Shown here piece by piece: positions 1 to 64,000 of a stretch of DNA of 64,000 nucleotides. The number at the start of each line of letters is the position of its first letter. The first letter of the stretch is position 1. The notes beneath the pieces were generated by a model that saw only the letters and a program-made list of their open reading frames with translations, was not told where the DNA came from and searched no databases. The position numbers were made by a program, and so were the translations under genes. Source of the stretch: Macrolepiota albuminosa (lineage: Eukaryota; Basidiomycota; Agaricomycetes; Agaricales; Agaricaceae). The stretch lies in contig JAMWFC010000009.1 of NCBI GenBank assembly GCA_027475525.1, forward strand, positions 186,001 through 250,000. The letters run 5' to 3'.

Positions 1-549
1 TCTGGCTCCGGCTGTAGGTGCCTCTGTCTCTGTCTCTGTTTCTGGTACAATGAGCAGGATAGACGCTGAGAAGAAGACTCGAAAGAGGTGGAGAAAGGTG
101 CTCGTATCTATGCCTGTTTTCTTGTTCCTGTCGTCAAAACTAAAGTCAAAGCAAAACTTGACGCATCTATCAAAGTCAAAGCCTCATTCTGATGCTCACA
201 CTCAGAGTCATGTTCACGTCACGTGAAGATTGCGAATAAACAGATGGGCCATTATCATTGACAATAGATCCAGTCCTTCATCACATGGATCAAAATACTT
301 GATCATTTCTTGGTAAAGCATACACAGCGTGTTTTTGTAAGCGACTGTAGATATTCTCATCATAAGGATAATTGTTGTTGTATTCCAGTCTGCTATGCTA
401 ATCCAGTCATTCGAGATGTACAATTCAATGCTATCATATCAAGATTTGGGAACGCCATAGCACTCTTTCCTATGCTAATCCAGTCATTCGAGATGTACAA
501 TTCAATGCTATCATATCAAGATTTGGGAACGCCATAGCACTCTTTCGTG
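1..549. other. AT-rich stretch without a recognisable gene
   Basis: I see no gene here. The short open frames lack exon-like composition. The only structure is one 77-bp tandem duplication, listed separately. Confidence 0.5.
393..546. repeat. 77-bp tandem direct duplication (assembly junction)
   Basis: The block starting at 393 recurs from 470 with a period of 77. It is one of about 22 such duplications in the window, interpreted as an unmerged k=77 contig overlap. Confidence 0.85.
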
Positions 550-1110
550 TCGGAGTCCATATTATGGAAAGAGTGGCTTCCGTCATGATTAGTCTGTACG
601 GCTTCCGTTATAATTAGTTTGTATTTGTATAGGCATGTTAGACCTTGTCATTGTTTTTTTTTGTTTTTTTTTTGTTTTGTTTTTTTTTTTTTGGAGTAGT
701 GTTTGGTTTGGTATTAGACCTTGTCATTGTCTTTTTTTGTTTTTTTTTTTGTTTTTTTTTTTTTTTTTTTTGGAGTAGCGTTTGGTTTGGTGTTAGACCT
801 TGTCATTGTCTTTTTTTGTTTTTTTTTTTGTTTTTTTTTTTTTTTTTTTGGAGTAGCGTTTGGTTTGGTGTTAGACCTTGACATTGTCTTTTTTTGTTTG
901 TTTTTTTTTTTTTTTTGGAGTGGCATTTGGTTTGGTGGTGTAGTCTGCGCCATAGGTATGTTTTTTTTTGGCTCTGTTTATTTATATACAGTGTGGATGA
1001 AATTTCGTTTTGTATGTACGGTTTAGACTACATATACCGGGTATAACTGTATATGCATAGAACAAACATGATGGTTCTTGTGTATGTCAGTATAGTAGTG
1101 CCGTCATCGT
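550..1110. repeat. Interspersed repeat, copy 1 (relative of 34540-34920)
   Basis: Segments around 555-645 (attattatgg...ggcttcc...agtctgta) and 990-1065 (gaaatttc...agactacatat...ctgtatat.atgcatag) are found again, in the same order and orientation, around 34545-34600 and 34755-34830. The poly-T tandem array sits between them here but not in the other copy. This suggests two decayed copies of one element, possibly a Copia-type LTR because the second copy lies next to Copia pol remains. The family assignment is inference. Confidence 0.5.
645..940. repeat. Poly-T tandem array
   Basis: About four units of roughly 65-85 bp each have a run of T interrupted by single G, followed by ggagtagcgtttggtttggt and ttagaccttgtcattgtc. 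The T-tract with ggagtagcgttt also heads the tRNA-like SINE near 8250, so the unit may derive from that repeat. Open frames across it encode only Phe/Lys-rich low-complexity peptides and are not genes. Confidence 0.75.
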
Positions 1111-1192
1111 CATCTCAATCGTCACTTTCTGACAAGTATGCGTCCATCAGATATTTGTTGACATTTATTAACTCTTGGCGGTGGGACTCTAG

Positions 1193-1346
1193 TGCAATCG
1201 GCATTAGCTATTATCACTTAGTTTAAATGTGATGTTACTTACCTATATTTTGTACTAGAGTCATCAACTTGCAATCGGCATTAGCTATTATCACTTAGTT
1301 TAAATGTGATGTTACTTACCTATATTTTGTACTAGAGTCATCAACT
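1193..1346. repeat. 77-bp tandem direct duplication (assembly junction)
   Basis: The first copy starts at 1193 and the second at 1270. The two copies read identically. Confidence 0.85.
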
Positions 1347-1904
1347 GTTCATTCTTCATTTTCACTTCGTTGATGGCTGCATCTGATAAGTAAGGCTGTA
1401 ATGTCAGTATGTCGGTAGAAAATTTAATATTGAGAATGGTGCTTGCCTGCATTATTGATGGCTTTCTCTGCACGAGCTAGAAGGCTGTATACTGTGTAAA
1501 TAATCAATCAAGGTCGTATCCAAAAGAAGCAATAAATAAGATTGTCATATACATCTTTTGTTATTTTTCATTGCGGCACGATACTTTTCTGTCATGAACT
1601 TTAGCTCCATCTTCGTATCTCCGTCGATTGAAGATGAGGAGTTGGCTGGTGTAGAAGATTGTTGGTTCTGATTTGTATTCATGAGAGGAGATGTGAGTCG
1701 CAAATGGAGTGTTGAGATGTGTTTTAATAGTGGTTGCCTCATGTCAGTGATTGAGATATGTTTGTACATTGTACCGGTATATTGTATGGTTGCAAAAGAC
1801 TTCTACAGAAATCATGAGATCGATGGTGATAATGTCAATTGAATTAGGTTACTAGTATACTAAGGGGTATTTTTCAACTTTATTTATAAAAATAGCAATT
1901 GCAG

Positions 1905-2110
1905 AAAAGGTAATGGACATACTTAATAGTCTGAGAAGTTCATGCCATATGTTCAGTCCTGAGTTAGAAGAAGGTAATGGACATACTGAATAGTTTGAGA
2001 AGTTTACGTCACTTAATTAGCCTTGAGTTAGAATATAGATAGAAGAGGTAATGGACGTACTGAATAATTTGAGAAGGTTATGTCACTTTGTCAGCTTTGA
2101 GTTGGGCTGT
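1905..2110. repeat. Degenerate tandem repeat, units of about 65-70 bp
   Basis: Three diverged units share ggtaatgga.atact.aatag followed by tgagaag and ...tgagtt. They start near 1909, 1973 and 2050. A further related stretch occurs near 2370-2450. Unlike the 77-bp duplications these copies differ from one another, so they are genuine old repeats. Confidence 0.6.
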
Positions 2111-2367
2111 GCAGGTAATGTTGAGAATCGGATGGATCGGACAATGACTTTTTGGTCTGAATTCGAAAAGGTTGAGAAATAAGCACTTAGCACTTGGTGT
2201 GTTTATTCAAAGAGGTGGTACTGCAAAAGACGTTGGTGGATGGAAGGGCGTTGGATTTACAAAGTGGATTGATGAGTCTTTGTTGCGTGATTTGTTGAAG
2301 GCATTTGTGGATTCAAGTTGGTGGTTGTTTGTTGGAGGCACATCATCAAAAAATAGTCATCACGCAG

Positions 2368-2512
2368 AAGAGGTAATTGGACATACTAATAGTCTGAGTG
2401 TGTGATCTGAGATGTACCACCTGGTCAATCTTGAGATGGGCTGTGCAGGTAATATTGAATTAGATAATGACTTTTGGTTCGAATCCAAAAATTGTGTTGA
2501 GAATGAGTACTC
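2368..2512 (+). repeat. Possible tRNA-derived SINE fragment
   Basis: A consensus Pol III B box (ggttcgaatcc) near 2477 sits in a T-arm-like hairpin whose 5-bp stem is TTTGG/CCAAA. A convincing A box is not visible upstream. A degenerate relative of the same stretch occurs near 2140. This may be a decayed SINE or a chance motif. Confidence 0.3.
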
Positions 2513-3465
2513 AACCATGTTTATTTTGCTGTTGGCACGGCACTCTCATTAATATTATTAAATAAAGATCTCTAGTGTTAAGAAAGCGTCATACTTTGCT
2601 GCTAGTGTAAATGAGTCAAATTGATTTCAAAAATTCATCTTTTGTTAGGTAATTTGTTAAAGAATGCATGTACAGTGTGCATATGGCAGTGCAGTGGTTG
2701 TGAATTTATGTTCTATTCTGAAACTATGATGAGTAGACATGACTGGCAGCTCTGATAAGGACGACAAAATGTCATGATATTTGTCAGAACTTGGTATGTT
2801 TTACTAGTCCTTCTCGTTGAATGATGAATATACTTACTGAAAGATAAGTTAATTGATATATTCCTATTCCTAATAAGCGATAACGTAGCACATATCTTAG
2901 TTAAAGCTTAAAAAGCTTAAGCTTAAATATTTAAACACGTGGCTTCAAAAATTGAAGACATTTTCTGACATGCAAGGAATAACCTCGATCTACAATCTAT
3001 CTATGCTATATCTCGGAACCATGACCCAACATATCAATGAATAATTTTATGTTTAGCTCAATATTTCCAAGCTCTTGGGCACAAGCATCCTATGTGGATA
3101 AGAGTAGCCAAAGTAATGGATCTCAGCTTTTTCGACGATAAATCGTTGCAATGTGTTTGAAGATTGTCAAATGGAATGTAAGACTTTGTGTATGGGCAAA
3201 CAGCTGAGTGAGAAGAAACAAGTCTTACTCCTAAAATTATAATACTTGATTTTTTTCTCATTTGAAAGATTAGACAATGTTGTGAGGGTCTTCTGTGCGA
3301 AGTTTTCAATCCTGTTTTTGCATGTAACTGTGTTTTTCTTTTATTTCATTCAAAGTGAATATATTCAATTGCATTCAACAATTACATACACTTCATTCAG
3401 ACCGCAATTCGAAGAATATATAGAGTTCTCAGCATGTACTTTAAAAAACAACTTATAGTAGCATA

Positions 3466-4574
3466 CTAATTCAATTCATCTTGGTACTGCGCCTCCCTTT
3501 GAAAGTCTTTATCCTCATCGAAATCTGCCTCACTAGTCAATTTTGTACGCTTTGTAGGTCGAAGTGGAAAATTTTCATCAATATCAATATGACGCTTCCG
3601 AACTCCTCGAGATACTGCAGATTCAAGATTGCAAGACTGATTAGCTAGCTCATTTTCCAATAACTGATAGTAAAAGTTTTAGTTTATAGCACTGCAGATT
3701 CAAGATTGCAAGACTGATTAGCTAGCTCATTTTCCAATAACTGATAGTAAAAGTTTTAGTTTATAGCACTTAAACTCTACTTGATGGGGTCTCACCGTAG
3801 TTCCATGTTTAGCGACAAGAAGTAACTTATCTAGATGAATTAATGGTGCATTCTTTCGCCCAATCTTGATGGTGCGAAAACTGATACTTGCTTCAACAAG
3901 TTGCCTGATGCGAAAAACTCCAGGATAAGCAATCTGCTTGTACGTCTGCCTATAAAGACTGCTTTATTTTTCAATTAATTGATCAATAAAAGCAAACTTA
4001 CCTGCTTCTATGGTTAGGAACTAGTTCGTGAAAGACAATAATATTGTCATCAGTATGTACATATCTACCAGTCTGAAGTAGACCAGTAAGAACGCCGTGA
4101 TCGTCTACCGCCTCAGGAAGTGCTATTTCAGTGAGCGAATGACTCTGCCCTTTTGGTGTACAAATCCTTGTCCTTGGGCAAATAGCATGTGTCCCCAGAA
4201 GAACTTGATAAGGTTTATACGCATTCATATCACCTTCGGCAAACGTTCCATCGAAATAAGAGAAAATAAGATCTAGTGCTGCTAAATCGTCATCAAAGTA
4301 ATCGCAATTGTATGGTGCGATAATGGTAACGAAGTAATTTAATGAATTGGATTCGTTTCGGCGAACACTAAATAATAGCTTGAATAAGTTAAAATTGAAT
4401 AATAACAGCAAATATGGCAACAGACCGATAATTGTTTGGAAGAGGAGGAAGCCTAAACTCTAGAATAAAGCCAGAGAAATCAAGCAAAACTTCTGAATCC
4501 GTTCCACAATAAACAAGACATTTAAAGCCACCGGTGACAGACTTGACTTCAAAAGCCTCTTCAATTTTCTGCAT
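3466..4574 (-). CDS. Unrecognised spliced gene (hypothetical protein)
   Basis: I do not recognise this protein. Coding-like segments on the minus strand run from about 4574 down to a stop at 3466. They include a frame at 4574-4389 ending near LPPLPNNY, a long segment over 4340-4000 rich in aspartate and ordinary composition, a segment near 3950-3790, and a basic/acidic C-terminus at 3660-3466 with RKRHIDIDE and RPTKRTKLTSEADFDED, which could be a nuclear localisation signal. Short introns are implied between segments (for example around 3990-3960 and 3790-3665). A 77-bp assembly duplication at 3614-3767 falls on the last intron/exon boundary and disturbs the model. Upstream exons may reach about 4900. 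It is divergent to the plus-strand unknown gene at 5.8-7.3 kb. Confidence 0.4.
3614..3767. repeat. 77-bp tandem direct duplication (assembly junction)
   Basis: Copies start at 3614 and 3691. It overlaps the 3' exon boundary of the minus-strand unknown gene and would duplicate part of its coding sequence. Confidence 0.85.
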
Positions 4575-4931
4575 TGTATCATAGTATGCAAGTTGGCGAC
4601 AAAGGGAGGCACCTGCAAGTCACAAGTTTGCAAAAGAAGTTGCTTGATTGACTATAATAAATACAAAACATCATCAGAATAATGAGAAATCACATGTGTA
4701 TTTTGACTTTCCTGCATCTTCGCAATTCAAAATTTCAATCCTCTTATCCATGGAAAGTTGCAACAGTGATTGCATTTGATGGTTGTCCATTTCGAACATC
4801 TGAATGAAACTATATAAATATGGCATTGGCAAACTTGCAGTAAAGCGTGTTGTCCTCTATGATGATTATATAAGAATAAGTGTCTTACCATTTAAAAACT
4901 GATACACCACGGTGAAGTTGCCTCTTGCATC

Positions 4932-5085
4932 GATTACACTATTATAGAGTACACATTTGTGATCCCATGATACAACTTCTAATTGATGTTGATAGATTTT
5001 AACAGGTAGATTACACTATTATAGAGTACACATTTGTGATCCCATGATACAACTTCTAATTGATGTTGATAGATTTTAACAGGTA
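4932..5085. repeat. 77-bp tandem direct duplication (assembly junction)
   Basis: Copies start at 4932 and 5009. Confidence 0.85.
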
Positions 5086-5133
5086 AAGTGACGTTGTACC
5101 AATGATAAGCGCTACCGAAGATGCTATTGATGA

Positions 5134-5287
5134 TCCTGTGATGCTACTTCTAATTCTATTCTATACTTCTAATTCTAATTTGATATAAAATGACGTTGCA
5201 AACTTGATAATCCTGTGATGCTACTTCTAATTCTATTCTATACTTCTAATTCTAATTTGATATAAAATGACGTTGCAAACGCCACCG
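5134..5287. repeat. 77-bp tandem direct duplication (assembly junction)
   Basis: Copies start at 5134 and 5211. Confidence 0.85.
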
Positions 5288-5533
5288 AAGATACTTTTGA
5301 TGATCTTCTGATGCTGCTTCTGACAGAAATAGATCTCATTGCTTGCTAACATAAAACTTGAAACTTGCTAAAAATTACCAGACTGCTTTTGATAGAAATA
5401 GGCCACATTGCTTGTTAACACGTTGAAACTTACTAAAAATTACCTGATCTTAGCAAACCAATGTTGAAAGCAAAATAAACGACTTCTAATTAACACAAGT
5501 GTGAAAATAATTTCTAATTCTAGTTAAATTAAC

Positions 5534-5687
5534 GTGCTTAAAAATGATCGGCAACTCCACTGTTTTTGTTATTGCTCTAAATATGGTAAGTGTGAAAACA
5601 CTTTTTGAGGGTGCTTAAAAATGATCGGCAACTCCACTGTTTTTGTTATTGCTCTAAATATGGTAAGTGTGAAAACACTTTTTGAGG
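5534..5687. repeat. 77-bp tandem direct duplication (assembly junction)
   Basis: Copies start at 5534 and 5611. Confidence 0.85.
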
Positions 5688-5773
5688 ATAACGAATATGC
5701 TTTAAAACAATCAGGTTGAAAAGAACCTCCCTTTATACCTTTGCCTTCAGTTTTTCTCATAGCGTCAACCAAA

Positions 5774-7331
5774 TGGCCCGACTTTCAGCCAAGTACGTTA
5801 CTTTACTTTCATTGTCAATATTAGTGTTTGATTCTAATGAGTAACGGTACAGGAAACAACAAATAAGATCTGAATCAGATACCGAAGCTACCATGTTAGA
5901 GCAGAAAACAAAGAAGAAGTACAAGCAAATGACTTCCAATGAAACTAATATGCAAGAAGATATTAATAAGTCGGACTCAAAGTTTGTTTTCAATCGTACC
6001 CCTTTTCTTGATATGATAAGACTTATTGACATTGTAAGGAAGAGACAGACGAAAGCGGTTTGAGTTATATTCTTGATAAAGGAAAAAATATTGCCAGTGC
6101 CAGTAATTAGTACGTGTTGAATATTTTGCAACCACCGCAATTAATTGAACTATAATCTATAGAATGCTACATGCTAAAGATGTTGTATCTGAACTACCTT
6201 ACGCTGAATTCATAAACGATTCGACTTCACAAAATATGTAAGTCAAAATATTTGGATCACTTCACTTTATCAGCTGACTTTTTTTATATATTACTCTAGG
6301 CAAGATGCCAAGTCCGACGACACACAACCTATCGTTCTAGAAGCAATCAATTATACATGCTATGACACCAAAACTTCTCAAGTATCTGAAGAGGCTGTTG
6401 TCAATCTCGAATACTCCTTTCCTAGTGTAGCAAGTCGTCTTATGGAATTGGATGTTCGTGTACCTAAATCAAGTAGTGTTCAAGTCGTCAATCTCGCGGC
6501 TGCTAATCCTCAAGACTTCCAACAAGGATTTGTCTTCCAGTGAAAAAGATCTTCTACAGCCAAGCGAAACTTTTCTGTCTTTTATCTTGTTGGAATGGTC
6601 ATGTTTAGCCATCTGGTTGACAAAGGAGACCCACATTATATATCAGTTGCTTTTTCAGATTGCACGTTTCCTCGTGCAATGGCCTTTATTGGAGCGGTTT
6701 TCAACAAGGAGAATTTATCAGTAATCACGCAACAGGATGGCATCTCCCTTACAACAATGCTCATGAGAAAGAGCACGAGTTGTTCAGGTATACAGTATAA
6801 TTAACGACCATCACTTAATATAGAAAGCTAACAACTCTTTAGACAAACCGGGTTCATCTACAAGACTAGCTCCTGCTTCTCCAACAAAGAAGGGTAATCG
6901 CAGCCACACCAAGTTATCTTGGTCTGATGCAGTAAGACCATATGGAGATTCAGGTAAGCCATAAAATTCACTCACTTTTTTCTATTATGGCTTATTATAA
7001 TTGAATAACGATTCTAGTACCAGTTTATGATGGGCGACACCAAAAATTCAACCTTGAAAAATATCAGTCATTGCCTCATGCATATGTTGATGTGGCAAAC
7101 TGGTCCGCTGTTATTGCTACATTCACAGTCAGCATCTATAAGGGCCGCTTTGGAGACATGACTTCATTCAACATCCAAGACGTTATTTTGCTTGCTGACC
7201 CTGAAGAAGCCGATCATCGTGCTGCTACAGTATGTTCGCTGCCGATGTGGATTAAAGACATGGTTGATCTGCCAATAGATGATGAATACATTGAAATTGA
7301 AGAAGTAGAAGACAAAGCAGACTTTGTATAA
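5774..7331 (+). CDS. Unrecognised spliced gene (hypothetical protein)
   Basis: Several plus-strand exons with short introns can be followed: a basic segment around 5850-6060, a segment from about 6165, one from about 6300 to 6540, one over 6590-6785, one over 6845-6952 (Ser/Pro/Lys-rich, LAPASPTKKGN) and a last exon ending at 7331. The clearest splice joins GATTCAG|gtaagcc at about 6953 to ttctag|TACCAGTT at about 7018 and restores a Val followed by PVYDGRHQKFNLEKY. The C-terminus is acidic (EYIEIEEVEDKADF). Mid-gene the frame is interrupted near 6540 and coding-like peptide jumps frame, so the gene may be decayed or mis-assembled. I recognise no catalytic domain. Uncharacterised agaricomycete proteins with a similar 'PVYDGR' region come to mind, but I cannot verify that. 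Confidence 0.4.
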
Positions 7332-7702
7332 TTGTCAAATGTATTCCACCCTTTAGCGTAGAGTCCTTTTTTAGTCGGACAATACGATTTTTTACCGCGA
7401 TCAGCTATCCTAATACTTCAAATAAGACATAGAACAAACATTACCTAATGTATTTTTGACTTAGTCTAGAGTGAGACGAAGTCTCATTGCTGAGTCCCTT
7501 ATAGCAAAAGGTCAAGCCAGTTGTCATGCCTGTCAATTCAAAGCAAAGGCTTTCGCGTCTCAGTCTCATTGACTAGTTCTTTACAGAGTAGCGGAGTGTG
7601 AATTCATCTTCCTAAGTGTGAACGCCTTATGACGCCTTAGTGACATCCGACTCAGAGGGGACTCTCCTAGCTAAAGGGGTGGAATAGTATATCACAAGTA
7701 GG
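7332..7702. mobile_element. Non-autonomous TIR DNA element (degenerate copy)
   Basis: The right end reads agctaaaggggtggaatag followed by TA. The left end (tattccaccctttagc) is its imperfect inverse. Subterminal sequence (cggatgtcactaaggcg when reverse-complemented, plus a run of cactccgct) matches the element at 54863-55585 in opposite orientation. TA target duplication and short TIRs suggest a mariner/Tc1-type or similar MITE. No transposase frame is present. Confidence 0.6.
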
Positions 7703-7939
7703 ATTCACATACGAAATAATATAAGTGTGGAGTTGTCAAAGAATCAGAAATCAGAATAGATTGCGGTACGTGTATGTCACGTAGGCAACCAGGTTGAGTA
7801 GTTGTCGCAAGGGGGGGACGGAGTGGACGGATGGACGGATTAGAATAAACTATACAATTGAGGAACATGTTGTTAGAATTAGATTCTGAAGATCAGGAAT
7901 ACCTCAATCATCTCAGTCATCTATATACTGATTAAGTTT
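7703..7939. other. Short intergenic stretch, nothing recognised
   Basis: There is no coding or repeat structure that I can support, apart from a G-run near 7810. Confidence 0.4.
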
Positions 7940-8246
7940 GACAACCAATTATATAATCCTTCGTCTAGACGAACACTCCATTTTTGAAATAGAAATAAAA
8001 ATTAAATAAATTCCCAACTAAACCCCAACACATGATTATATAAGCGTTCGTCTGGATGACTGCTTATATAATTCTTCGTCCATTTTTGAAATAGAAACAA
8101 AAACTAAATTCCCAACTAAACCTCACACATGATTATATAAGCGTTCGTCTGGACGGCTGCTTATATAATCCTTCGTCCAGACGAACGCTTATATAATCAT
8201 GTGTGTGGGGTTTAGTTGGAAATTCAATTTTCATTTCAAAAATGGG
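7940..8246. repeat. Foldback (long hairpin) element
   Basis: Sequence from about 8070 to 8246 forms a long imperfect inverted repeat. A left arm (ccatttttgaaatag... cacatgattatataagcg ttcgtctggacg) is mirrored by cgtccagacgaacgcttatataatcatgtg ...catttcaaaaatgg. A partial extra left arm lies at 7945-8065. The core palindrome ATAAGCGTTCGTC/GACGAACGCTTAT is shared with the tandem array at 33 kb. It is probably a MITE/foldback element. No coding is present. Confidence 0.7.
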
Positions 8247-8365
8247 GTGAGTTTTTTTTTTGGAGTAGCGTTTCAAGTGGCTTAATGGCCTACATCCTTG
8301 GCAAGGCCCTCTTGCCGCTGTGCTGCTCACCTGGGGTTCAAATCAGGTTTTTCTACTAGAGAAGG
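8247..8365 (+). mobile_element. tRNA-derived SINE (fragment)
   Basis: After a T-tract and ggagtagcg, an A-box-like agtggcttaatggcc and a B-box-like ggttcaaatca are spaced as in a tRNA with a long variable arm (Leu/Ser type), with partial acceptor pairing between the flanking gtag and ctac. It abuts the hairpin on the left and lies 40 bp from the solo LTR. The sequence suggests a SINE head rather than a working tRNA, because no anticodon loop is evident. Confidence 0.45.
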
Positions 8366-8405
8366 GAGGTGATTTTAAAGAGTCTTATTCCATTTGTTAA
8401 TTATT

Positions 8406-9154
8406 GTCACGACCCCTCCCCTCCGGGCCCACCCCGGAACACCCCCGGAACACCCTCTGGGACCCTCCCTCTGACCCCACAGGACACGCCCCGCCATCAC
8501 GACTGCCGACACCGCCATCATGCGCATCAAGGACCGCCATCAGCTGTCACCAGCCCCAATCAACGATCGGATCACGCAACTCGTTCCGGCCATCACGCAT
8601 CACGCATCACGGCTCCATCCGCGCCAATTGATCGCGTGCCCCACACGCACGATCCCGGTATGCAGCCTCTGCCGCTACTCAATAACCCCCAGAACCCATC
8701 CCAGACATCCCGGAACCCCGAGATCCAGCCCCGTAGTACTTATAGCATAGTTCCCTGTTGTATTCGCCAGTCTTGATATTACATACACTGTTACTATGCT
8801 TTACTTGGATTGTTGCGTGCCCTTTATTTGACTGGTACGCATTGACTGGCACGCTTGACTGGCATGCTTGGATAATCGCGTGCTCTAAGACTGGTACGCA
8901 CTTTGCGACTTTAACTTACTAACTTGGTCTCGTCTTAGAACCTCCGGTTCACGACTCGACCCCCACCCGAACTCCCCAGTTACCACCACCCAAAACCCCC
9001 GGACTAAGTCCCCTCTTCCGGGATTTCCCTGTCCACGTCTTGAACCCCGGAGTCCTAGCCCCGGAGTTCCAGACACCCGAGTATCCGTGGGTCAAGTCCG
9101 CATTGTAAGGGCGATTGCTTTCCCGGAAGGCCCCCGACTCAGCGGAACCTGACA
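8406..9154. mobile_element. Solo LTR, family A copy 1 (749 bp)
   Basis: It begins TGTCACGACCCC and ends GGAACCTGACA, giving 5-bp inverted termini TGTCA/TGACA. It is flanked by a perfect 5-bp target duplication (ATTAT at 8401-8405 and 9155-9159). The second copy at 18995-19865 has the same ends and internal order. No internal domain is present, so it is a solo LTR left by recombination. Proline/arginine-rich open frames inside it are by-products of its GC-rich composition. Confidence 0.9.
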
Positions 9155-10054
9155 ATTATTTCTAGTGGTGAATGTGGACTATCATCTTCATCTTTTCTTA
9201 TTACTCTGTTAATTATAGTGTCCATATAAAATAGGTCGCTTCTAGGTTCAGTATTTTGTGTACCCGGGTCAGACCTAGGGAGAGTCTTCTCTCAGCGTCC
9301 GTAATCTTCATCGGAGGGCTGCCTAGTATGGTGGATAAATTCCGCTCTGGCCACGTTTTCCTTGTTCTTCTTCTCCATACGTTTCTTGCTTTTTCCCATA
9401 CAATCTCCTGACTAACACGGGAGCATTCGGTGATAATGTGATTCAGAGAGTCTACTTTACTTTACCATCATGGCTGCATATCCTCCGGCTCTTCAGGTCA
9501 AGCTTCATTGTTTGTTTGTCCCAGTATGATCCCACCTTGTACGCATCGTGTTGACATTTCCACAGGAAGACCCTCATTGTTCTGGAAAGATCTTCGTCAC
9601 GTAGGCTGGGGTTTTCTTATTTACCATCATCACTGCCTCCTTTATTCCTTCAACCTTCTTTATTCCTTCAATCGCTTTTATCGTTTTATCTAGGCCTTGG
9701 TAGAGTGTCGCATTTAAAAACTACTTCCTGGCGTTTGCTTTCGTCGAGACTATAATGTGAGCATGTCTTTTGCTTGGTTAACATACGAGGCTGGGTGCAT
9801 GCACCCAAATGAGTTTTCTAACTTCATGCAGTCATTACACTTGCAGTTGGAATCTAGGTAAGTATATCGCATTTTATCTTTCCCTCTAATATTTCTATAT
9901 CCCCAATTTGTGTTTGCTTTTGAGGCACTCCGCTGCCTTCACACAGTTTATTTTTCTGACGCTTGCTTGGGTCATCAGCGGCTACATGATACCGTAACCA
10001 TATCGGCATTTTCCTCAGGATTTCCCTGTTGATGAAGGCAAGTCATCAAGTCTT

Positions 10055-10112
10055 ACATTAAACTCCGCTGTCACTATAAATATACATTAAACTCCGCTGT
10101 CACTATAAATAA
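10055..10112. repeat. 29-bp tandem duplication
   Basis: acattaaactccgctgtc recurs with a period of 29 bp (10055 and 10084). It is a short tandem duplication inside the LINE relic, distinct from the 77-bp class. Confidence 0.7.
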
Positions 10113-10303
10113 GCAAGCTATATTTGGGCTCGTGTCCCCTCGTGCACAGTCACCTTTGTCTTCCACAATTGCAGGAACGGTGATACCTTAATCTGCTTGT
10201 CCACTATTTCTTCCAACTTCAGGGTATTGTCGGCTGTGATTGCATCAGCCACCAAGGCCCATAGTGGTCTGTTTGTTTTGAATTTCAAGTAAGATTTCAG
10301 CTA

Positions 10304-10457
10304 CATTGCTTTATTTCTTGTTCTGATGTCAACTATCGAAGGGCTCGTACATTGTTTTCTCATTAGCTAAGGAGCTCCTCCATTGCTTTATTTCTTGTTC
10401 TGATGTCAACTATCGAAGGGCTCGTACATTGTTTTCTCATTAGCTAAGGAGCTCCTC
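10304..10457. repeat. 77-bp tandem direct duplication (assembly junction)
   Basis: Copies start at 10304 and 10381, inside the LINE relic. Confidence 0.85.
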
Positions 10458-10800
10458 CCAGCCTACATAAACTTTACTGCTCTTCTTGCTTGTTGTCTTC
10501 CATCAATAGAACGTAGTCGTATCATCAGCAAAAAGGTTCACAATTAACTTTTCGGCATGGCCTGGAATATCATAACCTTTTAGGTGGGATTTCTTGAGGG
10601 AGGCTGCTAACGATTTACAATCCTTAGGTTCTGTGTTGAGTTATTTATAAACTTGTTATTGAAGGACTTCTAGAATTGGTATGGAATCCCATCTAGTTCT
10701 GGTGCTGAGCTATTATTTGAGAGCTGTAGTGCTGTCAGCAGTTCCTTCATTTCAATTATACTGCTCAAGTCTTCTTTTCGTTGTTCCGATGTGCAAGCCT

Positions 10801-10954
10801 TGATTGTGCCCAGAACTTTTAGGGTCTTCTCCTCATGTTCTTGGTCTGTGATGTCTTTGCGCTTACTTTGGAGTTCTTGATTGTGCCCAGAACTTTTAGG
10901 GTCTTCTCCTCATGTTCTTGGTCTGTGATGTCTTTGCGCTTACTTTGGAGTTCA
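10801..10954. repeat. 77-bp tandem direct duplication (assembly junction)
   Basis: Copies start at 10801 and 10878. It causes the linker peptide of the LINE to appear twice in different frames. Confidence 0.85.
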
Positions 10955-11751
10955 TTATGGTAATTTCTGGCTATCTCAGCCATCTTAATTGAGTTGCTCT
11001 TGTATGCCGGCAAAGATATGTTGGGGCTTTCTTTCTTGAATGATGAAGGCATATATTACGTCTCTGGATTGACCGCTTGTTTGTTGGATGTTGTGCAATA
11101 CTTGCACATTTGTTTCTCCTTCTAACCTGTTCTTAATCGCAATTTTCTTTCTTTTAGCCATGTGATATTTCCTCTCAAGAGATTCCAGTTTCTTTGTTAT
11201 TTCCTTAACCATCTCTGTTTTTTCTACATCATCAAGGTCTGGGTCATCTAGCTTCTGGTTCTTCACAACTTGATTTTCTTTTTCTCCATGATATACTTTG
11301 GCACTAGGATCTTATCCCTTTCTTTTGCATAGGTTAATAGGTTTCTTTTCCATTTCATATATACAGTCTGGAGATTTGCTCCTGACAATCTGTTGTTGCC
11401 TAGAGTTCTAATTTTATCTAGTGCTATTCCATTCGGACTCTACTACATATTTCCTGAATTTTCCATCATTACGTATTATGTGGTTTTTCATAACCCATCT
11501 CCCTTTTCCCACAATTGGGCCTCTGCGTGCGTTATCGTGATGAGTGGATGGTCAGTTCCTGGGATACCACTGGGCGAGATCGACCAGTCACACGATGATA
11601 AGTTGAGAGGGTTCGTCATGTAGATTTTGTCTATTCTTAACATGGACGATGTAGCATCTTTGATGAAGAAGAAGGCTCTCTTGGTTGGGAAAGCGTCTCT
11701 CCATGCATCCCTCAGGTATAGGATTTACTTGAAGTGGTCTAGAGCTTCAGT

Positions 11752-11905
11752 TGCCTCTCTCGTAGGAGATCTATCCTGGGCGTTCTCCATCATGTTGAGG
11801 TCCCCGGCCATGACATCTACCTTAACTCTGCCTCTCTCGTAGGAGATCTATCCTGGGCGTTCTCCATCATGTTGAGGTCCCCGGCCATGACATCTACCTT
11901 AACTC
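11752..11905. repeat. 77-bp tandem direct duplication (assembly junction)
   Basis: Copies start at 11752 and 11829, inside the LINE endonuclease region. Confidence 0.85.
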
Positions 11906-11963
11906 TGGGTTATCTGTAAAGAAGTTATTCAGTGTAAGCCAGAAGTTTCCATTATCTTGGCCG

Positions 11964-12117
11964 TCACTTTCAGTGATGTTCGGTGCGTACACTGCAAAAA
12001 AATTGATTGATTCCTTTGTCTCGGGACAATCACCTTCAATTCACTTTCAGTGATGTTCGGTGCGTACACTGCAAAAAAATTGATTGATTCCTTTGTCTCG
12101 GGACAATCACCTTCAAT
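11964..12117. repeat. 77-bp tandem direct duplication (assembly junction)
   Basis: Copies start at 11964 and 12041. It truncates the longest endonuclease frame of the LINE. Confidence 0.85.
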
Positions 12118-12541
12118 CCCACACCTCGGACTTTCAATAGATTTTTTTTCAACACTACTACTACTCCTCGTTTTCCAGATGGGTTCTCTGGGTCAGGGGA
12201 GTGGAAAATTTTCAATCTCTTACCAAAGAGCTGCTTCACCTCTTCCTTCCGTCCATCTGACAGGTGGGTCTCCTCGACCGATAGAATTCCAATTTTCTTT
12301 TTGTCTTTCGGTACTTGATTTACATGGTTCCATTTGTTTTCAGATCTAGGTGCTCCGGTTGTTCCAAAGTCCCTTCTTTCAAAAGAGCCTATACGCAAAG
12401 CTACATTGTTATGCTTGCGAGATGGCAATCTCGTGGTGTGGGTATCTGTTGACTTCCATGAAACTCGGCTGGAGCAGATAACTGGTCGTTCTATTTGGCC
12501 TTCTGGTTCAGGGGCTGCTATCAATGGTGAGGAGCTCTCTT

Positions 12542-15318
12542 AGTTATTATCCTCTACTGATGATTTCTCGTCTAAAATAGTTCTACAGGGAGCAGGTTGT
12601 GATATTTACTTCATTTCTGATTGAGCCTTGGCCTTGTATTGTGCGCTGCTGGGCGTTATCATCTTCTGCGCCACCACTGATGCTGTTAGTTACACGGATG
12701 GTGAATAGTCCTCCGAACTCCAGGTCTCGGGAGCGTTTGAGTCTTTGTATGGAAGATAAGGAGACGAGGGTGTGTGCGGGACGTTGTGTTGTTCATTTGG
12801 TTCAGTTGGGGATCCACCTCCGTATTTCTCATTTCCGGTGACTAGGGCTGGAGTGGTGGCGAACTCTCTTAGCCCTTCAGAAAAAGGGAGGTGCGAGCCA
12901 TTGCAGATAATCTTACCTTGTTGTGTATATATTGTTGTTGATGTAGTTGATAAGACTTACGAAGTAGTCAACCGTGCTATCTCGAAGTGAAAGCATTTCC
13001 CAAACCTTCAGGGGGGACTTTGCGTTGAGGTTATGGCAGTCTTGCGGGATTAGCTGCTTTTGACTCTTTGCTCAAGCAGGACTGCTGCACGGCATCTTTC
13101 TCTATTTTTTTGTAGACTGCCGTTTTTGTCCTACGACTTGGTTCCATTACTACATGTACCATGTATGGCTAATATGTTTCGGTCATTTCCCTGTTCTTTG
13201 TGTCATATACTACCAGAAAAACCCACTTGCTGTGCATGGTAGCACTCTATGGATTCCTCATCATGAACAATGTTAACTTCCAACTAGTTCTGTTATCTTC
13301 AGGGTGTGATTTTCAAATAGAGTTTTGTAAGAAGATTCCAGACACAAAGCCATTGATCTTTTACACAATATATCAAGGTCTATACTACTGTAATATAGTC
13401 CAATAGTTCACAAAAGGAAAGAAGGAATTTAGTTGAACTTTGCATGCGATGTTGCCAACAATACCAGGAAAATGAGAAAAGCAGATTCAATCAACTTGTT
13501 CTAGATTTAGTTATTACTAGAGATACTAACTAAACTTTCTGAGAGTCGTGCTAGTATAAGTATAAGAGATAGTGTATCCAGAATTTTGAGGTGTGAGGTG
13601 TTTGTTATGTTAAAATGTTTAATCTATTTTACCATGCTAGAGCGGAGATGAAATTGGCTGCTTGGTTAGTGTTATGATATGTGATAGAATTTTTGAAACT
13701 TACAACTTTTGAGACATGCTCAACATAACAACACATCCACCACTAGTGTTATGATATGTGATAGAATTTTTGAAACTTACAACTTTTGAGACATGCTCAA
13801 CATAACAACACATCCACCACTCCTAACTCAGTGCAGGTGTGTCAAAACCATAGAAAACATATTGTAATTGAACTTACTCAGCTGACAGCAAAAACTCAAT
13901 CAGCAAGAAAAGTACAGTTCAACATTGGTGAGAATAAACACTGAGTGCAGGGAACAATATTCTTTGGCAAAAAAAAAACAGTAAGTAAAAATAATCCAAC
14001 TGATTTCAAATATTTATTTAAATATTTACAAGAAAAAATATTGTAACCAAATTTTTAATGGTACTTGATCTGATGCTATTGAATGCATTGCAGAGGGCTG
14101 TATTAGTTATTCCTGAGTCTAAGAACCAGAGTAAGCCTCCTGTGGCAATTTATTCGATTATTCTTTTAAGTTCAGTTAAAATTTTTTTCTATAATTTTAA
14201 CAAACAAAATTCTGAAATTAATTGGATTATGTTTACTGTGTTTTTACAAATTTTCTATTATTTTGACAAAAACATATAAATAAAATTTTGAAATCAATTG
14301 GATTACAGTGCAGTAACCTTTCTTGAGACACCAACATATAACAAGTGAATTAAGAACTAAATTTTCAAGAATATAAATAAACTTTGAACTATGCAGACAT
14401 ATGGGTAGGTTACTTAGGAAGATATCTATGCATTTATATCAATATCTGAAGGATGTTAAGTAGTTATAAAAAGGTGAATACCACTGCTGGCACCAGATTG
14501 TGTTTCCATTGGAAAAATTAGAAAAGAAAGCTGTCATGCAATTTCCAATGTGTCAATTTTCAAAAGAAAAAGGCACTTTCCTTTGTTGAATGACTTTTTT
14601 TGTGGAAATTAATACATCAGAAATAGCATATCAGCTTTCTTTTACACTTTTTTCACTGGAAACACTTTCCAGTATCAGCAGTGTACGGTGGGGGTCCGAA
14701 ATGAATGTCACAAGTAGAATTAAGTTGTGTCAATGATGTGTCACACTTGAGAAGTACTCACCACTGTCATCATTATAGAGGTTCAAATCTTGCTCTGATT
14801 GTCTATGTATATGCATCAAATGTACATATTCGTATACACCTTCAAGGCTATATGATAGAATCAAGATAATTAGATTAAGAAAAGTACAAGGTTGAAAAAA
14901 ATAAAGTTGATTTGATATCAAATTTAGTGAAATCAGTACGTCTTTATCCATATTCATTGCAATACTCATACAATGCACCTCAAACTTTGATATCACTTAA
15001 ATAGTGTGTATTTGCAGTTCTGTACTTACAATATGTAGATAATCTGTGAAGAACTCCAGTCGCTAGATGAATTGTCCCAAGGAAGATTACTACGCTGTAT
15101 TTTTAGATTGTTTAAATTTGATGACGCTTGATTATCCATGATTGTGTTTAGTGCAAGTGTTTCATAATATTTGGTCTTGTATATCACGCATCTCTCTTTC
15201 TTTGACTCCCATCATTGACGTACTATACGATCATCTCTACCATAACATTTGCTCACTCATCTTCCATTATCAATTAACACTTATCAGTTCTTTTATATTT
15301 GCAGTATTTTGAGCCTCT
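12542..15318. other. No confident gene; AT-rich from 13.4 kb
   Basis: 12542-13000 may be upstream (ORF1-side) sequence of the LINE but shows no recognisable domain. From about 13400 to 15300 the sequence is AT-rich with one 77-bp duplication and no supported exon. Open frames here have the biased composition expected of AT-rich intergenic DNA. Confidence 0.5.
13667..13820. repeat. 77-bp tandem direct duplication (assembly junction)
   Basis: Copies start at 13667 and 13744. Confidence 0.85.
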
Positions 15319-18079
15319 ATGCCTGCATCTCACCGTCATCCACGCATACTTAATAAAACATTTTCATCCTACTCGTGGTTCACTGATGCACTACTTGTAA
15401 CGGAAGATCTTCCTTTGCGATATGGAGAAGATACGTTGGTACACGTATGTTGTACTGACAGTTTCCATGTTGTCAGTGATCTGATTTCTTGCTTTATATT
15501 CGTTTTCAGAAACTTGTCAAATGTATATCCAATGAGGAGTGTAAGCCTGTGGAAGTGCACAAAGACGACCAGTTTTCGCTTTTTCGTGCCTTTATGAACA
15601 GTCAAGAAGTCACGTTGGTTCCTGAAAAAACATTGCTGGATGCCCGGTTCAAAGTGCTTATGGCATATCGTGTACTTGATGTATACAAGTGTTGCCGTTT
15701 CCGATTAACAAAGAAGTTTTACCTCCAATTGTTGGTTCTTCTCAATTACCACCAACTTCTTTCATTGGAAACATGTCGATTGCGGATAACAACGTGCCTC
15801 GACTGGTTCAAAATAATCCTTTAATCGTTGCACCTATTCCTTCACAACCGACCTCATTTATTAATAGTATAACAGTTGCAGATACCATGTCTGTTACTGA
15901 CAACAGTTCTCCTTCTATGATATCTGAGCCTGCAGATATAATCGACGATATTACCCGTTCTCAGTCTGTGGACAACCCTTCGTATCTTATGGTTGCTCAC
16001 AGCCCATACAGTGAATTATCTTAATTATATTTACTCAGTTTATTATGCATTCTCATGCTCATTATTGTTGATAGATTCACCTCATTCCCCCTTATCATCC
16101 AATTGGTCTTTCTCAGACGAGTCCGACACCATCGTACGTTCGATCCAGGAAGTTTCTGTTAGTACTACAAAGAAACGTACCAAACCGATATACCGTACCC
16201 CGCATACCAAACGAAGAAGTACACGCCGTAAAGGTCATGCTAATGCTACTGCACCTCAGCGTCCTTCGAGTATATCAAGTACTACATATCAGAAACGCAG
16301 TAAGTTTAATATTGTGGTCAAATATTCTGGAAAATTACCTTCCTCGTATAAAGGCGTTGCTAAGCCGACTACCCTCATCGATTTGACACTTGAAGACACT
16401 GTAATTTTCTGTTCATGCTGCTTGATTATCGATGGCCTGATTGTTTTCTTTTTCTTTTTTTTTAAAAAAAAAAATCTAGATTTCGAAGACGATGATATTG
16501 ACCTGTCTAGCATCGTCACTTTCGTTGTTGGGGATCGTCCCGTTGAGTATCCTGTTTACGGTACAAATTGCACTTATAAATTTACTCCACAATTTCATGT
16601 ATATCATGTTAATTGGTCTGTTTGTGCTTAACTTACGCTTGACTAGCTCAAAGAGGATCTTACATGGTTCTATTCACTCGACAAATCCGTGATTTGAGGT
16701 TTATCTCAACCATCTTTGGTTAAAGTCATGGCACTTGCTGATTTTTACGATTCGACCAATTGTACCATTGCTGAGCAACTGAAAACGCATTCTGCTGTTT
16801 TAATGAAGGCATGCAATGTTTCTGACAAGGGATTCAACGAATCCATCTTGTCGTCTGTATGCAATATCCATAGTGTCACTACTATCCACGGTATGTTATC
16901 ATACTTGTGATGCGTACTTTCACTGAAATTTTATGATCAGATTTCACTTTATTGGATACTAACCGTACACGCAAAGGATCGCCTCGTGATCTTTTTGTTG
17001 CTGCTTCTTCTACGCCTTCGCGTGCAATCAGCGCACTCTACATGCCCGCTAATCGTGATCCATTCCCCTTACTACCTATATCTGGCGATTGGTATGCGTG
17101 GTCACAAGTTAATGGTCAGTCTTCTTATTGCAGATCTATTGACCAATATCTGCTTTCCGACATGCATTGGGCAATCACGTCCACTGGTTCGGCCCATCAT
17201 TATTGGCACATAGACTCCAACGGATTTGGCACATTTATAAAGGTGGAGACAGGCATAAAATTGTGGTATATCGCAAGACCAAAGTCTGGGTCGTTCCAGG
17301 ACTTTGCCACTGTTGATATATTTACCAACAAATATATATCACACCAATTCAACGAGGACTTATGGGATATAGAAGTTGTGGTGTTAGAACCTGGCAATAT
17401 CTTGTAAGTTTGTTCATACATTCATATCCTTATCTTGTGTTAAAAATTAACAATTAGCATAATGCGACCTAACTTACCGCATTGTGTTGTAACACCTATT
17501 TCATTGATTTGTTTGGGAGGTCACTATTATCTTGCTTCGACTCTGATGGACTCCATTATTGGAATGTATCACCATTTTGTAGGCAGCAACGTTCTTACCA
17601 ACACCGACCACGGAATAGCCTCGCATGCTCTATTAGTTCGTATGCTGGTGTATTATTACCAGTACTTCAAGTGTTCATACAACAGCGTCATTGGTGTGTT
17701 TATTTTATTCTCTTATTTATTTTTACACTGCTATATTAACTGTTTAGATCGCAAATATCCTCATATACCGGATACGAGTACTTGGGACGGTTCTTTAGCA
17801 TTGTTTTCTCTTTGCAACTATTTCGAGCTTTACAGTGCACTTATCAACTGGAATTACGCGGATCATCAAAAGGATAGTCAGGCCTTTGAAGCCTCCATCA
17901 AGAACTGGTCAAGGGCACGTAAAATAGTTTATTGGTATTTCCGTACACACAGCCTTCACGGTACTGGTCGTTCCATAACTGGGTATGAGGCATTTCAAGA
18001 TGTTTATGCAGTGTTTCTGGCGCATCAGGCACATGTCCTTATATTGTTGAAGAAGGCAGCTTATACTTTGGGTTTTTAA
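15319..18079 (+). CDS. JmjC-domain protein of agaricomycete type (frame disrupted near 15680)
   Basis: This is a multi-exon plus-strand gene. Exon 1 is 15319-15444 (gt at 15445, cag at 15507-15509) and exon 2 starts at 15510. A Ser/Lys/Arg-rich middle (KKRTKPIYRTPHTKRRSTRR near 16170-16230) looks nuclear. The JmjC core is around 17060-17570: HHYWHIDSNGFGTF supplies the HxD iron ligands and, after the intron ending just before 17460, LPHCVVTP supplies the distal His, with GNILIMRP and CLGGHYYLASTLMDS as family-typical strands. This predicts an Fe(II)/2-oxoglutarate hydroxylase or demethylase fold; the substrate is unknown. The last exon begins after tttag near 17748 and ends at 18079. The clearly coding frame shifts near 15680 without room for an intron, so this copy is either a pseudogene or carries a sequence error. 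Confidence 0.7.
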
Positions 18080-18088
18080 GGCGATACT

Positions 18089-18850
18089 ATGAAATTGATA
18101 GACCCGACAACTATATGTTTATCTGTGTGTAAATGTATGAGGGATGGTCCTGGATGGGATGCATTTAAACATATGACAATACTTTCATCTCAACGTTCGT
18201 TCTATTGGCCTGGCACAACTTACGACGTTGTTGTTTCTTCATGCCAATTTTACAGTTCGTACTCGCTTCTTCGTCATTCAAAGTTGTATGACAATAATTT
18301 TCAGATAATGTCCCGCTCGATGGCTTGGTTTATGGAGACAGGGAAATGTCATCCGAGCTGGGGTTTTCTCTTGCCCATATCTCGACTCGACTTGACATGG
18401 CTTGGTTTATGGAGACAGGGAAATGTCATCCGAGCTGGGGTTTTCTCTTGCCCATATCTCGACTCGACTTGACTCTATCAAGCATGATAATGACGCAGGT
18501 TTGTATAACGGGCTCATTTACTCCACTGGTTGTGAATCGGATGATAGCAATGATGATGAGTCAAGCGACCAGGATGTAGACGATGCAGGCATGCACCAGT
18601 CTTCAGATTCCACCTCTTCTGATTCAAATTCGTCACACTCCGCTCCTAAAGTAAATGTATCCTGTTCCACTGGTAAACGTCGCCGCTTGTCATCTGATAC
18701 ATTAGACACTATTTCCCGTTCAGGTAAGTATTTATTTCCATTGTATTATTTGTCGTCAATTGCTTATCGGTGTTCATTCATCGAACATACAGTTCGTCCA
18801 CGATTGCTGTCGCCTTCTGAGACCAGTCAAAGCTCTCATACCCCGTAATC
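18089..18850 (+). pseudogene. Possible 3' exons or duplicate tail of the JmjC gene
   Basis: After the stop at 18079 coding-like peptide continues in broken frames: a Cys/Trp-containing stretch to about 18290, then an acidic Ser-rich stretch at 18530-18720 (SDDSNDDESSDQDVDD, then KRRRL). Acidic Ser-rich tails are common in nuclear proteins, so these may be further exons of the upstream gene in another splice form, or a decayed neighbour. Two 77-bp assembly duplications (18320, 18803) interrupt it. Confidence 0.3.
18320..18473. repeat. 77-bp tandem direct duplication (assembly junction)
   Basis: Copies start at 18320 and 18397. It gives two overlapping near-identical peptides in different frames. 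Confidence 0.85.
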
Positions 18851-18956
18851 CGCAATAATATTTTCAACCCCACTCCACAATTGCTGTCGCCTTCTGAGAC
18901 CAGTCAAAGCTCTCATACCCCGTAATCCGCAATAATATTTTCAACCCCACAAAGTA
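18803..18956. repeat. 77-bp tandem direct duplication (assembly junction)
   Basis: Copies start at 18803 and 18880. Confidence 0.85.
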
Positions 18957-18994
18957 CGTTTCTTGTAGATAATTATAGGTTCATAACTCATAAT

Positions 18995-19865
18995 TGTCAC
19001 GACCCCCTCCCTCCGGGCCCACCCCGGGACACCCCCGGAACACCATCCGGGACCCTCCCTCCGACCCCACAGGACACGCCCCGCCATCACGACCGCCGAC
19101 ACCGCCATCACGCGCATCAGGACCGCCATCAACCGCCACCGATCGCCATCAGCCAGCCCCCGGGACCCCTGCATCACAGACCCCGGGATCAACCGCCATC
19201 GACGATCGGATCACGCGGCTCGCATCAAGCCATCACGCATCACGCCCCACGCATCACGACTCCCTCCGCGCCAATTGATCGCGCGCTCCCCACGCGCGAT
19301 CCCGGTACGCACCCCCTGCCGCTACTCAATAACCCCCGGAACCCATCCCAGACATCCCGGAACCCCGAGACCCGGCCCCGTAGTACTTATAGCGTAGTTC
19401 CTTGTTGTATTCGCTAGTCTTGATATTGCATAACTGTTACTTGGATATTGCGTGCCCTTTTGTTTGACTGGTACGCCTCGTTTGGTACGCTTCGACTGGC
19501 ACGCCTTAGCATTCGCGTGCTATAAGTTTGGTACGCACTTCGCGACTCTTAAGTTACTAACTTGGTCTCGTCTTAGAACCTCCGGTTCACGACTCGACCC
19601 CCTCTAACTCCCAGCCACTTTCATCCAAAGTTACTAACTTGGTCTCGTCTTAGAACCTCCGGTTCACGACTCGACCCCCTCTAACTCCCAGCCACTTTCA
19701 TCCAAAACCCCGGACTCTAGTCCCCTCTCCCGGGATTACCCTGTCCTCGTCTTGAACCCCGGAGTCCCAGCCCCGGAGTTCCAGACACCCGAGTATCCGT
19801 AGATCAAGTCCGCATCGTAAGGGCGTCGCTTTCCCGGAAAGCCCCCGATTCAGCGGAACCTGACA
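18995..19865. mobile_element. Solo LTR, family A copy 2
   Basis: It has the same TGTCA...TGACA termini and internal order as 8406-9154. It is flanked by a perfect 5-bp target duplication (ATAAT at 18990-18994 and 19866-19870). The apparent length of 871 bp includes a 77-bp assembly duplication at 19551-19704, so the real length is about 794 bp. No internal coding domain is present. Confidence 0.9.
19551..19704. repeat. 77-bp tandem direct duplication (assembly junction)
   Basis: Copies start at 19551 and 19628, inside the solo LTR. The sister LTR at 8.4-9.15 kb has this segment only once, which supports an artefact. Confidence 0.9.
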
Positions 19866-19942
19866 ATAATTTGATATAAAAATAGCAATATTTGAGCTTT
19901 ATTATACTTATACTATTATAATACGATAATTTTTTTTGGTGC

Positions 19943-20042
19943 NNNNNNNNNNNNNNNNNNNNNNNNNNNNNNNNNNNNNNNNNNNNNNNNNNNNNNNNNN
20001 NNNNNNNNNNNNNNNNNNNNNNNNNNNNNNNNNNNNNNNNNN
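19943..20042. other. Scaffold gap of 100 N
   Basis: There are exactly 100 ambiguous bases, the usual placeholder for a gap of unknown length. It lies between the solo LTR and the 5' flank of the Gypsy element. Confidence 0.98.
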
Positions 20043-20051
20043 CTGCTAAAA

Positions 20052-20205
20052 CAACCAAGATGTTCAGTGACATTAAGTATGACTTTAGTGAACACTCACT
20101 CACTTATACAAAAATAACCATATGCGGTCAACCAAGATGTTCAGTGACATTAAGTATGACTTTAGTGAACACTCACTCACTTATACAAAAATAACCATAT
20201 GCGGT
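20052..20205. repeat. 77-bp tandem direct duplication (assembly junction)
   Basis: Copies start at 20052 and 20129, immediately right of the N gap. Confidence 0.85.
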
Positions 20206-20286
20206 TGATATTTCCTCTCAACATCACTTCATATACGTTTATTTTTTTTGGTGTATAACGTTGAACAACGTCTTCACACAACATCC

Positions 20287-20334
20287 ATGTCTGAACTTCC
20301 ACACGTTGATGATATACAGTATTGGCACCCACGC
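20287..20334 (+). pseudogene. 5' piece of an unknown exon split by the Gypsy insertion
   Basis: An ATG at 20287 opens a 16-codon frame (MSELPHVDDIQYWHPR) that runs exactly to the left LTR edge. After the element and one copy of the ACGC duplication are removed, the frame continues without interruption at 31771. I do not recognise the protein. The gene is presumably inactivated by the insertion. Confidence 0.55.
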
Positions 20335-21285
20335 TGATGACGCCCAAAGTTTTGGTCAGCAACAAATGTAGCAGTAGTGTTACCGGACCAAGAGCTTGCG
20401 TTGGGCGCGCTAAAAGTAATATGAGGAGTCCCGGGCAGGTCCCAGAGAACGCGCCTAAGAAAATGAGAAAAGTCGGTAACGGGGTCGGCAAGTGTCAAGC
20501 GCTAAGGTAAAGCGCCTAAGGAAATGCGGTAAGTGAAGACGGCAAGGGTGAGCGGCAAGAGCACGATAAGCTTAGCAAAGTTCTAAGCGTCGATAATGCC
20601 TGCCGTAGTTGCAAGGCGCGAGTATGTCGAGTGTTGGCGAGCGTCTGCAACTGCCGATGAGTTTGACGTTGCCGACCGTAGCGTAAATGAGCTCTTGAGC
20701 GTAAGGGAGACTGAGGAAAGGGGAGTAAACTGTGGTCTATTGTTCTGATCATGGATGTACAAGTCGGTAAGTAATATATATACTACAAGGAGTTCACCGT
20801 CGCCAGTGACCAACCATCGCCAAAGTGCGGTAAACTGGAAAATTTCATAGGGGTAGCTCCAACGGTTTCCGATCCCTACCGTCCTTTGAGGACCCTTGGC
20901 GCCACCAGGCGGCAGATCGCGGTGCTAAACCATCAATCCATCACCCTTCTGTCTGTCAGAACACCTAAGCGACGTTGGGCGCCAAATCGAGACGGTAAGC
21001 GGTGTCAGACGCCAAGGTCAAACGCTAAGCTGTCCGTCAGTTTTTGATAGATCATCAAGCTTCTCGCTAAGCGCTGTCGTCAGTGACTGATGCCATCTGT
21101 CAGTTGTCATTCCTGCTGCCGTCGGCGCTATCATTGATTGGATCTGCTTCTTGCCGTGCGCGGCCGTCAGAAATGGCTTAAAATAGGTAGAACGCGTGCG
21201 CTAAGTTCGGGACGAGTGCGGCAAGGTTTCCGGAGCCGGTGCCGAGCCTGCCGTTGATGCGCCTAACCTGTATAGGGTCCTATCA
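20335..21285 (-). repeat. Gypsy 3' LTR (951 bp)
   Basis: On the minus strand it begins TGATAGGACCC at 21285 and ends GGGCGTCATCA at 20335, giving inverted termini TGAT/ATCA. It is nearly identical to 30816-31766. On the plus strand its right edge lies 169 bp upstream of the antisense gene's ATG, so this LTR may act as a divergent promoter. Confidence 0.95.
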
Positions 21286-21300
21286 TCTCCCCCCAACTGA
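21286..21300 (-). promoter_or_regulatory. Polypurine tract
   Basis: On the minus strand TTGGGGGGAGA directly precedes the TGAT start of the 3' LTR, the expected site of plus-strand DNA priming. Confidence 0.8.
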
Positions 21301-21454
21301 AAAATTGACTGTCCTCAGTCACCAAATAAGGCTACTGTTACCGTTTTTGTGACAAGTGGCCCGTGCGTTCTTGAGATTTGGTTTATAGTCCTGGCGCATG
21401 AGTTTGGACTTCGTCTCTCCTCCACATTTTTACCTGGCGCTCTATTAAAAAAAT

Positions 21455-23889
21455 ATGTCTTTCCGAATTCCAACTCCGCCTCCAGTCCCGTCTCAGGCTG
21501 CTCAAGAAGCCGCCTACGCATACATCGCTAAGGCAAATAATTTCGTTAGGCGCATCGAGGGTGTGGGCGCGGAGGCGCCTTCAAATTTGGTCATCGCGGT
21601 TATGAAGTTATTGGAGCGTTGGTACGAGGTCCGTGTCCTTGGCGTAGGCTGGGATAAGGAGATTGAGGTGCGGGAGTGGTGCCGAGCCCGCTATGTGGAT
21701 AATCGTGGCGCGGAGTGGTTAGCGCCGTTTTCTCGCTTTGTAAGTGCTTTTAGTCTTTGCCGTGTCGCTGGCTGATTAGGTTCCTAGGCGCCTCCTCCTG
21801 TCCCTACCATTGAGGACGAGTTGGAGGATATCCTCTCTGGCGCCTTGCCGATGACGGTAAGCGCTCCCGCACCTGAGTAAGTATCTCTGATTTTTGATTT
21901 CTGACTTAGCTGTGGTCTGATCTGTCTCCCCATAGCAAACAAGAGGTGTTAGCGCCTCTTGCTAATTTGCAGGTGGACGCTGAGATGGCGGCTATCCGCG
22001 AGAGTGTGCTGGAAGAGGCCTCCCGTGACGCCAAGGAGAGGACCAAGGCCTTAGAGGAGCGAGAGGTCGTTGGCGAGACCCTGGTAGCCAGTGAGAGGTC
22101 GCCAATTGCAAGGAGGCAGGTGTCTGGTGGGAAGGATTCCCGCGCCGGTAGTGCCCAGAGCCCAGCACTGCCGGCAAGCACATCGGGCTCTCCGGTCAAG
22201 CCTGGCAAGACTTTAAAGAAGAAGGTAAGTTTGTGCGTTGTTACCGCTGGCGCTTATCGTTTATCCCATTCTAAGTCTCGCAAGGCTGCCGCCCCTCGTT
22301 ACACGGTAAGTTCGTTACGCCAAGGTACTTTCCCTGCTAACCAACCAGTTGACAGGCGCCAACGCAAACTTCCTTTAGCGACGCAGAGCTGAAGGGTTTG
22401 TTGGTGGCAAGACGAGATGAGGCGGTTTTGGATGGAGGAATGGAGGCGGGGGTGGTCTTGCCGGAGATGAAGGACAAGAAGACGGCAAGCCCAGCGGCAA
22501 GGCGGGAGTTCAAGGACTCCCAAGGGGCGGTAAGCACTTTGGCTTTCCTTGCCGCTTTCGTTAACATTCTTGTAGTGCGACAAGTGCTGGGCCGACAACG
22601 ACCCAGAGGGGTGTTGGTACCCCACTGGTGGCCAGCCCTGCTACCGGTGCGGTATGCTTAAACGGGCCTGCACTCTGGACGGCGCTAAGAGTCGCGAACG
22701 CGGTGGAGCTCCCGACGCGGTAGTGGAGCGCACTTTCAAGCGTGCCGTCCTCGTCAAAAGGGCGCGGGAGTTCGTTGAGGGGGAGAGGAAGAAGCAGGCC
22801 GCTGGCGACGCGGCGACGATTAGCAAGAGTTCCCTGGCGCTGCCGACGCGTCAAGGGGACGAGTCTGCAACAGTCGGCAACCGTGGCGCCGGAGAGCGCC
22901 AAGGGACTACGGTCCCTTCAAAACGACAAGTCTCTTCCCCTGCCAAGGGGAAGGGCAAGGCCAAACGTGCGCGGGTGGAGTCTCCTCCCTCTACCCCTGG
23001 AGACGTGGAGATGGAGGAGTTGGAGAAAGCGCTTGCCGCCAGCCGCCTGCCGCCGAGGGACACTGAAGCCGGGCCTAGCAAGTTACTTTCCCCTATCCAC
23101 CTGAGGGGGGTTTCTCTGCCTGCTGCCGATGAGGACGACGCGGTAGTGGACCCGCCGCCAAGGGAAGATCCTCAGGAGGTGGAACCCTCGGCAATGGCAG
23201 CAAGGGGAGCGGGAAGCCCTATGGCTATGGCTGGTGACGAGGACGCGGAGGGGGAGCCAGACGAGACTTTGGCGACCCAGCGCGAAGGTGACGAGGAAGA
23301 GGCCCCCGCCAAGGAGGCGGTAGCGGGAGAGGGTGAGGGAGAGGCATCGGCAAGGGAGGTAGTGGCAGAAGTCGAGGGCGCGGCAGGAGTTGCCAGGGAG
23401 GAGCCAGAGTGGCACTGGCTACCTCCCTACGGTAACGTTGCCCCCTGGGAAGTCTCAGACCCCGAGGACGTTGCCGGGTTGGAGCCCAGGCGTCCCGTGG
23501 TCGCCAGGATTAATCCTGCCTGGACCCCTCAGCCGCAGCCAACGGTTACAGGCGACGCGTTCCACTGGCTGGGACAAGACCTCGTGTACCCGGTGGTGGC
23601 ACTTAACCCGCGGGAGATGCTGGAGAGGTTCTCAAGTAGGGCGGCAACGATGGAGGCAGCAATGGGTCGGGAGCGGGAACGTGTCCGAGGCCAGCTTATG
23701 GCGCTTCGCTTGCGCTATTCCAATTTGGGTCGCAGCTTGCAGGTACTGCGTGATTACCAAGCGGATTGCCAAGCCGCTCTGGATTGGCAAACCGCTAACG
23801 ACATCCTACCTGGCGACCTCTTACCCCTTCGCGATTCTTCCCTCCCACTTTCCGACGCCTCCTTGTCGATGGATGATGTTAGCGATTAA
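21455..23889 (+). CDS. Antisense six-exon gene in the Gypsy element: zinc-cluster-like protein
   Basis: It runs opposite to gag-pol between pol and the 3' LTR. Exons read 21455-21739, 21788-21876, 21936-22224, 22276-22305, 22356-22529 and 22576-23889. All five introns are 46-59 nt with gtaag donors and AG acceptors, and phases agree, giving about 726 aa. The ATG at 22654 lies inside exon 6 and is not the start. Exon 6 opens with a cysteine array (C-x2-C-x8-C-x8-C-x2-C-x6-C; first part CDKCWADNDPEGCWYP) that resembles a fungal Zn(II)2Cys6 cluster with longer spacing. Basic, Ala/Glu-rich and acidic disordered stretches follow, then a probable coiled coil near the C-terminus (MLERFSSRAATMEAAMGRE). 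DNA or nucleic-acid binding is inferred from the cysteines only. It resembles no Env or Gag that I know. Confidence 0.7.
22576..22680 (+). other. Six-cysteine zinc-cluster-like motif
   Basis: The first codons of exon 6 of the antisense gene encode six cysteines in the order CxxC, C, CxxC, C with spacings 2-8-8-2-6, followed by basic residues (GAKSRERGG). Zn(II)2Cys6 regulators use C-x2-C-x6-C-x5-12-C-x2-C-x6-8-C and usually contact CGG triplets. The third spacing here is longer than standard, so a related but distinct cluster is possible. Confidence 0.6.
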
Positions 23890-24320
23890 ACGGACCTTAG
23901 CGTAGATAGGCCGTTTGTACATATATTTTTGTTGGCGCCTCAACTTCTTTATATAATTTTGGTGTTTCCCTACCGAGTGGAGGAATTGAGTCCAATAATC
24001 TGAGTTAGCGTAGCGGCAGAGCGCAAGGAAAGTATAACAGAGAGAAAGCAAGCGGTAAGTATTCTGAGGTAGGTATTAGCAAGAACAGTAATATGTGAGG
24101 GACTTAGACAAATTTTGAGGAAAAGGGAAACGCTCAGTAAATCATCATAGCGAAAAACCCTTGGCGAGAGTTGCGCAATGCGCTAAGCGTTGGCGACACG
24201 CTAGCGCTGCGACTTGACTACGTAAGGAATTGTCTGTGGAATATAGTACAGTAAGTATCGGCAAGAAAGATAAGTAAGATAAGTAATAGAAAGAAAGAGC
24301 TTATCAATATATATTCTTTT
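23890..24320. other. Intergenic segment between antisense gene and pol
   Basis: This is a convergent 3' region of the Gypsy element with no open frame of note. It is AT-richer than the coding parts yet still contains several motifs of the CG[CG][CT]AA class. Confidence 0.6.
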
Positions 24321-27300
24321 CTAATCTGGTTCTTCTTCTTCAACTAGAGTCGGTAAGTCCTCATCGTCCAGTAATTCTGTTTCTTCAAGTTCCCTAAGTT
24401 TGGCGGTGTCGATATCTAGCGCTTCAAGCGGCAAGTCAATGTGTTCTCTGGCGAGATACGGCAATAGGCGAAAAGCGGCAACAGGTCGATGTAGTACTGA
24501 ACCATCTAATTCACAGAGCACGTAAGCGCCTCCACGGTTACGAGAGATAACTACCAAAGGTCCTAGATAGCGAGGGCGCATTTTCTTGTTGTATGAAGTT
24601 TCGATTTTGGAGTTACGCATAAGCACTAGCGCTCCTCTCGGGAAGTTGTAATCTTTGATGGTAGCGCTATGCTCGGTTTCGAATCGTAGGGCTGCTTGGC
24701 GACGGGCGCTAAAGACTACCTCGTGGAGTCGCTCTAAATCTTCTTTCCTTCGTTGGAGGTCAATAGCTCGTCTGGCGATAAGATCGGTAGTCGCTAAGAT
24801 GCTATTGGGTGCTGGCTGAAGGTAGGTCGCTTCTATGATGTCGGCAGGGAGTAAAGGATGGGTGCCAGTAGCCGCGTAATAGGGAGAACAACCCATGCGC
24901 TTACGAATGGTAACTCTTTCCGACCAAAATACTGAATAAGTCGCTTCACTCCAACGAGACTCGTCGCCATCGACTGCCTTGAAAAGCGCTTGCCGAACGT
25001 CAAAGTGTGGTCTTTCCACCAGGCCATTGGCGCGCTTGTTGTAGCCAGATACTCGAATGTGGTGAATGTTGTATTTCTTGGCGAGGTATGTTAGCGCTTT
25101 GATGATGGGCGCACCGTTATCCGTGACGATTTCTCTTAGCGCTCCCCAACGGCAAATGACATCCTCAAATAGCCACTTTGCGACCGCATCGGTATTTTCT
25201 CTTTGAAGCATTCGAAATTCAGGCCAGTGGATTAGCGAGCAACGACCTTGAATGATGTACTTGTAGCGACCAGATTTGGGCATGTGCATGGTATCGACGT
25301 AGATTTTGCTGAAGAGGGGAGCTGGCGTTGCAACGGTTGGCGGTATGAGCACTTGGCGTGTCTGTTGGATTTGGCAGAGGTGGCAAGTCCTGATGTACCA
25401 GGCGATGTCGGCGCTAGCGTGTGGCCACCAGAATCGTTCTAGCAGAGAAGCTCGAGTAGCGTACAGACCTCTATGTCCTAGCTCGTCATGCATAGCGCGC
25501 AAGACTCGTAAGCGACTTTCTGGCTTGATGATCAGCTTGTGAGCGCCATCTCGATTTCGTCGCCAAAGTCGGCTGTCGGTAAAGAAGAAGCGGGTAGCAT
25601 AGCGGATAAAGGTAGCGTATTGTTCGTCGGTAAGGCCTGTGGGTCGCTTAAGGTCTTGTAGCCATTGTTCAACTATTAACAGACGACTGTCCTCTGCCTT
25701 TGCCTTGGCGGATCGGGGAACGGCATCGTAGGTCAGGTTTTTGCTGTCTTCTCTTAGCGACTGGGGTTCCTGTACGACTTTTACTGGAGGCGAATTTTGA
25801 CTGAAAATGCTTGCCGTGTAGAATGTGAGGGGTGCGCTAAAGGTCTCGGGGCGGTAAGGGACAATGGGATGTAGAAGGATGCTGGCAGACTGTTGCCGTC
25901 GTAGTAAGGGAATTGGCTGTTGAATAAGGTGTACGAAACCATGTAGTCGGTCGATCCAGTCCTCGAAATCGCTATCAGCCTGTGGGTCCACTGCCGGGTC
26001 GCCAGGCTGCCGTGGTCGCCTAGAGAGTCCATCTGGTCCGTGGAAAGAGCTCTTGACGTGTACCAACTCAAAGTGAAACATAAGGATAGCGACTACCCAC
26101 CGATTCATGCTAGCGGATGGCTGGATGTTGGGATTCTGCAGCATGCCTTTGATGTACCTAGCGTCGACTTCAACAATAAGGTTGCGCACGCCAATCAAAT
26201 ACATCTTTAGCGACCGGAAGGTTTTGAAAAGCCCATAGAGCTCTAGCTTAGGCTGACTGTAGCGAGATTCCCGGTCGTTTAGCGTGATGGACCCAAAGCG
26301 GTTGTAGCGTCGCTGTTTCCGATTGTCGCTAAGGCACTGGCACAGGAAGTAACCAACGGCAATGTACGAGGTATCCACCGCCAAGATAACAGGGTCGGCA
26401 GAGCTATAGTCGATGGGGACTAGGGGCTTGGCGTCTTGCAAGGCTTTTACCAAGTCTCGTTGTGCGGTAACCTGGTCTGGCCCAAATTCGAAGGGCTCGT
26501 TGGCGCGGGTGAGTCGGTTAAGGGCGTGTGCGCGATGGGCAAAGTTTTTGACGAATATCCTAAGAACGCCAACGGTGCCAAGAAAGGCGCGAACTTCAGA
26601 TAAGTCGCGGCAAGGACCCCAGCGCTCTAGGAGTGCTAGGCGAGACTCGTCGGGAACGCGTCCGTCGGGAGTGCAGATGTGACCAAGTATTTTGAACCTC
26701 GGCGCGCAAAGGAGGAGTTTGTGACCGCTAAACGTACCACCGCTATACTTCATTCGTTGTAGGACTCGATTGAGCAGTTGGAAAAAGTCCCATAGCGCTA
26801 AGCGAATGTTGGAGTTGTCGGGATGGGTTGCCGGCAAACCGTTCACGAGTCGCCAGTCTTTGGGGCCTTTGACGCCAACGTCGTCGATGAAGCTAAGGAC
26901 GTTATGCGGTATCTCGGGTTGGAGGATGAAAGTGATGTCGTCGTGGAATATAGGGACTGAGTTTGTCCAGCCCATCGGTAAGGTGACTAGGCGCAAGGCG
27001 CCAAACGGAGTTTGAAAGGTGGTGAGGTCACGGGAAGAGGGGTGTATTAAGCGTTCATCGTAGCCAACGTAGAGATCAAGGGTGGCGCCACAGATACGCC
27101 CGGCAAAGGACTCGGCAACGTGATCAGGGAAAGGCGGTACGCCAGAGTGTCGTATGGTTACTCTATTCAGCGGCTCAAGACTGTGGACTATGCGTAGATT
27201 GCCGTTCTTCTTGAGGACGCAGAACCAACGGGAGCGGTAAGAACTATTGGAGGGCTCGTAGACGCCAGCCTGTATCTTGGTCCTAATGATTTGGCAGACC

Positions 27301-28147
27301 TCGGCTTCAATTCCAGGCGGTAACGGTCGGTTGTGCTCAGTCCACGGTACGTGAGGAATGGTCGGGATGACGACTGGCGGGAAGAAATCCGTACGTAGGC
27401 TGCCGCGTTCTGAGTCCTCCCAAGCAAAGGCTTTATCCTGCTTAGCGACACTGGCGGGAAGAAATCCGTACGTAGGCTGCCGCGTTCTGAGTCCTCCCAA
27501 GCAAAGGCTTTATCCTGCTTAGCGATGAGATCGGTAAGGACATTCAACTCATCTTTGGTCAAAAATCCTGTGTCGTGCTCCTTGGCGAACTGCTGCTGGC
27601 GCTCCGTGGTAAAACGTCCTGTGGGCTGAAAAGGTGGCGGATTCGGTGATAAGGTCGGTATGTCGGCAAGAGGGTCGCCAATGATCTGGCGCTCGATTCT
27701 GAAAGTCTCGGGAGAGTGCGTAGCGACGGGTTTTGTTTTAAGCGCAACTGGCTTATATTTCTTTTTAACTTGTACCCCTTTCCTTTTGGGAGCGTTAGCC
27801 TGGTTATAAACAGAGGTGGAAAGGGGAACTGTAGCCTGAGGAGCGGCAAGTCCAAGAACGGCAGGGGACGAGGCTCCGGGAAGAGTGGTGAGATAAGTAT
27901 CGGTAGACGCTATATTTTGAAAAGATTCGGAAGCGGTAAGGTACAAGTAGGCAAGAGAGGAGTTGGCAATATTTTGATTTTTCTGGGAAATCTCTGCGTC
28001 GGTAGCAGGTAAAGTAGTTAAAACGTCTTGGTCAAGAAAAGCAGTAGACATAACAGTTACAAGACCAGTTGAATGGTCATATTCCAGCGTTAGCGCTACA
28101 TCTCCGTGATCGTCGCCAATCACCTCCTCGATGGTCTGTGAAAACAC
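24321..28147 (-). CDS. pol: Gypsy Pol: reverse transcriptase, RNase H, integrase
   Basis: Read from 28147 down to 24321, it is split into two frames only by the 77-bp duplication at 27373-27526. With one copy removed the frame is continuous and encodes about 1249 aa. The N-terminal quarter has no clear domain. RT follows with LDLYVGYDERL and the catalytic FIDDVGV (a FIDD variant of YxDD). RNase H begins near VILAVDTSY. The integrase has an HHCC finger (HDELGHRG...CHLCQ) and a D-D-E core seen as VDTMHMP, VTDNGAP and the E of NGLVERPHF. A GPY/F-like module (RYLGPLVV) is near the C-terminus; I see no chromodomain. The start overlaps the gag ORF end by 28 nt in the -1 frame, so -1 frameshifting or reinitiation would be needed for expression. 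Confidence 0.92.
27373..27526. repeat. 77-bp tandem direct duplication (assembly junction) inside pol
   Basis: Copies start at 27373 and 27450. The peptide KAFAWEDSERGSLRTDFFPP appears in both flanking frames. Because 77 is not a multiple of three, the duplication shifts the frame and makes pol look broken. Confidence 0.92.
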
Positions 28148-30432
28148 CGATGGGGAGGCTCGTTGGCGTGCTGGTCGGTAAACTCCGGGGGCTTAGCGCA
28201 GGCGCCTTTTCGTTGTCCCCTAGGGAACGTTGGCACCGTTCGTCGGATTCCGGAATTGGGGTCGCTAATTGTGAGGGTCGTTTCCTCGTCGGTAACTGTT
28301 TTGACGACTGATCGCGCCAAGACGTCGAAAGGTCTGCCGAGTAGTAAGTCGTAAGCCGGGGAACGTAAAATGTGGATTTGAAGATAAAACGTAATGTCGC
28401 CAAGGGTGCACGGCACATTCTTGGCGAGGCCGAGGGATCTGTCCACGGTACCGTTAGCGCTCTGCATGTTTAGTATAACCGTAGGGTCGTAAATGAGGCC
28501 TAGATCGTTAGCGACTTCTGCTGCCATAGAAATAATCTGAGACCCGCTATCCACGATTGCCTCTACTTCGTGCTTGTTGTCTACGGTTAGCGCTACCGAG
28601 CGGATAGCGTGCGATTCTTGAGCGACGGTAAGGATTGCTGGGTCTTCTTCATGGTCTACCGACCTAAGGTAGGTCTCCACTGGATCCACAGAGGTGGCGT
28701 TAGCGATGGTGTCGGCAGGAGATTCTTCAGCGTCCAGCGAGTCGACGGTAACAGAAAAACCAGGGAGCGCATCGTCGAGTTCATCAACCTCGGCAACAGC
28801 TGTCGCCAAGGGTCGTCGGGGAGTGACTGCCGTTTTGACTTGGTTGCGAACGTCGGGAGCAATACTACAAAGTTCTTCTACTGACAAGGTGACGTGGGTT
28901 TTCATGATGCGGTTAAAAACGTGGTTCGATTTTTCGATGTCGAAAATTGGCGCAGTAGGTCGGTAGCCACCCTCAGGACGTTTCTCGGGAGCGGCAAAGT
29001 TTCGTTGTGCGGGAGCGTGATAACGGTCGGGAATCCCTGAATAGGGATGGAGAGGCGGCAAAGGCGGTTCGGGAGCGGTAGCGGACGACGATGGTTCTGG
29101 AGCAGTATCAGGGGTAGTGGCAGGAGGTGCGGCAGGAGCAGGTGTCGGTAACTTGCTAGCGGGAGGCATTGGCTTGTATCCTTTAAGAGGTTGTTTAGGC
29201 TGCTTAACTTCAACCCCATCAAACACCTGATTCTTAAGCAAATCCAGCTCCTGTTGGAGCTTGGCGATACGTTCTTCCCGCGAGAAAGTAGGATGGTCGC
29301 CAACGCTGTCGAAGTGTAGGACCTCGTGAATCATCTGCTGTTGGGTCGCCTGTTCGGGGTCGGGGTTGGCGTTGCCAGATAGCGTGCCGGTAACGATTTG
29401 TCCTGGATTGCGCCTATGCCATTCATCAACTCGCTCCTGGAAGGACTTCTTGTCTGGGTAGTTGGGAATGATGGCGCCAGTAGTGAGAACTATCTTGCCG
29501 TCGATAGCCCGTCGAATTCTACCTTGCCGAATGTAATTCTCGAGGGTAGCGCAGCGTCCTCTAGTCATGGTGTGGCCAATTTCCCCACAGAAGTGGCAAG
29601 GGCCAGGTGCGGGTACGTTAGCGGGTCGGTTAGCAGTCAGGTTGGTGGTAATCATGGTTTCGATGCGTGTCATAGCGGAAGCAACAGCCGCGGTAATAGC
29701 AGCATTGAGCTCCTCCTTCTTAACGAAGTCGGCAGCGGGAGGTGGGATGGGAATAATACCGTTAGTTCGCTCAGGGGGTGGGCTCGTCCTAGCGCGCTGC
29801 AGTCCAACGCCAGTGTCCGTTCCCTTGAGAACCCATTTACCGGCTTCAAAGACGTCGGCAACGTTATAGGGCTCGTCTGGGTGATGGGCCTGATGAACTA
29901 TCTCTAGGCGACGAGCAATACGAGTCCAAAGCGAAGTCGGGATGCCTTGTTGGAATAGGCGACGCTCCTCGTTAATATAGAGCTTGCCGTTCTGCAGAAG
30001 CCACCTAGCGATTTTCTGGAACTCGCGGTAATACGTAGAGAATGCGCCAAGCGACGATGTGCCACTGTCGAAGGATTCCTGAACTAGTTTCTGGAGCTCG
30101 TTTACCGTGTATCGGGTAGCCTCCTCGGCGCCAGGGTACAGCTGGATCACTGCCGTCTTCCAGTCCTCATACGAAGCGCCTTGGGCTGGAGCTGGCGGGG
30201 CGGCAGGAACAAAGGCGGCAAACTCGGTAAGACCTGTCCACGTCTCTGCCATGTCATATGATACGTATCTTGCCGCGTACTCCTTCATCTGCGTGTGGTC
30301 GGTAATGTTACAATCCCTGAATAAATACTCCAACTCCTTAAAATACTGGGAGAGCTCCCGTGGCTTGGTCTCGTCCCATTTTGGTGCCGAGAAGTGGTTG
30401 CGTGGCGGCATGCGTTGGACTTGTTGTTCCAT
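28120..30432 (-). CDS. gag: Gypsy Gag with C-terminal aspartic protease
   Basis: The first in-frame ATG is at 30432, giving about 770 aa to the stop at 28120. The same frame stays open upstream to about 30786 without an ATG, so a non-AUG start or a spliced 5' exon is possible. The capsid-like part (about residues 20-230) includes RELSQYFKELEYLF and EERRLFQQGIPTSLW. A zinc knuckle CHFCGEIGHTMTRGRC has spacing C-x2-C-x4-H-x6-C, two residues longer than the canonical last gap. Proline-rich linkers follow. The protease has the catalytic AIVDSGSQI (DSG) and the flap-side ILRSPAYDLLLGRPF. The 28-nt overlap with pol is in -1 phase. Confidence 0.92.
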   Translation of the reverse strand: MEQQVQRMPPRNHFSAPKWDETKPRELSQYFKELEYLFRDCNITDHTQMKEYAARYVSYDMAETWTGLTEFAAFVPAAPPAPAQGASYEDWKTAVIQLYPGAEEATRYTVNELQKLVQESFDSGTSSLGAFSTYYREFQKIARWLLQNGKLYINEERRLFQQGIPTSLWTRIARRLEIVHQAHHPDEPYNVADVFEAGKWVLKGTDTGVGLQRARTSPPPERTNGIIPIPPPAADFVKKEELNAAITAAVASAMTRIETMITTNLTANRPANVPAPGPCHFCGEIGHTMTRGRCATLENYIRQGRIRRAIDGKIVLTTGAIIPNYPDKKSFQERVDEWHRRNPGQIVTGTLSGNANPDPEQATQQQMIHEVLHFDSVGDHPTFSREERIAKLQQELDLLKNQVFDGVEVKQPKQPLKGYKPMPPASKLPTPAPAAPPATTPDTAPEPSSSATAPEPPLPPLHPYSGIPDRYHAPAQRNFAAPEKRPEGGYRPTAPIFDIEKSNHVFNRIMKTHVTLSVEELCSIAPDVRNQVKTAVTPRRPLATAVAEVDELDDALPGFSVTVDSLDAEESPADTIANATSVDPVETYLRSVDHEEDPAILTVAQESHAIRSVALTVDNKHEVEAIVDSGSQIISMAAEVANDLGLIYDPTVILNMQSANGTVDRSLGLAKNVPCTLGDITFYLQIHILRSPAYDLLLGRPFDVLARSVVKTVTDEETTLTISDPNSGIRRTVPTFPRGQRKGACAKPPEFTDQHANEPPHRCFHRPSRR

Positions 30433-30786
30433 GGCGACGGTGGTAACGAGTTCGGTTAGCGGTAGTGGGGAAGGAGTTCTAGGTATTGGCGACGGGGTAA
30501 GAGAAATGGCAAATTGAGAAAGCGGTGTTAGAGGAGTGATGGGGGTAACTGATTGCGGCAAAGTAAAGGGCGACGCTAAGGGGTCGTCGGCACTATAATC
30601 GAGGGAATGCGGGAAGAGATCAGGAAAAGCGTCTACAGTGGCGTTCTGTAGTTCCTGGGCTAGAGAGAGACCCGGTAAGGCACCAGGTGGTTGTGGAGTT
30701 GATGGGTGGGAAGGAGCTATGCCTTCTGCCGACTGGTTTAGCAGGCGGCGCCTACGCTGGAGACGGGTTTCTGGCGGAATTCTGCC
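30433..30786 (-). other. ATG-less open extension upstream of gag
   Basis: The gag frame remains open for about 118 codons upstream of its first ATG and begins directly after the PBS region. The peptide has coding-like composition (PSHPSTPQPPGALPG; FPDLFPHSLDYSADD). Either translation starts at a non-AUG codon or a leader intron joins an upstream start. Confidence 0.5.
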
Positions 30787-30794
30787 CTAGAGAT

Positions 30795-30812
30795 CCCTCG
30801 CGGTGGGCTCCA
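30795..30812 (-). promoter_or_regulatory. Primer-binding site of the Gypsy element
   Basis: Three nucleotides inside the 5' LTR, the minus strand reads TGGAGCCCACCGCGAGGG. It starts with the TGG expected to pair with the CCA end of a tRNA primer. I cannot name the tRNA isotype. The first eleven bases recur as the putative PBS of the TRIM-like element at 41.4-41.9 kb. Confidence 0.75.
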
Positions 30813-30815
30813 ATT

Positions 30816-31766
30816 TGATGACGCCCAAAGTTTTGGTCAGCAACAAATGTAGCAGTAGTGTTACCGGACCAAGAGCTTGCGTTGGGCGCGCTAAAAGTAA
30901 TATGAGGAGTCCCGGGCAGGTCCCAGAGAACGCGCCTAAGAAAATGAGAAAAGTCGGTAACGGGGTCGGCAAGTGTCAAGCGCTAAGGTAAAGCGCCTAA
31001 GGAAATGCGGTAAGTGAAGACGGCAAGGGTGAGCGGCAAGAGCACGATAAGCTTAGCGAAGTTCTAAGCGTCGATAATGCCTGCCGTAGTTGCAAGGCGC
31101 GAGTATGTCGAGTGTTGGCGAGCGTCTGCAACTGCCGATGAGTTTGACGTTGCCGACCGTAGCGTAAATGAGCTCTTGAGCGTAAGGGAGACTGAGGAAA
31201 GGGGAGTAAACTGTGGTCTATTGTTCTGATCATGGATGTACAAGTCGGTAAGTAATATATATACTACAAGGAGTTCACCGTCGCCAGTGACCAACCATCG
31301 CCAAAGTGCGGTAAACTGGAAAATTTCATAGGGGTAGCTCCAACGGTTTCCGATCCCTACCGTCCTTTGAGGACCCTTGGCGCCACCAGGCGGCAGATCG
31401 CGGTGCTAAACCATCAATCCATCACCCTTCTGTCTGTCAGAACACCTAAGCGACGTTGGGCGCCAAATCGAGACGGTAAGCGGTGTCAGACGCCAAGGTC
31501 AAACGCTAAGCTGTCCATCAGTTTTTGATAGATCATCAAGCTTCTCGCTAAGCGCTGTCGTCAGTGACTGATGCCATCTGTCAGTTGTCATTCCTGCTGC
31601 CGTCGGCGCTATCATTGATTGGATCTGCTTCTTGCCGTGCGCGGCCGTCAGAAATGGCTTAAAATAGGTAGAACGCGTGCGCTAAGTTCGGGACGAGTGC
31701 GGCAAGGTTTCCGGAGCCGGTGCCGAGCCTGCCGTTGATGCGCCTAACCTGTATAGGGTCCTATCA
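30816..31766 (-). repeat. Gypsy 5' LTR (951 bp)
   Basis: It has the same length and ends as the 3' LTR. On reading I find 23 CG[CG][CT]AA motifs (both strands) in this LTR against about two expected by chance. The Pol II promoter start is not obvious. Confidence 0.95.
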
Positions 31767-31770
31767 ACGC

Positions 31771-32280
31771 ACGTCTCCCTACTCCTTCGGTGGAAGACAA
31801 ATGAGAGAAATTGCGGATGTTGGGTTCACCATTGTCACTAGATGGTACCTCGACGTTTTAAGTAGTTATAACGTCAAAAATCTAGTATTTTGGTGAGTTT
31901 TTCTATTTTACTTTATATTAGCACTTTTTTTTACATATTGTATCTTTCTAATGTCAGCTCTTATACCCATCAAGTTTTTCTATTTTACTTTATATTAGCA
32001 CTTTTTTTTACATATTGTATCTTTCTAATGTCAGCTCTTATACCCATCACAACCTGCGCACGCGACACCTCACCCTCAAAGGATTCGATACGAACCAACG
32101 ATTAGTCGCTGCCTTTCACGTACATCGTAGCGACGACAATCAATACCTTGACGAAGCGTTCACTTACACGTATTTGGGCGATTCATACAGCTGGACGGCA
32201 AAAAATATTATCGTCAAGCACGTCGTTCTCAACCACATAACTCAACGCCATATTTTCAACACAACTTCGAAAATTGTTGT
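31771..32280 (+). pseudogene. 3' piece of the exon split by the Gypsy element, plus next exon
   Basis: The frame opened at 20287 resumes at 31771 (TSPYSFGGRQMREIADVGFT) up to about 31892. It then splices over an intron with gtgagt at 31893 and cag ending at 32034. The intron's apparent 142 nt includes a 77-bp assembly duplication, so about 65 nt is real. The next exon ends near 32280 before gtaagt. I do not recognise a domain. The seamless frame and splice sites indicate a real gene, host or transposon-borne, disrupted by the element. Confidence 0.5.
31897..32050. repeat. 77-bp tandem direct duplication (assembly junction)
   Basis: Copies start at 31897 and 31974. It lies mostly in an intron of the disrupted gene and extends about 16 nt into the next exon. 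Confidence 0.85.
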
Positions 32281-32284
32281 AAGT

Positions 32285-32929
32285 CTTCATTTTACTCTTC
32301 AAGTTTACTTCAAACTCATTTTATTATGAGTGCGCATATGTTACAACACAAAATAATAACGATACATCAATAGGTAGTATTACTTTCTTTTCGTAGATAA
32401 GTTAACTTTGTTTTTCACAATTACAATCCGCTATATGTTTTTTTTCGAACAGATTTTATTTTAATTTTTTATTTATTTATTTATTTTATTATATAATATA
32501 TTATGTATATCGTATCGTACCACTCAATATATGTATCATATCATATCATTTATCATGATCATATCTATACATAAATTACTTGAAAAAGATGAAAGTTAGA
32601 AGTGAGACAATACAAGTCTCACTACCTATGTGGTAAGACTTGAAAAGGAAATATGACAGTCCATGTAAGCAACCTGCCTTATCTTGCGCTGAGCTAGCCG
32701 GCAAGCACGTAGCACAGCTTTCAAATAACCATATATAATAATAAAGTAATAAAGAAAATAAAGAACGAAGAGAAGAGTACATACATACAATAAATAAAAT
32801 TAATAAAATACAAGTAATAAAAGAAAAAGGAACATGTAAGAGTTGGGGACCGGCTCACACGTATGCCGCCACGATAATAATATTTTAAGTCGTAGCGACC
32901 CATGCGCCGGTCACCGACTCTTATTATAT
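32285..32929. other. AT-rich stretch, nothing recognised
   Basis: AT microsatellite-like runs (for example 32455-32560) and no supported gene. Further exons of the disrupted gene could lie here but I cannot place them. Confidence 0.45.
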
Positions 32930-33482
32930 TTCTCTTTCTTTTATTATCAATCATTTATGTCTTACATATGATGATCATTAATAATAAATTTATTACATAA
33001 GCGTTCATCTGGACGAACGCTTATGTAATCATTTGAGAACAGGTCTGCAGTGACTGTAATTTTCCTACACGGAGTGATAAAAAAACTGGACGAACACTTA
33101 TGTAATCATTTGAGAACAGGTCTGCAGTGACTGTAATTTTCCTACACGGAGTGATAAAAAAAAACTTTTCTTTCTTTTATTATCAATCATTTATGTCTTA
33201 CATATGATGATCATTAATAATAAATTTATTACATAAGTGTTTGTCTGGATGAACGCTTATGTAATCATTTGAGAACAGGTCTGCAGTGACTGTAATTTTC
33301 CTACACGGAGTGATAAAAAAACTTCTCTTTCTTTTATTATCAATCATTTATGTCTTACATATGATGATGATTCATTAATAATAAATGTATTACGTATTAC
33401 GTAAGCGTTCGTCTGGACGAACGCTTATGTAATCATTTGAGAACACTGTAATTTTCCTACACGGAGTGATAAAAAATTTAAA
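32930..33482. repeat. Tandem array of palindrome-bearing units (about 160 bp each)
   Basis: Three units share cttttattatcaatcattta, then cttacatatgatgatcatta, a perfect hairpin around acataagcgttc.tctgg acgaacgcttatgt, and gtaattttcctacacggagt. Units start near 32935, 33168 and 33323. A 77-bp-period partial copy at 33088 is probably an assembly junction, though it has one mismatch. The palindrome core equals that of the foldback at 7.9-8.2 kb. Confidence 0.7.
33011..33164. repeat. 77-bp period duplication (one mismatch)
   Basis: Copies start at 33011 and 33088. One base differs (aacgctt against aacactt), so this one may be a real unit of the local array rather than an artefact. Confidence 0.55.
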
Positions 33483-33821
33483 AGAAAACTAGCCTTGAAA
33501 GTTATAAAAATACAATAAAATTTTTGGGAGTATTATTATGTACTCAGTCTAGATTTCAAGAGGAAAGAAGACTCAAAAATTGAGAGAGCCTATTGCACAT
33601 TAAAATGTGCAAAAAGAGTTGCTAATCCCAACAGGCAAAAGTTCAGAGTTATACACAAAGAAAAAGCACAGATTCAGATCAGGTTCTATTGAATGATACT
33701 GTAGCCAAATTGCAAGATGCTGATTTTGAACCAAGTAACAGACACTCAGACTGTGACTAGGAGAATAAACTTCAAGACTATTGAGGTACCTATACAGTGT
33801 TCATTGCAGTCAGCAAGGCTG
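33483..33821. other. AT-rich stretch, nothing recognised
   Basis: No gene or repeat that I can support. It is the left flank of the miniature LTR element. Confidence 0.4.
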
Positions 33822-34025
33822 TGTAACACTTCCAGAGGATGGAACCAACAACCTCAGGAAAACTGGAACTAGCAGGGGTTGAACCTGCATCGCATGTTAC
33901 CATTACACCATAGTCCCGTGTTACTATTTGCTTTTTGTTGTCAACTAGTACCATTCTAGCTCCAGTCAATAGGGGCTTAAGCATAACCCCAGGCTTTAAC
34001 TAAGGTATATTGACACATCCTTACA
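33822..34025 (-). repeat. TRIM-1 3' LTR (204 bp)
   Basis: TGTAA...TTACA inverted termini. It has nine substitutions against 34235-34438. It contains the tRNA-like fold at 33865-33917. Confidence 0.82.
33865..33917 (-). ncRNA. tRNA-like fold without anticodon arm (in TRIM-1 3' LTR)
   Basis: On the minus strand GGGACTA and TAGTTCC form a 7-bp acceptor stem with one G-T pair. A D-arm/A-box region TGGTGTAATGGT follows, and GCAGG-TTCAACC-CCTGC forms a perfect T arm. The total is 53 nt; the 19 or so nucleotides of an anticodon arm are missing. It cannot be a decoding tRNA. It could act as an internal Pol III promoter or as a primer mimic. Confidence 0.65.
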
Positions 34026-34037
34026 CTCTCCCCTCTA
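34026..34037 (-). promoter_or_regulatory. TRIM-1 polypurine tract
   Basis: The minus strand reads AGAGGGGAGAG immediately before the TGTAAGG start of the 3' LTR. Confidence 0.75.
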
Positions 34038-34214
34038 GACTTGTTCCGGCAAGTCTCAGGATCTCAAGTGCGCCCTCCTTGTACCTTATCCTGATCACAG
34101 ACCATGCATCCGGTATTTCATGACTTATAGGTCCCAGGGTAAAGGCCACCTTATGTCAGCGGATCAACCTAGATCATGACGCAGGCTTGGTCACGAACAT
34201 ACAAGGCTAGCACA

Positions 34215-34232
34215 GCCACTGTAGTTCCGCCA
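34215..34232 (-). promoter_or_regulatory. TRIM-1 primer-binding site
   Basis: The minus strand reads TGGCGGAACTACAGTGGC two nucleotides after the 5' LTR ends in ACA. Bases 5-11 (GGAACTA) are the exact complement of TAGTTCC, the 3' acceptor strand of the tRNA-like fold in the same element's LTRs. Confidence 0.7.
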
Positions 34233-34234
34233 AA

Positions 34235-34438
34235 TGTAACACTTCCTGAGGATTGAACCAACAACCTCAGGAAAGCTGGAACTAGCAGGACTTGAACCTG
34301 CATCGCATGTTACCATTACACCATAGTCCCGTATTACTATTTGCTTATTGTTGTCAACTAGTACCATCCTAGCTCCAGTCAATAGGGGCTTAAGCATAAC
34401 CCCGGGCTTTAACTAAGGTATATTGACACATCCTTACA
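34235..34438 (-). repeat. TRIM-1 5' LTR (204 bp)
   Basis: Direct repeat partner of 33822-34025 with TGTAA/TTACA termini. It includes a consensus B box (GGTTCAAGTCC) in the tRNA-like fold and a second B-box-like GGTTCAATCC nearer its end. Confidence 0.82.
34278..34330 (-). ncRNA. tRNA-like fold without anticodon arm (in TRIM-1 5' LTR)
   Basis: Same 53-nt architecture as the other LTR copy, with acceptor GGGACTA/TAGTTCC and T arm GCAGG-TTCAAGT-CCTGC. The loop change restores an exact consensus B box. Stem pairing is intact in both copies although the LTRs differ by nine bases. Confidence 0.68.
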
Positions 34439-34539
34439 GTCTGTGAATGAAGGGAAGACACATACAATGAGAAATTCCTGAGCTTGGATAAGGAAATTTT
34501 AGGCTTAGCCATAACACTTTTTTGCATTGGATCAGAGAG
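34439..34539. other. Short flank, nothing recognised
   Basis: Right flank of the miniature LTR element; no feature seen. Confidence 0.4.
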
Positions 34540-34920
34540 TCTATATTATAAAAAGGGCGGCTTCCACCACAATCAGTCTGTATAGACATATTGGACCCTG
34601 TGATGTGAGGGTCAGTCATCTTTGTCTCAGGAAGTTCTTCATCTGTTGGCTCTGCAGCCATTTGATCTATCCTATTGTCTGGTTGTTTAGTTATGGGGTC
34701 CCACTTTACAGAAGGGGTGTTTAGTATGTTTTTTGCTCTATTTACACACGGGTGGGGGTGAAATTTCATTTGGTATTTTACATATAATGTACAGCCAGAC
34801 TACATATTATATTACCGGATAGCTGTATATATGCATAGGAGGAAGAGAGAGAGAAGACTTATATATATATAGAAAATGAACTTGATACTTCCTATATGTC
34901 TGTTGGTATAGTATTATTAT
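34540..34920. repeat. Interspersed repeat, copy 2 (relative of 550-1110)
   Basis: It shares ordered blocks with 550-1110 (tatatta...ggcttcc...agtctgta and gaaatttcattt...agactacatat...ctgtatat.atgcatag). It lies just left of Copia pol remains on the minus strand, where a 3' LTR would be expected, so a decayed Copia LTR is possible. Confidence 0.5.
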
Positions 34921-35196
34921 TTATGACAAATAGCTGCTGAATAACAGTAAGACATGGTAACAAAACAGACAAGTTTAAAGTCTCGTTGATAAAGTCGTTG
35001 ATGATGATTTTTGAAAAGAGTAAGCGAGACAAAATATACTAATAAGGAACTTAATAGAAACTTCTAGAGCATTCCAGAACATCATGTGATCTGAAACGAA
35101 CTTGTGAGGAACTCGAGACATTCGAGCTTGTAAAGAACCCTTTCTCTTACTTATGTAAGAGAGTTGGGGACTGTACACAAATATATATATATATCA
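34921..35196. other. Link between repeat copy 2 and Copia remains
   Basis: No clear coding; AT-rich with a TA-repeat near 35180-35195. It may be the 3' end of the Copia element. Confidence 0.4.
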
Positions 35197-36383
35197 TCAT
35201 TCATTGCCATAATGCTGTGTCACACCTCCAGCTACAGTAAGAACTGAGCTAGTAGTAAAACAGCCATTGTTTGGATTACCACCATGATTGGCATCAGCAT
35301 AGGCAGTAAAAGTGGAGAGAAAGAAGGAGGATGCTTCTGCAGAGTACTCAATCTTGTAGTCAAGAGTAACACAAATGTACTGTAACAGATGCTTAACAGC
35401 TTTCCAATGTTTTGGTCTAGGACATGCATTGAAGCAGCATAAACACACCAACTGCATATACTATGTCTGGTTGTGTGCACATTGCAAGGTAAAGTAATGC
35501 CTTGGTGGCCTGGATGTAGGGAACCATGCACATCTCCTTTCAGATGGTTGTGGTGAGTCAGCCTTTGAGAAGCAAGCACCAGGATTGAGTGGTATGGCTA
35601 TGAGATTGATGTCTAGCATGTCAAATTGAGAAAGAACCTCCATGACATATGCCCTCTAATCAATCCACACCTTTTGCTGAGCATTGTCATGAGTTACAAC
35701 AACTCTGAGCAAACCAGTGGCAGGACCAAGGTGGCAGAGTTTAAAATACTTTTGTAACAAAAACTTTGAGAATAGCCATGCAAGACTGTGAGACAATGGT
35801 CATGTCATTGACATAAATGGAAATGATAATGCAAATATTGTCCCTGAGGTACACATATACACACAGGTTCAAAGTAATGCATGTGAAACTGATCTTGACC
35901 AGAACTTGATGTAAATATTTATTTCACAAGTTCACAGCCTGACAGACCATATATACCATGCTCAAGCTTAGCACATGCATCCCCTTCACCCAGCTTATGC
36001 TGAACATGAGCAGAGACTTCCTCAAAGAACCTCTTGACAAACTTCATATATGGCTTTGTGTCAATTTTGCCATGGAGAAAGGCAGACAATATGTCCACAG
36101 ATTCAAGATGCATGTTGTCAACTGCTGCAAAAGCCAATATGGTCCTTATAGCTGCCTATTGTACTGTAGGTGCAAATGTCTCATCAAAATCAATGCCTGG
36201 GCACTGGCTGAAACTCTGAGCAACAATGTGTACTTTGAACTGTTTAATAGCACTATCAGGCAAGTGCTTCACTTTAAACACCCACCAAGATCCAATAGCC
36301 TTTCTGCTGACCAGCAAATACACCACATGCCAAGTACCATTTCCTTTTAGTGCATTTATTTCATTGACCATGGCTTTTACCAC
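35197..36383 (-). pseudogene. Ty1/Copia pol relic (RT to RNase H)
   Basis: On the minus strand three broken frames appear in the right order for Copia. First comes 36383-36156, with INALKGNGTWHVV, then GSWWVFKVKH and FSQCPGIDFDETFAPTV, the N-terminal RT. Next is 36137-35919, with HLESVDILSAFLHGKID and LEHGIYGL, the central RT. Last is 35457-35197, with ACPRPKHWKAVKHLLQY, then AYADANHGG, the RNase H. Stops and frame changes separate them and the YVDD region is not in an intact frame, so it is inactive. Confidence 0.8.
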
Positions 36384-36524
36384 TCTCTCCCTCTACTAGA
36401 GCCTTGTAGGCTCTGATCATCTTTTGGTGGGCCCCAATAGGCCATTTATCAGGAACACATCAGTAAGGCATGTGTTGACAGTTAGAAAAAAAAATTTTTT
36501 TCACTCAGCCAGTAGTATAAACAA

Positions 36525-37080
36525 CTACAAATACTTGGCCATCAGTGTGGCCTGAGCTCTCAACCAGCCATCAAAGTGGACTTTGTCCACTAACCACCAC
36601 CTCATCATGCATGATGTGCATTTTGCTAGCTGTTGAGGGTATTTTATGCTATGCAACTCCAAGTAATGATCCAGTGCTGCAAGATCTTTGCAGCTTGCCA
36701 GAGGCTCCCAAGTAATGTCATCTAAACTCCATCTCACATTGAATTTGAGGTGTCTATCTGCTGTCTATTAATGACCTATGAGGTCATCTACAAACCATTC
36801 CTGGTCATCACCAGTTCCAAAGTTGTAGTAGGGCTCTGGCATCATGCAATTGAGAAACACCACATCATTACTTGCCAGGTATGGTCTCAATAGCAACATA
36901 TGGAACTTAGGTACAATTTTACATGCTTGCAGCACAGCCAGTAGTTCCAGCATGTAATTCAGCATGCTAAGCTCAGCTTTGAAGACTTTATATGGTCCAA
37001 TCCACTTCAGACACAGCTTGCTTGCTCTGCTTTTAAGCAAGTTCAAGTTTTTTGTCAAAAGGTAGACTAAGCTCCCTTTT
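36525..37080 (-). pseudogene. Ty3/Gypsy chromovirus pol C-terminal relic
   Basis: The 37058-36768 frame has SKLCLKWIGPYKVFKAE (GPY/F module), then VPKFHMLLLRPYL and DDQEWFVDDLIGH. The 36737-36525 frame continues with VRWSLDDITWEPLASC, which is chromodomain-like (compare VRWxGYxxxxTWEP). The two parts are separated by a frame change. It belongs to a different lineage from the intact element at 20-32 kb, which shows no chromodomain. Confidence 0.75.
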
Positions 37081-37689
37081 TCAATGTCAGGTTAATTCTG
37101 TCTGTGAGTATTTGCATGTCTTGTCTGCTACACATGTGACTCTATAATCATGTTGTGTGTATTAGCTAAGTTTGTCAGAAAAATCTCTGATCCCTTATTA
37201 GGCACAAAACCTGATTAGGTCAAATCAGGCTGGCAATCCTTCTTCATCAGGCCTGATTAGATGGGCAGTCATTCTAATTAGAGCCATATATAACCTTTGT
37301 TGCGTCCACTGTCCTTAGTCTACCTCTTGAATTGTAATCGTATTTTCCAATAAACGTCCCCCTTTTGCCATCAACTCCATATAGCTATGCAAGGTGCGAG
37401 ACTTGTGGAGAAACTTGCAAGAGGTGCACACAGGAAAGCTTGTCTGGAAAGACAAGAATGAACATGTCAGAATGCAGTGTTTTTAGAACAATTTGACTCC
37501 TTGATGCAACATACAGATAATGTGGAAACTTGAAGACTTCTCCCTAAGTCTGGAAGCTAATAGTGGTTTCAGAAAACCCATTTAAAGGCCATAGATCTGA
37601 GTATCATCATACGTCAGGAAAGCATGCAGCAAATACAATTACTATCAAGCCTCAATGTTATGGGATAGGTATGTACTGATAATGTTTGA
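37081..37689. other. Repeat-flanking stretch, nothing recognised
   Basis: No confident gene. Between chromovirus and Plavaka relics; may contain LTR remains. Confidence 0.4.
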
Positions 37690-40430
37690 TCAGTGACTTA
37701 CTAATATCCTTGATGCACTCACCACCATAATAGCAAATGATGTCAATCTGGGTGGTTCTGAATCTGATTTTAATGATATGTTGTCACTAGTACCTGCATT
37801 TACAGATGAAGCAGAAGTAAGTGTGAGTTGATTATTATCTTCATTGCTTAACTTGAGTTCTTTTAAAGAGGCTTGAATGAAGCCATCTTACAGGCTGATG
37901 ATTTTGAAAATGCTCATAGTTTACCTGTCTATGGCCCAGATGATTCAGATTTCATAGAAAAGCTCTTCAAAATAAAATACCATCCACACTCAGATATACC
38001 AATTAAGATAGAGTTTTATAGTCATTGCTTTCCTCAAAAAACAAAGCCACTTCCAGATTTTGAACCTTGGAAGCCTTTTAAATCGTGACTTAATTTTGAA
38101 ATTGCAGAACTGGGACTTGAAGCAGCTCTTAACAAGTCTTAATTAAATTGTCTCATCAAGTTATTCCATCAAGCTGTTGCATGCAACAATAGAGACTCTT
38201 TCACTCTGAAAAATGGTGCCGAGTTGAAAAAGACCTGGGAAAAAGCATCTGAGCTTTGAACCTGAGTAAGTATTATTTCAATTGTTTATGTGTTGGATTT
38301 GGTTAACAATAATTTGTCAGTTCAAAAAACAGTTTTATCAGGTTCCATATAAGGGAGTGCTCTGAGACTTTGAGATAAATATGCATAATCCATGGGACTG
38401 GGCTCTTGAAAATGTTGTCGATGATTCTATAATATCACTGCACATTATGTGGGATGCACAAAAACATTACAGGTGGACAGGAACTACTTAGAAGCAATTT
38501 GTTATCAAGCCCTGGACAGGTGATGGGGCCTGGAAGGCTCAGGTATGCTGCCTGCTTTAGATGAAACTTTTACAAATTTATATTATATTGCAGTCACACA
38601 TACCAAACAACTCATCGGCCAAATTATTACCACTTATTATTCATGCTGATAAGACAAAGCTTTCAAGTTTTGGTACTGCAAAAGGATATTCAATTGTTGA
38701 GCGTTATGCTTTCCTTCCACATGACATTCACAATACAGATGGAAAAGGTGGAGGCTGTGTGATTGGCTGGCTACTTATTGTAAGATCTTGAATTTATTAC
38801 TTTTTTGCACTTTTTGAAATTTTCTTGAAAAACTTATAAATTGATTTGTATTGTAGGTTCATGAAGATACTGCTAAGACTGGAAAAAAAGTATTTGTCAA
38901 CTTTAAGAATGTAGTTTGGCATGAAGGCTTTTGAATTTTTTTGGAGAAGATCTCTGAGTTAGCTCAGACTGGTGAGTGGAAATCAAGCAAAACTGATAAT
39001 ATTTTGAGGTGGCTCTGGCCAATTATTCTCATGTTGTCTGCTGACTATGAAAAAATGTATATCTATCTTATTTTATCATTGTGTTGACTTTTTGCAATGC
39101 TATGCCTGACATAATTTTAGGTCTGTTATGTCTTTGATATGTGGTCTTAAAGGGAAATATCCATGCCCAATTTATTTTGTGCCACAAGAACAAATGTGGA
39201 ATTTATCTATAGAATTTCCTTTGCACACTCAATCAAGCTCCAAAAAACTTTATACAGAGTCTATTGCTCTGAAAACTGCTGCAGCTGTTGAAGAAGCCTT
39301 CAAGAAACAGGGCCTCCATCCTGTCAAAGTATGTTTTCTATTTTTTTAGTAATTTGCCAGTTTACTAACTTGTTACAGAATGCAATGTAGTCTATTAAAT
39401 ATGGAGATCTCCATTGTGCTCTATCTTACGATGTTTTACATTTAATGATAATGGTTTATGGGAGGATCATTTTTTCAAGGTTTTCAAAGCTCTTATCACT
39501 TCTCAAGCAGATATTGCTCATATTGATTCTTGGTATTATTCTTTAGTTTAGAGTTAATATAATTGATTATTCACATTTAGCTTTTAGTTTTTGCTCATAT
39601 TGATTCTTGGTATTATTCTTTAGTTTAGAGTTAATATAATTGATTATTCACATTTAGCTTTTAGTTTTTATCATATGCCACAATGGCGGAGACTAAATTA
39701 TTTCGACTCAGTTATGAATATTACATTCAATGATACAACAAAAAATCATGATATTTCTAAGATGTGACTTAATATAAATAATACCATAATACTTATGAAA
39801 TATTCCTTAATTTAGCAGATATTTTTATTTGCTGTGCAAGATGTATTATCAGTTAACCTAGAATCTGATGGATATCTTCTTCTTTGATGCCTCCGTGCAT
39901 ATCTCAATGTCCAAATATATGCTGGTTTCAATCTTTATACAGATCATATAATATTGGCAGGCAAGGAGTTAAAAGAAGTTTTCAGACCTTTAATAATAGT
40001 AAGTTCTTTATTTTAAATAGGGCATCACAAGTAAAAAATGTGATATATCAAGGAATATATCGAGTGAACTTCCAGCACAAGTGAATTTGATGCTATTGAA
40101 CCTGAAGATATTGATGAGAATGAGTTTAGAGTAATTGGTGATATAACACCAAAAACAAAATCATGAAATTTTATCAAGCTACATCTGCGTAAGCATTTAT
40201 TTAGCGACATTATCAACAAGGGTGTTTCACAAAACTATAGCACTAAAATGCATGGCCCAATCAAGCATTCTTATCTCCACCGCTCAAATTTTAAGGATTT
40301 TGCAAAATAGGTATGGACTCTCCTTTAACCATACTTACAAAAAAACTAATAGTGTCATGTTTGCAATAAATACTAGATGCAGATCAATACCTCTTAGTAT
40401 CTGGTCTAATTTGTTCTAATATCAATGTTT
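37690..40430 (+). pseudogene. Plavaka-like (CACTA-related) transposase relic
   Basis: Fragments in order on the plus strand include: IKYHPHSDIPIKIEFYSH and PDFEPWKPF (37960-38090); a piece with NCLIKLFHQAVACNNRDSFT (38140-38210); LPLIIHADKTKLSSFGTAKG (38620-38690), which matches the conserved 'P.I..aDKTqls..g..k.' of Plavaka transposases; then GGGCVIGWLLIV (38750); and CPIYFVPQEQMWNLS (39165-39210). Introns with gtaag/ag sites interrupt the original gene, and several in-frame stops (for example near 38490 and 38935) mark it as dead. Family assignment is from memory of the conserved segments. Confidence 0.65.
39514..39667. repeat. 77-bp tandem direct duplication (assembly junction)
   Basis: Copies start at 39514 and 39591, inside the Plavaka-like relic. 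Confidence 0.85.
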
Positions 40431-41364
40431 TGAATGCCTATGAAGAATCCTTACTACTAGACTCTGAAAATGCAATAGTCAATTTGGACAGCACACAATC
40501 CAGTGGCTTTGATTTCAGCATCTATAATCAGTTTTGAGTGCTAGGATCACCGATCTGTTCTACTTACACTGTCACAAATTTTGGAAAACCACAAAAATAA
40601 TAAGGCCTTTGATCGTTTCTGAATCAAATTGGGAAAGTTTATGATAAAATTTCTCCCTCTGTATGATATTTCTCTTTTTGGTAGAAAAGCCATGAGTTTT
40701 AAAGATAAAAGCAAGGTGTGTTATGATGATTCAAATTGCAATACTATACCTAATATAATATCTTTAGATAGATCATTCATGACGTCAGGCAAGTTTTCCA
40801 TCTCTGGGAATGAGAAAAATCACAAATTAGTGTTAGATCAAAGCAAGAGAGAGATATCACAAACGGGACGGGTCCTTGATTTCATCACCTTCTGAGGTTC
40901 TCAGAATGAGCAATGTCTGTTTCCCCTCTAGGAATTGTCTAATCTCAGTCGGCCCATACTTAATTGTTCCTCCAGCCTGTCTTAAGTCACAGGAGATGAT
41001 CAACCACAGGTGAGAGAAGAATTTGTCCAAGAGAGCAGATAAGACGGCAATGGATTTCAGTAGGTCTTTTGTCATGTTGCCAGCATCAAATGCATGGTTG
41101 ATTTTCTCAAAAATTATGTCAACTGTCTTGGTGCAGTGCCACCATGGCACTCCTTCAGGTATAACCAAAGGGCAACAGGGTCCTCCTCCTCAGCACAGAG
41201 TTTTTGTTCTGATGCAGAAAGCATGCGTTATAGGAATGAGCATGCTAGTCACCTATTTGAGGCCCATGCATGGCAGGCATGTGGTTCATGTGTTTTGTGA
41301 GGGCAAGGGGGCAGATCAAATATGTAGTCCCAAAGCTGGACCATGGTGAGTACCAGTTTCATCA
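40431..41364. other. Repeat-rich stretch with one unassigned minus-strand frame
   Basis: The only longer frame is minus-strand 41168-40857 (103 aa; WWHCTKTVDIIFEKINHAFD, then LLKSIAVLSALLDKFFSHLW). It has coding-like composition and could be a retrotransposon Gag fragment, but I cannot place it. The rest shows nothing recognisable. Confidence 0.35.
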
Positions 41365-41404
41365 TGTTAATAGACAGGACACAAGGTTTCCCATAAAAGC
41401 AAGC

Positions 41405-41481
41405 AGCACTTGTTGGAATTGAATCAACAACCTCTTGGGTATGCGCCCCTTATGATGCTCTGACCACTGAGCTAAAGCACT
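41405..41481 (-). ncRNA. tRNA-like sequence in TRIM-2 (left LTR)
   Basis: The minus strand reads AGTGCTT...AAGTGCT as a 7-bp acceptor with wobble pairs, D arm GCTC-AGTGGTCA-GAGC (A box) and T-arm-like GTTGA-TTCAATT-CCAAC. The central 27 nt do not form a normal anticodon stem-loop with U33, so it is not a functional decoding tRNA. Confidence 0.55.
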
Positions 41482-41737
41482 TAACTTACTTTTAAATCAA
41501 GTAGCCTAAGCAATTCACTCCCTGGGAATGCCAAGCTACTCAATCCAAGGTTCAATCATACTGGCACACCAGAGGGGCAACGTATCACCCCATCTCAACT
41601 TTGAGAATGTTGATCTCCTGGTCAATCTTGTGTGTCCATTTTTGTTTTTGCTTAGTCAGCTGACCATAGAAGATCAACTTTCCTTGTGGTGGGCTCCAGA
41701 TAATAGACAGGACACAAGGTTTCCCATAAAAGCAAGC

Positions 41738-41805
41738 AGCACTTGTTGGAATTGAACCAACAACCTCTTGGGCTTATGATGCTCTAACCACTGAGCTAAA
41801 GCGCT
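41738..41805 (-). ncRNA. tRNA-like sequence in TRIM-2 (right LTR)
   Basis: Acceptor AGCGCTT/AAGTGCT, D arm GCTC-AGTGGTTA-GAGC and a perfect T arm GTTGG-TTCAATT-CCAAC with consensus B box GGTTCAATTCC. The anticodon region is shortened by about nine bases compared with the left copy. Confidence 0.6.
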
Positions 41806-42150
41806 ATACTTACTTTTAGATCAAGTAGCCTAAGCAATTCACTCCCTGGGAACACCAAGCTACTCAATCCAAGGTTCAATCATACTGGTGCACCAGAGGG
41901 GCGACATATTAGTGTATGTCCAGTTAGTATATTTGTCATCATCTTTATCTAGGATGTGGCCCGTCCAGGATGACATTATCTTTCTGACAGGTACAACAGT
42001 AGAGTTAGCACTGTTATCCACTAGCCTCATCTCTGCTATGTGGGTAGCAGTCAATTGTGCATCACTTGTTATAGACATCGTAGCAAGTTGTGGGACAACA
42101 GTAGAGAGAACAATAGATTTTCCAGATATGTGTTATCCACGTCAATCAGG

Positions 42151-42304
42151 GGCAGGTATAATCGGATACTCAATCCAGCAAAGACAAGGTGAGTGGTCAC
42201 AGCTCACAAAAATCAGGTACAGGTTTGGGCAGGTATAATCGGATACTCAATCCAGCAAAGACAAGGTGAGTGGTCACAGCTCACAAAAATCAGGTACAGG
42301 TTTG
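42151..42304. repeat. 77-bp tandem direct duplication (assembly junction)
   Basis: Copies start at 42151 and 42228. Confidence 0.85.
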
Positions 42305-42355
42305 AATTCTTCAGAAGCCAAAGCAACAAAAGCCCATAACCTGTTAGAAGATCAA

Positions 42356-42445
42356 ACCTATACAACACAGATATAGTGAGTCCTCAGTCTTTGGATGATT
42401 GACTATATTCAGTTCTTACCTATACAACACAGATATAGTGAGTCT
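42356..42445. repeat. Short direct repeat, period 62 bp
   Basis: acctatacaacacagatata occurs at 42356 and 42418. A related ctcagtctttgga..attgact motif also occurs twice (42383 and 42499). The period differs from 77, so it is a real, older duplication. Confidence 0.6.
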
Positions 42446-42800
42446 ATATGTATTGTAAGTATTGTTTCTGTCATATAGTAAGTGTTTCTCACTCACCCTC
42501 AGTCTTTGGATAATTGACTGAGGGTTCCTGTATGGTCTCGTACTATATAAATATATGTCTGTCCATTGTCTCAAAGACAAAGAGGCCAAGACAAAGAGGC
42601 CCAGTCTACGCGTGGTCCTGGGTCCTTTGTATTCCATTGGTCTGTGTGCTCCCGTAATCCATGCTCACGGTGTTGTCTCGAATCAGATCTCAACATGCAA
42701 AAGTTCCAGCAACACCGAATCGGTCAAGGTGATGACGCGCTGCTCATCGGCATCCTCATCCTTCGGCCTCACGAAACCTGGAGACGGCCTACAATAAAGA

Positions 42801-43136
42801 TCAGCCGCCGCAGGAGAAGCGACCGCATGAGTAGACCCGTGGGAACACGGAGCGGGGCCCGGAGTAAGCAAAGGCACTCTCATTAACAAAAACGGGGACA
42901 TAATCACGCATATATACGTCTGCAACGGCCGGGGATACTTCCGCCAGACTGGAATCGTCATGAACGCGAGCCTTTTGAGCACGTAAATGCTTAGAAGGAG
43001 GGCGCGTCGGAATAGACACCGGGGAAGGAGACCTATCCCTACGAATGCCCACGTTCTCCTCGGCCGGCAGGGGTTCGGGCCCCTCAACCAGGTCGGCATC
43101 AGGCTCGGCAGCGCCGAGCGTGGTCTGAGATTCCAA
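42801..43136 (-). pseudogene. Gag-like N-terminal fragment of a retroelement (tentative)
   Basis: The frame from 43136 gives GC-rich, coding-like peptide with GAAEPDADLVEGPEPLPAEE and PSPVSIPTRPPSKHLRAQ, a composition typical of the proline/acid-rich N-terminus of fungal Gag proteins. No zinc knuckle or protease is seen. Upstream reading continues to about 43234 in another frame. Function is unproven. Confidence 0.35.
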
Positions 43137-43239
43137 GCCACTAGGGGCCGGCAGACGATCGGCCTGGAAGACGGCCGCAAAGTCCGAGCTGAAGGCACGG
43201 ACTTTCCACCTCTGGACGCGGTACTGCCTGCCACATAAG

Positions 43240-43757
43240 TGAACAGTAATTGAAAAACTATAGCGAAGGTTGAGCTAGAGTGACTGAAAGGAATCTCTAC
43301 CAGTAACGATAAATTTCGCGCAGCTCGATGAAGGTTTGAGTCAAGCCGCTTAGGTCACACCAAAGTCACACGTCAAAATACGACCCTCCTGCATGGCGTG
43401 CCTCCATTTGGAAGGTCGCCAAACTCAATTTCAACCCCCTGAGCCGCCTTGGTAGGAGCGCGCCGGTCTATTTTTCCAGACATCACAGGTTCGTCAGTAT
43501 TACAGTCCTATGATACTTCTCCACAGAATGCGATTGGAGGACTTGAAATTTGTCTGAGAACACTGCACGAGGCTGTTGTCAGATTTCGCATGTATTCTGG
43601 CAGCTTTGGACCGCAGGTCCGCACTCGTGGAATTACTGCATACAAATCGCGGGGGTAACTGGTTATCACCTGATCTGCTGGACGACAAAAGCGGCTTCTC
43701 TTACTTCTGCCATCTTCGCACAGTGAATATCATTCAAATCCTGGCAAGGGCGGTCCT
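43240..43757. other. Upstream region of the reductase gene
   Basis: No gene supported. It forms the boundary between the repeat-rich and gene-dense parts. Confidence 0.45.
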
Positions 43758-43763
43758 ATACTT

Positions 43764-43774
43764 ATGTATAAAAG
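43764..43774 (+). promoter_or_regulatory. TATA box of the adenylate-forming reductase gene
   Basis: tgtataaaagg lies about 60 bp upstream of the ATG at 43829. This is a plausible TATA box for a short 5' leader. Confidence 0.6.
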
Positions 43775-43828
43775 GACTAATTAAGGAAAAAAATCTCTTA
43801 TCCAACGTTATCATACTCGGCTAGCAAC

Positions 43829-46800
43829 ATGCCCATTACGCCTGTCCTTCCTATCATTAATGAGGACCTCTTCATACCCGATGTAATTGAATTTAACATG
43901 GCAAATAACGCGACGCAACCGTTCTACACTTTTGTCGACCCTGATACCTTGAGCAGAACCAAGGTCATAACTCATCTCGAGTTTGGTAGGGCAGCTCATC
44001 GTGTTGCTCGTCTACTACGACCCAATCTCGATGATGGTCATGACGGTACAGTCGTTGCCCTCCTTCTGCAAACCGATACGATCTTGTACACTGCAATTGT
44101 TGCCGGTTTAATCGTTGCCGGTTATGTGGCAAGTGCAACGTTTTTCCGGGGCTTGATATCTTACCAATTGGTCAAGTCCAGCCATTTCCCATGTCTCACC
44201 GTAACACCCCCGGAGCTATAGTTGAGCTCCTCACGAAGACATCATGCGACAGACTGTTAACCACATACGCTCATTTGAAGTCACTAATTGACTCTATCAA
44301 ACTGTACATTGCTGATACTCCCCTTGCCGATAAACTCCGGATCGAAGAAATACCGTCGATTGCTTTGGTGTATCCTTACCTCGCACATGAAATCGAGAAT
44401 CATCCATTCAATCGGTATCATTTAGCTATTCAGCGGCCGTCCAGAAGAGATCCCTGTCTCTATCTCCATTCCTCCGGTAGTACTGCAAACCCAAAGCCCA
44501 TTCCTCAGAACCATGTATACTGGGCACAACTGTCTTATCCCAGTGTGTCCCAAAATGCTGATCATTGCGCAACTTGACACTTACCATAGCATCTATTCGT
44601 ATAGCTGATCTAAGGTGCAGTGACCCTCGATTTACTCTAGGTGGCATGTCCTTGCCATCGTTCCATACTTATGGTCTCGGCATCCAACTTTTCATGCCAA
44701 TATACGGGGTACTCTCTGTCACAGTGTTTCCACCTAATTCAATCATTCCAGACCCATTACCGCCGATTGTGCCTTCTCCAGAAAATATCTTAGAACATAT
44801 GAAGCTTACTAAATCAACTGCTATCGAGACCTTTGCAAGTTTTATTCAGGTATGGGCTCTGATTCCTGAAGCCGTCGAGTACTTGAAGACCTTGAGGTTT
44901 GTGGTACGCCCCATCCGTACATCTGACGAAACAAAGTTCATGTATACAATGTATATTATAAATAGGGTTGGGCCGGTGGGCCATTGGCACCGAAACTAGG
45001 AAACATACTGTCCAAAGCAGGTGTCACGCTTCGTCCGCTCTATGGTGGAACTGAGTTTGGAATTAACACGAGGTTCACTCCGATCGTTCTGAATGATACA
45101 GACGACTGGGAGTATATGCAATTTCATGACCATATGAATATTCGTTGGATACCTCAAGGAGATGGGTCTTATGAATGTCAATTTTTGGTGCATAATTTCA
45201 GCTTCCATCATTAATGTTCATTTCTTATGCCTTCACTTCATAGTCTCACGAGAAACATGAGACTATGCTCAACAATCTTCCTGATGTGCCGGGATACGCA
45301 ACATCGGATTTGTGGAGGCCCCATCCAACCAAGAAGGGATTATGGAAGATGTAAGTCTCTCTTTCCAAACTTCACGATGTTTATCTGAGTTTCCGAAGTG
45401 TTGGTCGAATTGACGACGTAATCGTCCACTCTTCAGGAGAGAAAACAGTACCTGCTCCGATGGAAGCTATTGTTGTCAGCGATCCACGGTGAGCGAATCC
45501 TTGCTTCATATGGAAAGAACGTGCGTTCTCAAGTTTCTCACAAGAGTGCAGGGAGCAGTCATCTTTGGTCGTGAACGAGTCCAGGCTGGGATATTGATTG
45601 AGCCGAAAATTGAAGCTCAAATTGACGTGGATGACCTTGTTCAACTGGCGCACCTGCGTCATGAACTCTGGTCAGCCCTATTTTTATTCCTTTCCTTCGT
45701 TGGGCACTTACAATCCAAACAGGCCAACTGTAGAAGAGGCGAACGGCATAGCCCCTGCACATAGTAGAATTTTTAAGGAAATGATTTTGTTCACTTCAAA
45801 AGGGAAGCCACTCCCTCGTGCTGTGAAGGGTTCAGTCACACGAAAAGCCGCACTGAATATTTATGAGAGAGAGATCAACGCGATGTAGGTATAAATTTGT
45901 TTGAGGTTCGAGAGCGGACATCTCAGTCTTTCTTCCAGATACGACAATGTGGAAGCAGCAATTGGAGAAGTCTGCTCTCCCATGTCTTGGTCCTTGAAAG
46001 ACATAGAAACATGGCTGTTCGAACAAGTCTCCGATCTTGTTCCGGGTCGATTTATCAGCCCTACAGCAAATCTATTGCAACAAGGATTCGACAGGTAAGC
46101 GTCCGGTGATTTGACTCGTGTGGCTCAACAAAGATGAAACGTCTGTCTTGAGTTTGCATGCAACATTCTTACGCCTGCGCATCGCTAATGCCTTGCGCTT
46201 ATCGGAGGATTTAATGATTCAAGAAATAGCAAAGGAATTATCCTCAAACCTTGTTTATTCCTATCCTATGATCAGAGACCTCGCCGCATTTATTTTTTCA
46301 CTTACTTGTCCGGGTGCTGAGGAGCACAACGTGACCTCTCAAAGTGTAGCTGCGATGGAAGCAATGATCGCCAAGTATTCTTCTGGATTTGACAGTCCTT
46401 TACCAAGTGCCCAGCAGTCCAACGCGGCATCACCTGTCGTCGTTCTGCTTACGGGATCGACCGGCCACCTCGGTTCGCAGATTCTTGCGATGCTGCTAAA
46501 CGACTCTCGCGTCGAAAGGGTTTATACATACAACCGACCTTCAAATACAAAGACTCTTCGGCGCAGACATTCCGACAAATTTGAGGAAGCTGGGCTCGAT
46601 GTCGCGTTGCTGAAGAGCGAGAAGTTGATGCTCATTTCTGGTGACGCGGAAAAGACCAATCTGGGATTGGATCAAGACTTGTACAACCTGGTAAGCAGCT
46701 ATCCAATATACTAACCATCATTGCAGGAGTTCTGACCTGTTAGCTCTGTCAAACCGTCAACGTCGTGATCCACAATGCCTGGAGGGTCGACTTCAATATG

Positions 46801-47815
46801 TCGTTGACCTCGTTCGAAATTAATATCAGGGGCGCGTGTCACTTCATGGAGCTTGTCCGATCGGGCCCGGCTCCCTTGAGCTCTCGTTTCCTATTCGTTT
46901 CATCGATCTCCGCTGTTCAGAACTGGGACAAAACGAAGGGTGCTGTTCCGGATGATGTCATAGAAGATGTGTCTGTGGCGCTCGGGAGTGGTTATGGCGA
47001 GGGAAAGCATATCGTTGAGAGAGTGAGGCTGTCTAAATTTCGCTACAACTACGATATTGAATTTCTTTGACCAGATCCTTCTGAAGAGTGGCTTGCAAGG
47101 TCTGTCCATCAGAGTTGGTCAGATAAGTGGTGGGCGCCCCAAGGGTGTGTGGCCAACCGCTGAATGGTTTCCAATCCTTGTAAAGTCGAGTGTATCGCTG
47201 GGTGCCATGCCTGACGCTTCCGGGGTATGTTTTGTCTGCCTTATCACACTCATCCCTACCGTCAGTCAATTGACTCTTATTCAGGTTGCATCATGGCTCG
47301 GCGCAGACACTATGTCGGCCATCATCGTTGATATCGCCCTGAGAAAACATTCAACTTCCCTCCCACGAGCTTTGAACGTAGTACATCCTCGACCTGTGCG
47401 ACAAAGTGTCATTATGATGCATATCAGGAAGGCTATTGCCGACATCGTGGGCCACGAACTTGTGGTTGTTCCGCTCAGCCAGTGGTTCTCGATCCTCGAG
47501 GAGCGTGCTGAGGACGTAACTGCAGAAACTTGGGCAGATATTGTATGTACCTCCACTTTTTAATGAGAATGCGAGACCTTTAGAATCATCTTTCTTCAGC
47601 CCGCGGTCAAACTACTAGAGTTCTTCCGAGGTTATGCCAACGCGGATGCCAGTGACTTTGCTATCCAGAGCGAGGCTGGCGGTCTTCCAATTCTGTCGAC
47701 AGAGACGGTCCAACAGATTAGCGAGTACATGAGCCCTGAGAAGCTGCAGGAGATCGGGGACGATGATGCAAAGCTTTGGGTTTCTTATTGGCATTCAATC
47801 GGGTTTCTACATTGA
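43829..47815 (+). CDS. NRPS-like adenylate-forming reductase (A-T-R)
   Basis: Fourteen exons, all phases consistent, about 1092 aa. It would activate a carboxylic acid as adenylate, load it on a phosphopantetheine arm and release it reductively as an aldehyde or alcohol; the substrate cannot be read. The adenylation domain (about residues 1-530) has LYLHSSGSTANPKPIPQ (A3), GGTEFG (A5) and GRIDDVIVHSSGEKT (A7/A8). The thiolation motif GFDSLHATF is created by splicing, with the pantetheine Ser (about residue 613) on a codon split AG|T across the intron 46095-46152. The reductase domain (about 700-1090) has LLTGSTGHLG and YGEGK. Intron 1 (44129-44181) appears to use a GC donor (gcaagt) and restores GYV-PFPMSHRNTPG. 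No frame break was found. Its 3' end faces the D-hydroxyacid dehydrogenase 135 bp away. Confidence 0.9.
46092..46155 (+). other. Pantetheinylation serine split by an intron
   Basis: Exon 9 ends GGATTCGACAG and exon 10 starts TTTGCATGC. Joining AG and T gives the Ser of GFDSLHA. Without splicing the carrier domain loses its attachment residue. Confidence 0.75.
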
Positions 47816-47950
47816 TAATCTACGCATATCAGTTACTAGATTACCTGTAACCTCTCTACAGTACATTTCATACATTGAGCTTTAAGCATGAGGACCTCAG
47901 TTCATGGGTGGGAAACTATATTGCGAGCTGTGTGGAGTTCAATGCATTAA

Positions 47951-49186
47951 CTAAATCTTCATTCCAGGGTCAGTAACAAGATTGGGGCTGGTGTCAGTAG
48001 CTCTGAGATCTTTCAAATTCTGAATTGTAGTATCTGCGATTCTTTGTATGGCTTCCCGAGTCAGATATGCTTGATGTCCACTGTTGACGAAAATGGATTA
48101 GACACCAATTTGATGAGATAGGACATATCACGAACGTCATGAACACGTTGTAGAAGGATAAAAGTCTAGCAAAGACATCGTCGTGAATTATCTTGGCGCT
48201 CGAATCAGCGAAGAAGTATTCGGCTTCTCTCTCATATACGTCTAGGCCAACGGCACCTATGTGTCCGGACTTGAGAGCACTAAAGACTCCATCAGGGAAG
48301 GCGTCCGAGTCAGAGCTTTCATCGCGTACCGAATCAAAGAATAACTATCAATGAGACCCCCGCGAGACGTGTTTATGAGGACTACGCCCGGCTTCATCAT
48401 TGCCAAAGTGTCATCATTTATTATGTATCTCGTCTCTGACGTCAGTGGACAATGCAAGCTGACAATGTCACACTGTCCCAACAGCTCTGCCAAACTGTCA
48501 AGATACTTTATCCCATTCTCCAGGGCCTCGGGCGAAGGATACGGATCATATGCAATGACGTTACAGCCAAATCCTTTGGCCAGAATGCGTCCCGTTATCA
48601 AGCCAATTTTTCCAGTACCAATTAGCCCTACGGTCTTGCCAGCAAGATTGAATCCCATGAGTCCATCCAGGAGGAAGTTCCCTTCGCGGACACGTAGGAA
48701 AGATTTGTGGTATTTGCGGACGACGGTCATTATCATGCCAACTGCGAACTCGGCAACGGCTTCAGGCGCATAAGAAGGAACACGCGCAACTTTAATACCG
48801 AGCTTCGCTGCTGCTGCAAGGTCTACATTGTTATATCCTGCACATCGTAAAGCGATATATTTCTAAGTATTGTCAGACAAGAAGAAAAACTGGGTGGTGA
48901 CATTTGGACGAACCACACCATGCTTATAAAGCTCCTTGAGAACATCTTCATCACAAATGTCATTGACAAAGATCGAGATAGCCTCATATCCCTCTGCGAG
49001 AAGGGACGTGGTGACATCGAGCGAGGGATCGATGAATTTGAGTTCGATTCCAGTCGTCGCATCCACTGCAGCACTGAGGGAATCGAGGTCATACTATGCG
49101 GTGATCAATTGATGATTTGTCAATCCGGACTTTGATTGACATTGCTGGATTCGTACCTTTCTAGTTCCAAATACTGCGACCTTCAT
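47951..49186 (-). CDS. D-isomer-specific 2-hydroxyacid (D-lactate-type) dehydrogenase
   Basis: NAD-dependent reduction of 2-oxoacids to D-2-hydroxyacids (or the reverse), probably cytosolic. The start at 49186 gives [10 protein letters not shown], and exon 1 ends there at a gtacga donor. Later exons give [30 protein letters not shown] (substrate-binding Arg), [15 protein letters not shown], the Rossmann motif [13 protein letters not shown], then [13 protein letters not shown] and [11 protein letters not shown]. The intron 48280-48329 joins LIDSYSLIR to [16 protein letters not shown]. The last exon (about 48080-47951) carries [10 protein letters not shown] with the catalytic His. At least four introns of about 50 nt are implied. 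It is convergent with the reductase gene. Isotype (lactate or another acid) cannot be decided. Confidence 0.88.
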
Positions 49187-49587
49187 GGTGATGGCCTAAG
49201 GTATGTTCTACAGCTCCCGTGACCTGCACACGTAACGACAACATTGATGAGAGTGGGGATAGCTCGCGGGGTCAACGGCATGCGAGTTGAGCAATTGGTA
49301 CATTGGATGAGAGTAGTTTCAAGCGTATCTCGTCGATAAAGCTAGGACAAGCAACAGAATCAGCGGTGATTGCCGTCACGGACGTCTGGTCTCAACTTGA
49401 ATATCGTTCACCAGCAACTGCGAAGGTCATTTCCCAGGCCGCCTATGGCCTATGGAGTACTATGTATTGTACATGCTAGAGCTACCGACGAACACCAAAG
49501 TATCACATTACAGATTCCTCACGAGGCCATGTCTCTCAAGTTGTATAGGTAGCATATCTTTACAAAATGACATCTCCTGGCCTGCGA

Positions 49588-50894
49588 TTAACATTCTCCT
49601 CCTGAAATGTCAATCTGTTGAAGTGATGGAATTTGGTCATCAGTGAAGATCCTGAATTTTCCCTGTGGGACGCCCGCAAAAGAAGCTGAAAACCTCGCAT
49701 CGGTGTTGTTAGCACCATTAACGGCACGAATCCAGATGCAGGTTATGAATTCGTGACCGAATTTATTAAACCTTGATTATTGATATCATTACTAGGCGAT
49801 CGAAACCATGAAACGGGGGCTCACGCTGCACCATATGTTTCTGGGTCCTTCTGTGTAGAGTCTCCGATAGCCAAAAATCTCTTTTGAGGGTACATCCCAT
49901 GGATACGGTCGATCTGTGAGAGTTTGTATTCGAGGATACCGTTATTTCCAGCAAATTCCAGCAACTGCGGAATATCAAACACTGTGAGATTCTGGAGCAA
50001 GATTGGGCCTTTGGAAGCTGAGAAGGCCGTGCTAATGAAGTCGTGAAGAAATGGATAAAGTTGGAACGGGGATCCAGAAATATAGATGAACTGTGGCGAG
50101 TCGAGGGTGCTAGAAAGTGATTTGTATAGTTCCTGCATTCCAGTGACTGCCACAGGATCGTCAATGAGGGTAGCCTTTGCCAAGGCAACAGTGTCAAGCA
50201 CGTTTGAGACTTTAACAGTGTCATCGATGTCTAAAAAATGGGATCAACACGAAGACGGTTGACATCGACTGATACATACCGGAAATGACTCCATATCCAG
50301 AATTAGGCGAGGGGAAGACCGTTGCGTTGAACTGTCTATGATCGAAAAACGATAATTTTACCATGGCTGAGAGTTCCTTAGCTGCACTGCACGACCCTAT
50401 TGAGACATTTTGCAACACAATGCCTAAGTCCGGAAGACCGGATGTCCCTTGTAAACGTGCTTGTTGATTGCACCCTTGAACATTCACTTCAACATTTTTA
50501 CCAGGAAGACCAGCGGCCGCAAACAGCTTCAGCCGTTTCTCAACATTGGTGAGTGAATCACCAATATTTAGGCCCAAAGCATTCAGAGCAGCTTGGACCC
50601 CATAAACGATGGGACTGAGGTCAATTTGGTGGAGATAAATAAAGGCCTGTTGGGCGTCAAGGATGGTGAACCGGTTGGCCGGGTCAGGAAAGGCAGGTGC
50701 GTCGAAAAGGAGAACATCGTCGAGGGGGCCGACCGAACTGAAGATACCGCGTTCCACAGGACAGGTAAGGCAGGTGCGTCGAAAAGGAGAACATCGTCGA
50801 GGGGGCCGACCGAACTGAAGATACCGCGTTCCACAGGACAGGTATGAGTGGACGTCACAGCAAATAAGACAGAAAGGAGTAGAGATAGTTTCAT
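49588..50894 (-). CDS. Secreted App1/DUF2183-type phosphatidate phosphatase
   Basis: It starts with a signal peptide (MKLSLLLSVLFAVTSTHT). The catalytic part has SDIDDTVKVSNVL (DxDDT), then FIYISGSPFQLYPFL and LAIGDSTQKDPETYG, the motif set of the App1 (DUF2183) haloacid-dehalogenase-like phosphatases that act on phosphatidic acid. The last exon supplies KFGHEFITCIWIRAVNG and ends at 49588. Introns are 50231-50279 (restoring the Asp of DIDD) and 49772-49824. A 77-bp assembly duplication at 50690-50843 shifts the frame just after the signal peptide; with one copy removed the reading continues VLLFDAPAFPDPANRF. Because of the signal peptide it is probably secretory or vacuolar, unlike the cytosolic yeast App1. 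Confidence 0.82.
50690..50843. repeat. 77-bp tandem direct duplication (assembly junction) inside the App1-like gene
   Basis: Copies start at 50690 and 50767. The peptide GIFSSVGPLDDVLLFDAP appears twice. It causes an artificial frameshift. Confidence 0.92.
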
Positions 50895-51359
50895 GATGTG
50901 CTACAGAAGAGCGCAATAGGAATGACAGGTATTTAAAAGAAAAGTTGGCTGTGCTAGCATTGAGGATAAACTTGAATGTATCAGTCGGGGAAACGGCTTT
51001 ATAGAAGCACAGCGGTCGTTTCTTCGTGACACCATGAAAGATGTGCTGATGGCAACGATGACAGCCAAGGAGTACCTGTAATGACTATGAATTGTTGATA
51101 CGTCGGCAGACATTGAATATTAATATGTCCTCAAGGATCAAAAGGCCTGGCAATTGACATTAGCAGAACCAGAGAATTTTTGGTATTTCCGAAATTGACA
51201 GGTCGGAAAAATGTGTCTATGTAAGCGATACTACTAGCAAAAAGTATATCTTTCATTTGGTACAAATACATCTTGACTACTAAAAGCTGTGGCCTGGTGT
51301 TGGTCTAAGCCAAGGCCCACCTACAAACAACTGTGATTTATTTTTTCTGTATTAGTCAT
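50895..51359. other. Intergenic upstream of the App1-like gene
   Basis: No gene seen; probably contains the promoter for the minus-strand gene. Confidence 0.45.
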
Positions 51360-51850
51360 ACCTCATTGTAACGGATACGTGACCCCGTCACTTAGTCGGC
51401 CTTGGTTATCTATTTTACCGCTGGGCTACCGGTAGATCCCCAGCCGCTCCCGTGTTCCCCCGAGAGTATAAAAGACCCTATGTAGTAGAGTAGGGTAGGT
51501 TTTGCAACTTAGAACTTACACCGGTTCTTTCCCGCAAGACTTAAGCTGTGTGACCGTACTTTGCCTATTCAGGTAGACTACCGTTACCCTCATTTCATTC
51601 CGCATTGCCACCTCGTTTGTTGTTGTCATACGATTTACTTGCATCGCTTTCTACCTCATATTTTTGTTGCAACTATGTAGTAGTATGACGGAGTCGCCAC
51701 ACTCACATGACAGCGTGGTCAATTTTCCACCTCTGAGGTTCCGTGGGCTTCATTCTGAACCTACTGACGTCCAGGTATGTCTATATTCATAGTCCTAATG
51801 CCAATACATTCTGAACCTACGGACCTCCAGTCTAAGGCTATAAGCTCTAC
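51360..51850 (+). mobile_element. Possible truncated LTR with the start of a gag frame
   Basis: tgtaacggatacgtgaccc leads into GC-rich sequence with a TATA box (agagtataaaaga near 51463). It then gives a leader and an ATG at 51684 opening MTESPHSHDSVVNFPPLRFR, which stops at a gtatgt splice-like site near 51775. A diverged repeat of cattctgaacctac follows. LTR plus short gag start is the usual layout of a truncated retroelement. No partner LTR is in the window, so this is tentative. Confidence 0.35.
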
Positions 51851-51953
51851 GCATGTCTTGCTGCGATAATTTTCTGGCATTCTCCAGTCGCCTTTCAATC
51901 ACATTCTCTTTCTGCACGTTGACCTTTGAAAGCTTGCACATTCTTATTGAGGA

Positions 51954-53530
51954 TCAATTGATGGCGCCATGGCTTGGAGATAGTCCCTCCGTGTCATTAC
52001 CAGAATGTAATTGTAATTTTGCTGATGTCCCACTTAAGCGGTTCGCATATTGAGAGGTATCAGGATATTGCTGAGACTGGCGCACATTGTGCAAGAACGA
52101 GACCTGTACGAGATGGTCATCTGGACTCTGACCACTATCTCCTTGTTGCAAAGGGGCACCCTGGTGCGTTCCTTGCGCATCGTAAGGAGGCGGAAGGGTA
52201 AACTGTGTGTGTGTCTGATCATCCGAATCTGCGCCCGAGACGGCCGCACTGTACCCTTCCATCTGGGCATAATGCGTTTGCATTTCAGAAAATCTGCGTT
52301 CAAGCCGAGTTACGACTTCTGCAAGTCGGAGGTTGGAAGGTGTTTCGCTGGTATCAGCCACATCACCATGTTCCAAGGCAGCCGAAGCTGAAGTCGAAAT
52401 ACCCGGCGTTTGTTTCACCGATTGAGATTGCATAGAAGACGGCATCAGTTCGAAAGGTTGTACTATGAGCACCTGTTTTAGCATCACTTGTAAAAAATTG
52501 TCACGGTTACTCTACCTGTTCTATTACCTGTAAAAAAGCGCCTAATATTTGAAGCGCTCTCTACACTCTTGAATTCTGGGTTAGAAGTATTTGACCTTGT
52601 GCGCCGTGTACACCAAAAGAATAGGACAACCAAGACAAGAGCAAGGGTGCCTAGAACGGCACCGACGATGGCCCCTATAGGTAGGGAACTAGAGGCGTGA
52701 AATGATTGTTGTTGAGCAGATTGGCTTGGCATTACTCTCGACGACGCTCCAGATGTGTCCGTGACCGAGATCAGCGGTGGACTCTTCGAAACTCCAGACC
52801 TGGAGGGAGTGGTGCGTGTTGTCGTAGCGGTGATTGACGTCACTGAGGATGAGCTTTCTGACACACCAGTTTGGGAATTTGTGATGTTGGTCTGATGCTG
52901 AGATGTTGTGCTCTGTGTTATATGGGATGAAACTTTTGATGTCTGATCAACGGTTGCGGATGATTCGTCGGAAGTTGAGCTGGCCGTGGTCGGCAAGAAA
53001 GTAGTCGCCTGATTCAGAATTTCCGAAGGCATGTACTGGATGTAATCCAGTATGAAATATTCGTTTTCTTGCGAGACGGCATGGTTCATCTGAATCGCAA
53101 GGACATGATTTCCGGGCATGATATCTTCCTGTGAGAACCATATATGCTTTGATGAAACCCCATCAACACAATTGTCCGAAAGGACAAGGTTCTCTTTTCT
53201 ACTTGAAGGTTCACCATGATCGAGAGTATATTCCATTGGTGGTCTACAGCCCTTGATTACAAGGCCATGGACGGACACAGAGGTGCCTGTTGTTCTAGAA
53301 TGAGAAGATCAGATCAACGACGAGCCAAGGGTGGACAGACCAGTGAAGGAGAATATAGCTTCTGCTTCAGGGTCATGAGTCTGATGTACAGTATTTCCTT
53401 TCGTTATTGAAGGAGATTCGTCAGTATCACCTACAAGTCCATCGAATCCAATAATTTCCCAATTCCCCAAGTAGCGTATTTTTGATAAATCGTTATCATC
53501 GACAATCTCACCAGACTGGCTGGATTCCAT
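51954..53530 (-). CDS. Ser/Thr-rich single-pass membrane protein (hypothetical)
   Basis: Three main exons on the minus strand. The N-terminal ectodomain begins at 53530 (MESSQSGEIVDDNDLSKIRY). It splices over a gt/ag intron ending near 53288 into SVSVHGLVIKGCRPPMEYTL and ILDYIQYMPSE, a beta-rich extracellular domain. A long Ser/Thr-rich stalk follows (52990-52700). One transmembrane helix is IGAIVGAVLGTLALVLVVLF followed by basic CTRRTR. A short intron near 52535-52490 joins RRFF to VMLKQVLIVQPFELMPS, a cytoplasmic tail with QPF and LPPPYD, ending at 51954. This layout is common in agaricomycetes and recalls wall-stress-sensor-like proteins, but function is unknown. Confidence 0.7.
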
Positions 53531-54862
53531 GATTTCTGCTAATAGACGTTGCCGGCCACCACAAGTACAAAAATCGGAGCTTGGTAGCTAGTGAAGCCGT
53601 ATTTAAGCGGCGACAGTATAGACAGTCTTGGTGAGACTTCTTCAGGACGTATCTCGGTTGGAAATAGTAGTATAGACTGGTTAAATAGAAGAAAAGGTCA
53701 ATACAGCATTGGCTGATCGACATAGTGTATCATACCTTCGTATTCAGACTTGGGACCAGGTATGACCGAAAGGTATGGGTGCGGTGACTAGTGAAAGATA
53801 TAGCTGATGAGAAGACGCTAGTTAAAAGATAGTATCAACCATCATGATGGATTTTGGAGGTCACTACCGAGTAGGCCATGATATTATCCCAACAGACAAA
53901 CAAACGAGGAGCGATCATGAAACGTGGACAAGAGCGCGGAACTTGATTGTTGTGGAGTGGAGATGTCATCCAAGGGAACCAGTAGAACCTGCCTCAGTTC
54001 ATAGTATGAACCTAGAAAACATCAATGATTTCTTCGTCGAAGACCGACGTGATTGATCGTCGATGTTAACTCTCAATCTCTCAAGAACAAAATAGATCAA
54101 AACGAACTTGTGAAGCATTGAACACATCTTGTTCTCGTCCTCCTTCTTACTATACTACGTAGTATGCCCAAGTATCTCATGAATTTGATGAGTAAATGCG
54201 GATTGATATATATCTGCGTTGTGTGGTTGGTCTGCGATGGTAGAGTTTCAATAATATCCGCGCTGATGTCGTTGCTGGTTCGAAAGCGATCACCGCAAGC
54301 AACTAGATGGATACTTCCGCGCTAAAGGTACCGTGTTCTCGTTGCCACTTCGAACAGGGTTCTATCGATATCATTGTTACTAGTAGTTTTCGGATATGAG
54401 ATGGCGAGTAATAGTGAGCCGATTAAACAGCTAGCCGTCCGACGATCATTTTGAAGATACATACTTTCCAAGCGCAAAACAGAGGCAGAAGCTCTTTTTC
54501 AAAGCACTAGAAGCCAGAGTATGCGAGTTACAGGAACATGGAAGGATCTGAACATAAAGATTGCGAAAAATTCGAAACACTGGTTATGTAGAAATCAAGC
54601 AGCCTCAGTCGCAAGCGGCAAGTAATAGGCCAGGATTTGTGATGGAAGTCATGACAGAATGATTTCAGCAATAACCATGACAGAATGTGTCAACTTACAA
54701 GGGTATACGTATAATGTCTGCAACACGCTACGTTCGAAATCCATTGAGATGTCGTATCGTCGAGAGCCGTCTAGGATAAGCACATCATAGAAGTTTTCAT
54801 CTCCGCTTCAAGTCATGAACGAGGTCAGGCTTTTGACTGATTCTCAAGCGATTCGCTATACT
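53531..54862. other. Intergenic, nothing recognised
   Basis: No open frame with exon-like quality and no repeat found, apart from being bounded on the right by the TIR element. Confidence 0.5.
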
Positions 54863-55585
54863 TACTATTCCACCCCTTTAGCTCGGAGTCCCCTCTGGAG
54901 TCGGACGTCATTAAGGCGTCACACCTTAGTAAGATGCTGAGTTCACACTCTGCTGCACTGTAATCGGACAACGAGATGCGAGAGAATGTTAGACTCCGCC
55001 TTGCCGCTGAATCGGCAGGCGGGTTGACTAATCGCCACCAAGGGGACTCAGCAACGAGACCTTGTCTCACCCCAGACTAAGTTGGAAACATATTTGGTAT
55101 GTTATATTACGTTGTATGTCTTGTTTGAAGTGCTTAGGATGGCTGGTTGTTGTCATCGTAGACTCATCCCTGGGAGATTTCTTACTGTGGCGGCGGCGTC
55201 TCCCGGTTACTTCCCGGCGATTCAACGGTTTTATTCTCGGTTTTTATTCTCCTTATTTAGTTCTTTTATTTACTTCACCAGGACGATCGTACTCGATCGT
55301 CCTGTATAGTTACTCAGCCACCAGGTCTTCATGTGTGGCGTGACTCCATCCGATCCCTCAGTTCTTTTACCAAGGACTTAGGGTATGTCATCACTTCTTA
55401 TATGTGGATTAGACCTCTTTACTTACATTCTACCTGTAGCATTCTAAGACTTACTTCGTACTACAGGTTAACAGAGTTCTTTTCCCAAGGACTGAGGCAT
55501 TCTAAGACTTACTTCGTACTACAGTTGTGGAAAAACATTGTTTGTTTGACTCAGGGGACTCTGAGCTAAAGGGGTGGAATAGTAT
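54863..55585. mobile_element. Non-autonomous TIR DNA element (about 720 bp)
   Basis: Left end CTATTCCACCCCTTTAGCTC.GAGTCCCC is the inverse of the right end GGGGACTC.GAGCTAAAGGGG with one mismatch over about 28 bp, bordered by TA. Subterminal sequence matches the degenerate element at 7332-7702 in the opposite orientation. The short frames inside do not encode a transposase. Confidence 0.75.
55439..55530. repeat. Short direct repeat, period 58 bp, inside the TIR element
   Basis: gcattctaagacttacttcg recurs at 55439 and 55497, with a nearby pair (gttcttttaccaaggactta / gttcttttcccaaggactga) also duplicated. Confidence 0.65.
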
Positions 55586-56330
55586 TATTAGTCTTGTATT
55601 GGTTAAGAAGGTCACATTAAGGTAATATTTCAAGTTTTGCAATGAAAATGCGGTCGGGCTCGATAAAGCCGAATCCTACAACATTATCCTATCTCGTCTT
55701 ATGAAATTTGTCAACGAACACTATCGATACCTATGTGCTCATGATGATTGTTTCACCATTGAATTCGCGGCATGAGACGCAAGAACTGGAGGTGAGAAAC
55801 TTGACTTTTTTTGCAGGAATTCTTCGTAAGAACTTCTGTATCAGCTCTGCCTAATTGCACGAGCGTTGCATTGTGAGATATGAAGGCAACAGAGAGGTTC
55901 CGAGATCTAGAATAACCTCAGACAGTTATGATAATGTGGAACAAATCAAAGTGATGAGGTGACACGTATATATATGAAGGAGTAGACGAGGGCAAGGGTT
56001 ACATCATTGGTAAGGAGATGTCACAGTTCAAGAAGTGATGTGTGCTTTGCCATGACAATATCTGAAAACGTTGCGTTGGATGACAAGTAGATCACATGGA
56101 AGGTGCCGGTGATCTACAAGTCAAGCTTTAGCCCATGGCAAGACAATGTCTATACAGAAAAGTACGCCAAAGCCAGATAAACGGCTGCAGAGAAGTGGCC
56201 CCAGTTCAAGGGGTGAGGTATAAGAGAAGGATTCTCTTCGCAGGTGAAAAGGAACCACAATAAAGATAGGTTAACAACGACAAAGTTACTGAAAGGCAGT
56301 TCCAAAACAAGAGGTAACACCATATCGGAA
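55586..56330. other. Intergenic, nothing recognised
   Basis: 3' flank of the wall-protein gene; no gene supported. Confidence 0.45.
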
Positions 56331-57303
56331 CTAGAAAATGGATAGCAGAAGTGGAAAGAGTAGGAGGGCTGCCACCGTTAGAGCTAGCGTTGGAGGTCCG
56401 CGGGCCAATGTATCATTTGATGACGTCGTCACTGGAAGAGCTGGGCTCGCCACTTTCGACACTAACGGGGTTGAGATCGATGAGGAAGACAACTTCGTTG
56501 CGAGCATTGTCTGCGACAAGATAGAAGTGGTCAAGGTAGTGGCGGGGACTGTAGGGAGAGGCGGTAATGACGTCAAAAGGGTGCCGACCGTGATGGTAGA
56601 AAGATGCGTTGCTGAATGCGAGAAGGCTGAAGAAGGAATTGGTATTGTCGAGGTTGCTTCTGGAAGAGGATTGTCAAAAGAGCCTGTCATTTGATCAATG
56701 GCGAAGAAAGGCGAGAAGGCTTTGTAGGGTAAACTGAAGGGGTCGCTAATATTTTCCTTGGAGGTGGTGGATATGATACCGATGTAGCTGGTAGTAAATG
56801 TAAGTCGAATTTCTTTACTCCGAGTTAAGGAGACATACTATGAGTCTGAGTTCGGTCCAGCAGCAGGATTGGGCTGGAACGTGACTTCGTGAATGATTTC
56901 ATAGCCGTATGACATCAAAAGGTTACCATGAAGCTGATTGAGTGAGTCGTTGAGACGTCGGCAGGAGGGATTGCTTGCACGAGTTGCTATGCATGGGATG
57001 CACAATCATGAAATGTATTATAGAGTAATATGCACGTCCATACCATTGTACCAGTATAAAGGCCAAAGGTGCAAACACCAGCTGCAGCAAGTAGTGGACG
57101 GTTGCCGTCGTCAAGCCATTGTATTGTGCATTTCTGACCTCCATGGCATGTCGATTTCGCTTCAGGCTTGAGGACCTACCATAGAGTTGATTTCAGAAAG
57201 TAACGATATATTTCTATCAACGTACGTAAATTCCAGCATCGGCCATATGACTAAGTTGCAAAAAGAAGCAAGCCAAAGTCAGGGCGAGAATTGTGGAGAA
57301 CAT
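56331..57303 (-). CDS. Kre9/Knh-like, Ser/Thr-rich GPI-anchored wall protein
   Basis: A signal peptide at 57303 reads MFSTILALTLACFFLQLSHM. Later exons on the minus strand give CHGGQKCTIQWLDDGNRPLL (57145-57080), a segment with LHGNLLMSYGYEIIHEVTFQ (about 56950-56880), then YYIGIISTTSKENISDPFSL (about 56790-56730). The last exon is a Ser/Thr-rich tail ending in a hydrophobic stretch LALTVAALLLFPLLLSIF, as expected for GPI attachment. The order 'cysteine pair, W.D, YYI..TS' is that of the Kre9/Knh1 Ser-Thr-rich family involved in beta-1,6-glucan assembly. Three or four short introns are implied; exact exon ends were not all resolved. Confidence 0.68.
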
Positions 57304-58513
57304 GCTGATTAAGGTTGTGATACAAAACAAGTGCGAGTTGGCTAATGAATGTGAGAGAGATCGTTATGAATTTAAGCTTTACACTAGGAGTTCAGGTTCG
57401 AAGAAGGAGGTTACAGGGAGAAAAGATACATGAGGGCGCTGCGTCAGGAGTCGCTATGGCCACAAAAGATTGCCTAATGGGGAGATGGCCGTCGGAATTG
57501 GCACGTGCTCAATCCATGACGTAGGCGATGTCGCATATGGGTACTAGGAATCCTGGTATGCTTCAAATAAGTTCTCAATTATCAAGATTTGCGACTATTG
57601 AGGCAAAGTTGCCCAACGGTTATGCACTTTACCGCGCTGATTCTTTCTCCCTCGAAGTTATCTCTTTATTTTGTCTACATTCAGCGGGTGACGTACAGAA
57701 GATATAGGTTGAAGAATTTGATATACGGTCATTATCGGGACTTTTCCAGAGTAGAACAAGAGACAGTTGCTCAAGCTTCGCTAAACATAGTGAAGGACGA
57801 GGGATGTCTACAAGTCTTCAAATTCTCTCGTCGACGCCAAATCGTTCAGCCAGACAATGGGGTGAAATTGCAGCTCGCGGGGTTCTTGGAAGTCTAGAAC
57901 GTTCATGAGTTCTCATTTTCCAAAAGATTAACACTCACTTTGACTGTGGTATCACGGACAAAGCTATGGAGTGGTGGTTATGCTCGCTTGACAAATGCCA
58001 GGTCTTCGTCAAAGGATCTGAGATTGTATAGCCCTACCAACCAAAGGGCAGCAAATGCAATTATGAAGAGGACGGACGGCAACCGAGGCTGGCATATGGT
58101 CACGGAAATTGCAGGTGTTCGGACAGTAGAACGACCTTGACACTATTTCAATAGGAAATAACGACTTGAATAGATGACGCGAACCTCCCGAATTTGCAGC
58201 TGTTGGATCAGGCCTTGTACTAACTCGGAAGATTGTACTATTTCGGAAGAATTGGCGTTCATTGACTATCTGAGAGATCTCATGAAGGAAGGCCTTAATG
58301 GATGTTCCTGAGGGTTGAAGACTGCAGATTACCCGGTGGGCGTGGAGGGTGATGCTCTAGATGCAGAAAAGGAGATGCATTTCATCATTCCAACAGTCAC
58401 AACTGATGCACCCTTTCATCCTCTTCAGTAGGATATTTTTGTACAGATTAATACAGGTCGACGTAGTCCTAAGTACGTACTTCAGCTTCCAATACAATCA
58501 TATTTTAACACAC
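57304..58513. other. Intergenic, nothing recognised
   Basis: No supported gene. It contains the likely promoter of the wall-protein gene. Confidence 0.45.
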
Positions 58514-61164
58514 CTATCCAAGCTGTCGTGTATTGAAAACAATCAGAAGCGTACACGCAACACAAAGACCCGCACAAAGTGCAAAAAGCGCGTAACAAAA
58601 TGCATACCTACACCTCTGAATCCACGGATCAAATACCCTCCTCCCACTCTCTGGTCGTCCTCTAACCTCTCTAAGCTTCACACCATAAAAACAATCAAAC
58701 AATCTATGCGGTTTTGTAACGATACGCATGATACGCTGACACCAGCGCGCACGTTGGGCGAGCACTGCAGATGCACTTGTCCGCCGCCATGCAGAGACAT
58801 GACGTGGCACAAACGGGTATCCGAACGATATACCGCGCAGGGACCGTTTGGGGTCTTGTAGCCGCAGTCTGCCCATATCAGAGCTCTGCTTCTCCGTCAC
58901 CCATCTCGGTACCCTTGGACCCTTTCCCTGTGCATGTTGCTCCTTCTGTCCGCTCCTCCTCTCCCTCTCTACCCCTTCTTCCTTCTCCTTCCCTTTCCAT
59001 TTTCCCATCTGTCCCTGCTCCGCATCGCTGTTCACATTTTTCCCCGCCTTCCTACGCCTTCCACAACACACGCACGCATGCATGCACATGTTCCTCCAAA
59101 CATACCCCGCATTCCCAAACAAGTAGAACTCCCACATCCCGACTTTCGGCGGACACTCCCCTACGTTGGTGAAATGCCACCCGCCGACGAACCACACGAC
59201 TGGGAAGACAAACCCTAGCCAGAAAGCCCAGAACGCAGGCGTGCGGTCTGCGAGCCACGTCCATGTCGAGGCAGTTTTGGGGCGGAAAGGGAAGGTGACG
59301 ACGCTCGTCCCGAGTGGGGCATCGAGGTCCCAGCGTAGAGGTACGAATGAGGATGTGATTGAATGGGAATTGGAGTTAGAATTGGAGTTGGAGTTGGAGT
59401 TGGAATGAGTATATGTGGAGCCGGGAGCAAACGCAGGGTCGGGCGAGGCGTGAAGAGAGGTGGTAGATTGGTTTTGCGCGTTGTCTCGATCCGGATTGAG
59501 ACTGTGCGTGCTCTCGCCGTTGATGCTTGCCTGGTATGAAGCATCCTCATTATCTGCGATATCCATCTCTACTTCCTCCATCTCCCCCACTTCCTCCTCC
59601 GCCCTAGACTCCCTCACACGAACATGCACTACCTCTTCACCAGAAGCCGTCACAAAACTCTCCGCGTGCAACGACTCGTTGTCCTCCTCGCCACCATACA
59701 CCTCCGACGGCTCATCACCCTCTCCAGGCGCAGACTCCTGGCTCGCAGATATGGTAGGCATAGGTACACCCACGTACGATCTTCGCCCGTCTCTCGATGT
59801 GGATAGATGTTGGTGTAGGTGTGGGCTGGGAAATGGTGCGGTAAGGAAGGTGTCTGTGCCTAGGGATTTTGGTGGTGCAGTAGAGGATGGAGATGGCCTC
59901 GCAACAGACGAAGTCGTCGATCCCTGTGTACGCGAAGACGTCTGGGAAACCGTACGGTTGAGTTGGCGCGTGATGAAGGGGTGCGAATGCGATGTCGAGG
60001 GTCCTGTACTCGTCATTTCCACGTTAGTCTTTGGTCAAGCATGGAGAACAATGGAGAAGACGTACGTGCAGTCTCAGACTTCATCGAGTCGCCCGGATTG
60101 TTAGTAGTCCCGCCTCTTCCATTCAAATTTCCATTACTCGCGCCGGAACTAGAGCCGGACACCGAGCGGGCACTGCTCCCTGACATCGAATACCTTACTG
60201 AATCGCCTCCTTGCGACCCACCGTGTCCTGCACCATACCCGTAACCATACCCCAAACTCCCAACAGACCCAGAACCAGATCTCGACGCTCGCTCCGAGAT
60301 CGAAGCAGGTGAAATATAATCTTGCTCTATGATCGGCGAAAGCTGCTTCGCAAGCGGGTAGTTGTATGCGTGGTTATATACGTCCGTCGAGAATGAACCA
60401 GAGCCAGAGCCTGGTCCAAAACCTGTTGGAAGCGTGTATACTGGGTTCGCAAAGGGATTCATGTTCGCGTATGGGGTCGCAGATGCGTTTGAATATGGTT
60501 CGATGTTTGTAGTGGCCGTGGCAGGGCGAGTGACGAGTCTAAGATTTCCCTTGGGCGAGGAGGAAGACGGAGGCGGTGTAGAAAGAAAAGGCGCAGACGC
60601 GGACCGCGAAATTCTCTGCGAGTTGGAATCGGATCGGACGACAGCAGGTTGGGGAAGCCCCACATAAGCACCTTCAAATTCATCGTGCCCGACTACCCAT
60701 TCGACATTCGAAGGGCCGGACCTCGTAGCAGTCGTACTTGGTTGCGGGTGTGGATAGGAAGTGCTGTTGGGATATGAAAGAGGGTGAGGGTGATTCCATC
60801 TATCAGAACCAGAATCATACCCATAAACAGAACCAGAATCAGGGACAAGAGCGGGATGAGCATTTGGAGCAGGGGCAGGAGCACGATTGAGAGGTTCAGG
60901 AGCGTCGAGTCCCGTAAGCGACACAGGCGATGAACGGATAGGATGGCTTATAGAAGCTCCAGAAACGACGCCTTTCCACCTCGACTTGTATTTCGAAGCT
61001 GACTTCGATTCCTGTGCCCCAACAGGCAGCGGCAGACCTGTTTCTGCGTTTGTATCTGACGTTGCAACTGTGGTCAAAGTAGTACCCCTGCTCCGGTCCT
61101 GGTCCTGGACCTGGTCATCAGAGGACCGAAGCTGCAGCCAGCGAGAGTAGAGCCTGTCGAGCAT
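58514..61164 (-). CDS. Large Ser-rich membrane protein (hypothetical)
   Basis: The first exon runs from 61164 (MLDRLYSRWLQLRSSDDQVQ) to about 60067. A short intron with gtacgt at 60066 and an AG just after 60022 joins it to a second long frame that ends at 58514, giving close to 870 aa. The N-terminal two thirds is disordered, Ser/Pro/Gly-rich, with a Gly-Tyr stretch (GYGYGYGAGHGG) and a Ser-Asn repeat (HSNSNSNSNSNSNSH) encoded by a microsatellite at about 59360-59405. The C-terminal third is ordered: PLRWDLDAPLGTSVVTFPF, a membrane segment FWAFWLGFVFPVVWFVGG, a basic loop, and a second membrane segment AFCYALFALCAGLCVACTLL near the end. The C-terminal part looks conserved and two-pass; I cannot name a function. 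Confidence 0.7.
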
Positions 61165-62361
61165 GATTTAATGGTAGAAATGTTGTGTGCGCATGGGCGC
61201 AGCTCAGAGGGAAGGCTAACAGTGGTATCAAGAGGGTCAACGCATACACCCGACGAGGGAGCTATATAGCAGATGGAATGTTTAATGAAACCGCATGGTT
61301 GCATAATGAGATTATGTGTCATGGAGAACCGCTTCGACGGGAGATGAGACCCAGACTGAAAAAGGCAAGTCTTTTGCTGGAAGGGATGATGCAGCCTTCG
61401 CTGAGTCTAATTGTATCACACGAGGCGGCAGATGATGCATCATGCACTTTGCATTATGCCGATCACGATGGGGAGATGAGGGGGAAGTGAGACTCAGATA
61501 TGCGCAGAGGACAGGTTATGGGTGCTCCAGGCTAGACCGCCGATACATTTTTCAGAAGTGTTTGAGTTATCGTTGGGTGGTTGCGTGCATGCGGAACCGG
61601 TGATTCTTCAGCTTCTCGATGCGAGCCTGTGGCGATTGTACGTATATTTGTTCGTCTCTATCGGTCTGCGTGTCCCTAGTCCTGAAGCCGTAAAACAAGG
61701 ACAAGGACCACCAATACCGGATAAAAAGTTGTCAGGGCCTGCCGATCACGACCACGCCTCTTCCTTGAGGCACATCATAGGTACCGCATCCTCCAACGAA
61801 CAAAGGGGAAAGCGGCCATTAGGCAGCAGTGGATTAATCGTGGGTACCTCATTAGTCATCACCAGAGGGTCGAACAGGCGCCAAACGCGTTGGCTGGGAC
61901 CTTTTGCACTTAAATCGTTTGTATTGCATGTTCAGCATGACAGGCGGATGTAAGATAGGATGCACAGCGCAGGCGTCATGGGTGCCGTTGAAAGGAGAGA
62001 TTATTGAAGTAATGCGTCGTGTTATGTGCGGATCCAAGTCTCCCATTGCATTCCCAATCCATACGACGTGTTTTCAGATTCAAAAAACGTAACCTCCGCG
62101 ATAGAATATGTACATGGTATACAACGCAGCGTGAGATGATAAAGATAAGCAAAAGACTAAGATGGAGACAGCACTGAGAGTGGAGATTGATCATGTAAGT
62201 GATAACCAGAGGGCACGATAACGGTATAAACGATAGCGGGTGTGATGTGTAGCAGATGGACGATACAGAGGGAGTTAGGCAGCTGGCAGAACAACAAGCG
62301 GCTAGGTAGAAGTTATCCAAGAGATCCCGAAAGGTCGTCGGTGTTCATGAGGACTTGTAGG
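61165..62361. other. Intergenic, nothing recognised
   Basis: Upstream of the membrane-protein gene and downstream of the acidic-protein gene; no further gene supported. Confidence 0.45.
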
Positions 62362-63200
62362 TCAGCGTGCAAGCTCGGCGGGCGCAGTCTCTGTTTTCTT
62401 CGTCTCCTTCTCAGCATCCTTTGCCCTCTCCTCCCTAACCTCCTCATCCGCCTTTACCTCCTGACCCTTTGGCTCTGTCTCCGGTAGTGCGTCGACCTCC
62501 TCCTCACTAGTAACCGACGACGAAACATGATCCGACACAGCATTAAGCGGCGGGGCTGCATCCACATCTTCCTGCAGCTCCTCTGCATCATCCTCCCCAG
62601 GCAGTGGCACACTCTCCGGCTTTACTTCCTTCGACGTGGACCGAGATTCATTTAACTCAACCTCCTCGACGCCCTTCGTGACCTCCTTGACCTCCTTCTC
62701 CTCCTGTTTCTGGTGCTTAGGTTCAGGTTCAGGTTCAGGCTCAGATTCAGGTTGGGACTCAGGATAGGGCGTCGGCGTCTTCGTTTCGGGCGTGTCGCTC
62801 TCCCCTCTGATCTTCTTCGTCCTCATCTCCTCCGCAACTTCGGCATCGGCATTACGCTCTAAACGCCTCTTCTTCCCTTTCGTCGGCGCATTGGACGTAG
62901 CTAGACACGCGCAACGCGTTTCTCAGTTTTTGTGGGTATATCCGGTAGAAGTGCTTACCGTCGTCTGCCCAGGGTCGGTCGGGCCTCAAAATGACACCGT
63001 TTGAAATCCTGCAGATGAGTTTGAACATTTCTAATTGAAGTGTAAAGTGATTCGACGCGTCGGTCAGGTGGAGATGAGGGTGGACAGGGAGATAGCTGAC
63101 TGCGCGTGTATTGTTTGGCAGGGATGCATGTGATGCTGGGAGAAAATGCAACAAACCCGATTGAGGTAAGGTCAGGTCGATACGTAGGGACTGTCATTAA
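62362..63200 (-). CDS. Acidic, Glu/Pro-rich unknown protein
   Basis: The 3' exon from about 62900 to the stop at 62362 encodes KGKKRRLERNADAEVAEEM then a long Glu/Lys/Pro-rich tail with a PEP repeat (SEPEPEPEP). Upstream, frame 63154-62852 contains a compact coding-like stretch ISNGVILRPDRPWADDGKHF and YRIYPQKLRNALR. An intron around 62900-62925 probably joins them but I could not fix its ends. The basic cluster suggests a nuclear protein. No known domain recognised; the 5' end is uncertain. Confidence 0.45.
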
Positions 63201-64000
63201 GCTTTAAGAAGCTGATTCATTCTCGTGATCTAAGACCCTTTGCCACTGTCATATCAATAGTCGCCTTCTGTATATTTTACTTGCTAACCTGACGTTACTT
63301 ATCATCTGTCCATATTCTTGCCCTTCACAATACCGGTGTATCTCTCTATCACGAGTCTTCGTATCAGGACCCAGATGACTTAAAAGTTATTCCCTTGGGG
63401 AATCTTATCTGAGTTCATTTTCTCTAGACATCATGTGGGCACTACTTCAGCTCCTTCTGGTCTGCTTTTACACTGTTATTCTGACCGCGCCCCGGTATCA
63501 TCACGTCTCAAAAGAGTAGACGAACATTCCGTCATGGAGCCGCTTAATATATCCTAACAACGGTCAAGTCTACAAGTGAGCAGTCTCCGCATACACCTGT
63601 CGGCTAACACATCACTGGTCCAAGCTGTCGTGGAATGCATGGTCTATTGCATCCGATTCCTTTTAATTATTCTGAAAAATCAATCCTTAGAGAGAAATGT
63701 CAGGTCTCACTCCAGCCAGTCATCTTCTTCATCTCAAGGCGCAGGAGCTTTCAGTGTTCGCTACTAAAGACCTGTCAACACCGAGGGCGTCAGATTATTT
63801 CAAGAAACACCGGAGGCGCAGGAGCTTTCAGTGTTCGCTACTAAAGACCTGTCAACACCGAGGGCGTCAGATTATTTCAAGAAACACCGGCGTGAAACGG
63901 ATTACCTTATCAGTGTTCATCAATGCATGTAATGATTATCTTTCATTCCCTGCCGTCCTCACTATCATCACCATATTAGTGACGTTGCGGTCTTCGAAGC
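63201..64000. other. Right end, no gene supported
   Basis: Apart from a 77-bp duplication no structure is apparent. Confidence 0.45.
63737..63890. repeat. 77-bp tandem direct duplication (assembly junction)
   Basis: Copies start at 63737 and 63814. The peptide GAGAFSVRY is produced twice. Confidence 0.85.

Follow-up and report, generated by a model that had tools for sequence, protein, structure and literature searches.

A Gypsy LTR retrotransposon in the window (the whole stretch of 64,000 nucleotides from Macrolepiota albuminosa that was analysed) carries the hexamer CGSYAA at ~16/kb from end to end, a density beyond what composition or codon choice gives. The element also contains an antisense gene for a six-cysteine protein, and we put the probability that this putative binder is paired with CGSYAA at about 0.5. 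By analogy with the VANC proteins of Arabidopsis VANDAL transposons, the pattern likely reflects self-recognition by the element's own putative DNA-binding protein, which would serve self-activation or anti-silencing.

Saturation of the element with this hexamer had been claimed by a sequence-only reading, and the recount bears it out. Counting reverse complements throughout, we found 191 sites in positions 20335-31766 (16.7/kb, about one per 60 bases) against 53 in the window's remaining 52,468 bases, and 1-kb bins showed the high density to be confined by the element ends. The earlier hand counts of 20 sites in 28081-29040 and 16 in 24361-25440 were reproduced exactly; the 23 sites given per LTR hold for the right copy and are one too many for the left, and the solo LTR at 18995-19865, thought to be free of sites, contains one. 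With one LTR copy only, the element has 168 sites versus 24.5 expected from its dinucleotide content (6.9-fold), and in 300 dinucleotide shuffles of this one-LTR element the mean was 25.1 and the maximum 40. The LTR alone has 22 sites, against 2.4 in its dinucleotide shuffles (maximum 10, n=300). Ranked by z-score, the four CGSYAA hexamers take the first four places among the element's canonical hexamers, and the pattern ranks first both among hexamer patterns with up to two two-fold degenerate positions and, by raw count, among 9,216 equally shaped patterns. Sites occur in both LTRs, gag, pol and the antisense gene alike, and every frame is used. Of the sites, 117 lie on the plus and 74 on the minus strand.

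The element (Table 1) is bounded by two LTRs of 951 bp with ends TGATGA..CTATCA and a 4-bp target-site duplication, in keeping with a Gypsy (Ty3-like) element, for which identical LTRs, TG..CA ends and a short duplication are expected. Its Pfam matches to aspartic protease, RT_RNaseH and integrase H2C2 likewise fit Gypsy; the RT polymerase domain itself is absent from these matches, and that RT precedes integrase, as in Gypsy, was read from the positions of RNase H and integrase. The 77-bp duplication, which coincides with the break in the pol reading frames, is probably an assembly artefact.

Table 1. Features of the CGSYAA-rich retrotransposon, in positions of the window
Feature	Position	Strand	Remarks
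Whole Gypsy LTR retrotransposon	20335..31766	- (gag-pol strand)	191 CGSYAA sites, both strands counted
Left LTR (3' LTR relative to gag-pol)	20335..21285	-	22 CGSYAA sites
Right LTR (5' LTR relative to gag-pol)	30816..31766	-	23 CGSYAA sites
Antisense gene, apparently spliced	21455..23889	+	exon limits placed by eye
First-exon ORF of antisense gene	21455-21775	+	similar to N-termini of annotated Termitomyces relatives
Antisense-gene exon of 437 residues: six-cysteine core, coiled coil at the C-terminus	22576..23889	+	14 CGSYAA sites
Six-cysteine motif C-X2-C-X8-C-X8-C-X2-C-X6-C	22576..22671	+	
pol, two overlapping frames (24321-27500, 27188-28147)	24321..28147	-	Pfam: RNase H domain, zinc-binding domain of integrase
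gag and aspartic protease frame	28120..30561	-	41 CGSYAA sites
Exact 77-bp tandem duplication, where the two pol frames break	27373..27525	no strand	
Target-site duplication ACGC, left copy	20331..20334	no strand	
Target-site duplication ACGC, right copy	31767..31770	no strand	

Against 1000 synonymous-codon shuffles each, the gag-protease frame has 41 sites versus 9.4 (maximum 18), pol to 27371 has 49 versus 8.5 (maximum 16), and the antisense cysteine exon has 14 versus 3.6 (maximum 9). The real counts in all three genes exceed every shuffle, so CGSYAA is maintained by selection, largely via synonymous choice. Between copies of the element, motif bases vary about half as often as other bases, with modest permutation support (0.0495, 0.025). 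Changes at CpG are rare inside and outside the motif, so the copies are too young to tell whether motif CpGs are protected from decay. Pairs of sites 6-8 bp apart are scarce (3 versus about 11 per three distances), as if every site were occupied. There is a same-strand excess (115 to 86), and no single distance was prominent across all loci that would suggest a fixed dimer spacing. An origin of the sites from tandem repeats, VANDAL style, was rejected, the 77-bp duplication being the element's only reported tandem repeat.

The antisense gene with a six-cysteine motif, also noticed in the sequence-only reading, is real. It has no stop in 80 of the 96 listed copies, and 60-63 of 70 core residues agree with the window in six E-type loci (defined below). 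Zn(II)2Cys6 transcription factors of fungi have six cysteines in two halves and a C-terminal coiled coil, with the canonical spacing C-X2-C-X6-C-X5-12-C-X2-C-X6-8-C. The antisense protein resembles them in its six cysteines in two halves and its predicted C-terminal coiled coil. It differs in having a first loop of X8 rather than X6 and a W, an N and a P conserved between the cysteines, and five family members had no Pfam match at E up to 10, including to Zn_clus and TRP28; a PDB sequence search gave no match either. The suggested near-membership in the Zn(II)2Cys6 family is thus not upheld. The proposed link to CGG triplets is not supported either, the third base of the sites being C in 86 of 168 and G in 82, so that CGC is used as often as CGG. 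AlphaFold2 predicts a helix after the cysteines and a coiled coil at pLDDT above 90, and the cysteine region is of low confidence in two models. Protein searches returned only Termitomyces proteins, and those of the genomes J132, T32 and T159 carry other types of core; in viral contigs, 19 stretches fit a peptide pattern and none encodes a relative.

Related loci fall into two families: E-type loci have the six-cysteine core of the window element, and in J-type loci, which make up a sister family, this core has diverged. With density defined as at least 12 sites/kb, all 41 E-type loci tested (the window element, 10 further loci and L031-L060) are dense in CGSYAA, with enrichments of 5.4- to 6.4-fold in the 10 loci and 5.6- to 6.7-fold in L031-L060. 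J-type loci have 2.7-8.0/kb, usually about 2-fold over expectation (1.5- to 2.1-fold at five loci); the single richer stretch is the 3' flank of J-type L021, at 4.4-fold. The longer pol block of J has 10 sites versus 3.6 in shuffles, and 2 of 1000 shuffles reach 10. Among the loci compared, high CGSYAA density accompanies one version of the core and is far lower with the diverged J core. The E and J pol proteins are 82% identical and third bases of identical residues agree at only 43%, yet the E density persists.

The sequence-only reading had asked whether related elements pair a different dense motif with a diverged cysteine domain. The top word of the J-type family is GCGCTA, dense in its LTR and coding sequence, with CGSYAA at about 2-fold; since GCGCTA is enriched in the E-type family too, there is no clean swap of words, and the E/J difference is, as far as these loci indicate, a gain or loss of CGSYAA alongside core type. 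To the left of the J copy, a stretch rich in GCGCTA proved to be J's own LTR (same termini, target-site duplication CCGC), and part of the analysis used the J copy without it. Pooled solo-LTR flanks have 75 CGSYAA sites versus 38.9 and 33 GCGCTA versus 7.4, and form an unclean background because several contain E or J pieces. The antisense proteins of E and J agree at 40 of 70 core residues, 57 of 230 in the linker and 28 of 137 elsewhere; the core is therefore not singled out, the rest of the J protein having diverged more. The E/J contrast represents one divergence only. For the suggested VANC-like protein-motif pair, synonymous choice, the 41 dense loci and the lower J density speak in favour; against it stand the single divergence, the divergence of the whole J protein, the residual CGSYAA enrichment in J, the GCGCTA enrichment in E and the negative outcome of the search for known DNA-binding profiles.

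Could the density arise without a binder? Neutral mutational, compositional or codon bias would at least suit an element whose G+C and CpG lie above those of the flanks (GC 0.54; CpG observed/expected 1.05 versus 0.76), but neither dinucleotide nor synonymous shuffles ever attain the real counts, and one-mismatch neighbours of CGSYAA lack enrichment (0.26- to 1.8-fold), except for last base G at 2.9-fold. Comparison with flanks and with another Gypsy family, as the earlier reading had advised, points the same way: the flanks are sparse, and a chromodomain Gypsy adjoining the J copy shows background density (5 versus 5.5). On the shuffles and the sharpness of the motif, mutational or codon bias was rejected, and neutral explanations as a whole are highly improbable. 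A role in RNA, whether in the packaging, export and splicing of the element's transcripts or in their translation, would explain why sites run along the transcribed body and are somewhat commoner on the plus strand, but we consider it improbable: both orientations are dense in gag (22/19), pol (35/24) and the antisense gene (21/14) despite opposite transcription. Because the motif lies on both strands and in all frames, it points to a signal in DNA rather than RNA.

A more serious contender is that another protein binds CGSYAA, be it the element's integrase or Gag (in cDNA packaging or self-marking) or an exploited host chromatin or transcription factor, with a different role for the antisense protein. 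The sites extend along the full element, pol and gag among its parts, beyond the needs of a promoter, and Gag and pol have likewise diverged between E and J (pol protein 82% identical). Integrase must read CG somehow, since E-type copies inserted at CpG-centred sites (NCGN at 34 of 39 outer ends). However, the integrase regions of E and J are far more alike (82%) than the antisense proteins, and CGSYAA density differs nonetheless; a broadly used host factor sits poorly with the rarity of CGSYAA in the rest of the window. On balance we think such a binder rather unlikely.

Under the favoured pairing with the antisense protein, CGSYAA would be recognised in double-stranded DNA by the six-cysteine protein, which would pair through its coiled coil and coat copies of its own element along their full length. 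Going further, density might confer specificity, with isolated sites in the host genome passed over, and the protein, once bound, might hold element chromatin active through self-specific anti-silencing or transactivation, in the manner of VANC. The full picture, in which a fungal LTR retrotransposon synonymously rewrote its whole length so that its own putative antisense-encoded DNA-binding protein covers every copy, with the word a lineage password changing with the protein and a VANC-like system of independent origin in retrotransposons, falls somewhat short of even odds. Anti-silencing as the specific purpose of the putative pairing is more tentative again.

The closest precedents are VANC21 and VANC6 of Arabidopsis VANDAL transposons, for which binding and methylation loss are proven; these are plant DNA transposons whose motifs lie mainly in noncoding regions, as tandem repeats in one orientation (PMC5735166, PMC10398659). 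Common to both is an element-encoded extra protein together with a short motif that is dense within the element and scarce outside it (here 191 versus 53). Between related VANDAL families both the motif and the protein differ; here the top word of the J-type is GCGCTA, which is enriched in E as well, and the comparison covers one divergence. In contrast to VANDALs, the CGSYAA sites of this fungal LTR retrotransposon lie in coding sequence as well as LTRs, dispersed and in both orientations, and the binder is putative. Plant Retand elements, also Gypsy, have antisense ORFs between pol and the 3' LTR with a TRP28 domain; the product is predicted to bind DNA, and the genes have been likened to antisense genes of HTLV-type retroviruses (PMC11963269). 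TRP28 was not found by Pfam here, and the available text on Retand mentions no whole-element dense motif (PMC11963269). TET/JBP genes in fungal DNA transposons are thought to counter methylation, but that system is enzyme-based, and the available account mentions no dense self motif (PMC12730594).

Even with another binder, a motif kept by selection in both LTRs and all genes needs explaining. Should the pairing hold, recognition of an element by a protein that it encodes itself would have evolved in retrotransposons as well as in fungi, and could override synonymous codon choice across a whole element. One domain, one six-base word and two sister families in one genome would then form a compact test system, bearing on discrimination of self from host DNA, escape from silencing and the co-change of domain and site.

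The CGSYAA hexamer class (CG[CG][CT]AA, counted on both strands) had been reported by the sequence-only reading as recurring throughout the Gypsy element of the window, and as a possible target of an antisense zinc-cluster-like protein of that element, the two forming a cognate pair comparable to VANC and VANDAL. Counting bears the recurrence out: the element (11,432 bp) contains 191 sites, the remaining 52,468 bases 53. Both LTRs hold 23-24 sites per kb, and the density is 16.8 for gag, 15.5 for pol and 14.4 for the antisense gene; the two strands carry 117 and 74 sites, and every frame is represented. With one LTR left out, 168 sites were observed where dinucleotide content predicts 24.5. 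Ranked by z-score, the four CGSYAA hexamers are the top four of the element, and CGSYAA is the top-scoring pattern among hexamers with at most two two-fold degenerate positions. One-mismatch words are present at 0.26-1.8-fold, the exception being G as the last base (2.9-fold), and the sites prefer G or T on the 5′ side and G on the 3′ side. Each of 30 fetched LTR copies, including the window's two, holds 20 to 24 sites.

This density is maintained by selection. The counts lie above every shuffle that preserved dinucleotides (300 runs on the element; mean 25.1, maximum at most 40) or protein and codon usage together (1000 synonymous shuffles per region). Gag-protease has 41 sites against 9.4 in the synonymous shuffles (maximum 18), pol 49 against 8.5 (maximum 16) and the Zn exon of the antisense gene 14 against 3.6 (maximum 9). 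Motif bases also vary less from copy to copy than the remaining bases do, both in the LTR (0.0136 versus 0.0343, 28 copies) and at the pol end (0.0258 versus 0.0557, 14 loci), with modest permutation fractions of 0.0495 and 0.025.

Features of the window and their positions
Feature	Positions	Strand
Gypsy LTR retrotransposon	20335-31766	
LTRs	20335-21285, 30816-31766	
Antisense gene	21455-23889	+
Antisense-gene exon opening with the six-cysteine motif (Zn exon)	22576-23889	
100-N run (scaffold gap)	19943-20042	
77-bp tandem duplications (examples)	393-546, 27373-27525, 63737-63890	

Enrichment of CGSYAA is shared by every locus compared from the family of the window's element (E type). It is 6.9-fold in the window's copy, 5.4-6.4-fold in ten loci picked from diverged groups and 5.6-6.7-fold in the thirty nearest copies; these 41 of 41 E-type loci are dense, at 12.4-16 sites per kb. 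In the six loci measured, 60-63 of 70 core residues and 104-147 of 230 linker residues are identical to the window's. The sister family, J type, is numerous (at least 119 gene matches and 86 pol matches) and reaches just 1.5-2.1-fold in five loci. Across fifteen J-type stretches, comprising J loci cut smaller and J pieces adjoining E solo LTRs, enrichment runs from 1.2- to 4.8-fold (2.7 to 8.0 per kb), the highest being the 3′ flank of locus L021 (12 versus 2.7) and a 557-bp LTR piece of L017 (3 versus 0.6). J thus lies far under E, yet is not devoid of the word: its longer pol block has 10 sites against 3.6, matched by 2 of 1000 synonymous shuffles, the surplus sitting in sites directly preceded by G. 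With 40 of 70 residues identical to the window in the J core, and 57 of 230 and 28 of 137 in the remainder, the whole antisense protein has diverged, the core least.

The top hexamer of J is GCGCTA (42 versus 6.4 in LTR plus internal region). Its flanks are flat, and no word one mismatch away from it exceeds 2.3-fold. The J LTR has 12 against 1.2, while the chromodomain Gypsy surrounding that copy has 1 against 0.8. In the longer J pol block, none of 1000 synonymous shuffles matched the observed 9 (versus 1.6); in the shorter pol block and the Zn exon, 6 and 5 of 1000 did. GCGCTA is also enriched 3.7-6.7-fold in ten fetched E-type loci, and just 2.8-fold in the J-type locus L077. The window's element holds 30 against 6.9, of which 16 are GCGCTAA and so overlap CGCTAA; the rest of the window has 3 in 51 kb. 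GCGCTA is a second word common to both families and leading in J, and a second factor may read it. What sets E and J apart is that CGSYAA was gained or lost along with the type of core; with GCGCTA enriched in E as well, a one-for-one swap is unproven. In an alignment of 2,259 bases, CGSYAA occurs 36 times in E and 13 times in J, with 5 in common; for GCGCTA the numbers are 10, 13 and 5. Hexamer retention averages 12%. Between E and J, pol shows 82% identity at the protein level and 70% at the DNA level, falling to 43% for the third bases of identical residues; the density in E has thus persisted through near-saturation of synonymous sites.

Gag-pol runs on the minus strand, and the antisense gene, which seems to be spliced, starts immediately inside the 3′ LTR. 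Its Zn exon lacks a stop in 80 of the best 96 copies listed. Structure models are confident for a helix that follows the cysteines and for a long coiled coil at the C terminus, but not for the cysteine region itself. Membership in Zn(II)2Cys6 is unsupported. The relatives of the antisense protein in the protein database all come from Termitomyces, which makes an agaric close to that genus the probable host. Core substitutions, R to C/H/Q/W and D to N among them, occur in many of the annotated relatives from T32 (P0005, P0011, P0022-P0031), the pattern expected from C-to-T decay in old copies.

Among 39 outer LTR ends from E-type loci L001-L030, to which some insertions contribute both ends, 34 are NCGN, against 4.4% of nearby positions. 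Target-site duplications are 4 bp with CG at the centre, and the integrase seems to choose CpG. The source assembly (100.1 Mb, 129 contigs) contains scattered tandem duplications of 77 bp, exact over 77-80 bp, in 19 places in the window, one of them at the break in its pol frame, and as another 6 pairs within 12 kb at G000:C88:271004-283004. They look like k=77 contig overlaps that an assembler left unmerged. The scaffold gap lies a short way to the left of the element.

Since CGSYAA occupies both strands of oppositely transcribed genes, it is taken to act in double-stranded DNA, where a sequence-specific protein would read it. The leading candidate for this reader is the antisense protein, the product of the sole extra gene found, conserved and mostly open, with a cysteine core that varies with the word and a coiled coil; from sequence, we put the probability of this putative pairing at about one half. 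In the literature searched, as represented by titles and the openings of abstracts, no retrotransposon with a motif dense over the whole element is described. According to PMC5735166 and PMC10398659, the VANDAL21 motif is chiefly noncoding, often in tandem repeats and in a single orientation, whereas CGSYAA is dispersed, in both orientations and within coding sequence. An antisense gene by the 3′ LTR recalls plant Retand elements, whose antisense genes there have predicted DNA-binding domains (PMC11963269). Fungal DNA transposons bear TET/JBP genes thought to oppose methylation or hypermutation (PMC12730594), and unpublished VANC structures, as mentioned in two meeting reports (PMC8756742, PMC12859917), suggest coevolution of protein and target. 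The pairing may serve cDNA packaging or self-marking; by analogy with the VANC precedent, anti-silencing is our first, if tentative, choice for what a protein paired with CGSYAA would do for these elements.
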